Below are positions 1 to 64,000 of a DNA stretch of 64,000 nucleotides, piece after piece; position 1 is the first letter of the stretch, and each line of letters opens with the position of its first letter. The translations under genes and the position numbers were made by a program. Where the stretch lies: the NCBI RefSeq assembly GCF_011040385.1, contig NZ_JAAIKB010000011.1, forward strand, positions 1 to 64,000. Reading direction: 5' to 3'. The notes below the pieces were generated by a model. That model was not told the DNA's origin and ran no database searches. It worked only from the letters and a program-made list of their open reading frames with translations. This stretch comes from Falsiroseomonas algicola. GTDB lineage: Bacteria > Pseudomonadota > Alphaproteobacteria > Acetobacterales > Acetobacteraceae.

Positions 1-65
1 TTGCTCGCTGACCTCAACAGCCGCGAGCCTGGCACATCGATGCCGCTCAGGGGCCGTCCACCGCA

Positions 66-224
66 TCAGTTTGAGAACACCGGGCGGGTCGGCTCCGCGG
101 GTCTTTTCCGCCCCTGCCGTGTTGCCGGACTTGCCGATGCAACCAGCATCGGCGGCGCCCGGCGCCTTGCAACGACGAAAAATCCCCTGCGGATCCTCAG
201 CCGCCGGCATTCTCAAGCGGTCAC
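66..224 (-). repeat. Dispersed ~160 bp palindromic element, copy 1
   Basis: Read on the minus strand it begins GTGACCGCTTGAGAATGCCGG and ends near CCGGTGTTCTCAAAC, so its ends are imperfect inverted repeats. The inside carries the hairpin GCCGATGC-TGGTT-GCATCGGC that is identical in the copies at 12436-12599 and 57528-57688. It starts 3 nt after the stop codon of the minus-strand gene at 228-857 and is read in the same direction as that gene. It holds no convincing coding sequence. It could be a MITE-like element, a structured 3' UTR or a terminator. Bases 1-65 to its left show nothing recognisable. Confidence 0.85.
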
Positions 225-227
225 AGA

Positions 228-857
228 TCAGCGCCAGACGAAGTCGTTGACGCTGCAGGTCTCGACGCGCCGCCGCTCGAAGGACCGGCCATCGGCATAG
301 ACCACGCGCATATCCACCGTGCAGACGCGGCCGGCGGGCAGGCTGACCTGCAGGCGCTGGCCGGGCTGGAGCACGTTCTGGCCGAGCCGGTCGCCGCCCC
401 AGTTGCTGTCGGTGGACAGCGACACATAGACCTCCCGGATCGTCAGGCCCGTGCCGTTGACGAAGTAGAAGCTGGGATTGCCGGCGATCGAGGCGCCCGC
501 CCCGCCGCCGCCGATGCTGGCCCCGGCGCCCGCGCCGGATCGCCCGAAGACGATCTGGCTCAGGCTGCAGGCATTCACCTGCATGCGGCTCTCCTCGCCG
601 CCGCCCTGATAGGTGACGCGCAGGTCGAGGATGCAGTCGCCGAAATTCGGCGTGACCCAGACCCGCTGGCCGGGCGGCAGCACGGAGGTGCCGAGGATGT
701 CCGGCCCCCAGTCGGAGACGCGGGAGGAGGAGACATAGGCCCGCTCAATCACCCGGCCCGTATCATTGACGAGCCAGAAGCGGTTCTGCGCCTGCGCCGC
801 CCCCGCGCCAACCAGGCCGGCGAGGAGGGCGAGCAGGGCGATCAGGTGGCGACGCAT
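228..857 (-). CDS. Secreted protein with two tandem copies of an ~80-residue domain
   Basis: A 209-residue exported protein. Residues 1-23 form a signal peptide ending AGAAQA. Two homologous domains follow (about 24-105 and 128-209), joined by a Gly/Ala/Ser linker near 108-126. Each repeat has the pattern F-x-x-V-N-x-T-G, YVS, a WG-x-D-x-LG core, PGQR, and two cysteines (GDC...NAC and GRVC...ETC), which suggests one disulfide per domain in the periplasm. The ATG at 857 was chosen over the longer frame because GGGAGA lies just upstream and the signal peptide starts there. I do not recognise a named family. Function unknown. A palindromic repeat abuts its stop codon. Confidence 0.8.
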   Translation of the reverse strand: MRRHLIALLALLAGLVGAGAAQAQNRFWLVNDTGRVIERAYVSSSRVSDWGPDILGTSVLPPGQRVWVTPNFGDCILDLRVTYQGGGEESRMQVNACSLSQIVFGRSGAGAGASIGGGGAGASIAGNPSFYFVNGTGLTIREVYVSLSTDSNWGGDRLGQNVLQPGQRLQVSLPAGRVCTVDMRVVYADGRSFERRRVETCSVNDFVWR

Positions 858-1033
858 GTGGCGATCTCCCGGAAAGCTGGACGTATCGAAAGGTATCGGA
901 ACGGTTCTGGCAACAGTCAGGATCACCCCTCCTCGCGGAGGCGTGATGCACTTTAAAGTTGCAATGGATTGTCCTTGAGATCAGATTTGCGTTCGATACC
1001 GTGGCGCGCGGATGTACGCGCCTGGGGTCACGC

Positions 1034-1387
1034 ATGTCGCAGGACACGACCGAGTCGCCCGCTGCCCGTCGACTTTCCGCCGCCATCCACGAGATGCGGG
1101 CTGAGGTGACGGCGACGCGCGCCGCCCTGCGGGCCGTGATGGCGGATGACGGCGCTGCCGCCACGGGCCTGCCGGCACCCCTTGCCGAACTCGCGGAATC
1201 CGCGAGCCGGCTGGTCGGCTTTGCCGATCCTTCGGCTACGAATTCGGCCGCGCCGGGCGCGGATGTCGATCCGGTGAGCACGCCGCCCCATCCGATGCGG
1301 CGGATCACCGACTGGGCCGAGGGCATCCTGCACGCGCTCCCGCCGGGCAGCCACATCGTCACGCGCCGGCGTTCCGAACAGTATTGA
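1034..1387 (+). CDS. Hypothetical protein, 117 aa
   Basis: A small soluble protein starting MSQDTTESPA. It has a predicted helical, Ala/Arg-rich N-terminal half (about residues 10-45), a Pro/Ala-rich middle, and a short conserved-looking C-terminal stretch (RRITDWAEGILHAL). There is no signal peptide and no membrane segment. The frame is open further upstream to 959, but those codons have poor third-position GC, so ATG 1034 is preferred. It stands alone between the secreted protein (divergent, 176 bp away) and the TPR lipoprotein gene. I do not recognise the family. Confidence 0.55.
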   Translation: MSQDTTESPAARRLSAAIHEMRAEVTATRAALRAVMADDGAAATGLPAPLAELAESASRLVGFADPSATNSAAPGADVDPVSTPPHPMRRITDWAEGILHALPPGSHIVTRRRSEQY

Positions 1388-1514
1388 ACCTCCTCGGCTG
1401 TCGGCAGCGTCGCGGTCGCGATTGTGGCAAATCGGCATCGCCGATCCGCCACATGTTGCAACATGGCCACGCCATGGTGGCGTGCCCCGGCCTTCCCCGG
1501 CTAGGCTTCGGCCA

Positions 1515-3233
1515 ATGATCAGGCTCGTGCCCCCCCGCCGTGCCGTCCTCCTCGCGGCAGCCCTGCTTTCGGCCTGCGCGGCGGCGGGCACGCCCGTCCC
1601 CGCCACCGCGCCCGCCCATGCCCAGCCCACCGAGCCCGGTGGCGTCTTCGGCACCTATCTGGCCGGCCGCTTCGCGCAATCCGAGACCGATACCCGCACC
1701 GCAGCCGACAATCTGCTGGATGCGCTGCGGCGGGAGCCGGACCAGGCGGAACTCGTCAACCGCGCCTTCGCCGCCGCGCTGCTGGATGGAAGGCCCGATG
1801 CGCTGCGCCTGGCGCGCCGCCTGCCCGAGAACCAGGCCGCCGCCCTGCTGCTGGTGGGGTCCGAGGCCGTGGCCGGTCGCTGGGACCGCGCCGAGCAGCG
1901 GGTGCGCAACCTGCCGCGCCAGGGGCCGGCGCAGATCCTGCAGCCCCTGCTGCTCGCCTGGGTCCAGCAGGGCAAGGGGCAGACGGATGCCGCCATCGCC
2001 ACGCTGCGGCCGCTGGCCGAAGGCGGGCGGCTGCGCGGCATCCACGCCCTTCACCTCGCGCTCATCGCCGATGTCGCCGGCCGGCCGCGGGAGGCCGAGC
2101 GCGCCATCCGCACCGCGCTCGCCGAAACGCCCGAACCCTCCCTCCGCCTGCTGCAACTCGCCGCCGGTATCCTCGCGCGCAGCGGGCGGGAGGCGGAGGC
2201 GATGCGGCTGATGGAGGCGCTGGGCCGGGGGCTCGGTGACTTCGCCATTGCCGCCGGGACGGAGCAGGCGCGCCGCGCCGTCATCGCGCAGCGGGGCGTC
2301 GCCTCGGCCGTCGAGGGCATCTCGGAAGCGCATCTCGCCCTCGCCGCCGCGCTGCGCCAGCAGGGGGCGGGGGATGGTGCGCTGATCCTGGCGCGTCTGT
2401 CGTTGCGGCTGCGCCCGAACTTCGCCGCCGCCCTGCTGCTGATCGCGGAATCCTATGGCGAGGAGCGGCACCCCGACACCGCCTTTGCCGTGCTGGAACA
2501 GGTCCCGGCGAACGATCCGCTGGCGCGCGTGGCTGCCTTGCGCCGCGCCTCGGCGCTGGACCGGATGGACCGCGTGCCGGAGGCGGAGGCGGCGCTGCGC
2601 GCGATCGCGGCGGAGGTGCCCAACGCGCCGCAGCCGCTGGCACGACTTGGCGACCTGCTGCGCGCGCGCAACCGCTTCGGCGAGGCGATCGCCGCCTATG
2701 ACGGGGCGCTGGAACGGGTCGGCACGCCGACCGCGGCCGAATGGCCGCTGCTCTATGCCCGCGGCATCGCCCATGAACGCGCAGGCGCCTGGCCGAGCGC
2801 GGAGGCCGATTTCAAGCGGGCGCTCGAGCTTTCGCCCGAACAGCCCTACGTCATGAACTACCTGGCCTATACCTGGGTGGAGCAGGGCAAGGACCTGCCC
2901 GAGGCCCGGCGGATGCTGGAACGCGCGGTCGAACTCCGCCCGAATGACGGCAACATCGTCGACAGCCTCGGCTGGGCGCTGTTCAAGATGGGCGACCTGC
3001 CGGGCGCCATCCGCTGGCTGGAACGCGCGGTGGAGCTGGAGCCGCGCAACAGCGTCATCAACGACCACCTCGGCGATGCCTATTGGGCGGCGGGGCGGGA
3101 GCGGGAGGCGCGGTTCCAGTGGCGCCGCGCGCTGGGGCTGGAGCCGGAGCCCGGTGACCTCGTGAAGATCGAGGCCAAGCTGCGGGACGGGCTGCCCGCC
3201 GCGGCGGCCCCGACGGCGCAGCGCGCGGACTGA
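1515..3233 (+). CDS. TPR-repeat lipoprotein
   Basis: A 572-residue protein with a lipoprotein signal peptide (LLSAC near residue 17), so it is probably anchored to a membrane on the periplasmic side. The rest is almost entirely tetratricopeptide repeats. They are clearest from about residue 300 on (for example the repeats around [32 protein letters not shown] and [15 protein letters not shown]). TPR proteins of this kind act as scaffolds in envelope assembly. The exact partner cannot be told. The ATG at 1515 is chosen because the signal peptide begins there, the longer frame being untypical. ispE follows 19 bp downstream on the same strand. Confidence 0.8.
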
Positions 3234-3252
3234 GGCGGGTTACCGCTTTCGC

Positions 3253-4104
3253 ATGAGCGGCTTCGCCCCGGCCAAGGTCAATTTGACGCTGCGCGTCACC
3301 GGCAGCCGCGCCGATGGCTATCATCTGTTGGACAGCCTCGCCGTCTTCGCAGGGGTGGGCGACGTGGTCCGCGCGGAGCCGGCGGAGGGGCTGACCCTGT
3401 CCCTGGCCGGGCCCGGCGCGGGCGCCCTGGCAGCGGAGCCCGACAACCTGGTGCTGCGCGCGGCCCGTGCCCTGGCGGCAGCGGCCGGCGTGCCGGCGCG
3501 GGCGGCGATCAGCCTCGAAAAGCATCTGCCGGTGGCTTCCGGCATCGGCGGCGGTTCGGCCGATGCGGCGGCGGCGCTGCGGGTGCTGGATGGGCTGTGG
3601 GGCACGGGGCTCGGCCCGGCGCGGCTGCGGGCGATCGCGGCTGGGCTGGGCGCCGATGTGCCGGTCTGCGTGGAGAGCCGGCCGATGCGCATGCGGGGCG
3701 TGGGGGAGGTGCTGGATGCGGTGCCGCCGCTGCCGCCCTTCGGCCTGCTGCTGGCCAATCCCCGGCTGGCGCTGGCCACGCCCGCCGTCTTCAAGGCGCG
3801 CGCGCCGGGCTTCTCGGCGGAAGCGGATTATCCCGATCGCTGGGCTGATGCCGCGGCGCTGGCGGAGTGGCTGCGGCCGCTGGGCAATGATCTGCAGGAC
3901 GCCGCCATCGCGCTCTGCCCGCCGATCGCCGATGTGCTGGCGGCCATCGCAGCGCAGCCCGGCTGCCTTCTGGCGCGGATGAGCGGCAGCGGCGCGACCT
4001 GCTTCGGCCTCTTCGGGACGCCGGCGGCGGCCGAGGCCGCCGCGGCGGCCCTGCCCGCGTCCTGGTGGCGCTGGGGCGGCGCTACCGCCCCAGCCAGCCC
4101 TTGA
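3253..4104 (+). CDS. ispE: 4-diphosphocytidyl-2-C-methyl-D-erythritol kinase
   Basis: This GHMP kinase phosphorylates the 2-hydroxyl of CDP-methylerythritol in the non-mevalonate isoprenoid pathway, using ATP, in the cytosol. The 283 residues carry the family motifs in order: the N-terminal APAKVN stretch with the substrate lysine (residue 8), the glycine-rich ATP loop [14 protein letters not shown] (about 93-106), the catalytic-region GADVPV (about 133-138), and the C-terminal GHMP motif [12 protein letters not shown]. Length is normal. It likely shares a transcript with the TPR lipoprotein. Its last 23 bp overlap the end of the convergent aminotransferase gene. ispH of the same pathway lies at 47248-48210. 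Confidence 0.95.
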
Positions 4105-5251
4105 GCCGCGCCGGCGCCTGCACCATCGCCGCTTCCGGCCCGCAATAGCTGAAGCGGAGAAAGCGGCTGCCGCGGTCGCGGTCGAAATCGACGCCGGAGG
4201 AGGCCGCGATGCCCGCGCCCTCCAGCATCCGGGCGCAGAAATCGAGGCTGTCATTCGTGAGGTGCCCGACATCGCACCAGAGGTAGAAGGCGCCATCGGC
4301 CTGCGCGATGCGGTCGAAGCCCGCCGCCGGCAGCCCCTCCAGCAGCGCGCTCCGGGCGCGGGCATAGCCGGCCTTGTTGGCTTCCAGCTCCTCCGTGCAG
4401 TCGAAGGCGGCCTCGGCGGCGACCTGCGCGACATGGGGGGCGCTGATGAACAGGTTCTGCGCCAGGCACTCCACCGGGCGGACCAGATCCTCCGGCAGCA
4501 CCAGCCAGCCGATCCGCCAGCCCGTCATGGAGAAATACTTGGAGAAGCTGTTCACGACCACGGCGCTGTCGCTGAAGGCGGCGGCGGTGCTCTCCGCCAC
4601 CGTGCCGTAGGACAGGCCGTGATAGATCTCGTCGGAGACGAGCCGTACGCCATGCGCGTGGCACCAGCGGGCAATCGCCGACAATTCTTCCGGCGGCAGC
4701 ATGGTGCCGGCGGGGTTGCAGGGGCTGGCGACGATCAGCCCGGCCGGCAGCGGGTCCAGCTTCTCCAGCATCGCGAGCGTCGGCTGGAAGCGGGTGGAGG
4801 CATCGCAGGGCAGCAGCTGCGGCACCATGCCGAGCGCGGTCAGGATATTGGCATAGGGCGGGTAGAAGGGCGCGGCCATGGCGACGCGGTCGCCTACGTC
4901 GAAGGCCGCCAGGAAGGCGAGGGGGAAGGCGCCGGAGGCGCCGACCGTGACGGCGATGCGCGCGGGCGCGACCTCCACCCCGTATTTGTCGCGGTAGTGG
5001 CCGGCGATGCGGGCGCGCAGCGACGCCAGGCCGAAGGCCTCCGTGTAGCCCATCGGGTTGCCGGCCTGGAGCGCGCGGATCGCGGCCTCCGCCGCCCCGC
5101 GCGGCGCACCGCTGCCGGGCTGGCCGACCTCCATGCGGAGAATCCCGGGCGCCCCAGGCGGCAGCGTCGCGGCGCGGGCATTCGCCGCCGCGATCACGTC
5201 CATCACCATGAAGGGGGGCGCTTCCGCGCCCCGCCCGGTCTTCAGCGCCAT
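4082..5251 (-). CDS. PLP-dependent class I/II aminotransferase
   Basis: A 389-residue fold-type I aminotransferase. The PLP Schiff-base lysine is K238 in [16 protein letters not shown]. The cofactor-contacting motifs are SPCNPAGT (about 176-183) and SDEIYHG with Asp207. This subgroup includes aspartate and alanine aminotransferase-like enzymes, and the precise amino donor cannot be assigned from sequence alone. The start codon overlaps the stop of the upstream gamma-glutamyltranspeptidase-like gene by one base (5251), so the two are probably co-transcribed. The 3' end overlaps ispE by 23 bp, tail to tail. Confidence 0.9.
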
Positions 5252-6687
5252 CAGCGGTCCACGGCGCCGATCGCGAGGCCGGTGCCGCGCGGATCGGTCA
5301 GGGAGAAGCAGGCATTGGCATCGCCCGGGAGGTAGCGGGGGCAGGACATGAGGTTGCCCCGGCCCGGATTGGGCACGCCGGCGAAGATCGCCTCGGCGGG
5401 GGCGTTCCGCAGCGCGGCCGCCAGAGGCGCGGCGGCGGCGATCGGCGCGGCATGCTGCCCGCTGCCGGCGCTGGCCGCGCGGAAGGTGCGCAGCGGCGCG
5501 TTGAAGGCCAGCGCCGCGGAGAGCAGCGGCGGCTGCACCTGGCCGATGCCCGGCGCCGCGGCCAGCAGGATCCCCGTGCCCGGCGCCACGCGGCCCGTGC
5601 CGAAGAGGTTGTTCATGGTGAAGGCGCAGCTGACCGCCATGCCGTCCCGATCCACCACGATCAGGCTGGAGGAGGCGGGCAGCACCGGCCAGCCCTGGTC
5701 GGCCGGCAGTTCCGCCGTCACCAGCGCCATCGGGTCGCCGCCCCGTTCCCGCCAGGCGCGGGCCACGGCCACGCCGCGCAGCGCCGCCGCATCCGGCGCG
5801 GCGCCGGCATTCAGCGCCGTGAAGGCCGCCGCGGCGGCCAGCCCGCCATCGGCGGGCGGCGGCAGGAAGGCGACGCTGTCATTGCCCGATCGCAGGATCA
5901 TGGGCGCGGCGACGCGGGGGACGGAGGCGCGCATCTCCGCCACCGTCAGCCCGCCGCCCGCTGCCATGGAGGCATCGGCCACGCGCCGCGCCAGCGCGCC
6001 CTGGTGCAGATCGCCCACCCCCGCCGTGCGCAGCGCGCCCAGCGTGGTGCCGAGGTCCGGCTGGGTCAGTGTGGCGCCGGCCGTCAGCGGCTGGCCGCCG
6101 GCCGAGAAGACGGCAGCGGCGCCGGGGTCCGCCAGCAGCGGGCCGGCCACGGCGGCGAGGTCCGCCGCCAGGCCGCGGCTGACCTCCACGCCGAATCGCG
6201 CGGCCTGCTCGGCGGGGGCGATCAATTCCTCGAAGGGCCGGACGCCGCCCCGGGCATGCAGCGCGAAGAGGCCGCGGGCCAGCATGGGCACGGCGGCGGG
6301 ACGGTCGGCGCCGGGCGGCGTCGCCTCCCGCGCGCCGGGCAGGAAGAGGATGGCCTCGGCCTCCGCCCGGCGGGGGGCGAAGAGCAGGCAGGCGCCGCCG
6401 CCGCCGAGCGCGGCGCGGGAGGGCTGGGTGACGGCGAGCATGAGGCCGCCCGCCACCGCCGCATCGGCGGCGGACCCGCCGGCGGAGAGGGTGTTGCGCG
6501 CGACCAGCGCGGCGCGCGGGTCATCCGCCACGGCGCCGCCGAGGAAGCCACGGACGAAGCCGGCCTGGCCGGGCTGTGGGGCGTTGGGGTCCGGCTCCAG
6601 GGCACTGCAGCCCGAGAGCGCCAGCCCAGCCAGCAGGGCCAGCGCGGGGTGGGAAGCGGCAGCAGGGCGCGCTAGGGTCCGGCGCAT
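5251..6687 (-). CDS. Gamma-glutamyltranspeptidase-like lipoprotein
   Basis: A 478-residue member of the gamma-glutamyltransferase (Ntn-hydrolase) superfamily, shorter than classical GGT (about 550-580). The N-terminus is a lipoprotein signal (LALSGC, Cys27). The family's large-subunit start (GGSAADAAVAGGLMLAV, about 71-87) and GGGGACLLF are present, as is the small-subunit region VVDRDGMAVSCAFTMNN. At the autoprocessing site, where typical GGTs have TTHxSVVD, this protein reads SSSLIVVD (339-346). The nucleophile would therefore be serine, or the protein is not processed. AAGGAAGG lies 7 nt before ATG 6687. The frame's longer extension overlaps the divergent protease gene and is rejected. Confidence 0.85.
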   Translation of the reverse strand: MRRTLARPAAASHPALALLAGLALSGCSALEPDPNAPQPGQAGFVRGFLGGAVADDPRAALVARNTLSAGGSAADAAVAGGLMLAVTQPSRAALGGGGACLLFAPRRAEAEAILFLPGAREATPPGADRPAAVPMLARGLFALHARGGVRPFEELIAPAEQAARFGVEVSRGLAADLAAVAGPLLADPGAAAVFSAGGQPLTAGATLTQPDLGTTLGALRTAGVGDLHQGALARRVADASMAAGGGLTVAEMRASVPRVAAPMILRSGNDSVAFLPPPADGGLAAAAAFTALNAGAAPDAAALRGVAVARAWRERGGDPMALVTAELPADQGWPVLPASSSLIVVDRDGMAVSCAFTMNNLFGTGRVAPGTGILLAAAPGIGQVQPPLLSAALAFNAPLRTFRAASAGSGQHAAPIAAAAPLAAALRNAPAEAIFAGVPNPGRGNLMSCPRYLPGDANACFSLTDPRGTGLAIGAVDR

Positions 6688-6742
6688 GCCGCGACCTTCC
6701 TTCCTCGCCAGGCCCCCGGCTTCCGAGACACCGGCTTCCGCC

Positions 6743-8134
6743 ATGGTCTTCGCCGCCATGGGTGCCGTCCCGAAGCTGGTCGTCATGCTGGTCTTCCTCG
6801 CCCTTCTCGCCTTGGTGGCCTGGCCTGGATCCGCCTCGGCGCAGTCGGCGGCGTCGCGCATCGTCACCATCCGCGACGCCGAGACGGAACACCTCGTCCG
6901 GCGCCTGGTCCAGCCCCTGCTTCGCACCGCGGGGGTGGATCCCGGCCTGGTTCGGACCACGCTGATCCAGAACCGCGCCATAAACGCCTTCGTCAGCACC
7001 GGCAACCGGCTGTTCATCCATACCGGCCTGATCCAGCAATCCACCGGCGCGCTGGAACTGGTGGGTGTGCTGGCGCATGAGACCGGGCACATCGCCGGCG
7101 GGCACCTGGCCAGGCTGCCGGAGGAAATGCGCAACGCCATGCTGCGGAGCATCGGCGCCATGCTGCTGGGCGGCGCGGCGGCCGCGGCCAGCGGGCAGTC
7201 AGGGGCGCTGGCGGCCGGCATGCTGGGCGGCCAGGCGAGCGCCATGGGTGAATTCTACGCCTTCACCCGCAGCCAGGAACAGGCGGCGGACCAGGCGGGG
7301 GTCAACTACCTTGATCGCCTGGGCTGGTCTTCCCGCGGGCTGGAGAGGCTGCTGGAGCGGCTGCTGGACCAGGAACTCCTCGCGGTCGGCCGGCAGGACC
7401 CCTATTTCCGCACCCACCCGCTGTCGCGCGACCGGCTGGATTTCATCCGCGAGCATCTGGCGCGGTCCCGCTTCGCGGAGGCGCCCTTTCCGGCCGACCT
7501 CGAAGCCGCCTTCGCCATGGTCCGGGCCAAGCTGGACGGCTTCATCGATTCGCCGCTGATGACCCTGCGCCGCTATCCCGAGAGCGATACGGGCGCCCCC
7601 GCCCGCTACGCCCGCGCCATCGCCCAGTTCCGATCCGGGCGCATCGCCCCGGCGGTGGCGATGGTGGATGCGTTGATCGCCGAGCAGCCCCATAACCCCT
7701 GGCTGCATGAACTGAAGGGCCAGATCCTGTTCGAGGGCCATCGCCTGGCCGATTCGCTGGCGCCCTATGCCACCGCCGCCCGGCTGGCGCCGGAAGAAGG
7801 CCTGATCCGGCTCAGCCATGCGCGTGTGCTGATGGAGCTCGGCCAGCCCGCCCAGCTGCGCCAGGCCCTGTCCGAACTGGATGCGGCGATGCGGACGGAG
7901 CGCGAGAGCGCCTTTCTCTGGCGCCAGATGGCGGTGGCGCATGGCCGACTGGGGGAGATGCCGATGGCCGACCTGGCGCTTGCGGAGGAGGCGATGCTGC
8001 TGGGAGATGCGCTGGCGGCGCGGACGCTGGCCGCCAGGGCGGAAGCGGCTCTGCCGCCGGGACCCATGCGGCTGCGGGCGTCCGACCTGCGCAACGCCGC
8101 GCAGCCGGAGAACCTGCCGCCGCGGCGGCGATAG
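6743..8134 (+). CDS. M48 family zinc metalloprotease with TPR tail (BepA/YfgC-like)
   Basis: A 463-residue exported protease. An N-terminal hydrophobic segment (LVVMLVFLALLALVAW) with an A-S-A cleavage site precedes the M48 domain. The zinc site is HETGH at about 112-116, and the third ligand is probably Glu179 in SQEQAADQ. The C-terminal third (about 290-440) is TPR-like. This architecture matches BepA/YfgC, a periplasmic protease and chaperone of outer-membrane assembly. The start is uncertain. ATG codons at 6686, 6743 and 6758 are in frame. The stretch 6686-6742 has poor GC at third positions, so 6743 is preferred. It diverges from the GGT-like gene. Confidence 0.85.
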   Translation: MVFAAMGAVPKLVVMLVFLALLALVAWPGSASAQSAASRIVTIRDAETEHLVRRLVQPLLRTAGVDPGLVRTTLIQNRAINAFVSTGNRLFIHTGLIQQSTGALELVGVLAHETGHIAGGHLARLPEEMRNAMLRSIGAMLLGGAAAAASGQSGALAAGMLGGQASAMGEFYAFTRSQEQAADQAGVNYLDRLGWSSRGLERLLERLLDQELLAVGRQDPYFRTHPLSRDRLDFIREHLARSRFAEAPFPADLEAAFAMVRAKLDGFIDSPLMTLRRYPESDTGAPARYARAIAQFRSGRIAPAVAMVDALIAEQPHNPWLHELKGQILFEGHRLADSLAPYATAARLAPEEGLIRLSHARVLMELGQPAQLRQALSELDAAMRTERESAFLWRQMAVAHGRLGEMPMADLALAEEAMLLGDALAARTLAARAEAALPPGPMRLRASDLRNAAQPENLPPRRR

Positions 8135-8192
8135 GCCGGGCGCCGGTGGGGGCGTCGGTGACACGGGCAGGCCGGCTGCGATAAGGACAGGC

Positions 8193-8945
8193 ATGACCCG
8201 ATCCACCCTGCGTGCCCTCCTCACCGCCGGCCTTGTCCTTCTTGCCGGCGGAGCACCGGCGCAGGAGGCGCCGCCCGGCTTCACCGCGGCCCAGCGCGCG
8301 GAGATCCTCTCCATCCTGCGCCAAGCGCTGCGGGAGGATCCGACCCTGATGCGGGAGGCCCTGGCCGGGCTGGAGGAGGCGGACCGCCGCGACCGCAGCG
8401 AGGCGCAGCGCGCCGCCATCGCGGAGAATGCGGAGGCCCTGTTCCGCGACGCCGCCGACCCCAGCAAGGGCAATGCCCGCGGCGATGTCACCATCGTCGA
8501 GTTCTTCGATGCCCGCTGCGGCTACTGCAAGCAGATGCAGCCGGCCATGGATGCGTTGCTGCGGCGCGACCCCAACATCCGCGTGGTGCTGAAGGACCTG
8601 CCGATCCTGGGGCCGAACAGCGTCCTCGCCTCCCGCGCCCTGCTCGCGGCGCAGCGGCAGGGGCGCTACGTGCCGCTCTATGACGCGCTGCTGTCGCTGC
8701 GGGGCGAGCCGACCGAGGCGGTGCTGCGCCAGCAGGCGGAGCGCGCGGGGCTCGACTGGGCCCGGCTGCGACGGGACATGGACGATCCCGCCATCGCCGC
8801 GCGGATCGAGCGCAATCTCGGCCTGGCCCAGCGGCTGGGGATTGAGGGCACGCCCGCGCTGGTGATCGGCACGACGCTGGTGCCCGGCGCGATCGAGCTG
8901 CCGGCGCTGGAGCGGCTGGTGGCCGAGGCGCGTGCCGCCCGCTGA
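8193..8945 (+). CDS. DsbA-family thiol:disulfide oxidoreductase
   Basis: A 250-residue periplasmic thioredoxin-fold protein. It has a signal peptide (about 1-23, ending APAQ), a helical N-terminal extension (about 28-90), and then a DsbA-like domain with the active site CGYC (109-112) and the cis-proline motif GTPALVIG near 220. The extension-plus-CxYC layout resembles the BcfH/DsbG-like 'DsbA family' oxidoreductases that often have isomerase activity. AAGGA sits 5 nt before ATG 8193, which fixes the start. It follows the M48 protease by 58 bp on the same strand. Both act on envelope proteins. Confidence 0.88.
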   Translation: MTRSTLRALLTAGLVLLAGGAPAQEAPPGFTAAQRAEILSILRQALREDPTLMREALAGLEEADRRDRSEAQRAAIAENAEALFRDAADPSKGNARGDVTIVEFFDARCGYCKQMQPAMDALLRRDPNIRVVLKDLPILGPNSVLASRALLAAQRQGRYVPLYDALLSLRGEPTEAVLRQQAERAGLDWARLRRDMDDPAIAARIERNLGLAQRLGIEGTPALVIGTTLVPGAIELPALERLVAEARAAR

Positions 8946-9045
8946 CCATCAATCAACAGTAGAACATGGACTTTCGTTAAGCGCCCGCGGGCCGGATTGC
9001 CCGGCCCGGGGCGCCGTATAGACTGCCCTCCCAAGGGGGATTCCG

Positions 9046-10206
9046 ATGGGGGCGGGACCGCAGGCGGTCGAGGTTCTGGCGCGGCTGGTGGCCTTCGATA
9101 CCACCAGCGCGCGCAGCAACCTGGAGCTGGTGCAGTGGGTGCAGGCCGAACTCGCCGCGCAGGGCGTGGAGAGCCGCCTCGTCTTCGACCCGGTGCAGGA
9201 CAAGGCGGCGCTGCATGCCATCCTCGGCCCCGCCGTGCCGGGGGGCGTGGCACTTTCCGCCCATAGCGACTGCGTGCCGGTCGGCGGCCAGGCCTGGACG
9301 GGCGACCCCTTCGCGCTGCGGCGCCGGGATGGCCGGCTGGTGGCGCGCGGATCGGTGGACATGAAGGGCTTCTGGGCCTGCGCCATGGCCAGCGTGCCGG
9401 GGCTGCTGGCCAAGGGGCTGAAGCGGCCGGTGCATCTGTGCCTCTCCTTCGATGAGGAGACGACCTTCGCCGGCGCGCCGCTGCTGGTGGACAGCCTCGG
9501 CCATGCCGCGCCGCCGCCCGCCTTCTGCGTGGTGGGGGAGCCCACGGGGATGACGCCGGTGGTGGCGCATAAGGGCTATGCCTCCTGGGATGTGCGCGTC
9601 ACCGGCCGCACGGGGCATTCCAGCCTGACGCATCGCACCGCCAACGCGCTGGAAGCGGCGGCGGAGGCGGTGGCCTGGCTGAAGCGGGAGGCGCGCCGCA
9701 TCGCGGCGGAGGGCAGGCGGGGGGAGGGCTTCGAGCCGCCCTGGAGCACCATCCACACCGGCACCTTCCACGCCGGCACCATCCTCAACATCGTCCCGGA
9801 CCTTGCGGAATTCGTCTTCGAGGTGCGCAGCATCCCGGGCGAGGATGGCCGCCTGGTGCGCGGCGCGCTGGAGGCCTGGCTGGAGGCCGAGGTGCTGCCG
9901 GGGCTGCGCGCCGCCGCGCCGGATGCCGGCTTCACCTTCGCCACGCGCTGCTACGCGCCGCCCTTCGAATTGCCGGCGGGGTCGGCGCTGCTCGGCCTGG
10001 CGCAGGATTGCGGCGCGCGGGGCGGCGCCGTGCGCGTGCCCTATGGCACGGAGGCCGGCGTCTTCCAGCGCGCGGGGATCGATTCCATCGTCTGCGGTCC
10101 CGGCCAGGTGGCGCAGGCGCACCAGCCCGATGAATGGATCGCAGAGGCGGAGATGGCCGCCTGCTGCGCCTTCATCGACCGGCTCGGCGATCGGCTGGCA
10201 TCATGA
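9046..10206 (+). CDS. argE: M20 peptidase, acetylornithine deacetylase (ArgE-like)
   Basis: A 386-residue metallohydrolase of the M20/ArgE group, which removes the acetyl group from N-acetylornithine or a similar N-acyl amino acid. Metal and catalytic residues are visible: His73 in SAHSDCVPVGG, Asp105 in RGSVDMKGF, the acidic pair in DEETTFAG (about 136-143), and the dimerisation domain with GRTGHSS. Length fits ArgE. AAGGGGG precedes ATG 9046. Its stop overlaps the start of the next gene (ATGA), so the pair is translationally coupled. Because the partner is an aspartoacylase/succinylglutamate-desuccinylase-like enzyme, the true substrate could be another N-acyl amino acid. Confidence 0.85.
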   Translation: MGAGPQAVEVLARLVAFDTTSARSNLELVQWVQAELAAQGVESRLVFDPVQDKAALHAILGPAVPGGVALSAHSDCVPVGGQAWTGDPFALRRRDGRLVARGSVDMKGFWACAMASVPGLLAKGLKRPVHLCLSFDEETTFAGAPLLVDSLGHAAPPPAFCVVGEPTGMTPVVAHKGYASWDVRVTGRTGHSSLTHRTANALEAAAEAVAWLKREARRIAAEGRRGEGFEPPWSTIHTGTFHAGTILNIVPDLAEFVFEVRSIPGEDGRLVRGALEAWLEAEVLPGLRAAAPDAGFTFATRCYAPPFELPAGSALLGLAQDCGARGGAVRVPYGTEAGVFQRAGIDSIVCGPGQVAQAHQPDEWIAEAEMAACCAFIDRLGDRLAS

Positions 10207-11186
10207 GCATGATGACCGGCGACATCGGCCAGGGGCTGCCCCGCTTCGACCTGCCGAACCTGGCCGTCCGCCTGCCGGTGCCGGACATCGCGCCCTGGCG
10301 GGACGGCAATGCCGGCATCCCCGGGGTCTGGACGCTGGCCTCCGCGGAGCCGGGCCCGCATCTGCTGGTCAGCGCGCTGGTGCATGGCAATGAGATCTCG
10401 GGCGCGCTGCTGGCCAGCCGCTGGCTGCGGGAGGGGGTGCGGCCGCGGCGCGGGCGGCTGACCTTCCTTTTCGCCAACCTCGCGGCCTTCGACCTGTTCG
10501 ATCCCGCCGACCCCACGGCCAGCCGCTTCGTGGATGAGGACATGAACCGCCTCTGGTCGCCGAGCGCGCTGGCGGCCGGGCGCCGGTCCGTGGAGCTGGA
10601 GCGCGTGCGGGCACTGCTGCCGGTAGTGTGCCAGGCGGATGTGCTGCTGGACCTGCATTCCATGCTCTGGCCGTCGGACCCGCTGTTCCTGGCGGGCACC
10701 GGGCTGGAGGCACGGGCGCTCGGCCGGCTGATCGGCACGCCGCCGCTGGTGGTGGGTGATGACGGGCATGCGGCCGGGCTGCGCATGATCGACCACCCCC
10801 GCTTCGCGCAGGAGGGCGCCCGCGGCCTGCTGCTGGAAGCAGGCCCGCATTGGCAGCCGGAGACCCTGGCGCAGATGGAGGTCGCGGCGGCGCGGCTGCT
10901 GCGGCTGCTCGGCATGGTGGAGGAGGGCGCGCCGATCGCGCCGGAGGACTGGCCCGCGCCGGGCCGCGTGGCGCGGGTGACCCGGACCGTGACCGCGGCG
11001 ACCGGCAGCTTCGCCTTCCTGCGGGAGTATCGCGGCGGCGAGGTGATCCCCCGCCGCAACACGTTGATCGCGCTGGACGGGGAGGCGGAGATCCGCACGC
11101 CGCATGACGACTGCCTGCTGGTAATGCCGAGCCCGCGCGTGATGCGGGGGCATACCGCGGTGAGGCTGGCGCGGTTCGAGGGGTAG
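10203..11186 (+). CDS. Succinylglutamate desuccinylase/aspartoacylase-family zinc hydrolase
   Basis: A 327-residue M14-like zinc carboxypeptidase fold protein. The zinc ligands are in HGNEISG (His61 and Glu64) and in DLHSM (about 152-156). Substrate-binding elements DEDMNRLW and a C-terminal beta-barrel-like region follow. Family members hydrolyse N-acyl amino acids such as succinylglutamate or N-acetylaspartate. The specific substrate here is not evident. It starts inside the stop of the upstream M20 deacylase (ATGA at 10203), so two deacylases are made together. A 24 bp perfect inverted repeat lies just downstream. Confidence 0.85.
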   Translation: MSMMTGDIGQGLPRFDLPNLAVRLPVPDIAPWRDGNAGIPGVWTLASAEPGPHLLVSALVHGNEISGALLASRWLREGVRPRRGRLTFLFANLAAFDLFDPADPTASRFVDEDMNRLWSPSALAAGRRSVELERVRALLPVVCQADVLLDLHSMLWPSDPLFLAGTGLEARALGRLIGTPPLVVGDDGHAAGLRMIDHPRFAQEGARGLLLEAGPHWQPETLAQMEVAAARLLRLLGMVEEGAPIAPEDWPAPGRVARVTRTVTAATGSFAFLREYRGGEVIPRRNTLIALDGEAEIRTPHDDCLLVMPSPRVMRGHTAVRLARFEG

Positions 11187-11208
11187 CGGGTTCCCCCACC
11201 CCAGCCCT

Positions 11209-11265
11209 CCCCCGCAAGCGCGGGGGAGGGAGTAATGGGCGCTCCCTCCCCCGCGCTTGCGGGGG
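11209..11265. repeat. Perfect 24 bp inverted repeat
   Basis: Left arm 11209-11232 and right arm 11242-11265 are exact reverse complements, separated by 9 bases. Each arm also contains the near-palindrome CCCCCGCAAGCGCGGGGG. A weaker outer pair (about 11192-11206 and 11291-11308) extends the symmetry. It fills the gap between two convergent genes and could act as a bidirectional terminator or be an intergenic REP-like repeat. Confidence 0.85.
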
Positions 11266-11362
11266 GTTGTGGCGCTGCCGCAACGCCAAAGGCTGGGCGG
11301 GGTGGGGGTATTGCAGGCTGAAGCTGTAGATGTCCTTCACTTCGCCATCCCGATGGCGAAGG

Positions 11363-12334
11363 TCAGTTCGCCATCCCGTCCGCTGCCTCGATCAGCGGCT
11401 TCCAGCGCGCGATCTCCGCCCGCCAGAAGGCCTGCGCCCCCTCCGGCGTCGTGCGCTCCCCGCTCGCGGGCCCGCTGCCGAGGTCGCCCATGCGGCGGAT
11501 CACCGTCTCGTCCCGCAGCGCCGCATGCAGCGCGCGGTTCAGCCGCTCGATCACCGGGCGCGGCGTGCCGGCGGTGGCGAAGAGCATGTTCCAGCCGGAC
11601 ATGCGCATGGCGGGCAGCCCGGCCTCTGCCGTGGTGGGCACGCCGGGCAGGGCCGCCGCACGCTCCGGCGTGCTGATGGCGAAGGCGCGGATGGAGCCGG
11701 CGCGGATCTGCTCCGCATTGTTGGTGGTCTGGTCGCAGCCCATGTCGAGCGTGCCGCCGACCAGGTCGTTCATCACCAGCGCATTGCCGCGATAGGGCAC
11801 CAGCGTGACGGGGGTGCCGATGGAGGCCATGAGCAGCAGGCTGCAGAGATGGCTGGTGGAACCGACGCCGGCATTGCCGAGGTTGAGGCGCCGTCCCTCC
11901 CGCCGCACCGCCGCCACCATCTCCGCCAGGTTGGCGGCGGGGAAGTTGGGGCGGGCGATGATGGCCATCGGAACCTCGTTCACCAGGCCGATGGCTTCCA
12001 GCGCCAGCGGGTCGAAGCTGAGCTGCTTGTAGAGCGTCGGGATGGTGGCCTGGGCGAGGCTGCCGAAGAGGATGGTGTGGCCATCGGGCCGCGCCTGCGC
12101 CACGCGGGCCTGGCCGATGGAGCCGCCGGCGCCGGAGGCATTCTCCACCACGATGGTCTGGCCGAGATCGGCGCCGAGGGAGGGGGCGATCAGCCGCGCC
12201 ACCACATCCGCGGGACCGCCCGGCGCGAAGCCCACCACCATGGAGATGGGACGCGTGGGATAGGCGGGCTGGGCGGCGGCGGTGCCGGCGGCCAGCAGCA
12301 GCCCGATGACGCCGCGCCATGCGGTCCTGACCAT
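11363..12334 (-). CDS. Bug-family tripartite tricarboxylate transporter substrate-binding protein
   Basis: A 323-residue periplasmic binding protein. It has a signal peptide (about 1-22, ending TAAAQ) and then the signature Bug start YPTRPISMVVGFAPGGPADV, in which the dicarboxylate-contacting loops follow the first strand. VVENASGAGGSIG (about 62-74) and VPYRGN are also typical. These proteins feed TctA/TctB carriers or act as sensors. No TctA or TctB gene is in the window, so it is an orphan receptor here and its ligand is unknown. A palindromic repeat lies upstream at 12436-12599. Confidence 0.9.
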   Translation of the reverse strand: MVRTAWRGVIGLLLAAGTAAAQPAYPTRPISMVVGFAPGGPADVVARLIAPSLGADLGQTIVVENASGAGGSIGQARVAQARPDGHTILFGSLAQATIPTLYKQLSFDPLALEAIGLVNEVPMAIIARPNFPAANLAEMVAAVRREGRRLNLGNAGVGSTSHLCSLLLMASIGTPVTLVPYRGNALVMNDLVGGTLDMGCDQTTNNAEQIRAGSIRAFAISTPERAAALPGVPTTAEAGLPAMRMSGWNMLFATAGTPRPVIERLNRALHAALRDETVIRRMGDLGSGPASGERTTPEGAQAFWRAEIARWKPLIEAADGMAN

Positions 12335-12435
12335 CCGAAGTCCCTCCCGTTTCGTTGCCGGGAAGGTTCGCAGCTATGGCGCTGGCTGCAAGGCAGAAAA
12401 TTCACCGCATGGCGGGAACGGTTGCGTGAGGCGTC

Positions 12436-12599
12436 AGAGACCGTTTGAGAATGCCGGCGGCTGAGGATCCGCAGGGGATTTTTCGTCGCTGCCAGGAAGC
12501 GGACGCAGCCGATGCTGGTTGCATCGGCAAGTTCGCTGACGCCGCAGCGGCGGAAAAGACCCGCGGAGCCGACCCGTCCGGTGTTCTCAAATGGTCTCT
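12436..12599 (+). repeat. Dispersed ~160 bp palindromic element, copy 2
   Basis: The ends are AGAGACCGTTTGAGAA (12436-12451) and TTCTCAAATGGTCTCT (to 12599), complementary except for one G.T. Further inside, CGGCT, TCCGC, GGG and TTTT on the left pair with AAAA, CCC, GCGGA and AGCCG on the right. The apex holds the invariant hairpin GCCGATGC-TGGTT-GCATCGGC. The right end touches the stop codon of the minus-strand MFS gene (12599-12601). It is in the opposite orientation relative to its gene compared with copies 1 and 3. It also sits about 100 bp upstream of the Bug receptor start. No ORF is inside. Confidence 0.9.
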
Positions 12600-13780
12600 C
12601 AGCCCCGACGCGCTCCCCGCAGCGCCAGCCAGCAGGCGCTGCCCGTCGCCGCCATGGTCAGCGCCGTTCCGATGCCCGCGCCGTATTCGACCAGCCCGAC
12701 GATGAAGGTCATCAGCGCGCCGAAGCCCATCTGCAGCGCGCCGACCAGGGAGGAGGCGGTGCCCGCCAGCTGCGGCCGGGCGCTCAGCGCGCCGGCGATG
12801 GCGTTGGGCTGCGTCATGCCGTTGCCGACTCCGACGATCGCCATGGGCACGAAGAAGACCAGGATATGCGGCGGGAAGGCCAGCTGCCCCACCACCGCGC
12901 CGACGGACCCCGCGACGGTGATCAGCGTGCCGACGCTGAGCATGCGGAGGATGCCGAGCCGCTTGGACAGCACCCCCGCCAGCCAGTTGCCGGTGGCGAA
13001 GAAGACGGAAATGGCGGCGAAGCCGATGGCGAACTGCACCGGCGTGTAGCCCATGCCCTGGACCACCACATAGGGCGCGCCGCCGAGGAAGGCGAAGAAG
13101 ACGCCCGTCGCGCAGGCCGTCAGCGCGGCATAGGCGCGGAAGACGGGAATGGACCACAGGCTGCGATAGGCCGCGAGGATGGCGAAGAGCCCCGGCAGCG
13201 GCTGCGGCGCCGGCAGGGTCTCCGGCAGGCGCTTCCAGCTGATCAGCGCCAGCGGCAGGCCGAAGGCCAGGCAGGCCCACATGCTGGCGCGCCAGCCCAC
13301 CGTCTGGTCGAGGAAGCTGCCGAGGAGCGGCGCCAGCATGGGGGCGATGGTCATGCCCATGGTGACGTAGCCGAGGACGGAGGCGGCCTCGTCCCGCGTC
13401 CAGACGTCGCGGATGACGGCGCGGGCCAGCACGACGCCGGCGCAGGCGCCCATCGCCTGGAAGGCGCGCGCCACCACCAGCGACCCGATGCCCCCCGCCA
13501 TGGCCGCGCCCAGCGAGGCGACGGCATAGAGCGCGAGCCCCCCCATCAGCAGCGGTCGCCGCCCGAAGCGGTCCGACAGCGGCCCGTAGATCAGCTGCCC
13601 GACGCCGACCGAGAGCAGGTAGAGCGTGACGGTCAGCTGCACCGCGGAGGTGGAGGCGCCGAAATCCCGCCCCATGGAGGGCAGCGAGGGCACCAGGATC
13701 TGCATGGTGAAGGGGCCGATCGCGATCATGGCGACCAGCAGCCAGATCGGCGGACGGGGCTTCTTCGCGGCCGTGGTCAT
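12599..13780 (-). CDS. Bcr/CflA-type MFS drug efflux transporter
   Basis: A 393-residue inner-membrane permease with about 12 hydrophobic segments. The Bcr/CflA signature is present: the first helix with P-F-T-M-Q-I-L-V-P-S-L-P and the loop 2-3 motif GPLSDRFGRRP. Members export bicyclomycin, chloramphenicol or other small molecules by proton antiport. Substrate is unknown here. ATG 13780 is chosen because the first membrane helix starts soon after it. Upstream codons in the longer frame cover a hairpin-rich non-coding region. Its stop codon is immediately followed by palindromic element copy 2. Confidence 0.88.
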   Translation of the reverse strand: MTTAAKKPRPPIWLLVAMIAIGPFTMQILVPSLPSMGRDFGASTSAVQLTVTLYLLSVGVGQLIYGPLSDRFGRRPLLMGGLALYAVASLGAAMAGGIGSLVVARAFQAMGACAGVVLARAVIRDVWTRDEAASVLGYVTMGMTIAPMLAPLLGSFLDQTVGWRASMWACLAFGLPLALISWKRLPETLPAPQPLPGLFAILAAYRSLWSIPVFRAYAALTACATGVFFAFLGGAPYVVVQGMGYTPVQFAIGFAAISVFFATGNWLAGVLSKRLGILRMLSVGTLITVAGSVGAVVGQLAFPPHILVFFVPMAIVGVGNGMTQPNAIAGALSARPQLAGTASSLVGALQMGFGALMTFIVGLVEYGAGIGTALTMAATGSACWLALRGARRG

Positions 13781-13808
13781 ACCAGCGGCACGACGGAGTG
13801 ACCTGCGG

Positions 13809-13983
13809 CCGGCGAAGCCGGACGAGGCCGCGACGGGTGCCCATGCGCGTTGCTGCGCAACGTGCAGGGGGTCCCGGGATGCGGACCGCGGCCAGTGCCG
13901 CGAAGCCAAGCCCGCGGAGCGGGCGCCGGCGATTGAGGCATGAAAAAGAATACCAACGAGGCGCTGCAAGCGGCGGTTGGTAT
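13809..13983. repeat. Chain of small perfect hairpins upstream of the MFS gene
   Basis: Five short inverted repeats follow each other within 175 bp: CCGGC-GAA-GCCGG (13809-13821), CGTTGC-TGC-GCAACG (13848-13862), CGCGGC-CAGT-GCCGCG (13887-13902), GCCCGC-GGA-GCGGGC (13910-13924), and ATACCAAC/GTTGGTAT (13950-13957 with 13976-13983, with an inner CGCT/AGCG). A sixth, GGGCGTG/CACGCCC, is at 14016-14037. Together with the tandem array this explains most of the gene-free stretch 13781-14249. The stretch may be the MFS leader, a terminator region for the HAD gene, or a decayed repeat. No coding sequence is supported. Confidence 0.7.
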
Positions 13984-14123
13984 CAGGCCGGGCGCCGCGA
14001 CCGGCGGCGGGGAGGGGGCGTGCTGGTTCACACGCCCAAGACTAGGCGTGCCCGCCACCCTGCACAGGGCCATTCCTTGCAGGTCGCCCCCGCGCGAGGC
14101 GGGAGGCGCGGAATCGTGAGCCC

Positions 14124-14264
14124 GCTACCAGCGCAACCCGGCCCGTGCGCTACCAGCGCAACCCGGCCCGTGCGCTACCAGCGCAACCCGGCCCGTGCGC
14201 TACCAGCGCAACCCGGTCCGTGCGCTACCAGCGCAACCCGGTCCGTGCGCTACCAGCGCAACCC
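14124..14264 (-). repeat. 25 bp tandem repeat array made from the 3' end of the HAD gene
   Basis: Five full 25 bp units (starting GCTACCAGCGCAACCC) at 14124, 14149, 14174, 14199 and 14224 are followed by a partial unit from 14249. The partial unit is the last codons and stop (GLRW-stop) of the HAD gene on the minus strand. The array is therefore repeated duplication of the gene's own end, away from the gene. Units 1-3 have GGCCCG and units 4-5 have GGTCCG at the variable position. Each unit contains GCGC-TACCA-GCGC. There are no spacers, so it is not CRISPR. Confidence 0.92.
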
Positions 14265-15113
14265 CGTCAGCGCCGCGACCGGCGTGACACCCTCCGCCGC
14301 GGCCACGGCGGCCAGGCGGTCGGCCTCCGGCGTATCGCCATGCGCATGGGCCGCGAGGCCCGTCAGCGCCCAGACCGCATCGATCCCCGCGGCCTGCGCG
14401 CCGGCGAGGTCGGTATGCGGGCTGTCGCCGATGGCGACCAGGCGGGCGCGGTCGGCGATGCCCAGCGCCTCGATCACGGGGTCGTAGACGGCGGGGTCTG
14501 GCTTGCCGATCTCGATCGCCTTGGGCCCGCCCAGCGTGACATAGAGGTCGGCCAGCGCGCCGGCGCAGATGATGTGGCGGTCGCCCACCATCACATGGCG
14601 GTCCGGGTTCACGCAGACCATCGGCAGGCCGCGCGCGGCGCAGGGGGCGAGCTGCGCGGCATAGGCCTGCGCATCCTCCGCCCCGCGATCCGGGTCGGGG
14701 CCGGTGTTCAGCACGAAATCGGCCTGCGCCAGGTCATCCACGATGGTGACGCCGCTGTCCCGCACCACGGAGAGGTCGCGCTCCGGCCCAATATGGATGG
14801 CTCGCGTGCCGAGCGCGGCGAAGGCGGGCGTGTCGCGCCGTGCCAGATGCCGCCAGGCGATCTCGCCGGAGGTGACGATGGCGGTCCAGCTGGCGGGATC
14901 GAGACCCATGCCGGTGAGCAGGTCATGCACCACGAAGGACCGCCGCGGTGCGTTGGAGAGGAAGACGATCCGCTTGCCCTCGGCCGTCAGCCGCGCCAGC
15001 GCATCGGCCACGCCGGGATAGGGGCGGCGGCCATCATGCACCACGCCCCAGATATCGAGGATGAAGCCGTCATAGCGCGAAGCGAGGCTCCGCACGCCAT
15101 CGAGGATGTTCAT
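14250..15113 (-). CDS. HAD-superfamily class IIA phosphatase (TIGR01459-like)
   Basis: A 287-residue cytosolic HAD hydrolase with a class IIA cap, like NagD or phosphoglycolate/nitrophenyl phosphatases. Motif I is DIWGVVHDG with the nucleophile Asp20 (tryptophan replaces the usual acid-base position two residues on, as in this TIGR subgroup). Motif II is FLSNAPRRS (about 50-58). The motif III/IV region reads GKPDPAVYDPVIEAL and VAIGDSPHTDLAGAQAAG. The substrate is not known. The start overlaps the stop of pyrD by 4 bp, so it is coupled with it. Its 3' end has been copied into a tandem array (14124-14264). Confidence 0.88.
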   Translation of the reverse strand: MNILDGVRSLASRYDGFILDIWGVVHDGRRPYPGVADALARLTAEGKRIVFLSNAPRRSFVVHDLLTGMGLDPASWTAIVTSGEIAWRHLARRDTPAFAALGTRAIHIGPERDLSVVRDSGVTIVDDLAQADFVLNTGPDPDRGAEDAQAYAAQLAPCAARGLPMVCVNPDRHVMVGDRHIICAGALADLYVTLGGPKAIEIGKPDPAVYDPVIEALGIADRARLVAIGDSPHTDLAGAQAAGIDAVWALTGLAAHAHGDTPEADRLAAVAAAEGVTPVAALTGLRW

Positions 15114-16174
15114 CGTGCGTCCACGCCCACGGCCTCGGCGACCGAGGAAAATCCTTCGCGCCGCAGGGCGGCAGCCAGTTCGCGCTTGATGCGGGGGATC
15201 AGCGCCGGCCCGTCATAGGCGAAGGCGGCGTAGAGCTGGACCAGGCTGGCGCCGGCCTTGATCTTCTCCAGCGCATCGGCGCCGGAGCCGACTCCGCCGC
15301 AGCCGATCAGCGTGAGGCGCCCCTGCGTGACCTTCGCCACGCGCTTCAGCAGCGCGGTCGCGGCCTCGCGCAGCGGCGGGCCGGAAAGCCCCCCCGCCTG
15401 AGACTTCAGCGCGGATCGCAGCGGCGCCGGGCGGGCGATGGTGGTGTTGGAGACGATGAGCCCGTCGATCCCATGCGCCAGCGCGGCCTCCACGATCGGC
15501 TCCACCGCGCCGGCGGAGAGGTCGGGCGCGATCTTCACCAGGATAGGCGGGCGGGGGCCGGGCGCCGCGGCGCGGGCCGCCGCGACCGCGGCCAGGATCT
15601 CCCGCAACTGCTGCTCCCCCTGCAGGTCGCGCAGCCCTGGCGTGTTGGGGGAGGAGACGTTGATCGCGACATAGCCGGCATGGGGGGCGACGGCGGTGTA
15701 GAGCGCGGGATAGTCGCGGAGCGGCGCCGCGCCTTCCTTGTTGATGGCGATGTTGCAGCCGAGCACGGCCGGGCGTGGGTTCGGCAGGTGGGCGAGCCGC
15801 GCCAGGAAGGGCGCGATGCCCGCATTGTTCATGCCCATGCGGTTGATCACCGCCCGGTCCTCCACCAGGCGGAACAGCCGCGGCTTCGGGTTGCCGAATT
15901 GCGGCTTGGGCGTGACGGACCCCGCCTCCACGAAGCCGAAGCCGAGGCGCATGAGCGGCGCGATGGCGACAGCCGACTTGTCGAAGCCGGCGGCCAGGCC
16001 GATCGGGTTGCGGAAGCGCAGGCCGAGCGCCTCCGTCGCCAGGATCGGATCGTCGGGCGAGCGGTCGGCGCCGGCGAGGCCGAAGCGGAGCGCGCGCAGC
16101 GCCAGGTCATGCGCGCGTTCAGGATCGATGCCGCGCATCAGCGGCATCAGCGTGGAGGCGATGCGGGGGGTCAT
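15110..16174 (-). CDS. pyrD: Dihydroorotate dehydrogenase (quinone), class 2
   Basis: A 354-residue membrane-associated flavoprotein that oxidises dihydroorotate to orotate in pyrimidine synthesis and passes electrons to quinone. The short N-terminal helical region (residues 1-40) for quinone binding marks class 2. The FMN barrel follows: GLAAGFDKSA, GSVTPKPQ.GNPKPR, NRMGMNNAG, and the active-site stretch NVSSPNTPGLRDLQ with the catalytic serine. A phosphate-binding GCGGVGSGADA lies near the end. ATG 16174 fits the family length, and the longer frame is rejected. It overlaps the downstream HAD phosphatase gene by 4 bp. Confidence 0.95.
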   Translation of the reverse strand: MTPRIASTLMPLMRGIDPERAHDLALRALRFGLAGADRSPDDPILATEALGLRFRNPIGLAAGFDKSAVAIAPLMRLGFGFVEAGSVTPKPQFGNPKPRLFRLVEDRAVINRMGMNNAGIAPFLARLAHLPNPRPAVLGCNIAINKEGAAPLRDYPALYTAVAPHAGYVAINVSSPNTPGLRDLQGEQQLREILAAVAAARAAAPGPRPPILVKIAPDLSAGAVEPIVEAALAHGIDGLIVSNTTIARPAPLRSALKSQAGGLSGPPLREAATALLKRVAKVTQGRLTLIGCGGVGSGADALEKIKAGASLVQLYAAFAYDGPALIPRIKRELAAALRREGFSSVAEAVGVDAR

Positions 16175-16310
16175 TGCGGCGGCTTGTGCCCCGTCCTGCC
16201 CGGATTGGGAAGCGGCAAGCGCGCGCGGGGCTGCGCTGCGCCCCGCGTCATGGACAGCGCCGCGCCGGGCGGCCAGAAGGGCGGCTTCCGGAGCCCTGGG
16301 GGGGGAAGAC

Positions 16311-17165
16311 GTGCGCGGTCCCGCGCTGATGTTCGGCGCGATCCTGCTGTTCGGCGTGCTCGACGCGAACAGCAAGCTGCTCTCCGGCGCGCATCCGCTG
16401 GCGCAGGTGCTGACGGTGCGCTTCGCCGTGCTGCTGCTGATCGTGCTGCTGCTGCGGCGCCTGGCGCCGGGGCTCATGGGCAGCCTTGCCACCCGCCACC
16501 CCCGGCTGAACGCGGCGCGGGCCGTTGTGATGCTGGGCAGTGCCTGCTTCTTCTTCCTGGCCTTCCGCGACCTGCCGCTGGTGGAGGGCTACCTCGTCTT
16601 CTTCACCGCGCCGCTGATCGTGCTGCTGGCCTCCGCCATCCTGCTGCGGGAGAGGGTGTCGGCGCTCGCCTGGGCCTGGTGCGCGGTCGGCTTCGGCGGC
16701 GTGGCGCTGGCGCTGGCGCCGGGTTTTTCCGGTGGCGTGGGGCGGGGACCGGTGATGGGGTATGTCTATGCCCTGCTCGGCACCGCCTGCTATTCGGCCG
16801 TCTTCATCCTCAACCGGCAGCTGCGGAACGAGGCCGGCATCGGCCGCGTGCTGTTCTGGCCGGCCCTGCTCGGCTTCCTGGTCATGACGCCCTTCGGCAT
16901 CGCCGAATGGCAGCCGCCCACCGCGCTGGCGCTGGCGCAGATGCTGGGCGCGGGGGTGGCGGTGGCGGCGGCGACGGTGATGGTGGCGGAAGCCTTCCGC
17001 CACGCCCCGGCCGCGCGGCTCGCCCCCATCAGCTACACCGGCATGATCTGGTCCATCGCCTTCGATGCGCTGTTCTGGGGCCATGCGCCGGCGCTGGTCA
17101 CGCTGGCCGGCGCGGGGCTGGTGGTGCTGGCCTGCGTGATGAGCGAGCGGGCGGCGCGGGGGTAG
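16311..17165 (+). CDS. DMT-superfamily (EamA) permease
   Basis: A 284-residue inner-membrane protein with ten predicted hydrophobic segments arranged as two EamA repeats (first from about residue 5, second from about 145). DMT carriers export amino acids, nucleobases or other metabolites. The substrate cannot be told. The start is GTG 16311, supported by the GGGGGGGA run 5-8 nt upstream and by the first helix beginning at once. No ATG precedes it in frame within the coding-like sequence. It is divergent from pyrD and its end is 3 bp from the convergent secreted propeller-like gene. Confidence 0.85.
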   Translation: MRGPALMFGAILLFGVLDANSKLLSGAHPLAQVLTVRFAVLLLIVLLLRRLAPGLMGSLATRHPRLNAARAVVMLGSACFFFLAFRDLPLVEGYLVFFTAPLIVLLASAILLRERVSALAWAWCAVGFGGVALALAPGFSGGVGRGPVMGYVYALLGTACYSAVFILNRQLRNEAGIGRVLFWPALLGFLVMTPFGIAEWQPPTALALAQMLGAGVAVAAATVMVAEAFRHAPAARLAPISYTGMIWSIAFDALFWGHAPALVTLAGAGLVVLACVMSERAARG

Positions 17166-17167
17166 CC

Positions 17168-18109
17168 CTATCGCGGCATCACGTCGAAGACGAAGATGCG
17201 GGTGCGGTCATCCTCCGGCGCGAACCAGAAGCGCAGCCCGTTCGCGCCCTGCGCGGCGACCGCGAAGGGGTTCTGCGTCATCGGCAGGCCGCTCTCGGTC
17301 CAGTGCTCCACCGGCAGCTGGAAGACCGGGGCGCCGCGCGCCAGATCCACCAGCTCAACGCCTCCCAGCGCGAAGACCGGGCCTTGCGGCCCGCGCGGGC
17401 GATAGGCGTTGAGGCCGCTGCAGAGCGCGAGGCCCGGCCCGACCGAGTGGCAATCCTGGTAGTCGATGTAGTGGCTGGGGTTCGCCCGCCGCAGCGCCTC
17501 CGGCGCCGTGGCCAGGTTGGTCGGTCGGCCGGCGCCATCCAGCGGCCAGGCATAGAAGCGGCGCGACCCCCAGGAGACGCCGTGCAGCGTGGCGGAGGCA
17601 CGGTCCATGACCAGCCCGCCCACATGGTCGCCGAAGCGGAAGACGGCCTCCGCCTGCATCGTCGCGGGATCGACGCGGTAGATGATGGACCGGCTGTTCG
17701 GCCGGTACTCCGCGACCGGTACCCAGAGATGGGTGCCGTCGAAATCGATGCCGCCGGGGTGGTAGATGCTGCCCTCGCCGAGCGTGACCGAGCGCAGCAG
17801 CCTGCCCTCCGCATCCACCTCGAAGAGGTGGCCGCGTCCCTCGCCAGGCGTGCGGTCCAGCCCGTCGCGCGGTTCCGGGAAGCGCTCCGTCCGCGTGATG
17901 ATCTCGACCGAGGAGAGGTAGAAGCGGTCGCCGATCCGCGCCATGCCCTGGGGGTGGTGGGTCGGGAAGGCCAGCGGGATGACCCCCGCCGGCTGCCAGG
18001 CGGCGCCGCGGCTGAGCGCCGCGAGCCTGTCGGGGATGCCGCGTTCCTGCGCGGCGGCGGGGCCGGCGAGGGAGAGGGCCATCAAGGCGAGGCGGAGGAT
18101 GCGCTGCAT
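17168..18109 (-). CDS. Secreted beta-propeller-like protein (DUF6454-like)
   Basis: A 313-residue protein with a signal peptide (about 1-20, ending GPAAA). The mature part resembles a propeller-type lipid- or sugar-lactone binding fold: HHPQGMARIGDRFYLSS, GHLFEVDAEGRLL, YHPGGIDFDGTHLWVPVAEY, and later SHYIDYQDCH. I associate this pattern with DUF6454, but that naming is from memory and uncertain. It probably acts in the periplasm. Enzymatic role unknown. ATG 18109 is chosen as the start of the signal peptide over an upstream in-frame ATG at 18145. Confidence 0.75.
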   Translation of the reverse strand: MQRILRLALMALSLAGPAAAQERGIPDRLAALSRGAAWQPAGVIPLAFPTHHPQGMARIGDRFYLSSVEIITRTERFPEPRDGLDRTPGEGRGHLFEVDAEGRLLRSVTLGEGSIYHPGGIDFDGTHLWVPVAEYRPNSRSIIYRVDPATMQAEAVFRFGDHVGGLVMDRASATLHGVSWGSRRFYAWPLDGAGRPTNLATAPEALRRANPSHYIDYQDCHSVGPGLALCSGLNAYRPRGPQGPVFALGGVELVDLARGAPVFQLPVEHWTESGLPMTQNPFAVAAQGANGLRFWFAPEDDRTRIFVFDVMPR

Positions 18110-18163
18110 GGGCGCATCGGACACCCGCCGGCCCGCCGGCCGCAAGCGCCGCCCGATGACAAA

Positions 18164-18823
18164 TCAGCGCGGCAGGAAGGGGTTGGTCCGCCGTTCCTCG
18201 CCGAAACTCGATCCCGGCCCATGGCCGCAGAGGAAGCGCATCTCGTCGCCCAGCGGCAGCAGCTTGGTGACGATGGAGCGGATCAGCGCCTCATGGTCGC
18301 CATAGGCGAAGTCGGTCCGGCCGATGGAGCCGCGGAACAGCACGTCGCCCACCACCGCAAAGCCCAGCGCGGTCGAGGTGAAGACCACATGCCCCGGCGC
18401 ATGGCCCGGGCAGTGCCAGACATCGAAGGGCTGGCCGGCGATGGAGACGGTCTCCCCTTCCGTCAGCCAGCGATCGGGCGTCACGGTATCGAGGTCCGGG
18501 ATGCCGTATTGCGCGCCCTGGGCGGGGATATTGGCCAGCAGCGGCGCATCGTCGCGGTGCGGGCCTTCCACCGGCACCGGGCTGCCCTGCTTCGCCTCCA
18601 GCGCTGTCTTGAGCGCGGCCGCGCCGCCGGCGTGGTCGAGATGGCCATGGGTGATCAGGATGCGGTCGATGGCGCAGCCCGCACGATCGATCGCGGCCAG
18701 GATGCGGGGGACATCGCCGCCGGGGTCGATCACCGTGCCGGTCGCGCTCTCCGCATCCCAGATCAGGGCGCAGTTCTGCTGGAAGGGGGTGACCTGGATC
18801 TGGGCGGCTTGCAGCTTGGGCAT
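18164..18823 (-). CDS. MBL-fold metallo-hydrolase (glyoxalase II-like, YcbL type)
   Basis: A 219-residue cytosolic metallo-beta-lactamase-fold enzyme. The binuclear metal site THGHLDHAGG (His59, His61, Asp63, His64) is intact. The further ligands are in CPGHAPGHV, in the VVGDVLF aspartate and in the C-terminal LCGHGPGSS. Short single-domain members like YcbL hydrolyse S-lactoylglutathione-type thioesters poorly, and their physiological substrate is open. It lies 32 bp downstream of the BLUF gene on the same strand and may share its transcript. Confidence 0.88.
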   Translation of the reverse strand: MPKLQAAQIQVTPFQQNCALIWDAESATGTVIDPGGDVPRILAAIDRAGCAIDRILITHGHLDHAGGAAALKTALEAKQGSPVPVEGPHRDDAPLLANIPAQGAQYGIPDLDTVTPDRWLTEGETVSIAGQPFDVWHCPGHAPGHVVFTSTALGFAVVGDVLFRGSIGRTDFAYGDHEALIRSIVTKLLPLGDEMRFLCGHGPGSSFGEERRTNPFLPR

Positions 18824-18855
18824 GAAGTCAGGCGTGCCGTGCCCGGCGCACGCCG

Positions 18856-19272
18856 TCAACCGTGATGCACGGGGTCGCGGGGTTCGCTGGCGATGCGGGC
18901 GAAGACGCGCCGCGCTTCCTCGGCGGAGGCCGCGCCCGGCGCGCCGGCGCGCACCTCGTCCCGGTTCCACATCCAGGACCGGGCGGGGTCCTCCAGCATG
19001 TCCCAGTCGGGGAAGCTGCGGAACGGCGCATCGCCGCACCAGAGCAGCGTCACGTCGATGTGGCGGTCATCGCGCAGGATGCGGCCGAAGGTGGCGGTCA
19101 CCTTGGTGCGCGGGCCTTCCAGCATCTGCATGAAAAGGTCGTTGCGGCAGATCAGCGCGCCGGTGACGCCATCCTGCCGGTTGCGGCGCCGCGCCGACAT
19201 CAGGATGTCGTCCAGCGTGTCGCCGCTGAAACCGAAGGGGCGGGAGGCGTAGATCAGCTGCATCAGGCGCAT
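18856..19272 (-). CDS. Short BLUF-domain blue-light sensor
   Basis: A 138-residue protein that is essentially one BLUF domain, a FAD-binding blue-light sensor. The flavin-site residues are present: Tyr8 in LIYASRPF, Asn31 in RRRNRQDGVTGAL, and the key Gln49 in LFMQMLEG, whose hydrogen bond switches on illumination. No output domain is attached, so signalling must go through a partner protein. The start is uncertain: ATG 19272 or 19263 suit the domain, while the frame is open to 19350. It lies between mutL and an MBL hydrolase gene. Confidence 0.88.
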   Translation of the reverse strand: MRLMQLIYASRPFGFSGDTLDDILMSARRRNRQDGVTGALICRNDLFMQMLEGPRTKVTATFGRILRDDRHIDVTLLWCGDAPFRSFPDWDMLEDPARSWMWNRDEVRAGAPGAASAEEARRVFARIASEPRDPVHHG

Positions 19273-19355
19273 GGCCAAGTGGTCCGGACATTCGTCACCA
19301 TTGTCACCATGAAGCGGCGCGGGCGGCCAGCCGTTCCCGAACGCCGACATCGCAA

Positions 19356-21170
19356 TCAGCGGCGCCCGAACAGCTTCTCCAGCTCCGCCTTGCCCAGCCG
19401 CAACACGGTGGGGCGGCCATGGCTGCAGGTGGCGGCCCGCGGCGTCGCCTCCATCTGCCGGAGCAGCGCCGCCATCTCCGCCCCCTTCATGCGCCGCCCC
19501 GCGCGGATGGAGCCGTGGCAGGCGAGCCGTGCGACCGCGGCATCGAGCCTCGCTTCCAGCGCCAGCGCCTCATCCATCTCCGCCAGTTCGGCCGCGATGT
19601 CGCGCAACAGGGGCGCGGGTTCGGGATTGCCAAGCAAGGCGGGCAGGGCGCGGACCAGGATGGCGCCGGGGCCGAAGCCCTCGATCTCCAGCCCGAGCCG
19701 CCCGAGCTCCGCCGCGCGGTCCAGCAGCCGCGCCACATCCCGCGCCGGCAGTTCGACCACGGCCGGCAGCAGCAGCGGCTGGGCGCGGACGCCGCCTTCC
19801 ACCAGCTGGGCGCGCAGTGCCTCATGCGTCAGGCGTTCATGCGCGGCGTGCTGGTCCACCAGCACCAGCGACCCGTCCGGCGCCTCCGCCAGGATGTAGG
19901 TGTCGAGGATCTGCGCCACCGGCCGGCCGAGCGGCCCGTCCTCCGGGAAGTCCGGGAGAGGCGCGGGCGGCGGCGGCGGCGCGAAGGCGATGGGGAGGGA
20001 GGGCGGACGGGGCGGCCTTGCCACCGGACCGGGCGGCGGGCGCCAGCCCGGGAAGACGGGGACGGGCGCCTCCGCGAAGCCGGCGGCCGGGGCGTAGACC
20101 GGCGTCGGGTCGTAGGAGGGCACGGCGACCGGCTCCACCCGCGAGGCATCGGCGAGCCCGTCCGGCGCCGCGCCCTGCGCACCGACCGCCAGCGCGCGGC
20201 GCAGCGCCGAGATCATCAGCCCGCGCACCCCGTCCGAATCGCGGAAGCGGAGTTCCGTCTTCATGGGGTGGACGTTCACATCCACCGCCTCCGGCGGCAC
20301 GTCGAGGAACAGCGCCGCCACCGGGAAGCGCCGCGCCGGCACCAGGTCGCGGTAGGCGACGCGCAGCGCGGTCTTGAGCTGGGGGTCGCGCACCGGGCGG
20401 TTGTTGACGACGAGGTGCTGCGCCTCCCCGGTCGCGCGGTGATGCGTCGGCAGGCTGGCGAGGCCGGAAAGCGTGATGCCGTCCCGTTCCGCCTCCACCC
20501 CCACGGCGGCGGCGGCGAAATCGGCGCCGAGCAGGGCGGCGATGCGGCCCGCGCGGTCCGACGGCGCGAGGTTCAGCGCCGTGCGGCCATCCACGGTCAC
20601 GCGGAAGCCGACCTGCGGCCAGGCCATGGCCAGGCGCTCCACGGCGGAGACGGCGGCCTCGGCCTCGCTGCGGGGCGATTTCAGGAAGGCGCGCCGGGCG
20701 GGGGTGGCGTAGAACAGGTCCCGCACCTCCACCCGCGTGCCGGGCGGGCCGGCGGCCGGCGCCACGGCGGATTTGCGACCGCCCTCCACCGTGATGGCAT
20801 GGGCGGCGCCGCTGCCGCTGCGCGAGGTGAGCGTGAGCCGCGCCACCGCGCCGATGGAGGGAAGGGCCTCGCCGCGGAAGCCCAGCGTCGCGATGCGGAA
20901 GAGCGTCGCTTCCTCCGGCAGCTTGGAGGTGGCGTGGCGCTCGACCGCGAGCTCCAGGTCATCCGGCCCCATGCCGCCGCCGTCATCCTCCACCAGGATG
21001 CGGCCGATGCCGCCTTCCTCCAGGCTGACGGCGATGCGGGTGGCGCCGGCATCCAGCGCATTCTCCACCAGCTCCTTCACCGCCGCAGCCGGCCGCTCCA
21101 CCACCTCGCCGGCGGCGATGCGGTTGGCGGTGGTCTCCGGCAGCAGGCGAATCCGGGGCGCGAGGGCCAT
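19356..21170 (-). CDS. mutL: DNA mismatch repair protein MutL (endonuclease type)
   Basis: A 604-residue mismatch repair ATPase. The N-terminal GHKL motifs are present: ELVENALDAGAT, DDGGGM, HATSK and LGFRGEALPSI. A Pro-rich linker spans about 335-400. The C-terminal dimerisation domain carries the metal-dependent nicking motif DQHA-x2-E-x4-E (DQHAAHERLTHE), plus ACHGSIRAGR and SHGRPT. It should therefore nick DNA itself, as in species without MutH. The start ATG 21170 matches the family. Upstream (21171-21355) is a GC-rich gap with small hairpins and no gene. Confidence 0.96.
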   Translation of the reverse strand: MALAPRIRLLPETTANRIAAGEVVERPAAAVKELVENALDAGATRIAVSLEEGGIGRILVEDDGGGMGPDDLELAVERHATSKLPEEATLFRIATLGFRGEALPSIGAVARLTLTSRSGSGAAHAITVEGGRKSAVAPAAGPPGTRVEVRDLFYATPARRAFLKSPRSEAEAAVSAVERLAMAWPQVGFRVTVDGRTALNLAPSDRAGRIAALLGADFAAAAVGVEAERDGITLSGLASLPTHHRATGEAQHLVVNNRPVRDPQLKTALRVAYRDLVPARRFPVAALFLDVPPEAVDVNVHPMKTELRFRDSDGVRGLMISALRRALAVGAQGAAPDGLADASRVEPVAVPSYDPTPVYAPAAGFAEAPVPVFPGWRPPPGPVARPPRPPSLPIAFAPPPPPAPLPDFPEDGPLGRPVAQILDTYILAEAPDGSLVLVDQHAAHERLTHEALRAQLVEGGVRAQPLLLPAVVELPARDVARLLDRAAELGRLGLEIEGFGPGAILVRALPALLGNPEPAPLLRDIAAELAEMDEALALEARLDAAVARLACHGSIRAGRRMKGAEMAALLRQMEATPRAATCSHGRPTVLRLGKAELEKLFGRR

Positions 21171-21255
21171 GGCAGAGAGATGCGCCGGGCCGTCATTGCG
21201 GGCAAGGCCAACCGCTACGGGCGGCCCGCGCCCTCTAGCGGGCCGAGCGCGCGAA

Positions 21256-21340
21256 GGCGCGCCGCGCCCAGACCATCAGCGCGGCTTGGCGAAGCCGTGC
21301 AGGGCGCGAAGGCAAGCCGGCGGAGCCGGCGCCCGCCGTC
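21256..21340. other. Hairpin-rich gap between mutL and yqgE
   Basis: The gene-free stretch 21171-21355 contains GCGC-GAAG-GCGC, CGGCTT-GGCG-AAGCCG and GCCGGC-GGA-GCCGGC, each a perfect short stem with a 3-4 base loop. They lie downstream of yqgE and upstream of mutL, both on the minus strand, so they could terminate yqgE transcription or shape the mutL leader. Loop style (GAA, GGA, GAAG) is like that of the chain at 13809-13983. Confidence 0.55.
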
Positions 21341-21355
21341 TGAGGGCAGAAAAAA

Positions 21356-21964
21356 TCAAGCCCTTCCGGCAAAGCCGGAAAGGGCCGCCGGGTCCACATG
21401 CAGCTTGCCCAGCGCCTGGCGCCAGAGCTGGTCGGGCTGTTCGCCGAACAGCAGCGCCTGGTCGGCCGGGACGTTCAGCCAGGCATTCTGCTGGATCTCG
21501 GATTCCAGCTGCCCCGGCCCCCAGCCGGCATAGCCCAGCGCGAGAAACCCCTGCTTCGGCCCGCCGCCGCCAGCGATCGCCTTCAGGATGTCGACGCTGG
21601 CGGTCAGCGCCACGTCGTCGCTGACGCGAAGGCTGCCCTCCGTCTCCCAATCGGCGCTGTGCAGCACGAAGCCGCGACCACCCTCCACCGGCCCGCCCGA
21701 GACCAGGCGGATCCTGCGCTGCGGCGGGATCGGGTCGAGACCCAGCTGCCCCAGGAGATCGTCGAAGGACAGGCCCTCCAGCGGCTTGTTCAGCACGATG
21801 CCCATCGCGCCCTCCGCCGAATGGGCGCAGAGGCAGATCACCGTGCGGGCGAAGCGCGGATCCTCCATCGACGGCATCGCGATCAGCAGCTGGCCGGCCA
21901 GGTAGCCTTCCTCCTCGATCGGGCCGAGGGCGATGGTCGGGCGGGTGGGTGCGCGGCGTGCCAT
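21356..21964 (-). CDS. YqgE/AlgH family protein
   Basis: A 202-residue protein of the UPF0301/AlgH family. Its signature parts are visible: [50 protein letters not shown] and [15 protein letters not shown]. Family members are cytosolic. A role in regulation or redox stress has been suggested, but the biochemical function is unknown. ATG 21964 is chosen, and an upstream in-frame ATG at 22018 is possible. The last codons form the hairpin CTTTCCGG...CCGGAAGG inside the coding sequence. It diverges from the peroxiredoxin gene. Confidence 0.88.
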
Positions 21965-22083
21965 GATGCGGAAAACATGGCGCCGGCCAGCCCGGCCCGC
22001 AAGCGCCACCTGGTTCATGCGCCGTCCATGGACGCCGCCCCCCCATCCGCCCTATGTCTCAACCGACAGAGGGAGAGTTCGAC

Positions 22084-22566
22084 ATGACGATCCAGGTTGG
22101 CGACAGCATTCCCGCCGTGAAGATCATGCAGGCGACTGCGGAGGGACCGAAGGAGGTCTCCACCGAGGAGCTGTTCGCCGGCAAGACGGTGGTGCTGTTC
22201 GGCGTCCCCGGCGCCTTCACCCCCACCTGCTCCGCCAAGCACCTGCCGGGCTTCGTGACCCAGGCGGCGGCGCTGAAGGCCAAGGGCGTCGACATGATCG
22301 CCTGCATGTCCGTCAACGACGCCTTCGTGATGCGCGCCTGGGGGAAGGACCAGGGGATCGTGGACGAGGTGACGCTGCTGGCCGATGGCTCGGCCGCGCT
22401 GACCAAGGCGATGGGGCTGGAGCTGGACCTGACGGCGCGGGGCCTCGGCGTGCGCAGCCAGCGCTTCGCGCTGGTCGCGAAGGACGGCAAGGTGACGCAT
22501 ATCGGCGTCGAAGCCGCCGGCGCCTTCGAGGTTTCCAAGGCGGAAGCCATCCTGGCGGTCCTCTGA
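22084..22566 (+). CDS. Peroxiredoxin, Prx5 type
   Basis: A 160-residue thiol peroxidase that reduces peroxides with thiols such as glutathione. The Prx5 active-site motif PGAFTPTCSAKHLPG holds the peroxidatic Cys49. A second cysteine is Cys74 in IACMSVND. The length and the sequence around SVNDAFVMRAWGK match the Prx5/PMP20 subgroup. ATG 22084 is preceded by GGGAGAG at good spacing, which decides it over an upstream in-frame ATG at 22054. A short hypothetical gene begins at its stop codon (TGATG), so they are probably co-translated. Confidence 0.93.
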   Translation: MTIQVGDSIPAVKIMQATAEGPKEVSTEELFAGKTVVLFGVPGAFTPTCSAKHLPGFVTQAAALKAKGVDMIACMSVNDAFVMRAWGKDQGIVDEVTLLADGSAALTKAMGLELDLTARGLGVRSQRFALVAKDGKVTHIGVEAAGAFEVSKAEAILAVL

Positions 22567-22835
22567 TGCCGCCGGCCGCCTATGCGTTGTTCGCCTGGCA
22601 GGCGGGGTGGGTCTTCACCCTCCGCAGCCTGCAGCTGGCGACGGACCCCGTGCAGGCGGCCTCCACCCTGACCGCCATGGTGGCGGAGAAGCAGAAGGCC
22701 TTCGCCGACGGCGCCATCGCCGCCGGCGCCGCCATGATGCAGGGCGCGCGGCCCGATCTGGTCGCCGCCGCCGCGCTGCGCCCGGCCCAGCGCCGGGTCG
22801 CCGCCAATATGCGGGCGCTCAAGAACCCCGGCTGA
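22566..22835 (+). CDS. Small hypothetical protein, phasin-like in composition
   Basis: An 89-residue helical protein starting MPPAAYALFAWQ, with WVFTLRSLQLATDP followed by an Ala/Lys-rich helix (AMVAEKQKAFADGAIAAGAAM). The pattern resembles small phasin-like or granule-associated proteins, but I cannot name a family. Its ATG overlaps the peroxiredoxin stop (TGATG at 22564-22568), so translation is coupled. No signal peptide. Confidence 0.6.
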   Translation: MPPAAYALFAWQAGWVFTLRSLQLATDPVQAASTLTAMVAEKQKAFADGAIAAGAAMMQGARPDLVAAAALRPAQRRVAANMRALKNPG

Positions 22836-22928
22836 CGACTGGCTTTCTGCGCCACGGCGCAGCCCCGGCACCCCGCCGGCCGATCACCCGTGCCTTCCGT
22901 GCCATCGGCCCATCGAGGAGTGCCCGCC

Positions 22929-23735
22929 TTGCGCATCAGCGCCGGCTGCGAGATCGCCTATGACTGCCCGCAGCCGACGCCGATGGCGCTGATGCTGCAT
23001 GCCCATCCCTCCCGCGTGCAGGATTTGATCGGGCCGCAGGAGATGCGCTTCGACCCGCCGGTGCCGTCCCGCACCTATCACGACAGCTTCGGCAATTTCT
23101 GCACGCGCATCGTGGCGCCGGCCGGGCGCATCACCATTAGCACCAGCCTGCTGATCCAGGATAGCGGCCTGGTCGAGCCGACCCTGCCGGCGGCGCGCCA
23201 ATGGCCGCCGGAACAGCTGCCGGATGAGATGCTGCTCTGGCTGCTGGGCAGCCGCTATTGCGACACGGACAGGCTCTCCGCCCTGGCCTGGACGCTGTTC
23301 GGCCAGGGGCCGACGGGCTGGGGGCGGGTGCAGGCGATCTGCGACTACGTCCACCGCCACATCGCCTTCGGCTACGAGCATGCCGATGCGACCCGATCCG
23401 CGAGCGAGGCGCATGCGGCGGGCCGCGGCGTCTGCCGGGACTATGCGCATCTCGCCGTCGCGCTGTGCCGGGCGGTGAACATCCCGGCGCGCTACTGCAC
23501 GGGCTTCCTCGGCGACATGGGCACGCCGCCGCCCTATGGCCCGATGGATTTCGCCGCCTGGTTCGAGGTCTATCTGGACGACAGCTGGCACACCTTCGAC
23601 GCCCGCAACAACACGCCGCGCATCGGCCGCATCCTGATGGCGCGCGGCCGGGATGCGACGGATGTCGCGATGGTGACGAGCTTCGGGCCCTGCACGCTGA
23701 CGGGCTTCCGCGTCTTCACCGATGAGGTGACGTGA
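22929..23735 (+). CDS. Transglutaminase-like cysteine protease family protein
   Basis: A 268-residue protein with a bacterial transglutaminase-like N-terminal beta domain (about 1-110) and a transglutaminase core with an intact triad: Cys169 in GRGVCRDYAH, His221 in SWHTFDARNN and Asp224. Such proteins are usually proteases or amide hydrolases. The start is most likely TTG 22929: GAGGAG lies 8 nt upstream and the sequence LRISAGCEIAYDC begins the domain. A GTG at 22890 is in frame but lacks a good site. It overlaps the next gene by 4 bp, and the pair is a common neighbourhood. Confidence 0.87.
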   Translation: MRISAGCEIAYDCPQPTPMALMLHAHPSRVQDLIGPQEMRFDPPVPSRTYHDSFGNFCTRIVAPAGRITISTSLLIQDSGLVEPTLPAARQWPPEQLPDEMLLWLLGSRYCDTDRLSALAWTLFGQGPTGWGRVQAICDYVHRHIAFGYEHADATRSASEAHAAGRGVCRDYAHLAVALCRAVNIPARYCTGFLGDMGTPPPYGPMDFAAWFEVYLDDSWHTFDARNNTPRIGRILMARGRDATDVAMVTSFGPCTLTGFRVFTDEVT

Positions 23736-24454
23736 ACCCCGTCGCCTGGATGGAGAACGCGGCCGGCGCCGGCGCGGTGCTGCTGGTCTGCGAGCATGCC
23801 AGCAACTGGATCCCGCCACGCCATGGTGACCTCGGCGTGTCGGCGGCCGACCGCCAGCGCCACATCGCCTGGGATATCGGCGCCGCTTCGCTGGCGCGCG
23901 GCCTGGCGCGGCGCCTGGATGCGCGGCTGGTGCTGTCGGGCGTGTCGCGCCTGGTCATCGACTGCAACCGGCCACTTGGCGCGCCCTCCTCCATCCCGCG
24001 GCGGAGCGAGGATACCGAGATCCCCGGCAATGCCGGGCTGACGGCGGCGGAGATCGCCTTCCGCCAGCGCGAATACGTCGAACCCTTCCGCGCGCTGGTG
24101 GCCGGTGCGATCGCCGCGCGGCGGCCGTCCCTGCTGGTCGGCGTGCACAGCTTCACGCCGGTCTTCCGCGGCGTGGCGCGGCCCTGGCATGCGGGCGTGC
24201 TCTACGCCGATGCGACGGCGCTGGGGGCGCGGCTGGTGGCCGGGCTGCGCGCCGACCCCGCGCTGGTGGTCGGCGACAATGAGCCCTATCGCATCGAGCC
24301 AGAGGAGGATTTCACCGTCCCCATCCATGGCGACGCCAACGGCATCCCCGCCGTGCTGCTGGAGGTGCGGCAGGATCTGCTGGCCGACGAGGCCGGCGCC
24401 GAGGCCTGGGCGGCGCGGCTGGCGCCGCTGCTGCGGATATGTGTTGCTTTTTAG
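23732..24454 (+). CDS. N-formylglutamate amidohydrolase family protein
   Basis: A 240-residue zinc-dependent amidohydrolase of the FGase family, which in histidine degradation releases formate from N-formylglutamate. Motifs include VCEHASNWIP near the start, the DIGA region, DCNRPL and GVHSFTPV with a probable metal-binding histidine. The remaining hut genes are absent here, so its substrate may be another N-acyl compound. The start is GTG 23732, inside the stop of the transglutaminase gene (GTGA). The following gap 24455-24581 separates it from a convergent operon and shows no gene. Confidence 0.85.
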   Translation: MNPVAWMENAAGAGAVLLVCEHASNWIPPRHGDLGVSAADRQRHIAWDIGAASLARGLARRLDARLVLSGVSRLVIDCNRPLGAPSSIPRRSEDTEIPGNAGLTAAEIAFRQREYVEPFRALVAGAIAARRPSLLVGVHSFTPVFRGVARPWHAGVLYADATALGARLVAGLRADPALVVGDNEPYRIEPEEDFTVPIHGDANGIPAVLLEVRQDLLADEAGAEAWAARLAPLLRICVAF

Positions 24455-24581
24455 CAACTAACCCGTTTTAGCCGATTATGCCGCTTATGCGCGTTTAGCA
24501 CCGATTTCGCCGTGGTCCGGGCGCGGAGCAACCGGTGATCTGCAGAACATAGCGGAAACGCAGATCCCGGCGCCACCCCTT

Positions 24582-25172
24582 TCAGCGCTGCCCGTCCCAC
24601 TTCGCAATCTCCTCCTGCCTGAGGCCGCCGACCCGCGCATGCGGCCGCCCGCCCGTCGTCATGGCCAGCGCGAAGAGGATCTCATCCGCCCGAGGCGCGT
24701 CCGGCACCAGGCAGGTGATGCCGTCGAAATGGCTGCGCACATAGGCGGCGTTGCGGTGGTGGATGGGCAGGTCGAGCATGGCGCCCATCGGCCCCACCTT
24801 GGTCATGGACGGCACGATGGACAGCGCCTGGCCGAGCAGCCCGCGCATCGCATAGCCGCCGGCGACATGCCACAGCGCGCCGTGTTCGAGTTCTCCCGCG
24901 CTGCCGACGATGCCGCCCTTGCCATAGGCCTCCACTCGTGAGGGATCGCCGCCGAGCCCGGCCAGCAGCTTCTCCGCCACCATGAGGCCGATCGGCTTCA
25001 TCGCCTCCATCATCCACATCAACTCGGGCTCGAAGCGGCCGGCGAAGGGGTTGCGCAGCACGACGGCGCACCAGCCCTTGAGGATCGGCATCTCCAGCAC
25101 CGGCCCGCCATCATGGCGCACCTCCTCCACGCAGAGCACGGTCTTGCGGATGACGAGGTCCTGGCTGCTCAT
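24582..25172 (-). CDS. AA_synth (DUF1185) family protein
   Basis: A 196-residue cytosolic protein of the 'amino acid synthesis' family (DUF1185, PF06684). The N-terminus VIRKTVLCVEEVRHDGG and the middle KGGIVGSAGELEHGALWHV are typical. Its reaction is not established. It is the last gene of the minus-strand block starting at 39349, and overlaps the upstream UPF0280 gene by 4 bp. Its fixed company with UPF0280 and 6-hydroxynicotinate-reductase-like genes suggests a role in N-heterocycle breakdown, possibly on a ring-opened product. That is inference. Confidence 0.85.
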   Translation of the reverse strand: MSSQDLVIRKTVLCVEEVRHDGGPVLEMPILKGWCAVVLRNPFAGRFEPELMWMMEAMKPIGLMVAEKLLAGLGGDPSRVEAYGKGGIVGSAGELEHGALWHVAGGYAMRGLLGQALSIVPSMTKVGPMGAMLDLPIHHRNAAYVRSHFDGITCLVPDAPRADEILFALAMTTGGRPHARVGGLRQEEIAKWDGQR

Positions 25173-26008
25173 GCGGGCGTCTCCAGCGCGAAAGGCCGGC
25201 CCAGGATGCGGCTGCGGCCCGCGAGGCGCAACGCGGCGGCGATGATGAGGCCGTCGCGCAGGAAGGCGGCGGCCGTGGCGGCGCCGGAATCGAGGGCGCG
25301 CGCGACCTCCTCCTCCGCCAGCGAGCCGACATCGGTGGTGACGAGGTGGGTGCCGAGATCGCTGTCGGGGTCGAGGGAATCGGCCGGCGCGCGCGTGACG
25401 GCGGGGCTGTCGCAATCCACCGCATTGGCGATGAGCGTCGCCGCCGCATCCGCCGCCGCGGCATCCCGCGCCAGCACCGTGACGGCATCCGCGATGCCGA
25501 GCGAGAAGGAGCGGCCGTGTCGGCCGGAGGTGGCGATGCCGCCCACGCCATCGCCACCGTGCAGCCGCAGCGCGCCGTCGAAACTGGCAAGGCGCGGATC
25601 GAGGGCGAGGCCGATGGCCAGGCTCTCGCCTGCCGCCGCGAAGACCGCGATGTCGCCGCCATTGTTGACGAAGGCGCGCGCCAGGCCTGGTGCCGCCGCG
25701 CGCATGGCGGCGAGGAGTTCATCCGCGACCGACCCCGCCACCGCCGCCATGGGGGTGATGAAGAGGCCGCGCGCGCCATAGGGCGCGCAGGCCGCGTGCA
25801 TGCGGCGCGCGACGGGGCCCGCCGGCACGGCACCGACGGGCTGGCGCAGAAGCGGGAGTTCGCCGACCAGCGCCGGCAGGATCGAGGGAAAGCGCGCCAA
25901 CGCCGCCTGCTCCGCCGCCGCGGCACCGCTGCCCCAGGCGCGCAGGACGACATCGATCGGCCCGTGGTTCAGGTGCAGCCGCCCATCGGCAAGCCGCGCG
26001 GCCTGCAT
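25169..26008 (-). CDS. UPF0280 family protein (ApbE-like fold)
   Basis: A 279-residue protein of the UPF0280 (formerly DUF375) family. Diagnostic stretches are AFVNNGGDIAVF, VGGIATSGRHGRSFSLGIADAV and NAVDCDSP. From memory, structures of this family resemble ApbE, the FMN transferase, though UPF0280 itself has no proven activity. The start ATG 26008 lies just after the stop of the 6-hydroxynicotinate-reductase-like gene (26011), and the end overlaps AA_synth by 4 bp. It may prepare a cofactor for a reductase in the same operon, which is speculation. Confidence 0.87.
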   Translation of the reverse strand: MQAARLADGRLHLNHGPIDVVLRAWGSGAAAAEQAALARFPSILPALVGELPLLRQPVGAVPAGPVARRMHAACAPYGARGLFITPMAAVAGSVADELLAAMRAAAPGLARAFVNNGGDIAVFAAAGESLAIGLALDPRLASFDGALRLHGGDGVGGIATSGRHGRSFSLGIADAVTVLARDAAAADAAATLIANAVDCDSPAVTRAPADSLDPDSDLGTHLVTTDVGSLAEEEVARALDSGAATAAAFLRDGLIIAAALRLAGRSRILGRPFALETPA

Positions 26009-26010
26009 GC

Positions 26011-27507
26011 TCAGCGCGGGAAGGGCCAGGGATTGGCCGCGTCCCAGCCCTGCACGCGCAGCCCATCGCCGAGCCCGCGCAGCAGCGTCTCCACCGGCAC
26101 GACATCGCCCATATGCCCGCCGAGCCGCGCATAGAGGTCGCGCTTCAGGGTGAACTCGATCGGCGCGACCAGAGCAGGTGTGGGCACATGGCCGAAGCTG
26201 CCGCGCGGCATGCGCAGCACATCCGCCATGATGGTGATGCCGCCGCCCGGCCAGAGATAGACGGGCGCGCCGCCCATGGTGACGCGCACCTCGCCGGCGG
26301 CCACGGCGCGCGTCAGCAGCACGGGATTCGCCGTGACGCCGGCGCGCAAGGATCCACCGGCGCCCGCCATGAAGATGACGGAGCAGAGCGAGGGCTCGCA
26401 ATTCTCCCCGATGCGCTCCACCACCTGGCGCACCGCCGGCGGCATCTCCGCCGGTTGCGGATTCAACTCGTCGTCGAGCACGCACCAGATAGCATCCTCG
26501 CCGGTGGTGGAGGTCATCAGCAGGCGCAGGCCGGGCCAGGCGATCTTCGGGTCGATGCTCTCGATGATGGCGAGCGGATCGGTGATGTCGGTGCCGCCCC
26601 AGCCCATGCCGGGCTGCGCCACCTGGAAGTAGCGCCCGGGGGTGGAACGGCGGCCGCGCACGCGGATGCCGGCGGCGCGCATGCCGAGCACCTTGCCCGC
26701 CTGGTGTTCGGTCAGCACGCCGGTGATGTGGTCATCGACCACGATCACCTCATCCACATGCCCGAGCCATTGCTGCGCGAAGATGCCGACCGCGGCGCTC
26801 CCGCATCCCACGCGCATGCGGCGCTCTGCCACGCCGTCCACGATCGGCGCCTGGCCGGCCTGCACGATGACGCTGTGGCCGCCATCGATGGTGAGTTCGA
26901 CCGCCTCCGCCTCGCAGAGTGTCAGCAGCGTCTCGCAGGTGACGACGCCTTCCTTCTTGCTGCCGCCGGTCAGGTGCCGGACGCCGCCGAGCGAAAGCAT
27001 CTGGGAGCCGTATTCGGCGGTGGTGACGTGGCCGACCTGCTCGCCCTTCACGCGCACGGCCGCGGCCTCGGGGCCGAGATGCCGGTCCGTGTCGATCTTC
27101 ACCTTCACGCCGCAATAGCTGAACATGCCCTCCGTCACGACGGTGACGGTATCGACGCCCGCATGGGTCGCGCCCACGATGAAGGGGGCGGGCTTGTAGT
27201 CGGGATAGGTGGTGCCGCTGCCGACGCCGGTGATGAAGGCGCGCGCGGGATCGAGCAGCTTGCCGTCCCATTCGGCCTCCGCGAAGGCGACGACGGGGCC
27301 GCCGGCATCCACGACCTGCGCCAGGGCGAGCGCGGGATCGGTGCGGACCAGCATGCCATCCTGGTTGGCGTAGCGCGAACAGGCGCCGCTGCGGCCGGGG
27401 CGGATGCGGCAGAGAACGGGGCAGGCATCGCAGCGGATGATGCCGCCGTCTTCCGCCGCCCCGAACTTGCGGGAGCGCGCCTCGGCGGAGATGTGGTCGT
27501 CGCTCAT
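26011..27507 (-). CDS. 6-hydroxynicotinate reductase-like Fe-S protein
   Basis: A 498-residue protein resembling 6-hydroxynicotinate reductase, which reduces the hydroxylated pyridine ring to the tetrahydro-oxo form in nicotinate breakdown. The N-terminal cysteine motif C26-x2-C29-P-x2-C33...C43 (CDACPVLC, then RSGACSRY) probably binds an Fe-S cluster. Further blocks include GVGSGTTYPDYKPAPF, TEGMFSYCGVKVKID, and a distal flavin or nucleotide region. It is inside the heterocycle block: the Mo hydroxylase gene upstream overlaps it by 4 bp. Substrate identity is inferred from family name and neighbours only. Confidence 0.82.
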   Translation of the reverse strand: MSDDHISAEARSRKFGAAEDGGIIRCDACPVLCRIRPGRSGACSRYANQDGMLVRTDPALALAQVVDAGGPVVAFAEAEWDGKLLDPARAFITGVGSGTTYPDYKPAPFIVGATHAGVDTVTVVTEGMFSYCGVKVKIDTDRHLGPEAAAVRVKGEQVGHVTTAEYGSQMLSLGGVRHLTGGSKKEGVVTCETLLTLCEAEAVELTIDGGHSVIVQAGQAPIVDGVAERRMRVGCGSAAVGIFAQQWLGHVDEVIVVDDHITGVLTEHQAGKVLGMRAAGIRVRGRRSTPGRYFQVAQPGMGWGGTDITDPLAIIESIDPKIAWPGLRLLMTSTTGEDAIWCVLDDELNPQPAEMPPAVRQVVERIGENCEPSLCSVIFMAGAGGSLRAGVTANPVLLTRAVAAGEVRVTMGGAPVYLWPGGGITIMADVLRMPRGSFGHVPTPALVAPIEFTLKRDLYARLGGHMGDVVPVETLLRGLGDGLRVQGWDAANPWPFPR

Positions 27508-30200
27508 CGCATCGCCTCCCACAGGCGGTGGGGCAGGACGGGCACGCGGTCGATCCGCACGCCCGTCGCATGGCGGATGGCGCCGAGGATGGCGGGCGCG
27601 GTCGGCACCAGGGCCGGCTCGCCGACGCCCTTGGCGCCATAGGGGCCCTCGGGTTCCGGATCCTCGATCAGGTGCACGCGGATGGGCGGCACGTCGCCCG
27701 CGGTCGGGATCAGGTAGTCGTGCAGGTTCTCCGTGCGGCCGGGGATGTATTCCTCCATCAGCGCCAGGCCGAGGCCCTGCGCGATGCCGCCATGGATCTG
27801 GCCGAGCACGAGGTCCGGATTGATCGCGCGGCCGACATCCTGCGCGGCGACGATCTCCTCAACCTTGACGGTGCCGAGCTGCGTGTCGACGCGCACCAGC
27901 GCGATCTGCGCGGCGAAGCCATAGGTGGCGTAGGGGATGCCCTGGCCATCGGCGTCGAGCGCCGTCGTCGGCGGGTCGTAGCGGCCCTCCGCGTCCAGGT
28001 CGGCGGGCAGGGCGGCGAGGTCGATGGTCCGCGCGGCGCCGACGCCATCGGTGACGGTGAGCGTGGTGCCGGTCAGCGACAGGCGCGCATCCTCCCCGGC
28101 ATTGGCCAGCGCCAGGATGCGGGCGCGCAGCGCGCGGCCGGTTTCCATCGCGGCGCGACCACTGACGAAGGTCTGGCGGGATGCGCTGGTCTTGCCGGCG
28201 TCATGCGTCAGCGCCGTGTCGCCCAGCACGAAGTCGATGCTGTGAACGGGCAGGCCCAGCGCATCGGCAAAGATCTGCGCGATGACGGTGGTGCTGCCCT
28301 GGCCGATATCGACCGCGCCGTTGAACAGCGTGAGGCGCCCGTCGCGCGCCAGCACGGCCCGCATGCGGGACGGGTTGGACATGGAGGTATTGCCGCAGCC
28401 ATACCACATGCAGGCGATGCCGGCGCCGAGGCGGTGGCGCGGATTGTCGGCGTTGTGCGCCTCGACCTTTGCCAGCATCGCATCCCATTCGGGCTTCAGC
28501 GCATCCAGGCAGTCGGGCAGGCCGGCCGAGGCCTGCAGCACCTGGCCGGAATGCGTGACGTCCCCGCGGCCGAGCGCGTTGCGCCGCCGGATCGCCCAGC
28601 GGTCGTGGCCCAGTTGCAGGGCCAGGTCATCGACCAGCGCCTCCGTCGCGATGGCGGCCTGCGGCACGCCGAAGCCGCGGAAGGCGCCGGAGGGCGGTTC
28701 GTTGGTGTGCACCGCCCGCGCCTGCGCGCGGACATGCGGCACGCGATAGGGGCCCGCGGCATGGACGGGCACGCGGTTGGCGACGGTCGGGCCCCAGCTG
28801 GCATAGGCGCCGGTGTTGAAATCGCCCTCCAGCGTATAGGCAAGGAAGTTGCCGTCGGCATCGGCGGACATCGTCGCGTGCATTTGCGCGGGGTGGCGCT
28901 TCGTCGAACTCGCCATGCTCTCCGTGCGGCTGTAGGTCACGCGCACAGGCCGGTTCACGCGTCGCGCCGCCACCGCGAGCAAGGGCTGCACGGAGACATC
29001 GAGCTTGCCGCCGAAGCCGCCACCGCAGGCGGAGGGGATGATGCGCACGGCGTCCTCGGCGATGCCGAGCACGCGCGCCACCTCCTCCCGGTCCATATAG
29101 GGCGCCTGGGTGCAGGCGATGATGTCCATGCCGTCCTCGCGCGGGATGGCGTGGCCGGCCTCGGGTTCGATATAGGCGTGCTCGACGAAGCTGGTGGTGA
29201 AGGCGCCCTCGGCGGTGGCGGCGGCCGTTGCATGCACGGCATCCGGATTGCCGCGGGCGAGGCGGCCCTGCACCAGGATGTTGCCGGGGGCATGGTCGTG
29301 CAGCAGGGGCGCACCCTCGGCCCGCGCGGCCTCGACGCCAATCAGCGCGGGAAGCGGCTGCCAGGTGATCGGCAGGTCGGCATCGCGCACCGCCTCCACC
29401 GCGCTGCGTTCGCCGACCAGGGCCAGCACGGCCTCGCCGCGATAGCGCACGAAACCGTCGGCCAGCACGGGCTGGTCCTTCAGCGCGGGCATGATGCCGA
29501 AGCCGTTGAGGCCGGGGACATCGGCGGCGGTGAGGATCGCGTGCAGGCCGTGGCGCGCACGGGCGGCGTCGATGTCGCCCAGCGTGAATCGCGCGCTGGC
29601 ATGGGGCGACCGCACGACGCGCAGCCACAGCGCGTCAGCCGGCGTGGCATCGGCGCCGTAGCGTTCCGTGCCGAGCACCTTGGGCCAGCCATCCAGCCGC
29701 GCGAGGGAGGCTCCCACGGCCTCGCCCGCCGGCGCTTCCTGCTCGACCGGCGTGAAGCCCTGCGCGGCGGCCAGGACGGCCTCCACGATCTTCTGGTAGC
29801 CCGTGCAGCGGCAGAGGACGCCGCCGATGGCGTCCCGCACCGCCTGCGCATCGGGCACGGCGTCGCGCAGCAGCAGATCGGCCGCGGCCATGATCATGCC
29901 GGGGGTGCAGATGCCGCATTGCGCGGCAGCATGGGCGAGGAAGGCGGCGCGCAGGCGTGCCAGCACAGGGTGGTCAGCCTCGATCGTCGTGATCGCCGCC
30001 CCTTCCGCCTGCGCGGTCGGCACCAGGCAGGCGCAGGCCTGGGCGCCGTCGATCAGCACGGTGCAGGCGCCGCAATCCCCGGCCTCGCAGCCGACCTTGG
30101 TGCCGGTCAGGCCGAGGGATTCACGCAGCGTATCCGAGAGCGGCGCGAAAGGCGCCGCATCGGTGCTGGCGGGCGCGCCGTTCAGCGTGAAGGCGATCAT
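27504..30200 (-). CDS. Xanthine dehydrogenase-family hydroxylase, fused 2Fe-2S and molybdopterin subunits
   Basis: An 898-residue natural fusion. Residues 1-150 are the two-[2Fe-2S] small subunit: C38-x4-C43-x2-C46 with C56/C58, then CGIC (95-98) and CRC (130-132). From about residue 165 it is the molybdenum large subunit, with GGGFGGK, SGAFRGFGVPQ, VDIGQGSTTV and the active-site GVGEPALVP holding the catalytic Glu. Such enzymes hydroxylate aromatic N-heterocycles or purines with water. The ATG at 30200 overlaps the FAD-subunit stop by 4 bp. The frame's longer open extension upstream is a shadow of the FAD gene. Confidence 0.93.
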   Translation of the reverse strand: MIAFTLNGAPASTDAAPFAPLSDTLRESLGLTGTKVGCEAGDCGACTVLIDGAQACACLVPTAQAEGAAITTIEADHPVLARLRAAFLAHAAAQCGICTPGMIMAAADLLLRDAVPDAQAVRDAIGGVLCRCTGYQKIVEAVLAAAQGFTPVEQEAPAGEAVGASLARLDGWPKVLGTERYGADATPADALWLRVVRSPHASARFTLGDIDAARARHGLHAILTAADVPGLNGFGIMPALKDQPVLADGFVRYRGEAVLALVGERSAVEAVRDADLPITWQPLPALIGVEAARAEGAPLLHDHAPGNILVQGRLARGNPDAVHATAAATAEGAFTTSFVEHAYIEPEAGHAIPREDGMDIIACTQAPYMDREEVARVLGIAEDAVRIIPSACGGGFGGKLDVSVQPLLAVAARRVNRPVRVTYSRTESMASSTKRHPAQMHATMSADADGNFLAYTLEGDFNTGAYASWGPTVANRVPVHAAGPYRVPHVRAQARAVHTNEPPSGAFRGFGVPQAAIATEALVDDLALQLGHDRWAIRRRNALGRGDVTHSGQVLQASAGLPDCLDALKPEWDAMLAKVEAHNADNPRHRLGAGIACMWYGCGNTSMSNPSRMRAVLARDGRLTLFNGAVDIGQGSTTVIAQIFADALGLPVHSIDFVLGDTALTHDAGKTSASRQTFVSGRAAMETGRALRARILALANAGEDARLSLTGTTLTVTDGVGAARTIDLAALPADLDAEGRYDPPTTALDADGQGIPYATYGFAAQIALVRVDTQLGTVKVEEIVAAQDVGRAINPDLVLGQIHGGIAQGLGLALMEEYIPGRTENLHDYLIPTAGDVPPIRVHLIEDPEPEGPYGAKGVGEPALVPTAPAILGAIRHATGVRIDRVPVLPHRLWEAMR

Positions 30201-31042
30201 TCGCCGAGATCCCAGAGCAGGTCGCGCAGCAGCCGCAGCGCGGCCTCGCGGCGATAGGCGCCGGAGGCGCGGATGTCGTCGATGGGCGAGAGGTGATCGA
30301 GATGCCGCGCTTCCGGCACCTTGTCCGCGTGATAGAGCGAGGTGCCACGCAGCTCCGCCTCCAGCCCCGGCAGGCGCTGTGCGGTGGCGGAACAGGCGCC
30401 GATGGCGAGCCGCGCCATCAGGATGCGGCCATTCTCGTCGATGTCGATGACGGCGGCGACCATGGCGATGGAGATGACGAGGTAGTGCCGCGCGCCGAGC
30501 TTGCGGAAGCCGCTGACGGCGCGGGGCAGCTTCGGGATGTGCAGCGCGACCGCGATCTCGTCCGGTGCCAGCGCCGTGGCGCGATAGCCCGTGAGGAAGT
30601 CCGCCACGGGCAGCATGCGCGTGCCGTCCCGCCCCGCAACCTCGACATGCGCGTTGAGCGCGAGAAGGTTGGGGATGCCGTCGCCGGCGGGGGAGGCGGT
30701 GACGAGGTTGCCGAGGAGGGTGCCGCGGTTCTGCACCTGCTGGCCGCCGACCTGCCGCGCCGCCTGGCGCAGCCCGTCGAACTGCCTGGGCAGGTCGGCG
30801 CGGGCGATGTCGGACCAGGTGACGAGGCAGCCGAGGCGCCAGCCATGCGCGGATTCGGTGACGCCGCGCAGGCCGGGGATGGCGGTGATGTCGAGCACAT
30901 CCTTGTGCGTCGGGTCGCCCCAGGCGCGGCGGTTGGCGGCGGCGGGATAGATGTCCGTGGCACCGGCCAGGATCGCGACATCCTCGCCAGCGCGGATGGA
31001 CAGCGCCTCGGTCAGCGTGGTCGGGCGGTGGTAGCGGATCAT
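30197..31042 (-). CDS. Xanthine dehydrogenase-family FAD-binding subunit
   Basis: A 281-residue medium subunit of the molybdenum hydroxylase, which carries FAD and passes electrons to the final acceptor. The FAD motifs are AILAGATDIYP (about 24-33) and NRGTLLGNLVTASPAGD (about 108-124), followed by the C-terminal CO dehydrogenase-flavoprotein-like domain (GFRKLGARHYLVIS). It overlaps the fused small/large subunit gene (ATGA) and its own ATG overlaps the hyuB stop by 4 bp, so it forms one enzyme with the downstream gene. Confidence 0.92.
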   Translation of the reverse strand: MIRYHRPTTLTEALSIRAGEDVAILAGATDIYPAAANRRAWGDPTHKDVLDITAIPGLRGVTESAHGWRLGCLVTWSDIARADLPRQFDGLRQAARQVGGQQVQNRGTLLGNLVTASPAGDGIPNLLALNAHVEVAGRDGTRMLPVADFLTGYRATALAPDEIAVALHIPKLPRAVSGFRKLGARHYLVISIAMVAAVIDIDENGRILMARLAIGACSATAQRLPGLEAELRGTSLYHADKVPEARHLDHLSPIDDIRASGAYRREAALRLLRDLLWDLGE

Positions 31043-32766
31043 CGCGCCGTGCGCCTTGCCTCGGTGGCGGCCTCGTCCACGGCGCCGTCGCGCAGCACGA
31101 CGCCCCACAGCGCCTCGGCCTGCGCCGCGCTGTAGGTGCCGCGCAACACGTCGCGCGCGACCAGCGCGGGGTCGCGCGTGAAGGGATCGCCATGGCCGCC
31201 GCCGCCTGGTGTCATCACCTCCACGCGGTCGCCTTCGCGCAGCAGCAATCCCTGGTCCTTCGAGAGATGCGGCGGGATGGTGGTGGTGCCGTCGCGATGC
31301 AGGCGCACGACATTCGGCGCGCCAGCCTGGCCGCCGCGCACGCCGGGCGGGCCGAAGCGGCCATGGTCCATCACGAAGCTCGCGCGGGCTTCGCCACGCA
31401 GCAATTCCACCTCGTAATGCACGCCGAAGCCGCCACGATGCGCGCCGGCGCCGCCCGAGCCTTCGTGGATCGCGAAGCGGCGGAAGAGGATGGGGTAGTA
31501 CTGTTCCATCACCTCGACCGGCGCGGTCTTGCTGATGCCGATGGTGGAGCAGCCATTGGTCAGGCCATCCGCCTCCGCCGTGCCGCCATAGCCGCCGCCG
31601 GTGATCTGGTACATGACATAGCCGGCGTTGCGCGCGGGATCGAAGCCGCCGAGCGCGAAGTTGCCGGAGGTCCCGGCGGGCGCGGCCCAGATGTCGAGCG
31701 CGGGGGCGAGCGCCAGGAACACCGCTTCCGCCACGCGCTGCGAGACCTCCGCCGCGCAGCCGGAGACGGGGCGTGGATAGCGCGCATCGAGGAAGGTGCC
31801 CTCCGGCCGCTGCACGCGGATGGGCTCGAAGGTGCCGGCATTGATCGGCACATCGGGGAAGATGTGCTTCATCGCGAGATAGACGGCGGAACAGGTCGTG
31901 GCCCAGACGGAATTCATCGGGCCCTGGCAGGGTGGCGAGCTCTCCGAGAGGTCGAAGTGCAACTCGTCGCCCGTGCGCGTCACGGTCAGCGCGATGCGCA
32001 GCGGCTCGTTTACCACGCCGTCGGAATCGACGAAGGCCTCGGCGCTGTAGGTGCCCTCCGGGATGCGCCGGATCTCGGCGCGCATGCGATCCGCCGCGCG
32101 GTCGCGGATGCCGGCGATGGCGTCGCGCAGCGTGGCGAGGCCGTAGCGCGCCATCATCTCCCGCAGCCGCTGCTCGCCGACCAGCAGCGCGGCCGCCTGC
32201 GCCTTGATGTCGCCGATGCGCTGTTCGGCGACGCGGATGTTGGACTGGATGATGGAGAGGATCTCCCGGTCCAGCACGCCGCGCTTGAAGAGTTTCACGG
32301 GGGGCAGGCGCAGGCCTTCCTGCTCAACCTCCGTCGCATGGGCGGAGAAGCCACCGGGCACCATGCCGCCGATGTCCGGCCAATGGCCGGTGTTCTGCAG
32401 CCAGCAGAACAGCTCGCCGTCGACGAAGAAGGGCAGGGCGAAGCGCACATCCATGAGATGCGTGCCGCCGAGATAGGGATCGTTGACGATGTAGATGTCG
32501 CCAGGCTCGGGTGGCGCGACGGCGCCTTCCCGGATCAGCCGCACGAGGTGCGCCGCGGAATGCGCCATGGTGCCGACGAAGACGGGCAGGCCCAGTTCGC
32601 CCTGCGCGATCAGCGCGCCATCCTCGGCCGCGTAGATGCCGTCCGACCGGTCATCGGCCTCCGCGATGACCGGGGAGAAGGCCGCGCGCGAGAAGGCGAT
32701 GTCCATCTCGTTGCAGACCTGCTGCAGGCCTGCCTGGATGACGGCGAGGGTGAGGGCATCCATCAT
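31039..32766 (-). CDS. hyuB: Hydantoinase B/oxoprolinase-family subunit
   Basis: A 575-residue HyuB-type subunit that, with HyuA, hydrolyses cyclic amides with ATP (N-methylhydantoin, 5-oxoproline and acetone/acetophenone carboxylase relatives). Typical blocks are the start EMDIAFSRAAFSPVIAE, IVNDPYLGGTHLMDV, ITGGGYGGTAEADG and the C-terminal VMTPGGGGHGDP. The N-terminal M-M is at 32766/32763. It overlaps hyuA by 4 bp and the FAD subunit by 4 bp. Context points to opening of a lactam ring formed after hydroxylation or reduction of a heterocycle. Confidence 0.92.
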   Translation of the reverse strand: MMDALTLAVIQAGLQQVCNEMDIAFSRAAFSPVIAEADDRSDGIYAAEDGALIAQGELGLPVFVGTMAHSAAHLVRLIREGAVAPPEPGDIYIVNDPYLGGTHLMDVRFALPFFVDGELFCWLQNTGHWPDIGGMVPGGFSAHATEVEQEGLRLPPVKLFKRGVLDREILSIIQSNIRVAEQRIGDIKAQAAALLVGEQRLREMMARYGLATLRDAIAGIRDRAADRMRAEIRRIPEGTYSAEAFVDSDGVVNEPLRIALTVTRTGDELHFDLSESSPPCQGPMNSVWATTCSAVYLAMKHIFPDVPINAGTFEPIRVQRPEGTFLDARYPRPVSGCAAEVSQRVAEAVFLALAPALDIWAAPAGTSGNFALGGFDPARNAGYVMYQITGGGYGGTAEADGLTNGCSTIGISKTAPVEVMEQYYPILFRRFAIHEGSGGAGAHRGGFGVHYEVELLRGEARASFVMDHGRFGPPGVRGGQAGAPNVVRLHRDGTTTIPPHLSKDQGLLLREGDRVEVMTPGGGGHGDPFTRDPALVARDVLRGTYSAAQAEALWGVVLRDGAVDEAATEARRTAR

Positions 32767-34799
32767 GGCGTCACCCGGAGATTGCCGATGGCATCGACGA
32801 TGGCGCGCGATCCCGGTTCCAGCACCGTGGTCGCATCGGCCTGCTGGATGATGGCGGGGCCGTGCAGCACCGCGCCCTCCGGCAGGCGTTCCCGCTGCCA
32901 GACCGTGGCGCGATGCCAGGCGCCCTCGGCGTAGAGATCGCGCTCACCCACACGCGCCGCCTCGACGCCACCGTTCCGCGCCCCGGGATCGAGCAGCGCG
33001 GAAAGCGGGAAGGACGGCCGCCTTCCGATGACCGTCGTCAGCAGGTTGACCAGCACGGCGCGGATCTCCGGCAGCTCCACGCGGAAGCGGGCGAAGTAGG
33101 CGGCCTCGAAGGCCTTCTGGATGTCCGTCAGTGCCATGTCGGCGCGCGGCAGCGCGACGCGGATCAGGTGGGTCTGCCCGCGGAACTGCATCTCCGCGCT
33201 GTGCAGCACGATGATGTCCTCGAGCGCCGGCGCATCGGCCTGGACCATCGCGACGCCGCGATCGCGCTGCGCGGCCAGCGTCGCGGCGATCTCGGCTTCG
33301 GGAACCTCGAACAGCCCGCGATTGATGGTGTTGACGAAATCCTGGCGGAGATCGGCGACCAGGCAGCCCAGCGCATTGGTCAGGCCGGGGCGGGCCGGGA
33401 CCAGCACCTCCGGGATGCCGATCTCCCGCGCCAGCGCCACCGCATGCAACGGCCCTGCGCCACCGAAGGCGAAGAGGCAGAAATCGCGGGGATCATGCCC
33501 CTTGGAGAGCGAGACCAGGCGGATCGCGCCCGTCATATGGACATTGCCGAGCCGGATCACCGCCTCCGCCGCCTGCTCCACACTCATGCCGAGCGGCCGC
33601 GCCAGGTCGCGGTCGAAGATTTCCCTGATGCTGTCGAGGGACACCGCATCCTTCACCGCCAGCAGCCGCGCGGGATCGAGCCTCCCCAGGATGATGTTGG
33701 CATCCGTAATGGTGGGGCGCGTGCCGCCCCGGCCGTAGCAGATCGGCCCCGGCGTGCTGCCCGCGCTTTCCGGCCCGACGCGCAGCATGCCCGCGCGATC
33801 GAGGCTCGCGATGGAGCCACCACCGGCGCCGACCGTGCGCACATCCACCATCGGCAGGTGGATCGGCAGGCCATAGGCGATGGAGAGCTCGGCCGAAACC
33901 TCCGGCACGCCGCCCGCGATCAGCGCCACATCGGTGGAGGTGCCGCCCATGTCGTAGGTGATGGCGTTGCGCAGCCCCGTCTGCGCCAGCGTCGCCGCGG
34001 CCGCCATCACGCCGGAAGCGGGGCCGGACATCACGGTCTTGGCCGCGTCGCGCGACACCAGGCGGGCGGAGACGGTGCCGCCATTGCCGTTCATGACTAG
34101 CAGGTCGCGCCGGTGGCCGCGGGCCGCCAGCTGTTCCTGCAGCCGCGTGACGTAGCGGTCCAGCACCGGCTGCACCGCGGCATTCACGGAGGCCGTGGTG
34201 CCGCGCTCATATTCGCGGAACTCCGAGAGCAGCTCATGTCCCAGCGTGACATGCCCGTTGGGCCAGATCGCGCGCGCAATCTCCCCCGCGCGGCGTTCAT
34301 GCGCGGGGTTGGCGTAGGCGTGGAGGAAGTGGATCACCAGGGATTCACAGCCCGCCGCGAGCAGCGCGCGCACCTCCCGTTCGACCGCCGCTTCATCCAG
34401 CGGCGTGACGACGGCGCCGCGCGCATCCATGCGCTCCGCCACCTCCCGCCGCAGCTCCCGCGGCACAAGGGGTTCGAAGGTCCCCTTCAACCCATAGGGG
34501 TTCGGCCGCGTGCGGCGGCCCAGTTCCAGCACGTCCCGGAAGCCCTGCGTCGTCACCAGCCCGACCTTGGCGAGTTTCCGTTCCAGCACGGCATTCGTCG
34601 TGGCCGTGGTGCCGTGGATGATGAGGTCGAGCATGGCAGGGGTGGCGCCGCCGGCCTCGATCGCGGCGAGCACGCCATCGGCCTGGTTGGCGATGGTGGT
34701 CGGCACCTTGGCGAGATGGATGCGGCCATCGGCGCCGCGCAGCAGCAGGTCGGTGAAGGTGCCGCCCACATCGATGCCCGCGACTACACCGTCAGCCAT
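32763..34799 (-). CDS. hyuA: Hydantoinase A/oxoprolinase-family ATPase subunit
   Basis: A 678-residue HyuA-type subunit with the ASKHA ATPase fold. The phosphate-1 loop GIDVGGTFTDLLL is at about 8-20 and IIHGTTATTNAVLER follows. The later MSGPASGVMAAA and ITYDMGGTSTDVALI form the adenosine and phosphate-2 region. It activates the cyclic amide for hydrolysis together with HyuB. Length is normal for the family. The N-terminus overlaps livF by 16 bp, tying it to the importer genes. Confidence 0.93.
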   Translation of the reverse strand: MADGVVAGIDVGGTFTDLLLRGADGRIHLAKVPTTIANQADGVLAAIEAGGATPAMLDLIIHGTTATTNAVLERKLAKVGLVTTQGFRDVLELGRRTRPNPYGLKGTFEPLVPRELRREVAERMDARGAVVTPLDEAAVEREVRALLAAGCESLVIHFLHAYANPAHERRAGEIARAIWPNGHVTLGHELLSEFREYERGTTASVNAAVQPVLDRYVTRLQEQLAARGHRRDLLVMNGNGGTVSARLVSRDAAKTVMSGPASGVMAAAATLAQTGLRNAITYDMGGTSTDVALIAGGVPEVSAELSIAYGLPIHLPMVDVRTVGAGGGSIASLDRAGMLRVGPESAGSTPGPICYGRGGTRPTITDANIILGRLDPARLLAVKDAVSLDSIREIFDRDLARPLGMSVEQAAEAVIRLGNVHMTGAIRLVSLSKGHDPRDFCLFAFGGAGPLHAVALAREIGIPEVLVPARPGLTNALGCLVADLRQDFVNTINRGLFEVPEAEIAATLAAQRDRGVAMVQADAPALEDIIVLHSAEMQFRGQTHLIRVALPRADMALTDIQKAFEAAYFARFRVELPEIRAVLVNLLTTVIGRRPSFPLSALLDPGARNGGVEAARVGERDLYAEGAWHRATVWQRERLPEGAVLHGPAIIQQADATTVLEPGSRAIVDAIGNLRVTP

Positions 34800-35497
34800 G
34801 TCGCCCGCACCTGCTCGTCATTCTCCAACGCGTCCATCGTGCCGGTCCAGCGGATCTCGCCGCGCTCGATCACCAGCGCGCGGTCGGCGACGGCGGCGGC
34901 GAAGTCGAGGCTCTGTTCGGAGAGCAGCACCGCGATGCCCTCATCCTTCATGCGCAGCACGGCTTCGGCCATCTGCTCGACGATGACGGGCGCCAGGCCC
35001 TCGCTGGGTTCGTCGAGCAGCACGGCATCGGGGTTGCCCATCAGCGTGCGGGCGATGGTCAGCATCTGCTGTTCGCCGCCCGACATGGCGCTGGCACGGC
35101 GGCCGCGCATCTCCGCGAGGTTCGGGAAGAAGGACCACAGGCGTTCCGGCGTCCAGGGCGCACGGCCGCCGCGCGCGGGGCGGCGCCCCACTTCCAGGTT
35201 CTCCGCCACGGTCAGGTCCGTGAAGATGCGCCGATCCTCCGGCACATAGCCGAGGCCGAGCCGCGCGACCTGGTAGGGCGCCCATCCCGTGATGTCCTGC
35301 CCCGCGAAGCGAAGGCGCCCGGCGCGGGCTGGCAACAGGCCCATGATGGCCTTCATCGTCGTGGACTTGCCCGCACCGTTGCGCCCCATCAGCGCCGCGA
35401 CCTCGCCGCGCATCAGCGTGAGATCGACGCCGAACAGCACCTCGGCAGGCCCATAGCCCGCCTTGAGGCCCGAAACCTCCAGCACCGCCTCAGCCAT
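34784..35497 (-). CDS. livF: Branched-chain-type ABC transporter ATPase LivF
   Basis: A 237-residue ABC ATPase. It has Walker A GRNGAGKST (38-46), the signature SAMSGGEQQ (about 139), Walker B AVLLDEPSEGL and an LSEQ switch region, typical of LivF, one of two ATPases of hydrophobic-amino-acid-type importers. It sits on the cytosolic face of the permease. It overlaps livG by 8 bp and hyuA by 16 bp. The neighbours imply that the cargo is the heterocyclic compound or its amide, not a branched-chain amino acid. Confidence 0.92.
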   Translation of the reverse strand: MAEAVLEVSGLKAGYGPAEVLFGVDLTLMRGEVAALMGRNGAGKSTTMKAIMGLLPARAGRLRFAGQDITGWAPYQVARLGLGYVPEDRRIFTDLTVAENLEVGRRPARGGRAPWTPERLWSFFPNLAEMRGRRASAMSGGEQQMLTIARTLMGNPDAVLLDEPSEGLAPVIVEQMAEAVLRMKDEGIAVLLSEQSLDFAAAVADRALVIERGEIRWTGTMDALENDEQVRATWLTV

Positions 35498-36272
35498 GGG
35501 CGGCCCGCCTGGCGCGGAGCGCAGCCTTGTGGCCGCTGGTGCCGAGATAGACGCGCTGCACTTCCGGATTGGCGCGCACCTCCTCCGGCGTGCCTTCCGC
35601 AATCACCTCGCCCCGCACCAGCACCAGGATGCGGTCGGCATGGGCGAAGACGGCGTCCATGTCGTGTTCCGTGAACAGCACGCCGATGCCGCCACCGCGG
35701 GCGATGTCGGCTGTCAGTTGCATGAGCGCCGCCCTTTCGCGGGGCGCCATCCCGGCGGTCGGCTCATCCATCAGCAGCAGCCGCGGCGCTGCGGCGAGCG
35801 CGATGGCAAGCTCCACGCGCTTCACGTCGCCATAGGCGAGTTCGCCGATCGGGCGATCCGCCTCGCCTTCCATGCCGACGCGCGCCAGCAGCGCGAGGGC
35901 GTCGTCCCGATAGAGTCGCGCGGCGTCCGCCACCATGTCCCGCGTGCGGCCGTGATGCGCGATCAGCGCCATCTGGACATTACCGACGACGGACATGGAG
36001 AGGAAGGTCTGCGCGACCTGGAAGGTGCGCCCCACGCCCATGCGGCAGACCTGGCGCGGCGGCTGGCCGGTGATGTCCTGGCCCGCGAGGACGACGCGCC
36101 CGGTATCGGGTCGCAACTGGCCGCCCACCATGTTGAAGGTGGTGGATTTGCCGGCGCCGTTGGGGCCGATGATGGCCAGCATCTCCCCGGCCGAGAGCGC
36201 GAAGGTCACGTCGCGCGCGGCGACGACCCCGCCGAAGGCCTTGTTCAGCCCTTCCACCGCCAGCAGCGTCAT
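35490..36272 (-). CDS. livG: Branched-chain-type ABC transporter ATPase LivG
   Basis: A 260-residue ABC ATPase. It has Walker A GPNGAGKST (36-44), the LivG-style signature ELAYGDVKRVELA instead of LSGGQ, Walker B LLLMDEPTAGM, and FTEHDMDAVF as the H-loop. GRTFQVAQTFLSMSVVGN is the LivG Q-loop area. It pairs with LivF. ATG 36272 overlaps the end of the fused permease gene by 4 bp. The longer frame upstream is a shadow of the permease gene. Confidence 0.92.
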   Translation of the reverse strand: MTLLAVEGLNKAFGGVVAARDVTFALSAGEMLAIIGPNGAGKSTTFNMVGGQLRPDTGRVVLAGQDITGQPPRQVCRMGVGRTFQVAQTFLSMSVVGNVQMALIAHHGRTRDMVADAARLYRDDALALLARVGMEGEADRPIGELAYGDVKRVELAIALAAAPRLLLMDEPTAGMAPRERAALMQLTADIARGGGIGVLFTEHDMDAVFAHADRILVLVRGEVIAEGTPEEVRANPEVQRVYLGTSGHKAALRARRAAHG

Positions 36273-38116
36273 GCGCGCCAGCCCGCGAAGGCGCCGGCCA
36301 GGCCGCGTGGGAAGACCAGCACCAGCGCGATGATGGAAGCGCCCAGAAGGAACCGCCAGAAATCCGTCAGCGGCATGAAGATGTCCTTGATGGTGTGGAA
36401 GGCCGCGGCCCCCGCGACCGCCCCCATCACCGTCTGGATGCCGCCCAGCAGGATCATCGCCAGGAAATCGACGGAGAGCGGGATGGCCAGCAGCGTCGGG
36501 TCGATGGAGCCCTTGGAGAAGGCGTAGAGCCCGCCCGCGAGACCGGCCGCGCCGCCGGCGAGCGTGAAGGCCAGCCAGCGATGGGTGCGGACATCGATGC
36601 CGATCGCATCCGCGCGCTGTTCCGAATCCCGCGCCGCCCGCAGCGTCGCGCCGAAGGGGGCATAGACGACGCGCCGCAGCGCGATGATGGCGAGGATGGC
36701 GCAGGCCGCGACGACGTAGTGGTAGACCTGCCGCGATGCCGCCCAGGCGCTGGGCCAGACGCCGACCACGCCATTGTCGCCGCCCGTCACCTCCACCCAT
36801 TGGAAGCAGACGGCATAGGCGATCTGCGCGAAGGCCAGCGTCAGCATCGCCAGGTAGATGCCGGACAGGCGCACGACGAAGAAGCCGAAGAGTGCGGCGA
36901 AGAGGCCGCCCGCGATGGGCGCTGCCAGCAGCGCCGGCTCCATGGGCAGCCCGCCCTTCGTCACCAGCAGCCCCGCCGCATAGGCGCCCAACCCGAAATA
37001 GGCGGCATGGCCGAAGCTGACGATGCCGCCATTGCCGACGAGGAAGTTGAGCGAGAAGGCGGCGAGGGCGAAGATCAGCACCTCCGTCGCCACCTTCACG
37101 GTATAGGCGTCGCCGAAGACCGGTACGGCAAGCATGGCGGCGATGGCGAGGCCCGCGATCAGTTTCTCCACGCGCCCGAAGCCGCGAACCGCAAGGATGC
37201 CTTCCGGCAGCGCGGCGCGGCCGGCGGCGGCTTCCGGGCGGCCAAGCAGCCCCCAGGGCTTCACCACCAGCACCGCCGCCATCAGCAGGAAGACCAGCAC
37301 CAGCGTGATCTTCGGGAAGACCAGCACGCCGAAGGCCTGCAACTGCCCGATCAGCACGGCGGCGAGGAAGGCGCCCGGCACGCTGCCCATGCCGCCGATC
37401 ACCGTCACCACGAAGGCCTCTGTGATGATGGAGAGGTCCATCTGGGATGAAGCGGAGACGCGGGGAATCTGCAGCGCGCCGCCAAGCCCGGCCAGCGCGG
37501 CGCCGAGGAAGAGCGTGCCGGTGAAGAGCATCGCCTGGTTGACGCCGAGCGCGCCCACCATCTCCCGGTCCCGTGTCGCGGCGCGGATCAGGATGCCGAA
37601 GCGCGTGCGGTGCATCAGCAGCCAGAGCAGGCCGAGCACTGCGGGACCGATGACGATCAGGAACAGCTCATAGGCCGGGAAGCGCTGGCCCAATATCTCC
37701 ACGCCATGCCGCAGCCCCGGCGCGCGCGGCCCGGGGATGTCGACCGGCCCCCAGATCTTCAGCACGGCATCCTGCACCATCAGCACGACGCCGAAGGTGG
37801 CCAGCAGCTGGAACAGTTCCGGCACCTTGTAGAGCCGGCGCAGCAGCAGCAATTCCATGAGCACGCCGAGCACGCCGACCGCGATGGCGGATATCAGGAC
37901 GCCGGTGAAGAACAGCGTGGGCGATCGGTCGATCTCCAGCAGCCAGGGAACGACCGTGACGGCGATATAGGCGCCCAGCATGTAGAAGCTGCCATGCGCG
38001 AAGTTGACGATGCGCGTGACGCCGAAGACGAGGGTCAGCCCCGAGGCGATGATGAACAGCGCGGAGGCGCTGGCCAGTCCCGACAGGGACTGGACCACGA
38101 TGAAGCCGACATCCAT
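36269..38116 (-). CDS. Fused LivH-LivM ABC permease
   Basis: A 615-residue inner-membrane protein in which the two permeases of a Liv-type importer are joined. Residues about 1-295 are LivH-like (GLTLVFGVTRIVNFAHGSFYMLGAY at the start, TEAFVVTVIGGMGSVPGA near 240), and about 320-610 are LivM-like (SLNFLVGNGGIVSFGHAAYFGLGAYAA, then RVVYAPFGATLRAARDSEQRADAIGI). The linker is near 296-320. There are many membrane helices. Single-chain LivHM proteins are known but less common than separate genes. It lies between the binding protein (6 bp away) and livG. Confidence 0.92.
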   Translation of the reverse strand: MDVGFIVVQSLSGLASASALFIIASGLTLVFGVTRIVNFAHGSFYMLGAYIAVTVVPWLLEIDRSPTLFFTGVLISAIAVGVLGVLMELLLLRRLYKVPELFQLLATFGVVLMVQDAVLKIWGPVDIPGPRAPGLRHGVEILGQRFPAYELFLIVIGPAVLGLLWLLMHRTRFGILIRAATRDREMVGALGVNQAMLFTGTLFLGAALAGLGGALQIPRVSASSQMDLSIITEAFVVTVIGGMGSVPGAFLAAVLIGQLQAFGVLVFPKITLVLVFLLMAAVLVVKPWGLLGRPEAAAGRAALPEGILAVRGFGRVEKLIAGLAIAAMLAVPVFGDAYTVKVATEVLIFALAAFSLNFLVGNGGIVSFGHAAYFGLGAYAAGLLVTKGGLPMEPALLAAPIAGGLFAALFGFFVVRLSGIYLAMLTLAFAQIAYAVCFQWVEVTGGDNGVVGVWPSAWAASRQVYHYVVAACAILAIIALRRVVYAPFGATLRAARDSEQRADAIGIDVRTHRWLAFTLAGGAAGLAGGLYAFSKGSIDPTLLAIPLSVDFLAMILLGGIQTVMGAVAGAAAFHTIKDIFMPLTDFWRFLLGASIIALVLVFPRGLAGAFAGWRA

Positions 38117-38122
38117 GCGCCG

Positions 38123-39349
38123 TCAGCCGCGCCTTGCGGCGCGAACCTCGGCTTCCGGGAACAGGTAGTCCGCGCCATCGGCGTATCGCGCATTGCGCAT
38201 CGCGCCCTGGCGGCCGCGCAGCACCGTCTCCCCCACCCAGGTGCCCATGGTGCCCTGCTGGTCGAGCGCGCGCATGGTGACGTTGCCCACGACGGTGTCC
38301 GTGCGGAGATCTTTGAAGGCTTCCACGAGCACTTCGCTGTCGAGCGAATTGGCCTTGTTCAGCAAATTCGCCACCACCTGGGCGGTGACGTAGCCCAGCA
38401 GCGATCCCTTGCGCGGCGTGTCGTTGAAGCGGGCGCGATAGGCGTCGATATAGGCCTTGTGGGGGCCATCGGTGATCTGTTCCCAGGGATAGCCGGTGAC
38501 GATCCATCCCTCCGGCGTCTCGTCGCCCAGCGGGATCAGGTATTCGGGCTCCCCGGTCAGCATGCTGAGAACGAAGCGGCGCTCGAACAGGCCACGCGTG
38601 TTGCCCTCTCGCACGAAGGCGGTCAGGTCCGGTCCGAACAGCACGTTGAAGATGCCATCGGGCCGCGCCTGCGCCAGCGCGCCGACCGTGGCACCTGCAT
38701 CCACGCGGCCGAGGGCCGGATACTGCTCCGCCACGATCTCCGCGCCCGGGATGCTGGCGGTGATCAGGCGCTTGAAGTTGGCGGCGGCGGATTGCCCGTA
38801 TTCGTAGTTCGGCGCGACGATCGCCCAGCGGCGCGTGGTGCGGCCGCGCGCGGCTTCCGTCAGCATGCGCGTCTGCATGTAGGTGCTGGGCCGGAGCCGC
38901 CAGGTGTAGCGGTTGCCCTGCGCCATGGTCAGCGCGTCCGTCAGCGGCTCCGTCGCCAGGAACAGCTTCTTCCGCTGGTTCGCGAGGTCCGAGACGGCCA
39001 GCCCGACATTGGAGAGGAAGGTGCCGGCCAGGAAGGCGCAGCCCTCCCGCGTCAGCAGATCCTCCGCCACGCGCACCGCGTCGCCGGGCGTCGATCCATC
39101 ATCGCGGAAGACGAATTCGAGGGGGCGTCCGCCCATGACGCCGCCGGCGCGATTGATGCCGTCCACCGCCAGCTGGATGGCGTTGCGGTAGGGGACGGAG
39201 AAGGCGGCCATGCGGGCGTAGGAGTTGAGTTCCCCGACCTTCACCGGCGCGCCCTGCGCCGCGCTGCCCCTCGCGCCGATCAGCGCCGCCGTCGCGATGG
39301 CGGAGCCCGCCGCCAGGCCCGCGCGTCGGGTGAAGGAAATGCCAGCCAT
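38123..39349 (-). CDS. ABC transporter substrate-binding protein (Leu/Ile/Val-type)
   Basis: A 408-residue periplasmic binding protein. A signal peptide (about 1-30, with a RRAGLAAGS twin-Arg-like start) precedes a type I binding fold: VKVGELNSYARMAAFSVPYRNAIQLAVDGIN, GGRPLEFVFRDDGSTPGDAV, and later GWIVTGYPWEQITDGPHKA. It is the first gene of the minus-strand block, so its promoter should be in 39350-39486, shared with the divergent amino-acid binding protein. Ligand is unknown. The context favours an N-heterocyclic or amide compound. Confidence 0.9.
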   Translation of the reverse strand: MAGISFTRRAGLAAGSAIATAALIGARGSAAQGAPVKVGELNSYARMAAFSVPYRNAIQLAVDGINRAGGVMGGRPLEFVFRDDGSTPGDAVRVAEDLLTREGCAFLAGTFLSNVGLAVSDLANQRKKLFLATEPLTDALTMAQGNRYTWRLRPSTYMQTRMLTEAARGRTTRRWAIVAPNYEYGQSAAANFKRLITASIPGAEIVAEQYPALGRVDAGATVGALAQARPDGIFNVLFGPDLTAFVREGNTRGLFERRFVLSMLTGEPEYLIPLGDETPEGWIVTGYPWEQITDGPHKAYIDAYRARFNDTPRKGSLLGYVTAQVVANLLNKANSLDSEVLVEAFKDLRTDTVVGNVTMRALDQQGTMGTWVGETVLRGRQGAMRNARYADGADYLFPEAEVRAARRG

Positions 39350-39486
39350 GCCAAGCCCCCATCGGTTCACTCGGGCGGAGCATCGCGCGGGGGCGGGGCA
39401 GCCGTCCAGACGCTTCCGCGGCCGGGTATGGCGGCGTGGCGCCTGCCGCTGCATGGTGCGGCACCAATCTCGAGAGGAATGACCCG
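39350..39486. promoter_or_regulatory. Divergent intergenic region between two binding-protein genes
   Basis: This 137 bp region must drive the eleven-gene minus-strand block and the plus-strand amino-acid binding protein gene. I see no clear -35/-10 pair in this GC-rich DNA and no obvious dyad. GAGAGGA lies before the plus-strand ATG, and the GGGGG run before the minus-strand ATG may be the ribosome sites. No regulator gene sits next to it. Confidence 0.4.
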
Positions 39487-40503
39487 ATGCTGCGCAACTT
39501 GCTGCTGGGCGCCTGCCTGGCCCTGACGGGAATCGGCGCGGCTGCCGCGGGCCCGAGCTTCGATGCGGTGAAGGCGCGCGGCAGCGTGGTCTGCGGCGTG
39601 AACCAGGGCGTCGCCGGCTTCTCCGCTCCCGACAGCCGGGGCGAGTATCGCGGCCTCGACGCCGATTTCTGCCGCGCGCTGGCGGCGGCGATCTTCGGTG
39701 ATCCCACCAAGGTACGCTTCGTCGCCACCTCCTCCCAGAACCGCTTCACCATGCTGCAATCGGGCGAGATCGACGTGCTGGCGCGCAACGCCACGCAGAC
39801 GCTGGTGCGCGACACCTCGCTCGGCCTCAATATGGCGGGGGTGAATTTCTATGACGGCCAGGGCTTCCTGGTGCGGCGCTCCTCCGGCGTCACCGCCGCG
39901 CGGCAGCTGGATGGCGCAACGGTCTGCATCCAGCCCGGCACGACGAGCGAGCTGAACATCGCGGACTATTTCCGCGCCAACAACATCCGCTTCACGCCCG
40001 TGCTGATCGAGCGGCCGGACGAATTCGTCGCCGCCTATGCCGCGGGGCGCTGCGACGCCATGACGCAGGATGCGAGCCAGCTCGCCTCCTACCGCGCCAC
40101 CGCGCTGCAGAACCCGCAGGACCATGTCCTGCTGCCGGAGCGCATCAGCAAGGAACCGCTCGGCCCGATGGTCCGGCATGGCGACGACCAGTGGTTCGAC
40201 GTGGTGAAGTGGGTGCTGGCCGGGCTGATCGAGGCGGAGGAGCAGGACATCACCCAGGCGAATGTGGAGGCACGGCTGCGCGACCCGAACCCGGGCGTGC
40301 AGCGCATGCTGGGCGTGACCGCGGGCTTCGGCCGGGCGCTGGGGCTGGAGGAGCGCTGGCTGTTCAACGCCATCAAGGCGGTCGGCAATTACGGGGAGAG
40401 CTTCGAGAGGCACCTCGGCTCCGGCAGCCCGATCGGCCTGCCGCGCGGGCTCAATGACCTCTGGACCCGCGGCGGGCTGATGTACGCGCTGCCGCTGCGC
40501 TGA
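39487..40503 (+). CDS. Polar-amino-acid ABC transporter substrate-binding protein (AapJ-like)
   Basis: A 338-residue type II periplasmic binding protein similar to AapJ/BztA general L-amino acid receptors. It has a signal peptide (about 1-22), VKARGSVVCGVNQGVAGFSAPD, GLDADFCRALAAAIFGDPTKVRFV, and SEIS-like motifs with NATQTLVRD and MTQDASQLAS. The permease and ATPase genes (AapQMP) are absent in the window, so it is an orphan receptor that would have to use another importer. ATG 39487 follows GAGAGGA. A strong hairpin lies after its stop. Confidence 0.88.
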   Translation: MLRNLLLGACLALTGIGAAAAGPSFDAVKARGSVVCGVNQGVAGFSAPDSRGEYRGLDADFCRALAAAIFGDPTKVRFVATSSQNRFTMLQSGEIDVLARNATQTLVRDTSLGLNMAGVNFYDGQGFLVRRSSGVTAARQLDGATVCIQPGTTSELNIADYFRANNIRFTPVLIERPDEFVAAYAAGRCDAMTQDASQLASYRATALQNPQDHVLLPERISKEPLGPMVRHGDDQWFDVVKWVLAGLIEAEEQDITQANVEARLRDPNPGVQRMLGVTAGFGRALGLEERWLFNAIKAVGNYGESFERHLGSGSPIGLPRGLNDLWTRGGLMYALPLR

Positions 40504-40514
40504 GAAGCCGGGGA

Positions 40515-40536
40515 GGGGATGCGGCAACGCATCCCC
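40515..40536 (+). terminator. Perfect 9 bp stem with GCAA tetraloop after the amino-acid binding protein
   Basis: GGGGATGCG (40515-40523), loop GCAA (40524-40527), CGCATCCCC (40528-40536). The stem is perfect, the loop is a GNRA tetraloop, and it lies 12 bases after the stop codon. There is no T-run, so it may act as a hairpin-only terminator or transcript stabiliser. It separates the binding-protein gene from the PadR operon. Confidence 0.7.
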
Positions 40537-40550
40537 GTTCTGGGGGCTTG

Positions 40551-40564
40551 ATGCATCGAGGGGT
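40551..40564 (+). promoter_or_regulatory. Candidate PadR operator, site 1
   Basis: ATGCATCGAGGGGT lies 19 bases before the padR start. A nearly identical sequence, ATGCATCAGGGGT, occurs at 41040-41052 just before the next gene. ATGCAT is itself palindromic, as PadR sites tend to be. The AT-rich GGTATAAG that follows could be the -10 region. Operator function is inferred from repetition and position only. Confidence 0.5.
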
Positions 40565-40582
40565 AAGGTATAAGAATGGGGC

Positions 40583-41005
40583 ATGAATACCGCCCGCCCC
40601 TTGCCGACGCCCCGCGTGGACTATGCCGCCCGCGACTACTGGGCCGGCACCATCAAGATGGGTCTGTCCAAGTTCTTCATCCTGCGCGTCCTGCATGACG
40701 GGCCGATGCATGGCTACGACGTCGCCCGGGCCGTGGAACGGACCACGGGCGGTTGCTGCTCCCCCACCGAGGGCACGATCTACCCGGTGCTGCGGGAGTT
40801 CGAGGCCGGTGGCTTCGTCACCGCGGTGGAGGAGGTGGTGGGTGGCCGGCAGCGCCGCGTCTATGCCCTGACGGATGCCGGCCGCGGCGCCTTCCGCGTG
40901 GCGCTGGATGCCTGGATGGAAGCGACGGCCGCGCTGCAGGATACGGGCCGCGCCTTCGCCGCCGCGGATCGCGCCCGGGCCGCCCGGGACGGGTGCTGCG
41001 AATGA
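40583..41005 (+). CDS. PadR-family regulator with cysteine pairs, probably arsenic-responsive
   Basis: A 140-residue winged-helix regulator of the PadR family. The core MGLSKFFILRVLHDGPMHGYDVARAVE and the wing region TEGTIYPVLREFEAGGFV are typical. Unlike ordinary PadR proteins it has Cys58-Cys59 beside the DNA-recognition helix (GGCCSPTEG) and Cys138-Cys139 at the very end (DGCCE). Because an Acr3 arsenite pump follows, these thiols could bind arsenite and release the repressor. That is inference. It is the first gene of a five-gene plus-strand set ending at 45822. Confidence 0.85.
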   Translation: MNTARPLPTPRVDYAARDYWAGTIKMGLSKFFILRVLHDGPMHGYDVARAVERTTGGCCSPTEGTIYPVLREFEAGGFVTAVEEVVGGRQRRVYALTDAGRGAFRVALDAWMEATAALQDTGRAFAAADRARAARDGCCE

Positions 41006-41039
41006 CGTCCTTTTCCTTGGCCTCATACATCAACCCTCT

Positions 41040-41052
41040 ATGCATCAGGGGT
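41040..41052 (+). promoter_or_regulatory. Candidate PadR operator, site 2
   Basis: ATGCATCAGGGGT lies 8 bases before the flavoprotein start and matches ATGCATCGAGGGGT (40551-40564) apart from one extra base. A second ATACATCA at 41020-41030 may form a half site. It suggests that the structural genes have their own regulated promoter or roadblock downstream of padR. Confidence 0.45.
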
Positions 41053-41060
41053 GCCCTGCC

Positions 41061-42440
41061 ATGACCCTTCCCGCCGCGATCATCGGGGCCGGCCCGGTCG
41101 GCCTGGCGGCCGCCGCGCAACTGCTGGCCCGTGGGCTCACGCCGCTGGTGCTGGAAGCGGGCCCGGATGTGGGCCATGCCGTCCGCGCCTGGGGCCATGT
41201 GCGGATGTTCTCGCCCTGGCGCTTCAACACGGACCCCACCGCCCGCGCCCTGCTCGAAGCCGAGGGCTGGTCCGCGCCGGATCCGGAGACCTTCCCGACC
41301 GGGGCGGAGCTGGTCGCCCGCTACCTCGAACCGCTGGCCGCCACCGCCGCGCTGCGCGGCCACATCCGGACCGGCGCGCGGGTCGTCGGCATCGCCAGGC
41401 GCGACCTCGGGAAGCTGCATGACGGCGCCGGGCGGGATGCCGTGCCCTTCGTGCTGCATGTGGAGACCGCGGAAGGCATCGAGCCGGTCGAGGCCGCGGC
41501 CGTCATCGACTGCTCCGGCACCTGGCACGCCCCGAACCCCGCCGGCAGCCACGGCATGGCCGCGCCGGGGGAGGTCGCGCAGGCCGGGCGCATCGCCTAC
41601 GGGATCCCCGATGCCTTGGGCGCGGCGCGGGCGGCGCATGCCGGCGCGACCACGCTGGTCGTGGGCGCCGGCCATTCCGCGATGAATGCGGTGCTGGATT
41701 TGGTGGCGCTGGCGCGCGAGGCGCCGGGCACGCGCATCCTCTGGGCCTTCCGCCGACCGCTCGGCGCCGTCAGCTTCGGCGGCGGCGCGCGGGATGGGCT
41801 GTCGCAACGCGGCGCGCTGGGCGCGCGGGCGCAGGCGCTGGTCGAATCCGGCGCGGTGACGGCGCTCGCCCCTTTCCTGATCGACCGCATCGCGGAAAGC
41901 GACGGCGCGCTGGCCGTCACCGGGCGGCAGGATGGCCGCGCCACCACCATCCGCGCGGACCGGATGATCGTCGCCACCGGCTTCCGGCCGGACCTGTCCT
42001 TCCTGCGGGAGATCCGCCTCGGCCTCGACCCGGCCGTGGAGGCGACGCCCGCGCTGGCGCCGCTGATCGACCCCAACCTGCATAGCTGCGGCACCGTGCG
42101 CCCGCATGGGGAGGCGGAGTTGCGCCACCCCGAAGCCGGCTTCTGGATCGCAGGCATGAAGAGCTATGGCCGCGCGCCGACCTTCCTGCTGGCGACGGGG
42201 CATGAGCAGGTGCGCTCCATCGCCGCGCACCTCGCCGGCGATGCGGAGGGAGCGCGCCGCGTCGAACTCGTCCTGCCCGAGACCGGCGTGTGTTCCACGG
42301 ATCGCGCGCCCGCGGCCGCCGCCTGCTGCACGCCGGAGACGCCGCAGGGCGTCTGCTGCGATGCGAAGCCGGCGCTGGCCGCGACGGCGCCCTGCTGCGG
42401 GCCGGCGGTGCCAGCTTCGCGCGGCGCCTGCGGCCGCTGA
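41061..42440 (+). CDS. FAD-dependent oxidoreductase with cysteine-rich C-terminal tail
   Basis: A 459-residue flavoprotein. The N-terminal GAGPVGLAAAAQL (about 9-21) binds FAD and VVGAGHSAMNAVLDL marks the second (NAD(P)H) Rossmann motif. The overall sequence resembles flavin-containing monooxygenase/thioredoxin-reductase-type enzymes found in ars clusters. The last ~50 residues are separate and low in complexity, with eight cysteines including three CC pairs, which would suit metalloid or metal binding. ATG 41061 begins the Rossmann strand. The exact reaction is unknown. It precedes the MFS, Acr3 and ArsO-like genes. Confidence 0.83.
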   Translation: MTLPAAIIGAGPVGLAAAAQLLARGLTPLVLEAGPDVGHAVRAWGHVRMFSPWRFNTDPTARALLEAEGWSAPDPETFPTGAELVARYLEPLAATAALRGHIRTGARVVGIARRDLGKLHDGAGRDAVPFVLHVETAEGIEPVEAAAVIDCSGTWHAPNPAGSHGMAAPGEVAQAGRIAYGIPDALGAARAAHAGATTLVVGAGHSAMNAVLDLVALAREAPGTRILWAFRRPLGAVSFGGGARDGLSQRGALGARAQALVESGAVTALAPFLIDRIAESDGALAVTGRQDGRATTIRADRMIVATGFRPDLSFLREIRLGLDPAVEATPALAPLIDPNLHSCGTVRPHGEAELRHPEAGFWIAGMKSYGRAPTFLLATGHEQVRSIAAHLAGDAEGARRVELVLPETGVCSTDRAPAAAACCTPETPQGVCCDAKPALAATAPCCGPAVPASRGACGR

Positions 42441-42449
42441 GGTCATCCC

Positions 42450-43715
42450 TTGCCGTCCGACCAATACGCCGTATCGGCGGCGCGGCAGGTCGAGCCGCGG
42501 CTGCTGCCCGTCATCCTGGCGCTCGGCGCGACGCAGGTGATCGGCTACGGGACGCTCTACTACGCCTTCGCGATCCTCGTCCCCGCGGTGGCAAGGGAGT
42601 TCGCGGCCTCGACCACGACGCTCTACGCCGTCTTCTCGGTCGGCCTCCTGGCCGGCGGGCTGGCCGCGCCGCAACTCGGCGCCTGGATGGACCGCCACGG
42701 TGCGCCGCGGATCATGGCGGCAGGCAGCCTGGTGACGGCCATGCTCGTCGCCGGGCTGGCCGCCGCGCCCAGCCTTCCCGTCTTCGCCGCCCTCGTCATC
42801 GCCATCGAGGTGGTCGGCGTCGCCGTGCTCTACGACGCTGCCTTCGCGACACTCGCCTTCCTCGGCCGGGCAGGGGCGCGTCGCGCCATCACCCATCTGA
42901 CGCTGATCGCGGGCTTCGCCTCCACGCTGTTCTGGCCGCTCACCGGCTGGGCGGTGGAGGCGGTGGGCTGGCGCGCCACCTACGGCATCTTCGCCGCGCT
43001 GCACCTGCTGGTCGCGCTGCCGCTGCATGGCTGGATCGCGACGCGCCCGCGCCATCCCGGCGCCGACGGCCCGGCGGAAGCGACGCGCCTGCAGGCCGGG
43101 GCGCCGCTGACGGGCAGGGCCGCCCGCGAGGCGTTCTGGTCGGTGGCGGCGAGCTTCGCCTTGACGGGCGTCCTTACCGCCGCGCTGACGGTCCATCTCG
43201 TGCCGGTTCTGCAGGCGCTCGAACTCGGTGCCGCCGCCTATCTGGTCGCCATGCTGATGGGGCCGGCGCAGGTGCTGATCAGGCTGGTGGATGCGCTGTT
43301 CTGGCGCGGCCTGCATCCGCTGACGGTCGCGCTGGTCTCCGCTGCCGCTTTGCCGGCCGCCATCCTGGTGCTGGTCCTGCCGGTCGACCCTGTCGCCGCC
43401 GGCGCCGCCTTCGCGGTCCTGTTCGGGCTCGGGGCGGGCCTGTCGAGCATCGTGCGCGGCAGCGTGCCGCTCGCCCTCTTCGGCGCGGCGGGCTATGGCG
43501 CGCGGCTCGGGCAGCTCGCTGCCATCCGCACCATGCTCGGAGCCGGCGCCCCGTTCCTGTTCGCCGCCGGGCTCGAGGCCTTCGGCGCCACCACGGCACT
43601 GGTCGCGGCGCTGCTGGTGGGCCTGGCGGCGCTGCTGCCGCTCGGGCTTCTGCACCGGCGGGTCGTGGAGGGGCCGCGCATGGCCGGAGCCGCAACCACA
43701 GGACCAACTGAATGA
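42450..43715 (+). CDS. MFS transporter in the ars operon (ArsK-like candidate)
   Basis: A 421-residue inner-membrane carrier with about 12 helices (from [22 protein letters not shown] on) and the loop 2-3 motif [15 protein letters not shown] proteins of ars clusters export trivalent or organic arsenicals (ArsK, ArsJ). Which one this is cannot be told, and no arsJ-linked GAPDH is present. The start is TTG 42450: GAGG lies 7 nt upstream and no ATG precedes the first helix. Its stop overlaps the Acr3 start (ATGA), so translation is coupled. Confidence 0.83.
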
Positions 43716-44776
43716 CCGTCGCACCTGCCTCGCCGCGCCGCCTGTCCTTCCTTGATCGCTGGCTCACCTTCTGGATCTTCGCGGCGATGGCGCTCGGCGT
43801 GGTCCTGGGGACCGTCGTGCCGGGCCTGCCGGCGGCGCTGGAGTCGCTCTCCGTCGGCGGCACCAACATCCCGATCGCGATCGGGCTGGTGCTGATGATG
43901 TTCCCGCCGCTGGCGCGCGTGCGCTACGAGGCGCTGCCGCGGGTCTTCGCCGATCGCCGCGTGCTGCTGCTGTCGCTGGTGCAGAACTGGGTGATCGGGC
44001 CGGTGCTGATGTTCGCCCTGGCCGTCATCTTCCTGCGCGACCAGCCGGAATACATGACGGGGCTGATCCTGATCGGGCTCGCCCGCTGCATCGCCATGGT
44101 GCTGGTCTGGAACCAGCTGGCGCGGGGCGACAGCCAGTATGTCGCGGGTCTCGTCGCCTTCAACAGCATCTTCCAGCTGGTCTTCTTCGGCGCCTATGCC
44201 TGGTTCTTCCTGTCGGTCCTGCCCCCCTGGCTGGGGCTGGAAGGGCGCGTCGTGCAGGTGCCCTTCGCCACCATCGCCGGCGCCGTGCTGCTCTATCTCG
44301 GCCTGCCCTTCGCGGCGGGGTTCCTCACGCGGCGCAGCCTCGTCGCCCGGCATGGCGAGGATTGGTATCGCGAGCGGTTCCTGCCGCGCATCGCGCCCGT
44401 CACGCTGGCGGCGCTGCTCTTCACCATCGTCGCGATGTTCGTGCTGAAGGGGGGCGAGGTGCTGCGCCTGCCGCTGGATGCGCTGCGCATCGCGGTGCCG
44501 CTGGCGATCTACTTTCTCGTGATGTTCCTCGTCTCCTTCTGGATGGGGAAGCTGATCGAGACCGACTACCCGCGCACCACCGCCATCGCCTTCACCGCCG
44601 CGTCGAACAATTTCGAACTGGCCATCGCGGTGGCGATCGCCGCCTTCGGCCTGGCCTCGCCGGTTGCCTTCGCGACCGTGATCGGGCCGCTGGTGGAGGT
44701 GCCGGTGCTGATCCTGCTGGTCGGCGTGGCGCTGCGACTCGGGCGGCGGTGGTTTCCCGGCAGCCTGCCGGCATGA
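43712..44776 (+). CDS. acr3: Acr3-family arsenite efflux transporter
   Basis: A 354-residue inner-membrane arsenite exporter of the Acr3 (bile/arsenite/riboflavin transporter) family with ten helices. The conserved functional cysteine is Cys126 in [24 protein letters not shown] and the [15 protein letters not shown] block with its essential Glu are present near 295. It pumps As(III) out of the cell using the proton gradient. It overlaps the MFS gene upstream and the ArsO-like gene downstream by 4 bp each. No arsC gene is present in the window. Confidence 0.95.
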
Positions 44777-45822
44777 TCGACGTCCTGGTCATCGGCGGCG
44801 GCCAGGCCGGGCTCGCCGCCGGCTACTTCCTGCGCCGCACCGGCTTGGCCTTCGTCATCCTCGATGCGGGGGCGGCGCCGGGCGGCGCCTGGCGGCATGG
44901 CTGGGACTCGCTGACGCTCTTCTCCCCCGCGCAGCATTCCTCCCTGCCGGGCTGGCCCATGCCGGTGCCGCCGGGCGGGGGCTATCCCGCCCGCGATGCG
45001 GTCATCGACTACCTCTCCGCCTATGAGGCCCGCTACGCGCTGCCCGTGCGCCGCCCCGTCCGCATCACCGCGCTGCGGCGCGGCGCGGATTGCCTGGTGG
45101 CCGAGACGGACGAGGGCGAGAGCCTCCCCGCCCGCGCGGTGATCAGCGCGACGGGCACATGGAGCCACGCCGTCATCCCCGCCATCCCGGGGTGGGATGC
45201 CTTTGCCGGCACGCAGATCCATTCCGCGCAGTACCGGCGGCCGGAAGCATTCGCGGGGCTTTCCGTGCTGGTCGTCGGCGGCGGCAATTCCGGCGCGCAG
45301 ATCCTGGCGGAGGTCTCCCGCCACGCCGCCCGCGCGACCTGGGTGACGGAGCGCGAACCGAGCTTCCTGCCCGACGACGTCGATGGCCGCGTGCTGTTCG
45401 AACGCGCCACCGCGCGGTGGGAGGCAGAGCGCGCCGGCCTGCCGCCGCCGGCGCAACGGGGCGGGCTTGGCAGCATCGTGATGGTGCCGCCGGTCAGGGA
45501 GGCCCGCGCACGCGGCGTGCTGCGAAGCCTGCCACCCTTCGCGCGGCTCGAGGCCGGTGGCGCGGTCTGGGCGGATGGCCGGCGCGTGGCGGCCGACGCG
45601 ATCATCTGGTGCACCGGCTTCCGCCCGGCGCTGGACCACCTGGCACCGCTCGGGCTGGCGGATGCGGAGGGCCGGATCGCGGTCGGCGCGGAGGGCCAGG
45701 CGCCCGGGGAACCCCGGCTCTGGCTGCTGGGCTATGGCGACTGGACGGGCATGGCCTCCGCCACCCTGGCCGGCATCACCCGCGCGGCGCGCGGGGCCGT
45801 GGCGGCGGCGGCGAGGGCCTAA
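44773..45822 (+). CDS. ArsO-like flavin-dependent monooxygenase
   Basis: A 349-residue flavoprotein monooxygenase. FAD site [10 protein letters not shown] is at about 8-17 and the NAD(P)H site [11 protein letters not shown] near 170. [15 protein letters not shown] and the C-terminal [18 protein letters not shown] match the ArsO group found beside acr3 genes. ArsO is thought to act in metalloid stress, though its reaction is not settled. Its start overlaps the Acr3 stop (ATGA). The end overlaps rnhA, tail to tail, by 4 bp. Confidence 0.85.
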
Positions 45823-46274
45823 CCCGCCTCCACCCGCGCCCGGGTCGCCAGCACATCGGCGCGTTCGTTCATCACGTCGCCGGCGTGGCCGCGGACCCAT
45901 TTCCACTCGATGTCATGCGGCTTGGCCGCGGCCAGCAGGCGCTGCCAGAGCGGGTAGTTCGCCACCGGCTCCTTCGCCGCATTCTTCCAGTTGTTGCGGA
46001 TCCAGCCCTTGATCCAGCGCTCCATGCCGTTGCGGACATATTCGCTGTCGGTGTGCAGCACCACGCGGCAGGGACGCTTCAGCGCCTCCAGCGCCGCGCA
46101 GGCGGCGGTCAGCTCCATCCGGTTGTTGGTGGTGGCGGGATCGTGGCCGGTCAGCTCCTTCTCCGTCTCCCCGAATTTCAGGATGGCGGCCCAGCCGCCC
46201 GGGCCCGGATTCGGCTTGCAGCCGCCATCGGTCCAGATCTCGACCAGCGGCCGGTCGTCAGAGTCCGAGGGCAC
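45819..46274 (-). CDS. rnhA: Ribonuclease HI
   Basis: A 151-residue RNase HI that cuts RNA in RNA-DNA hybrids. The catalytic acidic residues are Asp16 (WTDGG), Glu54 (NNRMEL), Asp76 (HTDSEY) and Asp140 (ERADVLA), with His130 in VRGHAGD. The basic protrusion helix [10 protein letters not shown] is present. Start is GTG 46274, within the end of thrB (17 bp overlap), consistent with thrB-rnhA coupling that is common in alphaproteobacteria. Confidence 0.95.
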
Positions 46275-47238
46275 CGGCGGTCTCGGCCTGCGCGAAGAAG
46301 CGCAGTTTCTTGAGGTATTCCAAGGGATCCTTCCGGGTCACCAGCGCATCGGCCGGCGTATGCGTCCAGTCATAGAGGCGGGTCAGCAGGAAGCGGATGG
46401 CAGCACCCCGGCAGAGCACCGGCAGCGCGCCGCGTTCGGCGGCGGATAGCGGCCGCACGCCTTCATAGGCCGTCAGCAGGGCGCGGGCCTTGGTGACGTT
46501 GAACATGCCATCGGCCTCGAAGCACCAGGCGTTCAGGCAGACGGCGACGTCATAGGCCAGCAGGTCCGTGCAGGCGAAGTAGAAGTCGATCAGGCCGGAG
46601 ACGCGCGGCCGCCCCGCGGCATCGTCGAGGAAGAAGACGTTGTCGGGGAACAGGTCCGCATGGATTTGGCCGACCGGCAGCGCGCCCGGCGCCGGCCAGG
46701 CGGCCAGGATGCCGGCGAGGTGGCCGTCCAGTTCCGCCACCAGCCCCGGCGAGACCTCGTCGCCGCGGTCGCGGCAGCCTTCCAGCAGCGGCGCCCAGCC
46801 CTTGGGCCCGAGCGCATTCGGCCGGACCTGCGGGAAATCCCCGCTGGCATCATGCAGCTGCGCCAGCGCCTGGCCGAGCGGCGCCAGATGGTCCGGCCGC
46901 ACGCGGCGCGGCCAGACGCCTTCCAGGAAGGTGCAGATGGCGGCGGGGCGCCCCGCCAGTTCCCGCAGCGATTCGCCGTCCCGCCCACGCACCGGCACGG
47001 GGCAGGCGAGGCCGCGCGCCGCCAGATGGTCCATCAGGCCGAGGAAATAGGGCAGTTCCGTCGGGTCGACGCGCTTCTCGTAGAGCGTCAGCACATAGTC
47101 GCCGCGCTCGGTGCGCAACGCGTAGTTGGAGTTCTCCACCCCCTCGGCGATGCCACGGAAGGCGACCAATCCGCCGATGTCATAATCCGCCAGGAAGGCG
47201 CGCAGCGCCTCGTCCGAGACCTCGGTATAGACAGCCAT
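46258..47238 (-). CDS. thrB: Homoserine kinase, ThrB2 type
   Basis: A 326-residue cytosolic kinase of the aminoglycoside-phosphotransferase fold that phosphorylates homoserine in threonine synthesis. The N-terminal [12 protein letters not shown] and [15 protein letters not shown] are signatures of the alphaproteobacterial ThrB. The catalytic loop is [13 protein letters not shown] and the metal site [20 protein letters not shown]. It lies between ispH (9 bp upstream) and rnhA (overlapping), all on the minus strand. Confidence 0.95.
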
Positions 47239-47247
47239 CGAAGGGGA

Positions 47248-48210
47248 CTATTCCGCCGCCAGCCCGGCGGGCAGGCGGAACACCACCTTCTCCTCCGCCA
47301 CCACCACCTCCTCCACCGCCAGCGTGAAGCGGGTGGCGAGCTTGGCCAGCACTTCCTCCACCAGAACCTCCGGCGCGCTGGCGCCGGCCGTGAGGCCGAT
47401 GGTGGTGCAGCCATCGGCGATGGCGGGGTCGAGTGCCGCACCGCGCTGCACCAGCACGGACCGCGCCGCGCCGGCCCGCTTGGCGACTTCCGCGAGGCGG
47501 ACGGAATTGCTGCTGTTCGGCGCGCCGACGACGATCACCAGCTCCGCCCCCTTGGCCGCGATCGCCTTCACGGCCGCCTGGCGGTTGGTGGTGGCGTAGC
47601 AGATGTCCTCCTTCGCCGGGCCCGCGATATCGGGGAAGCGGCGCTGGAGGATGGCGACGATCCCCGCCGTGTCATCGACGGAGAGCGTGGTCTGCGTGGT
47701 GTAGGCCAGCGGCAGGTCGCCCGGCGGCTGCACCGTCTCCGCATGCGCGGCATCCTCCACCAGCGTCACCGCGCCGGGGGGGAGCTGGCCCATGGTGCCG
47801 ATCACCTCCGGATGACCGGCATGGCCGATCAGCAGGATGTGGCGGCCGCGGGCGAAATGTCGTTCGGCCTCCCGGTGCACCTTGGAGACGAGCGGGCAGG
47901 TGGCGTCGAGGGCGAAGAGGTTCCGCTTCGCCGCCGCTTCCGGCACCGCCTTCGGCACGCCATGGGCGGAGAAGACGACGGGGCGGCCGTCATCGGGGAT
48001 CTCGTCCAGCTCCTCCACGAAGACCGCGCCCTGGCGTTCCAGGCTTTCCACCACGAAGCGGTTGTGGACGATCTCATGCCGGACATAGACGGGCGCGCCA
48101 TGGCGGCGCAGCGCCTCCTCGACGATCTTGATGGCGCGGTCCACGCCGGCGCAGAAGCCGCGCGGGCCGGCCAGCAATACGTTCAGCCGGGGCTTCGTCT
48201 CATCGGGCAT
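47248..48210 (-). CDS. ispH: 4-hydroxy-3-methylbut-2-enyl diphosphate reductase
   Basis: A 320-residue Fe-S enzyme that makes IPP and DMAPP in the last step of the MEP pathway. The three cluster cysteines are Cys20 in [12 protein letters not shown], the one in [15 protein letters not shown], and the one in the conserved C-terminal half ([16 protein letters not shown]). FSAHGVPK and TTLSVDDT are other family marks. ATG 48210 gives the normal length. It heads the ispH-thrB-rnhA set. The pathway's ispE is at 3253-4104. Confidence 0.95.
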
Positions 48211-48358
48211 CGGGGCTTCGGCGTCTCGGCTGCTGGCGGTGTGGCGGGATGGGCCCGCGGGGGTGGTCTGGCGCCGCCCGCGATGCGATAGACGCAGCGG
48301 GTGGCGCGGCGCCACCTTACCGGCCGCGGGGACGGGTTCAAAGGGGGAGTGCTCCGGC

Positions 48359-48955
48359 ATGTCGAAGCCAGGGTTCCGGTCCAGGGTGGCCCACAGGGGG
48401 GCGGTGTGTGCGGCGGCGCTGGCGCTGCCGGTGGCGCTGGCGGCCTGCAGCGGCGGCAGCGGCGCAACGGCCGGTGACGTGCTGACCACCAGCCAGGCAC
48501 CCTGCCCGCGGATCACGATCCTGGCCGATGGCGCGGACCTGACCCAGTACCTGCCGGGCTCGGTGCCGGACCTGACGACCATGGTGCTGGATGCACGCAT
48601 CAGCGGCTTTGATGCGGTCTGCGACTATGCGTCACGCAACCGGCGTGAGCTGGATGTGCGGGTCACCCCGCGCTTCCAGGTCGAACGCGGCCCGGCAGCC
48701 CGGGGCGGCAGCCTCGAGATGCCGTGGTTCATCGCCCTGTCCGATGCCGCCGACACCGATGTGTTGGAGCGCAACGTCTATGTCGCGCGCGCGACCCCGG
48801 CGTCCAACCAGACCCGCGTGAACACGACCGGCCAGGCGGCGCGGCTGCGCCTGCCGATCGGCGACGGCGTCTCCGCCGCCAACTATGTGGTGCGCATCAG
48901 CTTCCAGCTGACGCCCGACCAGCTGGCGCAGAACCGCCGCCGCGGCCCGCGCTGA
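48359..48955 (+). CDS. Lipoprotein of unknown function
   Basis: A 198-residue predicted lipoprotein. The signal ends in VALAAC with the acylated Cys30. The mature part has [20 protein letters not shown] and a beta-rich region ending in [14 protein letters not shown], with conserved-looking cysteines at CPR and VCDYA. It probably sits in the periplasm or at the outer membrane. The family is seen in Rhodospirillales as 'hypothetical'. ATG 48359 follows a GGGGGAG site. It is divergent from ispH. Confidence 0.75.
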
Positions 48956-48979
48956 GGCGGGGCGCGGCGGCGGAGGGGT

Positions 48980-49588
48980 TCAACCCTCCCGCTGCTTCCG
49001 CGCCGCCAGCGCCGCCGGGCGGCTGACGCAGGCATCGAGCCAGGCCTTGACCCTCGGGAAGGGGCCGAAATCGAAGCCGTTCGACCAGGCGCCGTAGAGG
49101 ACCGCCGCCAGGTTGCAGTCGGCGATGGTGTAGGTGCCGCCCAGCAGCCAGGGGCCGCCCTTGGCAAGATGCCCCTCCAGCACCGCGAGTCGCGCGGCCA
49201 CGCCCTCGGCGCCGGCCTTGGCGGCGGCCGGGTCGCGCTGGTCGGCCGGCTTCAGATAGGTGTTGTAGGCCCATTGCCCGGCCGAGGGCTCGACCTCCGT
49301 CGCCGCCCAGAAGCTCCATTGCAGGACGCGGGCGGCATCGTCGCCGGCCGGCATCAGCGGCGCGCCGGCCTTGGCGGCGATGTGCAGGTTGATGGCCAGG
49401 CTCTCGAACAGCGTGAGGTCGCCATCGGTGAGCGCGGGAATCTTGCCGTTCGGGTTCACCGCCGAGATGGCGTCCTTCAGCCCGGGGCCGAAGCCGACCG
49501 GGATGACCTCATAGGGCAGGCCGGCTTCCTCGGCGGCCCAGATGCAGCGGAAGGCGCGGCTGCGCGCGATGCCATGGATCTTCAGCAT
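48980..49588 (-). CDS. Glutathione S-transferase family protein
   Basis: A 202-residue cytosolic protein with an N-terminal thioredoxin-like domain (about 1-80, with cis-Pro motif GKIPALTDGDLTLFESLAI) and a C-terminal helical domain (LGGTYTIADCNLAAVLYG). The start HGIARSRAFRCIWAAEEAG is GST-like, with a Ser or Cys near the active site. Such enzymes conjugate or reduce compounds with glutathione. The substrate is unknown. Confidence 0.9.
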   Translation of the reverse strand: MLKIHGIARSRAFRCIWAAEEAGLPYEVIPVGFGPGLKDAISAVNPNGKIPALTDGDLTLFESLAINLHIAAKAGAPLMPAGDDAARVLQWSFWAATEVEPSAGQWAYNTYLKPADQRDPAAAKAGAEGVAARLAVLEGHLAKGGPWLLGGTYTIADCNLAAVLYGAWSNGFDFGPFPRVKAWLDACVSRPAALAARKQREG

Positions 49589-49659
49589 GATCGCTCTCCT
49601 CTCCCCGTGGGGTTGGGGAAGGGTTTGCTCCGCTTCGCGCGTCGCGACAACCGGGGCGG

Positions 49660-50154
49660 CTATTCCTCCCCGGGCCCGCGGCGGCGCAGCCCGGGATAGG
49701 GCGTGCCATCCTTGCGCGTGTACATGGCGGGCTGCCCATGCGCGGGGGAGAGCATGTCGATGTCGGGATAGACGGCGCCATCGCCCTCGATCCGCGTGCC
49801 GATCTCCAGCACCAGAACATCCTGGTCCGTGTGGTTGCGGAGGTGGTGGCCATCCGGGTCGCCGGCCTTGAAGCCGGCGGCTTCCCCGGCGCGCAGCACC
49901 TCCTCCCCCGCATCGGTCGCCAGCGTGACCTCGCCGGACAGGACGAAGACGAATTCGTCGGACAGCGTCTGCCAGTGGCGCTGGCTGGACCAGGCGCCGG
50001 GCGGCAGGCGGAGCAGGTTGACGCCGAACTGCGTCAGCCCCGCGGCGTCGCCCAGCTTCGTGCGCGACCGCGCCAGGCAGGGGGTGTGGTAGGGCGGGGG
50101 GTAGAAGGTGCCCGCCACCGCGGGAAGGGTGGCGGGGTCGATGCGCCGGGCCAT
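49660..50154 (-). CDS. Cupin-domain protein
   Basis: A 164-residue single cupin. The fold runs from about residue 40 to 130, with G(x)5HW-like LPPGAWSSQRHWQTLSDEFVFVLSGE and the second motif GDPDGHHLRNHTDQD, both giving the metal-binding histidines and glutamate. The C-terminus has YTRKDGTPYPGLRR. Related proteins bind a metal or a small ligand. No reaction can be assigned. ATG 50154 is decided by the strong AGGAGGAG site 8 nt upstream. A longer in-frame start at 50187 is rejected. Confidence 0.82.
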   Translation of the reverse strand: MARRIDPATLPAVAGTFYPPPYHTPCLARSRTKLGDAAGLTQFGVNLLRLPPGAWSSQRHWQTLSDEFVFVLSGEVTLATDAGEEVLRAGEAAGFKAGDPDGHHLRNHTDQDVLVLEIGTRIEGDGAVYPDIDMLSPAHGQPAMYTRKDGTPYPGLRRRGPGEE

Positions 50155-50209
50155 GCCGAGGGCTCCTCCTGATTGGGGGAGCATCACAGCATGGCCCGGA
50201 GCGTTTTTG

Positions 50210-50683
50210 TCAGTGGTGGTGGCCGCCGCCTGCCGGGCCGCGGGCGCCGGCGGATTCGACGGCCAGCTGCACCTGCACCTCGCCCGCCCTTTCGAAGACC
50301 AGCGTCACGGGAACGCGTTCCCCCTGCCGCAGCGGCGCGGTCAGGCCGATCAGCATGAGGTGGAAGCCGCCCGGGCGCAGTTGCACCTCGCCGCCGGCCG
50401 GCACCTCGATGCCCGGCACGGGGCGCATGCGCATCACGCCGTTGTCGTTGATGTGGGTGTGCAGCTCCACCGTGCGGGCGATGCCGGCCCGCGCCGCCAC
50501 CAGCCGGTCGGCGGTGGCGCCGGCGTTGCGCAGCGTCATGAAGCCGGCGCCGGTGCCGCCCTGGCCCGCGGCGCGGGTCCAGGGGGCGTTCACCGTCACG
50601 CCGGACTGCTGCTGCGCCGCGGCCATGCCGGGGACGAGCAGGGTCACCGCGCCGATCACGGCGCGGCGGGTCAGGATGCTCAT
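50210..50683 (-). CDS. Periplasmic copper chaperone PCu(A)C
   Basis: A 157-residue exported copper(I) chaperone (DUF461 family), which delivers copper to cytochrome oxidase. It has a signal peptide (about 1-23) and then the H-x10-M-x21-H-x-M motif, His75...Met84/86...His108-x-Met110. The tail GGGHHH is an additional likely metal site. It lies in a minus-strand copper cluster with a small Cys protein, YcnI and DUF2946. Confidence 0.93.
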   Translation of the reverse strand: MSILTRRAVIGAVTLLVPGMAAAQQQSGVTVNAPWTRAAGQGGTGAGFMTLRNAGATADRLVAARAGIARTVELHTHINDNGVMRMRPVPGIEVPAGGEVQLRPGGFHLMLIGLTAPLRQGERVPVTLVFERAGEVQVQLAVESAGARGPAGGGHHH

Positions 50684-50693
50684 GGCGTGCTCC

Positions 50694-51047
50694 TCAGCCC
50701 AGCAGGTCGAGCGTGAGGGAGTTCACGCCGGCCCTTCCCTCGATACGGCCCGCGAGTCGCGCCAGGTTGGCGGCGATGCGCGCACCCGCGACGGGGTCGC
50801 CGGTGGTGCAGGTGGAATTGGCGATGGTCAGCGCGCGCTGCATGGCCATGCGTTCCTCCGGCGTGGCGTGCACCATCGCGGCTTCCAGCGCCTGGCGGGC
50901 GGGCTCCAGCGCGCCGTCGCAGACGGCGGTCAGGTGGGCTTCCATCGCTTCCGCATCGCAGGCGGAAGCGGGGCGGGCGACGAGGCTGGCGGCACCGGCG
51001 GCAAGGGCGGCCAGCGGCAGCAGGCGGCGGGTCTGGTCCATGGTCAT
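50694..51047 (-). CDS. Small exported cysteine-containing protein in the copper cluster
   Basis: A 117-residue protein with a signal peptide (about 1-29, ending ARPASA). The mature part begins CDAEAMEAHLTAVCDG and has a third cysteine in NSTCTTGD. The family is unknown to me. Position between PCu(A)C (10 bp) and YcnI (8 bp) suggests a copper-related periplasmic role. AAGGGA lies 5 nt before ATG 51047. Confidence 0.65.
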   Translation of the reverse strand: MTMDQTRRLLPLAALAAGAASLVARPASACDAEAMEAHLTAVCDGALEPARQALEAAMVHATPEERMAMQRALTIANSTCTTGDPVAGARIAANLARLAGRIEGRAGVNSLTLDLLG

Positions 51048-51055
51048 CGATCCCT

Positions 51056-51568
51056 TCAGCGCGGCGTCAGGCGGACGGCCGGGGCGGGCATGCGGTAGTC
51101 GGTCACGCGGCGGCCGGGTTCGGGAATCTCGGTCCAGGCCGCCTGCTTGCCATCGGGGCAATCCTGCACGACGGGAATGTAGAGCAGTTCGCCCGCGCGG
51201 TCCGGCAGGCGCATGCGCACGATGAACTCATCGTAATGGGCATCCTCGAGCCTGCCACCCTCCCAGATCACTTCGGCGATCGGGACCGCGGCGCCATGGG
51301 CGGAGGGCGCAGCGGCGCCGGCGCGGGGCACGGTGCGCAGCGTCCAGCCCGCCTTGGGCATGGGGCGCGCTTCCGTCACGCCTTCGGGCAGGCGGACGGT
51401 GACGCGGATGGTGGGGGCGCCTTCGCAGCCATGCGGCACGCGGAAGACGCCGCGATAGGTGGAGTTCGGCGCGGCCTGCTGGACTTCCAGCGTGACATGG
51501 GCCTTGGCCGGGGCGGGCAGGGTCGCGAGCAGGCCGAGCGCGGCGGCCGCGATGATCGAACGGGACAT
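51056..51568 (-). CDS. YcnI-family copper-binding protein (DUF1775)
   Basis: A 170-residue exported protein of the YcnI/DUF1775 family. The signal is cut after AKA, leaving His24 as the mature N-terminus (HVTLEVQ). In YcnI the amino-terminal histidine forms a mononuclear copper(II) site. VFRVPHGCEGAPT and RMRLPDRAGELLYIPVVQDC are further family blocks. It probably acts as a copper chaperone in the periplasm. The neighbouring PCu(A)C and DUF2946 genes agree with that. Confidence 0.93.
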   Translation of the reverse strand: MSRSIIAAAALGLLATLPAPAKAHVTLEVQQAAPNSTYRGVFRVPHGCEGAPTIRVTVRLPEGVTEARPMPKAGWTLRTVPRAGAAAPSAHGAAVPIAEVIWEGGRLEDAHYDEFIVRMRLPDRAGELLYIPVVQDCPDGKQAAWTEIPEPGRRVTDYRMPAPAVRLTPR

Positions 51569-51633
51569 GATGGGTGTTTCCTGGAGCCGTGGTGACAGGC
51601 CGTCCCCAGGGGGAGCGGCGCGCGATGACGGGT

Positions 51634-52032
51634 TCAGGAGGTCGGCGGTGCCCGTGGCGGCGGCTGGCAGCGCGGCGGGGGCGCCGGGCTGGGCGTGGAA
51701 GGCGGTGCGGGCGGGCTGGCCTGCACCAGCAGCATCGGCGCCACCAGGCTGACCGGCGGCGGCGGCAGGGCCACCGCGGCCGGGCCGGCGCAGGCCGGGC
51801 AGATGACGGCGGGCGGATGCGCGGGGCTCGGCTGGGCCGGATCCGCGCCCTCCTCGGCCGCCGGCATCGCGATCCGTTGGATGCCGTCCGGCGTGCAGAT
51901 CTCGAGGTGCAGCAGCGCCTCGGGCGAGGCCATGCGCAGGCAATGGCCGAACGCCGTGCCCCACTGCAGCAGCAGCAGGATGGTCAGCAGGCGGATCAGG
52001 GCGGGGCGCAGGCGCACGCTGGTCCCATACAT
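51634..52032 (-). CDS. DUF2946-like protein of the copper cluster
   Basis: A 132-residue protein with one N-terminal membrane segment or signal (LIRLLTILLLLQWGTAFGHC) and a His/Cys-bearing, Pro-rich remainder including VICPACAG. This matches the small DUF2946 proteins that sit next to copper genes. It lies 65 bp upstream of ycnI on the same strand and probably begins the cluster. Function unknown. Confidence 0.75.
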   Translation of the reverse strand: MYGTSVRLRPALIRLLTILLLLQWGTAFGHCLRMASPEALLHLEICTPDGIQRIAMPAAEEGADPAQPSPAHPPAVICPACAGPAAVALPPPPVSLVAPMLLVQASPPAPPSTPSPAPPPRCQPPPRAPPTS

Positions 52033-52112
52033 CGCGGGCCCCCAAAACGGAAGCGGCGCGCACCCCCGGGGGATGCGCGCCGCCCTCTCAGGCCCCTTCC
52101 AGGGCTGCCGGG

Positions 52113-52919
52113 CTATTCGCGGCGGACGCCGACGAACTGCAGCAGCAGCTGGAAGATGTTGACGAAGTTCAGGTAGAGGCCGAGCGCGTCGAAGACGCTG
52201 CGCTTGCCGGCTTCTTCCGTGCCTTCGGCATAGGCGTATTCCAGGTAGTCCGCCTTGATCCGCTGCGTGTCGTAGGCGGTGAGGCCGACGAAGACCACCA
52301 CGCCGATCACGCTGATCGCGAAGTGCAGGGCGGAGCTCTGCAGGAACATGTTCACGAGGCCCGCGATGATGATGCCGATCAGGCCCATCATCATGAAGCT
52401 GCCCATGCGGGTCAGGTCCGCCTTGGTCGTGTAGCCGTAGAGGCTGACCGCGCCGAACATCGCCGCCGTGATGAAGAAGGTCGAGGCGATGGAGGCGCCC
52501 GTGTAGATCGCGAAGATGTTGGACATCGACGCGCCCATCACGGCGCAGAAGACCCAGAACAGCGCCTGCGCCGTCGTCTTACTCATCCGGTTGATGCCGA
52601 AGCTCAGCACCAGGATGAAGGCGAGGGGCGCGAACATCGCGATCCAGCCCAGCATCGTCGGCACGGTGGCGATGCCACGCGGCGTGCGGACGACCTGGTA
52701 GAACAGCGCGGCCACATCGGGGTTCGAGGCGATCAGGTAGGCCACGATGCCCGTCACCAGGAGGCCGGAGGCCATCCAGTTGTAGACGCGCAGCATGTAG
52801 CTCCGCAGCCCTTCATCGAGCTGCGCCTGGTCGACGGCCGCGGACCGCCCGAAGGGCTGGGTCCAGGCCGACGCGCCCGTCTGGAAGCGGTTGTCGGGAC
52901 CGAAAGCCATGGTTGCCAT
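52113..52919 (-). CDS. Bax inhibitor-1 family membrane protein (YccA-like)
   Basis: A 268-residue protein with seven predicted transmembrane segments of the BI-1/YccA family. Typical stretches are DEGLRSYMLRVYNWMASGL at the start, the middle MSKTTAQALFW, YGYTTKADLTRMGSFM, and the C-terminal GLTAYDTQRIK and ALGLYLNFVNIFQLLLQFVG. Such proteins modulate membrane protease FtsH or calcium flux. ATG 52919 is adopted. ATG 52910 is an equal alternative, because AGGAG is 2 nt from the first and 11 nt from the second. Confidence 0.9.
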   Translation of the reverse strand: MATMAFGPDNRFQTGASAWTQPFGRSAAVDQAQLDEGLRSYMLRVYNWMASGLLVTGIVAYLIASNPDVAALFYQVVRTPRGIATVPTMLGWIAMFAPLAFILVLSFGINRMSKTTAQALFWVFCAVMGASMSNIFAIYTGASIASTFFITAAMFGAVSLYGYTTKADLTRMGSFMMMGLIGIIIAGLVNMFLQSSALHFAISVIGVVVFVGLTAYDTQRIKADYLEYAYAEGTEEAGKRSVFDALGLYLNFVNIFQLLLQFVGVRRE

Positions 52920-53090
52920 ATCTCCTGCGGGACGAGGGTGAGAGCCGCCCCGGCATGCGCCATCATATGGAGTTTTCGTAATCCAGATCAACCGGGGAGA
53001 CGCCGCCTGCCGCAGCCTCGGCGCCCTTCCGCTGTAAAATCTGGTAACGGAGCCGGCTTACAGCCCGCTTACGGTGGGTTCAAGCGCCCG

Positions 53091-53594
53091 TCACGCGGCG
53101 CCCTGGACCCAGTAGCCCTGGTGCGGCACCGCACCCTCCGCCTCCAGCGCCGGGCCCACCACCTCGACCGATTCCGCCGCCGTCGCCAGCACCGCCCGGC
53201 AGGAGAGGTTGAGGCCCGCCGTATGCGGCTGGGCATTTCTCAAATGCAGGATGGCGGCGGCGGAGAGGCCGTACACCACGCGCCCGATGCCGGTGTAGAA
53301 GATGGCGGAGGCGCACATGGAGCAGGGCTCGCCCGAGGAATAGATGGTGGCCGCCCGGAGCGTCGCGCGCGGGATGCCGGCGGCGATGACGGCCTGGCAG
53401 GCGTTCATCTCGCTGTGGGCCAGGGTGCCGCCGCCCCCCGTGCCCTGGGTGGAGAGCCCTTCCGCCAGGATGGTGCCGTCGGCGGCGACCACCACGGCGG
53501 AGAAGGGGCGGTCGCCCCGCGCCCGCGCCTTTCCGGCGAGGGCGAAGGCGTGACGGAGGCGGGCGGCGTCGGTGTCGGAGAGTGGCGTGTCCAT
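53091..53594 (-). CDS. CMP/dCMP-type nucleoside deaminase
   Basis: A 167-residue zinc deaminase of the cytidine deaminase superfamily (TadA or guanine deaminase-like). The zinc site is H60-S-E62 in LAHSEMNACQAV and PC91SMC94 in SSGEPCSMCASAI. The length and the GDRPFSAVVV start suggest a small-molecule deaminase rather than tRNA TadA. The substrate is not assigned. ATG 53594 is preferred over the longer frame, which is a shadow of the FtsX gene. Confidence 0.87.
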   Translation of the reverse strand: MDTPLSDTDAARLRHAFALAGKARARGDRPFSAVVVAADGTILAEGLSTQGTGGGGTLAHSEMNACQAVIAAGIPRATLRAATIYSSGEPCSMCASAIFYTGIGRVVYGLSAAAILHLRNAQPHTAGLNLSCRAVLATAAESVEVVGPALEAEGAVPHQGYWVQGAA

Positions 53595-53614
53595 TCCCCG
53601 ATGAAGCCCGAGCG

Positions 53615-56128
53615 CTACTCGTTCCGCAACAGCGGCGCCGGCCGCGCCCGCAGCGCCAGCGCCGTGCCGATATAGCCCAGCGCCAGCGTCAGCAGGATGC
53701 AGCCCGCGACGGTCACCGCCAGCGTGCCCGGCAGGAAGGTCCAGGGCGCGTTCATCACGAAGCGCATGACGGCCCAGGACGCGGCGGAGCCCGCCGCCGC
53801 CGCCAGCAGACCCGCCACCAGGCCGAGCAGCCCGAATTCCACCAGCCAGGCGCCGCGGATCTGCCGCCGGGTCGCGCCGATGGTCTTCAGGATCACCGCA
53901 TCGCGCACCCGCGCCCGCTGCCCGGCCGCGACCGCCCCCGCCAGCACCAGCATCCCCGCCAGCAGCGTGACGGAGGAGGTGGCCTGCAGCGCGACCCCGA
54001 CGCGGGACAGCAGCGCCGTCACGGCCTCCAGCGCATCCCGCACGCGGATGCCGGAGACGTTGGGCAGCGCATCGGTGATGGCGCGCAGCACCGCGACCTC
54101 CTGCGCCTCCGCCGCCCGTACCGTTGCGATATGCGTGTGCGGCGCGGCGGAGAGCAGGCCGGGGGAGGTGACCATGACGTAGTTGATGCCAAGCCCGCGC
54201 CACTGGATCTCCCTGAGGCTCGCGATGCGCAGGTCGATGTCGCGGCCCAGCACGTTCACGGTCAGGGTGGCGCCGATGCCGATGCCCCAGCCGCGGGCGA
54301 TATTGGCGTCGAAGCTGACCAGGGGCGGGCCGCTGTAGTCGGCGGGCCACCACTGGCCTTCCACCAGGCGCGTGCCCTCCGGCGGCGTCGCGGCATAGGT
54401 CAGGCCGCGATCGCCCCGCAGCGCCCAGCGCGTCTCCTCCGTGGCGTTCACCTGCTCGGCCGGCGTACCGTTCACGGCAACGACCCTTGCCCGCAGCGAG
54501 GGCACGCGCTGGACATCGTCCACGCCCTGCTGGGCGCGGGCCAGGCGGTCGAATTCCTCCGCCTGGTCGTTCTGGATGTCGATGAAGAAGAAGCTCGGCG
54601 CGGAGCGCGGCAGCTGCTCGGCCAGCTGGGCGCGGAGATTGCCCTCGATCGTCGCGATGGCGGCGAGAGTCGTGAGCCCGATGCCGAGCGCCACCAGCAT
54701 GGTCGGCGTCGGCGCACCGGGGCGGTGGAGGTTGGCGAGGCCGAGTCGCCAGGCCGGGCGGCGGATGTGCCGCAGCGAGCGCGCGAAGCGCATGAGGCCG
54801 GTGGCGCCGAGACGGAAGAGCAGCAGCGTCACGGCGGCGCCGCCGCAGAAGCCGAGCGCGAATTTCGGCTGCTCCGCCGTGCCCACCACCAGCGCCACCA
54901 GCGCGATGGCGGCCAGCAGATTGGCCAGCAGGATGGGGCGCGACGGCCAGCCGGGATTGGCGGTGACGAGATCCCGGAAAAGCGCGGCGCCCGGGATGCG
55001 CTGCGCGCGCCCGAGCGGCCAGAGCGCGAAGGCCAGCGCCGTCAGCAGGCCGTAGAGCGCGGCGAGGCCGAGCGCGCCCGGGTAGAAGCCGAGTCGCGGC
55101 GGCACCGGCAGCGCGCCGGCGAGGGCCTGCGCCGCCAGCCAGGTCACGGCCGTGCCGGCCGCCAGCCCGATCGCGATGCCGATCGCCGCCAGAACCAGCA
55201 CCTGGATCAGGTAGGTCGCGAGGATGGTGCCCGACGGCGCACCGAGGCAGCGGAGCGTCGCGATGGTGCGGCCGCGCGCCTCCAGCCAGGCGCGCACGCC
55301 GGTCGCGACGCCGATGCCGCCCACCAGCAGGGCGGTCAGGCCCGCCAGCGTCAGGAAGGCCGCGGCGCGGTCGAGGAAGCGGTTCACCCCGGGCTCAGCC
55401 TGGTCCGAATAGCGGACGCGCCAGCCGCCATCCCCCACCGCCGCCTGCCAGGCGCGGCCGAAGGCGCGGGCATCGGTGCCGGGCGGCAGCAAAGCGCGGG
55501 TGTCGTAGTTCACCAGCGACCCCGGCTGTACCAGGGCGGTGGCGGGCAGGGAATCCGCCAGGATCAGCGCGCGCGGGCCGAGCACGGCGGGGCTCGCCAC
55601 GCGGTCCGGTTCCTGCGCGATGGTGCCCACGAAGGTGAAGCTGGCCTCGCCGATCCGCACGGCCTCGCCGGGCTGGATGCCGAGGCGATCGACGACCGAG
55701 GCCTCCAGCGCCACCGCCGGGCGGCCATCACGCGCGGCGAGCGTCGCGCCGGTGACGGTGGAGAATTCCCCGATCAGCGGCCAGGCGGCATCCACGGCCT
55801 TGAGCTCGACCAGGCTGCGCTCCCCGTTGGGCGCGACGGCCATGGCGCGCATCTCCACCACTTCCGACACGCGGGCGCCGCGGCCGGTGGCCCAGGCCAG
55901 GGCTTCGGGCGAGAGCGGGCGATAGGCGACGCGCACCTCGACATCGCCGCCCAGCAGCCGGGCGCCATCAGCGGCGAGGCCGGCCTTCGTGGCGGATTGC
56001 AGCGTGCCGACGGCGGTGATCGCAGCGACACCCAACGCAAGGCAGGCGAGGACGATGCGCAGGGAGGAGAAGCCGCCCCGCAACTCACGGCGCGCCAGGC
56101 GGAAACCCTGGCGGAGATGGGTCAGCAC
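53615..56128 (-). CDS. FtsX-type ABC transporter permease (YbbP-like)
   Basis: An 837-residue inner-membrane protein with an N-terminal helix, a large periplasmic domain and about ten membrane segments in two FtsX halves (for example around LTLAGLTALLVGGIGVATGVRAWLEARG and the C-terminal AGMLVLAGAVAAGQRARVRDAVILKTIGATR). YbbA/YbbP-type systems move lipids or release proteins. The partner ATPase gene lies 6 bp upstream on the same strand, so the two make one complex. Confidence 0.92.
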   Translation of the reverse strand: MLTHLRQGFRLARRELRGGFSSLRIVLACLALGVAAITAVGTLQSATKAGLAADGARLLGGDVEVRVAYRPLSPEALAWATGRGARVSEVVEMRAMAVAPNGERSLVELKAVDAAWPLIGEFSTVTGATLAARDGRPAVALEASVVDRLGIQPGEAVRIGEASFTFVGTIAQEPDRVASPAVLGPRALILADSLPATALVQPGSLVNYDTRALLPPGTDARAFGRAWQAAVGDGGWRVRYSDQAEPGVNRFLDRAAAFLTLAGLTALLVGGIGVATGVRAWLEARGRTIATLRCLGAPSGTILATYLIQVLVLAAIGIAIGLAAGTAVTWLAAQALAGALPVPPRLGFYPGALGLAALYGLLTALAFALWPLGRAQRIPGAALFRDLVTANPGWPSRPILLANLLAAIALVALVVGTAEQPKFALGFCGGAAVTLLLFRLGATGLMRFARSLRHIRRPAWRLGLANLHRPGAPTPTMLVALGIGLTTLAAIATIEGNLRAQLAEQLPRSAPSFFFIDIQNDQAEEFDRLARAQQGVDDVQRVPSLRARVVAVNGTPAEQVNATEETRWALRGDRGLTYAATPPEGTRLVEGQWWPADYSGPPLVSFDANIARGWGIGIGATLTVNVLGRDIDLRIASLREIQWRGLGINYVMVTSPGLLSAAPHTHIATVRAAEAQEVAVLRAITDALPNVSGIRVRDALEAVTALLSRVGVALQATSSVTLLAGMLVLAGAVAAGQRARVRDAVILKTIGATRRQIRGAWLVEFGLLGLVAGLLAAAAGSAASWAVMRFVMNAPWTFLPGTLAVTVAGCILLTLALGYIGTALALRARPAPLLRNE

Positions 56129-56134
56129 GGCGCG

Positions 56135-56845
56135 CTACTCCGCCGCCATGCGCAGGCCATTGCCGCTGTCATCGGTGATGCGGCCATCCTCCATCCGCAC
56201 CTGCCGGCCGCAGCGCTCCGCCAGCGCCGGGTCATGGGTGATGAGGATGAGGGTGGTGCCGAGCCGCTCCCGCAGCCCGAAGAGGAGATCCATCACGACG
56301 GAGCCGGTGGCGCGGTCGAGGTTCCCGGTCGGCTCATCGGCCAGGATCAGGCGCGGCTCCGCCACCACGGCGCGGGCCAGCGCCACGCGCTGCTGCTCGC
56401 CGCCCGACATCTGGCCGGGGTAGTGGTCCAGCCGATGGCCGAGCCCCACATCCTTCAGCGCGGCCGCCGCGCGGTCGAAGGCATCCCGCCTGCCGGCAAA
56501 TTCCAGCGGCACCGCCACATTCTCCAGCGCCGACATGGTGGGGATGAGGTGGAAGGCCTGGAAGACGATCCCCACCTCGTCGCGACGGAAGCGGGCGAGG
56601 GAGTCCTCGTCCATGCCCTTCAGGTCGTGCCCGGCGACCGAGAGGGACCCCGCGGTGGGGCGCTCCAGCCCCGCCAGCAGCATGAGGAGCGATGTCTTGC
56701 CTGACCCCGAGGGACCGACGATGCCCACCGCCTCTCCCGCGCCGACGCTGAGGTCGACGCCGCGCAGCACGGGCACGGGGCCGGAAGCGGCGGCCGCGGT
56801 GAAGACGAGTCCGGTGGCGGCGACCAGCTTCTGGGGGTCTGACAT
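56135..56845 (-). CDS. ABC transporter ATPase of the LolD/YbbA type
   Basis: A 236-residue ABC ATPase with Walker A GPSGSGKT (44-51), FQAFHLIPTMSALENV, signature QMSGGEQQR, Walker B LILADEPTGNLD and the HDPALAERC switch. It energises the FtsX-type permease encoded next. Its start codon ATG 56845 shares two bases with the divergent esterase ATG at 56844, and GAGGA sits 4 nt before it, inside the esterase coding region. Confidence 0.93.
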   Translation of the reverse strand: MSDPQKLVAATGLVFTAAAASGPVPVLRGVDLSVGAGEAVGIVGPSGSGKTSLLMLLAGLERPTAGSLSVAGHDLKGMDEDSLARFRRDEVGIVFQAFHLIPTMSALENVAVPLEFAGRRDAFDRAAAALKDVGLGHRLDHYPGQMSGGEQQRVALARAVVAEPRLILADEPTGNLDRATGSVVMDLLFGLRERLGTTLILITHDPALAERCGRQVRMEDGRITDDSGNGLRMAAE

Positions 56846-57527
56846 GAAGTCCTCGCAAGGTTTGGCCGGATATGGGCGCCGCGCTGCGCTGCAAAAGGCC
56901 ATTCTGGGTTGCGGAGTGTTGCTGTCCGGTGCGCCTGCGCTAGCACAGGGCCAGGAAATCCGCCTGCTGATGCTGGGGGACAGCATCACCGCCGGCTACG
57001 GCCTGGCGCGGGGGGAGGGCCCGCCGGCGCGGATCGAGGCCCTGCTGCGGGCGAAGGGCCGCAACGTCCGCGTGCTGGATGCCGGCGTCTCCGGCGACAC
57101 CACGGCGGGCGGCAGGGCGCGGCTGGAATGGGCGCTGGCGGACCGGCCGCATGCCGTGATCGTGGCGCTGGGTGGCAATGACGGGCTGCGCGGGCTGACG
57201 CCCACACAGATGCGGGGAAACCTGGTCGCGATCCTCGATACCCTGGCGCGGCGGAACCTGCCCGTGCTGCTGGCGGGCATGCTGGCGCCGCCCAACCTCG
57301 GCGCCGATTACGGGCGCGAATTCGCCGCCGTGTTCAGCGACCTGGCGCGGGATCGTCCCGACATCGTGTTCTACCCCTTCCTGCTGGATGGCATCGCCGG
57401 CGAGCCCGCGCTCAACCAGCCCGACCGCATCCACCCCAACCCCCGCGGCGCCCAATTGCTGGCGGAGCGCATCCTTCCTGCCATCGAAACGCTACTGGAC
57501 CGGGTGCGGCCTTTACCCGCAGGGTAG
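56844..57527 (+). CDS. SGNH/GDSL esterase (TesA-like arylesterase)
   Basis: A 227-residue exported hydrolase (signal about 1-35, ending PALA). The SGNH blocks are complete: I GDSITAGYG with Ser47, II GVSGDTTAGG, III GGNDGLRG, and V DRIHPN with the catalytic Asp and His. It is a periplasmic esterase or lysophospholipase. ATG 56844 overlaps the start of the divergent ABC ATPase by two bases. GGGGG lies 6 nt upstream. Its TAG stop is followed at once by palindromic element copy 3. Confidence 0.93.
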   Translation: MKSSQGLAGYGRRAALQKAILGCGVLLSGAPALAQGQEIRLLMLGDSITAGYGLARGEGPPARIEALLRAKGRNVRVLDAGVSGDTTAGGRARLEWALADRPHAVIVALGGNDGLRGLTPTQMRGNLVAILDTLARRNLPVLLAGMLAPPNLGADYGREFAAVFSDLARDRPDIVFYPFLLDGIAGEPALNQPDRIHPNPRGAQLLAERILPAIETLLDRVRPLPAG

Positions 57528-57688
57528 GTGACCGCCCGAGAACGCCGGCGGCTGAGGATTCGCGAGGGATTTTTTGTCCCTGGCAGGAAGCGGGCGCCGC
57601 CGATGCTGGTTGCATCGGCAAGTCCGCTGACGAACCAGGGGCGGAAAAGCCCAGCGAAGCCGACCCGGCGGTGTTCTTGGGCGGTCAC
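57528..57688 (+). repeat. Dispersed ~160 bp palindromic element, copy 3
   Basis: It begins GTGACCGCCCGAGAACGCCGG and ends with the near-perfect complement ending TTCTTGGGCGGTCAC. It is in the same orientation relative to its gene as copy 1 and opposite to copy 2. Compared with copy 2, TTT paired with AAA has become CCC paired with GGG, and TCCGC paired with GCGGA has become TTCGC paired with GCGAA, so the stem is kept while the sequence changed. The apex hairpin GCCGATGC-TGGTT-GCATCGGC is unchanged. It starts on the base after the esterase stop codon. Confidence 0.9.
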
Positions 57689-57718
57689 TTCGTCGCCCCG
57701 GATTCGGAGCGCCTGCCG

Positions 57719-58255
57719 ATGCCGCGTCTCTTCGTCGCCCTCTCCCTCCCCTCCCTGGTCAAGGCCCAGATCTCGGCCCTGTCCGGGGGTATTCCCGGCG
57801 CCCGCTGGGTGCCGCCGGAGAACTACCACCTCACGCTGCGCTTCATCGGCGAGGTCCAGGGCTGGCAGGCGGAGGAGGTGGACGCGGCGCTGGCCGCCAT
57901 CCGCTGTCCCCGCTTCGAGCTGGCACTGGCCGGCGTCGGCACCTTCGAGAAAGCCGGTCGCATCCAGTCCCTGCATGTGACGGCGGAGCGGTCCGACGCC
58001 CTGACCCGGCTCCAGGCCAAGGTGGAAACCGCGATGCAACGGATCGGGCTGGAGCCGGAGCGCAAGCGCTTCGCCCCCCATGTGACGCTGGCGCGGACGG
58101 ACCGGGCGGAGACCCACAAGCTGATCGGCTTCGTGCAGGCCCACAGCCTGTTCCGCACGCCCCCGGTGATGGTGGAGCATTTCACGCTCTTCTCCTCCTT
58201 CCTGGGCAAGGAGGCCGCGCATTACGTGCCGGAGGTGGAGTACGAACTGGCGTAA
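57719..58255 (+). CDS. thpR: RNA 2',3'-cyclic phosphodiesterase ThpR
   Basis: A 178-residue 2H phosphoesterase (formerly '2'-5' RNA ligase'). The two H-x-T-x motifs are HLTL at about 37-40 in PPENYHLTLRFIGE, and HVTL in KRFAPHVTLART. It opens 2',3'-cyclic phosphates on RNA. It starts just after the palindromic element. ATG 57719 is chosen; an upstream GTG at 57671 lies inside the element. It ends 35 bp from the convergent cysD gene. Confidence 0.92.
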   Translation: MPRLFVALSLPSLVKAQISALSGGIPGARWVPPENYHLTLRFIGEVQGWQAEEVDAALAAIRCPRFELALAGVGTFEKAGRIQSLHVTAERSDALTRLQAKVETAMQRIGLEPERKRFAPHVTLARTDRAETHKLIGFVQAHSLFRTPPVMVEHFTLFSSFLGKEAAHYVPEVEYELA

Positions 58256-58290
58256 GGGGCTGAAAGCGGGCGGGGGTGGGGGCCTCAGCG

Positions 58291-59208
58291 TCAGAAGTAG
58301 CCTTCCCGCTTCTTTCGCTCCATCGACGCTTCCTGGTCGCTGTCGATCAGGCGGCCCTCGCGTTCGCTCTTCCGGCTGTCGCGGATTTCCTCGAGCACCT
58401 GCTCGATCGTCTCCGCCCGGCTTTCATGCGCACCGGTCAGCGGCCAGTCGCCCATGGTGCGGAAGCGGACCCACATCATCTCGACGCTCTCGCCGGGCTC
58501 GAGCGGCATGCGGTCGTCGTCGCGCATGATGAGGGCGCCGGATCGGCGGACCATGGGGCGCTCGGCCGCGAAATAGAGCGGCACGACGGGGATGGATTCG
58601 GCGGCGATGTAGTCCCAGACGTCGAACTCGGTCCAGTTGGAGAGGGGGAAGACGCGCATGCCTTCCCCGGCATTGAGCCGCGTGTTGTAGAGGCCCCAGA
58701 GCTCCGGCCGCTGGTTGCGCGGTTCCCAGACATGGCCCGCGGTGCGGTGGCTGAAGACGCGTTCCTTGGCCCGCGCCTTCTCCTCGTCCCGCCGCGCGCC
58801 GCCGAGTGCGGCGTCGAAGCCGTGCTGGTCCAGCGCCTGCTTCAGCGCCTCCGTCCCCATGACGTTCATGTGCAGCTGGGAGCCGTGGGTGAGGGGCCCG
58901 ATGCCGCGCGCCAAGCCATCCGGGTTGGTGTGGACGATGCAGTCCAGCCCGAGTTCGGCCACGCGCCGGTCGCGGAACTCCAGCATGGCGCGGAAATCCC
59001 AGCCTGTCGCGATGTGCAGCAGCGGGAAGGGCGGCTTGCCGGGGGCGAAGGCCTTCATCGCCATGTGCAGCACCACGCTGCTGTCCTTGCCGATGGAGTA
59101 GAGCAGGACGGGATTGCGGAAGCTCGCCGCCGTCTCCCGGATGATGGCGATGCCCTCGGCTTCCAGGCGTCGCAGATGGGGGGAGAGCCGGCTCGGTCGT
59201 TGCGTCAT
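58291..59208 (-). CDS. cysD: Sulfate adenylyltransferase subunit 2 CysD
   Basis: A 305-residue ATP sulfurylase subunit that makes APS from sulfate and ATP. The PP-loop [17 protein letters not shown] is near residue 38. [27 protein letters not shown] and the C-terminal ERKKREGYF are diagnostic. ATG 59208 matches family length. The usual partner cysN or cysNC does not follow: the next gene downstream is convergent thpR. So CysN must be encoded elsewhere. CarD lies upstream, separated by 92 bp. Confidence 0.94.
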
Positions 59209-59300
59209 CAGGCGAGGCTCCGGGGCATCCGGGCCCCATCGCATGGCCGGGCGCGCTGGAAAAGCCCGGGGGCGCGGGTGGCACCCCCGGGTTGTCACCG

Positions 59301-60374
59301 TCAGGTGACGGTCTTCAGGAAGGTCTGCAGCTTGTCGGCCGCGGCGGCCTTGTCCGTCCGGTCGATGGCGGCCAGTTCCGCCGCCAGCCGGTCCAGCGCC
59401 TGTTCATAGATCTGGCGTTCGGAGAAGGACTGGTCGGGCTGGCCGGCATTGCGGTGCAGGTCGCGGACAACTTCCGCGATGGCCAGCGGGTCGCCGGAGT
59501 TGATCTTCGCCTCGTATTCCTGGGCGCGGCGGGACCACATGGTGCGCTTGATGCGGGCGCGGCCGCGCAGCACTTCCAGCGCTTCGTTCATCATCTCCTG
59601 GCTGGCGAGCTTGCGCAGGCCGGAGGAGGCGGCCTTGTTGACCGGGACGCGCAGCGTCATCCGGTTCTCCTCGAAGGTCACGATGATGACCTTGAGGGAC
59701 ATGCCGGCCACCGGCATCTCCTCGATTCCCTGCACCTGGCCGACGCCATGGGTGGGGTAGACGACGTGGTCGCCGGCCTTGAACTCCACCGGCGGGCCCT
59801 TGGGCTTGGGCGGCGGGGGCGGCGCGGCATCGTCATCCTCATCCACCGGCGGGCGCTGGGCGGGCCGGGGCGGGAAGACCGGCGGGCGCGCGGAAGCGGC
59901 GGCCGCGGCGGCGGGGCGGGGCGGGGCGTTGCGGTTCTGCATGGGGGGCGCCGGGCGCGAGGTGGGCGGTGGCGCGGGCGGCGGCTCGGCGGCTGGCTTG
60001 GCCGCGGCGGGCTTGGTCATCGCGGGCTTCGGGGCCGGCGACTTGGTCGCCTGCGGCTTCGCCTCGGCAGCCTTCGGCGCCTCGGCAGTCTTGGGGGCAG
60101 GGGTCTTGATGGGGATGGCCTTGCTTTCAGGGGGCTTGGCACCGCTGGCCTTGCTGCTGGCCGTTGCGGCGGGGGGATTCTTCGCCGGCGGCGCGGGCCT
60201 GGCGGCGGGCTTCGGGGCAGGCGCGGCCTTCATGGGCGGCTTGGCCTGGGCCGCCGGCTTGGCGCTGGGGCGTGCGGCGGCCGGCGGCGCCTTGGCGGCG
60301 GGTTTCGCCGCGGCCTTGGCCCCTGCCTTCGACGGGGCCTTCGAGCGGGCCGCCGATGGGGCGGTTTGCTTCAT
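59301..60374 (-). CDS. CarD-family transcription regulator with long Ala/Pro/Lys-rich N-terminus
   Basis: A 357-residue CarD/CdnL-like protein that binds RNA polymerase at promoters. The CarD domain is at about 190-357, starting [17 protein letters not shown] (RNA polymerase-interacting part) and continuing [17 protein letters not shown] and [16 protein letters not shown]. Before it come ~185 residues of low-complexity sequence rich in A, P and K, like histone H1 tails, ending in an acidic DEDDD patch. Ordinary CarD proteins are about 165 residues. Start ATG 60374 is the first good one. It could be a chromosome-binding extension. Confidence 0.9.
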
Positions 60375-60613
60375 CACGCCACCCGTTTCCCATGCCGCGC
60401 CACGGTCGGCCCGCCACACGGCAGTCACCGCCCCTGGGCGGCACCGCGGGCAGGGCCCGGTCGCGGGCTTGTCATGAACCCGATGAGAAGGAAACGCGCG
60501 GCGATCCGTGTCGTTTTCCCGATCCCATTGATAACATAACACAAACAGGCGCGGCTTTCCACCCCCGCCCGGACAGGGGCGGGATGGCGCGTCGGGCAGG
60601 CCCTTTGATTCGT
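60375..60613. other. Non-coding region between carD and fdxA
   Basis: This 239 bp stretch is upstream of carD and downstream of fdxA, both on the minus strand. It contains the AT-rich patch TTGATAACATAACAC near 60530 that may belong to the carD promoter. I see no gene, repeat or convincing terminator hairpin. Confidence 0.4.
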
Positions 60614-60946
60614 CTAGGGCTTGCCGGGGGCGGGGTCGAAGAGGTCCTTCTTGCCCGGCTTGTCCTTCCACTCATCCGCATCGTCGGGCGCCTGGCCCTT
60701 GCGGGTGATGTTGGGCCATTGCGTCGAATAGGTGCGGTTCAGCTCGACCCAGGGCGTCGCCTTGTCGTCGCTGTCGGGCAGGATCGCCTCCGCGGGGCAT
60801 TCCGGTTCGCAGACGCCGCAATCGATGCATTCATCGGGATGGATGACGAGCATGTTCTCGCCGACGTAGAAGCAGTCCACCGGACAGACTTCCACGCAGT
60901 CCATGTACTTGCACTTGATGCAGTTCTCGGTGACGACGTAGGTCAA
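60614..60946 (-). CDS. fdxA: 7Fe-type ferredoxin FdxA
   Basis: A 110-residue bacterial ferredoxin with two cluster motifs, [18 protein letters not shown] and [12 protein letters not shown], carrying 3Fe-4S and 4Fe-4S centres. It is a cytosolic electron carrier. Start is TTG 60946: GGAGG lies 5 nt before it and the protein begins (L/M)TYVVTENC as in the family. The annotated longer frame with an upstream ATG is unlikely. Confidence 0.93.
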
Positions 60947-61064
60947 CTGCGCCTCCGGCGGAGATGCGTGCCGCGGCCCCTGCGGCGGCTTTCGTCCGCG
61001 CCATGCCAGCGGCGCGGAGATGACGACATGGCCCGGCGCGCGACGCAAGGCAAGCGGCCTCGCG

Positions 61065-61349
61065 TCACGCGGGATCGGAGAGATCCTCATAGAGGCCGCG
61101 CGCCTCGCTGGCCGGGCCGCGGCGGTCCGCCAGCGCCAGCACGCGCCAGACGCGGACACGCCCACCGAGTGCCAGCGTCAGCACATCGCCGACGCGCAGC
61201 TTCGCATGCGGCTTGTCCGTCGGCAGGCGGTTGATGCGGACGCTGCCGCCCGAGACCTGGCGGGCGCATTCGGCCCGCGTCTTGGCCAGCCGGGCACACC
61301 AGAGCCAGAGGTCGAGACGCTGGAATTCGCGCCCTTCCCCTGCCTCCAT
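61065..61349 (-). CDS. S4-domain RNA-binding protein (Hsp15-like)
   Basis: A 94-residue S4-domain protein. [25 protein letters not shown] and [25 protein letters not shown] are the RNA-binding S4 fold, as in Hsp15 (HslR), which recycles stalled 50S subunits. It lies 8 bp downstream of the SUV3-like helicase gene, probably in one transcript, both in RNA metabolism. Confidence 0.9.
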
Positions 61350-61356
61350 GCGCGCC

Positions 61357-64000
61357 TCAGTCCTTCTTCAGCTTCAGCTGGGCGAGGACCGCGAAGGGCG
61401 AATCGGGCTTCGGCGCCGCGATCACCTCCCGCGGCCGCTCGTCGCGACTGAAACGGCCCCGGTCGCCACCCCGGTCGCCGCCCCGATCCGGGCGCGGCCC
61501 GTCGAAGCGTGGGCGATCGCCCTGTGGCCGCGGGCCATCCGGACGGCGGTCGGGCCGCGGGCCATCGAAGCGCGGCCGGTCGCCGCGCGGGCGATCGCCC
61601 TGGGGACGGTCACCCCGCGGACGATCTCCTTGCGGCCGGTCCGCTGCGGGCCGGTCCGCCTGGGGGGCCTGATCGGCAGCCGGCGCGCCGTCGCGTGGCG
61701 GACGGTTGCCGCCGTCCCGGCGCGGGCCGAAGTCGCGGCGCTGGCCATCCCGAGGCGGACCATCCCGGCGCTGGCCGTCACGCGGCGGACCATCGCGGCG
61801 GGGGCCGCGGTCCGGGCGAGGCTGGCGCAGCTCCGGCGGGATGGGCGGGCCGAAATAGACGGGACGCGGGGCGCCGTCCGGCGCGCCCTCGGGCCGTGGC
61901 CCGCGCGGGCGGTCGTCGCGGCGGGGGCCGCGCGCCTGGTCGGGGCGGCCCTCCGGCCGCGCCTGGTCGGGCCGGCGCGGGCCGCGCGGGCCCTGGCGTT
62001 CCGGCCGATGGACGCTGATGCGGGGCGGTGCCGGCGGGCCGAACTGCCCCTCCTCCAGCTCGCCGCCCGGAATCAGGCGGAAGCCCATCGCCTCCAGCGC
62101 CATGGGCAGCGTGTCGCCCTTCACGCCGAGGCGGGACGCCAGGCCCTCCGGCACCGGCGCCGGGGCGCGGCGCGTGAGGTAGCCGAGTTCCCCCGCGATG
62201 CGCTCCGCCACGTCGAGGCGCAGCAGCACGCGCCCCGCCGGCAGCCAGCCCGCCATGATCGCGAAGCCCGGCGGCCAGCCTTCCGGCCCGCGCGGGGTGT
62301 TCGGGTCGGCCGGCGCCGGCAGCGGCACTTCCGGCAGCGTCACCGCCACCAGGCCGGGATTGGGCAGCAGCGGCGTCGGGATGTTGCGGCGCAGCGCCCA
62401 GAGCTGGGCGCGCAGCTGCATGGCCCGCGGCTTGAGCACATCCGGCAGATACAGCGCGTAGCGCCCCGCCCGGATGCCGATGGCCTTGAGCCGCGTCCGC
62501 AGCTCCGCCGGCACTTCCCGGTCGGTCGCCCCGGGGGCGAGGCCCATATTCTCCCGCAGCCGGAAGGCGGGGCCGCGCAGCGTGTTGTCCTCGGCGGCCT
62601 TGGCCTCCATGGCCTCCAGCCCGCCGAGCTCCTTCTTCACCAGCCCTTCGAGCCAGAGCGCCAGCTTGGCGCGCACCCGTTCCCGCTGCGTGTTGTCCAG
62701 GAATTCGGTCGCCAGCACGTCCACATGCGGCTTCAGCGGCTCCGGCCCCGGGCGCAGCCGCGCCACCTCCGCGCCATCCCACATGATCCGGTGCTGCGGC
62801 GTCAGGGTGAAGGCCTCGTCCTTCGCCATTTCCAGCGCGGCCAGGCGGCGCGGCATCTCCTCCCGCAGCGCGCGGCGGGCGGCGCGGAGCACGAGGCGCT
62901 TCTCCTCCTCCTTCGTCGCATCCGGGTCGGGATGGAAGTGGAAGCCCTGCACCTTGCCGACGGTATGGCCCTCGACCAGCACGTCGCCCTGGCGGGTGAC
63001 GGCGGAGAGCAGCTCCTTCTCCGTGTCGTCCAGGCTGCGGATCAAATGCGCGGCGCGGCGATCGACGAAGCGGGCGATCAGCCGCTCATGCAGCGCGTCG
63101 CTCACGGCCTCCTCGGCCCGACGGGCCTCCGCCTGCTGCGTCTCCGCATCGGCGATCCAGTCGGCGCGGGCGGCGATGTAGGACCAGATGCGGATATGCG
63201 CGAGGCGCGCCATCAGCGTGTCGAGGTCGCCCTCCACATTGCCGAGTGCCGCGATGTTGCCCGCGACCCAGTCGGTCGGCAGCCGGCCTTCCTGCGCCAG
63301 GTGGCCGAAGATCTTGCCGCAGAGCCTGGTGTGGCTGTCATCCGACATCTTGCGGAAGTCGGGCACCTGGCAGGCTTCCCACAGCAGCCGCACGCGGGCA
63401 CGGCCCTGGGCGAGGCCCCGGATATCGGCCTCCCGCGACAGGGCGTTGAGCGTGATGTGGTCCACCGCGTCGTTGCCCTTGGCCAGGCCCGGCTGGGGCG
63501 GCGGCGCGGCCAGGCTGTCCAGCAGCCCGTCGATGCTGGCGAAGTCGAGGTCGCTGTTCCGCCAGGCGATCTGCGACAGCGCCTCGAAGTGATGGCCCTC
63601 GATCTGATGCGCCAGTTCATCGGGCAGAGGCGGGCAATCGGCCGTGGTGCCGAAGCTGCCATCGCGCATGCCGCGGCCGGCGCGGCCGGCGATCTGCGCG
63701 GCCTCCTGCGCATTCAGCGCGCGCAGGTTGTGGCCATCGAATTTTCTCAAATCGGCGAAGGCGACATGGTCGACATCCATGTTCAGGCCCATGCCGATGG
63801 CGTCCGTCGCCACCAGGAAGTCCACTTCCCGGTTCTGGTACAGCGCCACCTGCGCGTTGCGCGTCCGGGGGCTGAGGCGACCCATCACCACGGCGCAGCC
63901 CCCACGACGCCGGCGCACGGCCTCCGCGATCGCATAGACCTCGGTCGCGCTGAAGGCGACGATGGCGGAGCGCGGCGGCAGCTTGGTCAGCTTGGCCTGG
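61357..64000 (-). CDS. SUV3-like DEAD/DEAH-box RNA helicase, 5' part cut by the window end
   Basis: At least 881 residues. The frame is open through position 64000, so the N-terminal helicase half is missing. What is seen begins in the second RecA domain: FSATEVYAIAEAV, VMGRLSPRTRNAQ, DFLVATDAIGMGLNMDVDHVAF and QIAGRAGRG. A SUV3-type C-terminal helical region follows. The last ~210 residues are a low-complexity tail rich in R, G, D and P with repeats like GDRPRGDRPQ, likely disordered and RNA-binding. The S4 gene follows 8 bp away. Confidence 0.9.
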   Translation of the reverse strand, partial: QAKLTKLPPRSAIVAFSATEVYAIAEAVRRRRGGCAVVMGRLSPRTRNAQVALYQNREVDFLVATDAIGMGLNMDVDHVAFADLRKFDGHNLRALNAQEAAQIAGRAGRGMRDGSFGTTADCPPLPDELAHQIEGHHFEALSQIAWRNSDLDFASIDGLLDSLAAPPPQPGLAKGNDAVDHITLNALSREADIRGLAQGRARVRLLWEACQVPDFRKMSDDSHTRLCGKIFGHLAQEGRLPTDWVAGNIAALGNVEGDLDTLMARLAHIRIWSYIAARADWIADAETQQAEARRAEEAVSDALHERLIARFVDRRAAHLIRSLDDTEKELLSAVTRQGDVLVEGHTVGKVQGFHFHPDPDATKEEEKRLVLRAARRALREEMPRRLAALEMAKDEAFTLTPQHRIMWDGAEVARLRPGPEPLKPHVDVLATEFLDNTQRERVRAKLALWLEGLVKKELGGLEAMEAKAAEDNTLRGPAFRLRENMGLAPGATDREVPAELRTRLKAIGIRAGRYALYLPDVLKPRAMQLRAQLWALRRNIPTPLLPNPGLVAVTLPEVPLPAPADPNTPRGPEGWPPGFAIMAGWLPAGRVLLRLDVAERIAGELGYLTRRAPAPVPEGLASRLGVKGDTLPMALEAMGFRLIPGGELEEGQFGPPAPPRISVHRPERQGPRGPRRPDQARPEGRPDQARGPRRDDRPRGPRPEGAPDGAPRPVYFGPPIPPELRQPRPDRGPRRDGPPRDGQRRDGPPRDGQRRDFGPRRDGGNRPPRDGAPAADQAPQADRPAADRPQGDRPRGDRPQGDRPRGDRPRFDGPRPDRRPDGPRPQGDRPRFDGPRPDRGGDRGGDRGRFSRDERPREVIAAPKPDSPFAVLAQLKLKKD

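Follow-up and report, generated by a model that had tools for sequence, protein, structure and literature searches.

YPAL (RU-2), a palindromic repeat of Yersinia, is said to have been placed close after stop codons in the paper that first described it. It is about 168 bp long, palindromic and intergenic, with duplications of 3-26 bp and internal inverted repeats, according to PMC2229807. ERIC, NEMIS/Correia and RUP are also short non-autonomous elements whose transcripts fold; the same source gives them TA at their termini and notes that RUP ends resemble IS630-Spn1 (PMC2229807). The GTAG and CGTC REPs are palindromes of 20-40 bp with tag motifs. The termini of GTAG REPs can give flanking genes a stop codon, and CGTC repeats are reported missing in Acetobacteraceae (PMC3733652). 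The insertion sequences of the IS12528/IS1031 group (IS5 family) are known from Gluconobacter and Acetobacter. For the IS1031 group, a TNA target and a 3-bp repeat are reported in PMC12016507.

We studied a window of 64,000 nucleotides of Falsiroseomonas algicola (contig NZ_JAAIKB010000011.1, positions 1 to 64,000) in which three palindromes lie at gene ends. These palindromes share with the IS12528/IS1031 group the type of inverted repeat, the TNA target and the 3-bp duplication. Unlike members of that group, they have no transposase gene and their body is a hairpin. They resemble YPAL in size, palindromy and location, but are set apart by description, having 3-bp TNA duplications, terminal repeats and a candidate IS partner. 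ERIC, NEMIS/Correia and RUP are likewise set apart by description, by the TA at their termini.

Copy 2 (12437..12598, plus strand) is a full-length palindromic MITE with ends of type A (GAGACC...GGTCTC), delimited by alignment, folding, BLAST and a covariance model. The plus strand is taken as the one with the core motifs in the form GGCTGAGG...CCGACCC. Comparison of its flanks shows a target-site duplication, TCA, at 12434..12436 and 12599..12601, the right TCA being the TGA stop of a minus-strand MFS gene (12599-13780). Copy 3 (57528..57688, plus strand) is also full-length, with variant type A ends (GTGACC...GGTCAC), and its flanking 3-mers are no longer identical (TAG/TTC). It is preceded by the TAG stop (57525-57527) of a GDSL lipase gene (56916-57527). 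Copy 1 (70..224, minus strand) has its outermost six or seven left bases replaced; next to its right edge is the TGA of a minus-strand gene (228-857) encoding a 209-residue protein without Pfam hit. The initial annotation had placed the palindromes 0-3 bases from stop codons, and the distances measured are indeed 0, 0 and 3 nt for copies 2, 3 and 1. The three palindromes that it described are all present and alignable, with a mean column identity of 86% (191 columns, flanks included). Its statement that they hold no ORF is also right, the longest start-to-stop frames wholly within copies 1, 2 and 3 having 3, 6 and 18 codons. The termini that it listed as shared are found in copies 2 and 3, but the left one is absent from copy 1, bases 1-69 belonging to the end of another element. 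The folding energy of copy 2 is -115.3 kcal/mol for the plus strand (shuffled mean -64.4, z -13.6, none of 200 shuffles doing as well) and -88.4 kcal/mol for the minus strand (z -7.1). An inner core (12471..12564, plus strand) is common to elements with other ends (model R3).

The family has at least 23 copies in the window's own genome (G000, 6.56 Mb). A BLASTN-type search with copy 2 returned 17 of them, together with a partial match to a second end-type. This type B is represented by six copies (C55:155841-156010, C12:6289, C44:12645, C4:27678, C44:309338 and C33:443476). Their inside is common to type A, their ends are CAGGCTGCGGAAGAACGG and CTAG stands on both sides in 5/6. A covariance model made from 21 own copies recovers all 23 plus one more divergent palindrome at C88. 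It has matches at E <= 0.001 in 24 of 99 genomes, own included. Within this genus, 14 of 15 genomes carry matches, and 23 of the 24 positive genomes belong to the same bacterial family; the single match outside that family is weak (5e-4). Hosts named by an exact-pattern scan (20 stretches) are Roseomonas ponticola, a Roseomonas mucosa MAG, Falsiroseomonas stagni, F. tokyonensis and an Acetobacteraceae MAG. With a second model, run on 385 genomes of the class, at least six genomes match at E <= 1e-6, namely the own genome and five in other families; in two of these five genomes (G319, G323) the copies are full-length. Family members are also carried by two RefSeq Aureimonas plasmids. When plasmids were searched, neither copy 2 nor the core of L378 gave a match. 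The copies counted in draft genomes are minimum numbers, since contigs terminate inside near-identical copies, as do C2, C13, C15, C21 and C23 of G012. A few copies (L004/L119 at G000 C22:70209, L170, L172, L173 and L180) are about 24 bp longer than the others (184-185 bp). The extra segment of L004, partly a palindrome in its own right, sits close to the apex in the right arm. A literature search of titles and abstract openings retrieved no description of the palindrome family.

The left end of copy 2, GAGACCGTTTGAGAATG, is identical over 17 bp to both ends of an intact IS5-family element of IS1031/IS12528 type on a plasmid of Lichenicola cladoniae (L319). This IS is 898 bp long, has GAGACCGTTTGAGAATGT at both ends and is flanked by a TTA/TTA duplication; IS12528 itself has the end GAGCCCTTTTGGAAATTC. 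The right arm of copy 2 differs from the Lichenicola end by one mismatch in the first 15 bases, then diverges. In the same genus, a transposase locus of G003 has the right end GAGTCCGTTTGAGAATCA followed by TAA (right-end sequence GAGTCCGTTTGAGAA); its left end was looked for and not found. The G003 protein is an IS5 family transposase (NCBIfam) that shares about 72% identity with IS12528 (Gluconobacter, Acetobacter). Close variants of the end are present in related elements of G003, G004, G056 and Roseomonas marmotae, and one of the 30 loci of PF13340 transposases read in 20 genomes has a clear A-type end (L274). A protein search of the own genome for an IS12528-like transposase (E <= 1e-20) gave no match, so the mover may have been lost there, missed in contig gaps or be external. 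Scanning the own genome for A ends gave 25 places at two mismatches or fewer (controls 2 and 2), 23 of them within palindromes and the others at C33:286263 and C66:356582. For B ends, 168 places were found at three mismatches or fewer, against 102 in the control, and the 11 exact places are all in B palindromes. The family thus has the terminal inverted repeats of an IS1031/IS12528-group MITE, together with the short length (about 162 bp) and lack of coding capacity of such elements. In an IS of Roseomonas marmotae (L318), the left end continues with AATGCTGCGGGTGAGG, which by visual comparison alone is much like the palindrome's AATGCTGGCGGCTGAGG.

Flanking 3-mers are identical at 44 of 132 independent sites (37 TNA, 6 CTA and 1 CAA), whereas 2000 re-pairings of the flanks gave 12.1 such sites on average and never more than 25. 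For the 37 TNA sites the logo reads GC-TNA-GC, and the six CTA duplications belong to copies with B-like ends. Both the TNA target and the 3-bp duplication of the IS1031 group are therefore seen. Filled and empty orthologous sites were found for window copies 2 and 3 only. At the copy 2 site, G006 and G013 have no element and their flanks join flush; in G004, one TCA stop stands there, with an unrelated 87-nt stretch before it. The copy 3 site is empty in all six relatives aligned (G004, G006, G013, G008, G001 and G002). Given that one end matches an IS1031/IS12528-type element exactly, that TNA is duplicated and that these sites are empty, the MITE reading put forward in the initial annotation is near certain for this family.

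To describe placement, 143 of the 148 copies read, drawn from among the matches listed, were reduced to 137 independent sites, of which 129 have enough sequence on both sides. Five palindromes in which the outer GGCTGAGG motif is absent by eye (L124, L234, L239, L243 and L245) were left out of the 143, and the weak loci L148-L151 were never in the counts. Stops were called by a simple codon-usage gene caller, with no gene end within 400 nt at 14 of the 129 sites. A called stop lies at -1 to +1 of an element edge at 72 of the 129 sites (73/134 with the five omitted palindromes, one of which has a stop within 1 nt). It is on the left only at 36 sites, on the right only at 33 and on both sides at 3, in line with the claim that gene ends abut the element in either orientation. 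By genome set, the counts are 13/20 in the own genome, 39/78 in the rest of the genus and 20/31 in other genera. Thus, once copies were searched for and their distances to stops counted, as the initial annotation had advised, the family proved neither randomly placed nor limited to three copies, either of which it had held to speak against its reading. Genes run into the element and stop inside it at 14 sites, 11 of 15 such ends being at -12, -27 or -28. In the Aureimonas plasmids, where RefSeq genes are available, the end of an AMP-binding gene overlaps an edge by 2 nt, the end of corA is flush with an edge and that of an MFS gene is 6 nt away. Where the TNA duplication is intact, it holds a stop at 26 of 37 sites.

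From the ends, the duplications, the two empty window sites, the stop excess, a same-genus transposase with a matching end and an IS with identical ends from the same bacterial family, all observed directly, we propose a scenario that is very probably correct. The terminal inverted repeats of this MITE of about 162 bp would be recognized in trans by transposases of the IS1031/IS12528 type (IS5 family). The transposase would insert the element at TNA, preferably GC-TNA-GC, and duplicate the TNA. TGA and TAA (TCA and TTA on the opposite strand) are themselves TNA, so that an insertion exactly on a stop would duplicate it, rebuild a stop before the element and leave the gene whole. Insertions within genes would mostly be lost, and survivors would hence gather on stop codons, in either orientation. 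It fits less well that no IS12528-like transposase was detected in the own genome at E <= 1e-20 and that the flanking 3-mers agree at just 44 of 132 sites, six of them CTA. The anatomy of the element would in this way explain the stop-codon location of a whole repeat family: the duplication rebuilds the stop and the insertion is close to silent. Target motif and gene preservation account for much of the stop placement, and selection against other intergenic places may add a further excess. The idea of a MITE that targets 3' ends holds in effect, with 72/129 sites at stops, although the stop-regenerating TNA duplication accounts for much of the pattern.

The body of the element is a conserved fold, with plus-strand structure kept and no evident remnant of a transposase gene. 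In 32 divergent copies, standard pairs fill 93.4% of pair cells against 77.2 in shuffled data, and two-sided changes occur in 33 of 45 pairs against 19.6; the signal is lost on sliding the partner, in an alignment that was fitted to the model and in which related copies were weighted as independent. The plus strand folds more strongly in 136 of 140 copies. On one strand, counting pairs that are commonest as Watson-Crick and leaving apex pairs out, G-U exceeds A-C by 215 to 58 (141 copies), with 27 pairs leaning to G-U, 6 leaning to A-C and 208 cells with other mismatches. An outer internal loop, GG-NN-GA-RR opposite C-GAC, has both sides present in 117/141 copies. Changes in the inner loop, AGG[x]...[y]ACG, go together: 67 of the 126 copies read have A/G and 29 have C/A, against C/G in 10, A/A in 3 and other combinations in 17, with 15 of the 141 unread. 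Covariation and strand asymmetry are evidence of a conserved fold, not proof of it, as the copies share ancestry. By eye the GA loops were also considered as k-turns, a reading that we do not adopt in view of the 4 by 3 outer loop.

How much of the placement needs selection depends on the background chosen. Among non-disruptive TNA sites, stops make up 46/174 (26%) in the window and 197/1596 (12%) in the flanks of the loci; for CTNAG, the shares are 8/17 (47%) and 33/105 (31%). Target preference alone, CTNAG being rich in stops in GC-rich genomes and selection adding nothing, would fit the window, where 8 CTNAG are at stops, 9 are at other non-coding places and 14 are in genes, since 8/17 is near the observed 72/129. 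We judge this explanation unlikely. In the flanks, CTNAG is mostly in genes (158 coding, 33 stop, 72 non-coding), and the 26 of 37 TNA-flanked copies with a stop in the duplication exceed the 33/105 expected there (simple binomial p about 1e-8); the stop excess is thus strong against the flanks and small against the window. A different account gives the hairpin a function for the host, as proposed in the initial annotation (terminator, stabilizer or sRNA source): it would be kept for termination, for blocking of 3' exonucleases or as a small RNA, and the MITE machinery would only have delivered it. Strong hairpins at gene ends, covariation and the one-strand excess of G-U over A-C would suit such a device, as would the effects on mRNA stability reported or proposed for ERIC, Correia/NEMIS and YPAL in PMC2229807 and PMC10969869. 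The orientation relative to the gene is, on the contrary, 36:33, so that transcription from the neighboring gene would read the conserved strand in only roughly half of the cases. A scan covering copy 2 alone showed neither promoter-like sites nor terminator-like sites (GC hairpin plus T run; 0 in 12100-12900, shuffles mean 0.4). No Rfam family matches in the window, the best weak match at copy 2 scoring 15 bits against a cut-off of 46, and close relatives have no element of the family at the sites of copies 2 and 3. A 3' UTR device of this kind is therefore quite improbable.

The fold could also be maintained at the level of DNA only. Template switching during replication corrects imperfect palindromes and would keep self-complementarity, giving covariation without selection on any molecule; that covariation runs along the whole hairpin, ends included, agrees with this. 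Such upkeep would be expected to remove internal loops with mismatches, but both sides of the outer GA/GA loop are present in 117/141 copies and the inner loop is A/G or C/A in 67 and 29 of the 126 read. Nor does it predict a one-strand excess of G-U such as the 215:58 found, a count whose independence is overstated by relatedness. We regard it as a minority possibility. Spread as a REP/BIME-like element by a RAYT (Y1) transposase acting on a single-stranded hairpin, with strand asymmetry as its signature, hardly seems credible. Palindromy, location at gene ends, strand asymmetry and conserved mismatches are features of the kind expected, and the ends of GTAG REPs reportedly furnish stop codons (PMC3733652). 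Against these stand the length of about 162 bp, to be compared with 20-40 bp for REPs (PMC3733652), the type A ends GAGACC/GTGACC, without GTAG or CGTC tag by eye, and the exact match of one end to a DDE-type IS; the 3-bp TNA duplications disfavor it too. Since the conserved strand is not tied to one orientation of the neighboring gene, we favor a role for the element over a host 3' UTR role. As a guess, to which we give a little less than even confidence, the fold may be kept because it helps the element itself to persist or move. What benefit the fold brings to the element is a testable question.

The inner core is also met in elements of other construction. Model R2, built without L378, L379 and L393, matches G274 at 2.6e-8 and G424 at 7.7e-7 with the core alone, and no IS1031-type ends are seen there; model R3 was built with these three loci, so their R3 matches are by construction. 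The core model has six matches in G424 and two in G274, one of each having gone into the model. The hosts of L378 (G274 C6) and L379/L397 (G424 C65) belong to two other Alphaproteobacterial families. In these loci the core is in a shell GCCGGAGG...CCCCGGC with a second GC-rich hairpin. In a Terrarubrum flagellatum plasmid (L393, NZ_CP091854.1, about 1144-1416), an element of roughly 290 nt with IS1031-like ends lies between PTS genes. The inner core is one arm of its branched hairpin (match 7.6e-7 in 8.8 kb). Five palindromes, L124 (G000 C88:84834-84996), L234 and L239 (G050), L243 (G058) and L245 (G004), have another outer motif, mostly CCGGCGATG, and score 1e-12 to 2.6e-25 with model R1; L124 has ends GGGCCTGTGGATACTTGG and a core-model match of 1.3e-10. 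Weaker matches in G304 (1.9e-8 with R2; 14 places at 1.1e-5 or worse with the core model) are left out of the argument. One of these 14 places, L377 (G304 C19), is a palindrome with ends TCTAGAGCGTTTTCAGGGAC.

As the core matches occur in differing elements, the core seems to be carried by more than one shell: GAGACC/TNA, CAGGCTGCGG/CTAG, the CCGGCGATG-type palindrome, the Terrarubrum composite and the elements of two families without visible IS1031-type ends. Tentatively, and aware that the balance tips slightly the other way, we suggest that the inner hairpin may be an old mobile module of Alphaproteobacteria, acting as structured RNA or single-stranded DNA. Its plus-strand fold and two GA-type internal loops would have been selected for the spread or tolerance of the element, for instance through binding of a host or transposase protein. 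The family in any event presents a non-autonomous element with a folded body that persists across bacterial families as its ends vary, which to our knowledge is unusual for MITEs.

At bases 1-69 the window contains the end of a different mobile element, which meets copy 1 immediately before TTTGAGAA. The same join point occurs in three own-genome palindromes (window 1-69, C13:1-68 and C34 about 165-233, L043). The joined sequence, ending CTGATGCGGTGGACGGCC, is common to all three and is found with both orientations of the core. Since another element joins three copies at one fixed point, the palindromes may themselves be targets, possibly of a site-specific element directed to their end. An IS110 reading of bases 1-69 is weakened by the nearest plasmid match, which falls within a short element with inverted repeats, beyond which an IS5 transposase is annotated. 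In C34, by eye, a short IS110-like frame follows, interrupted by an IS5-like element. Read from the outside in, the end of the joined element, CTGATGCGGTGGAC, occurs twice in a short element of a Roseomonas mucosa plasmid (L342), the two copies being inverted and about 95 bp apart.
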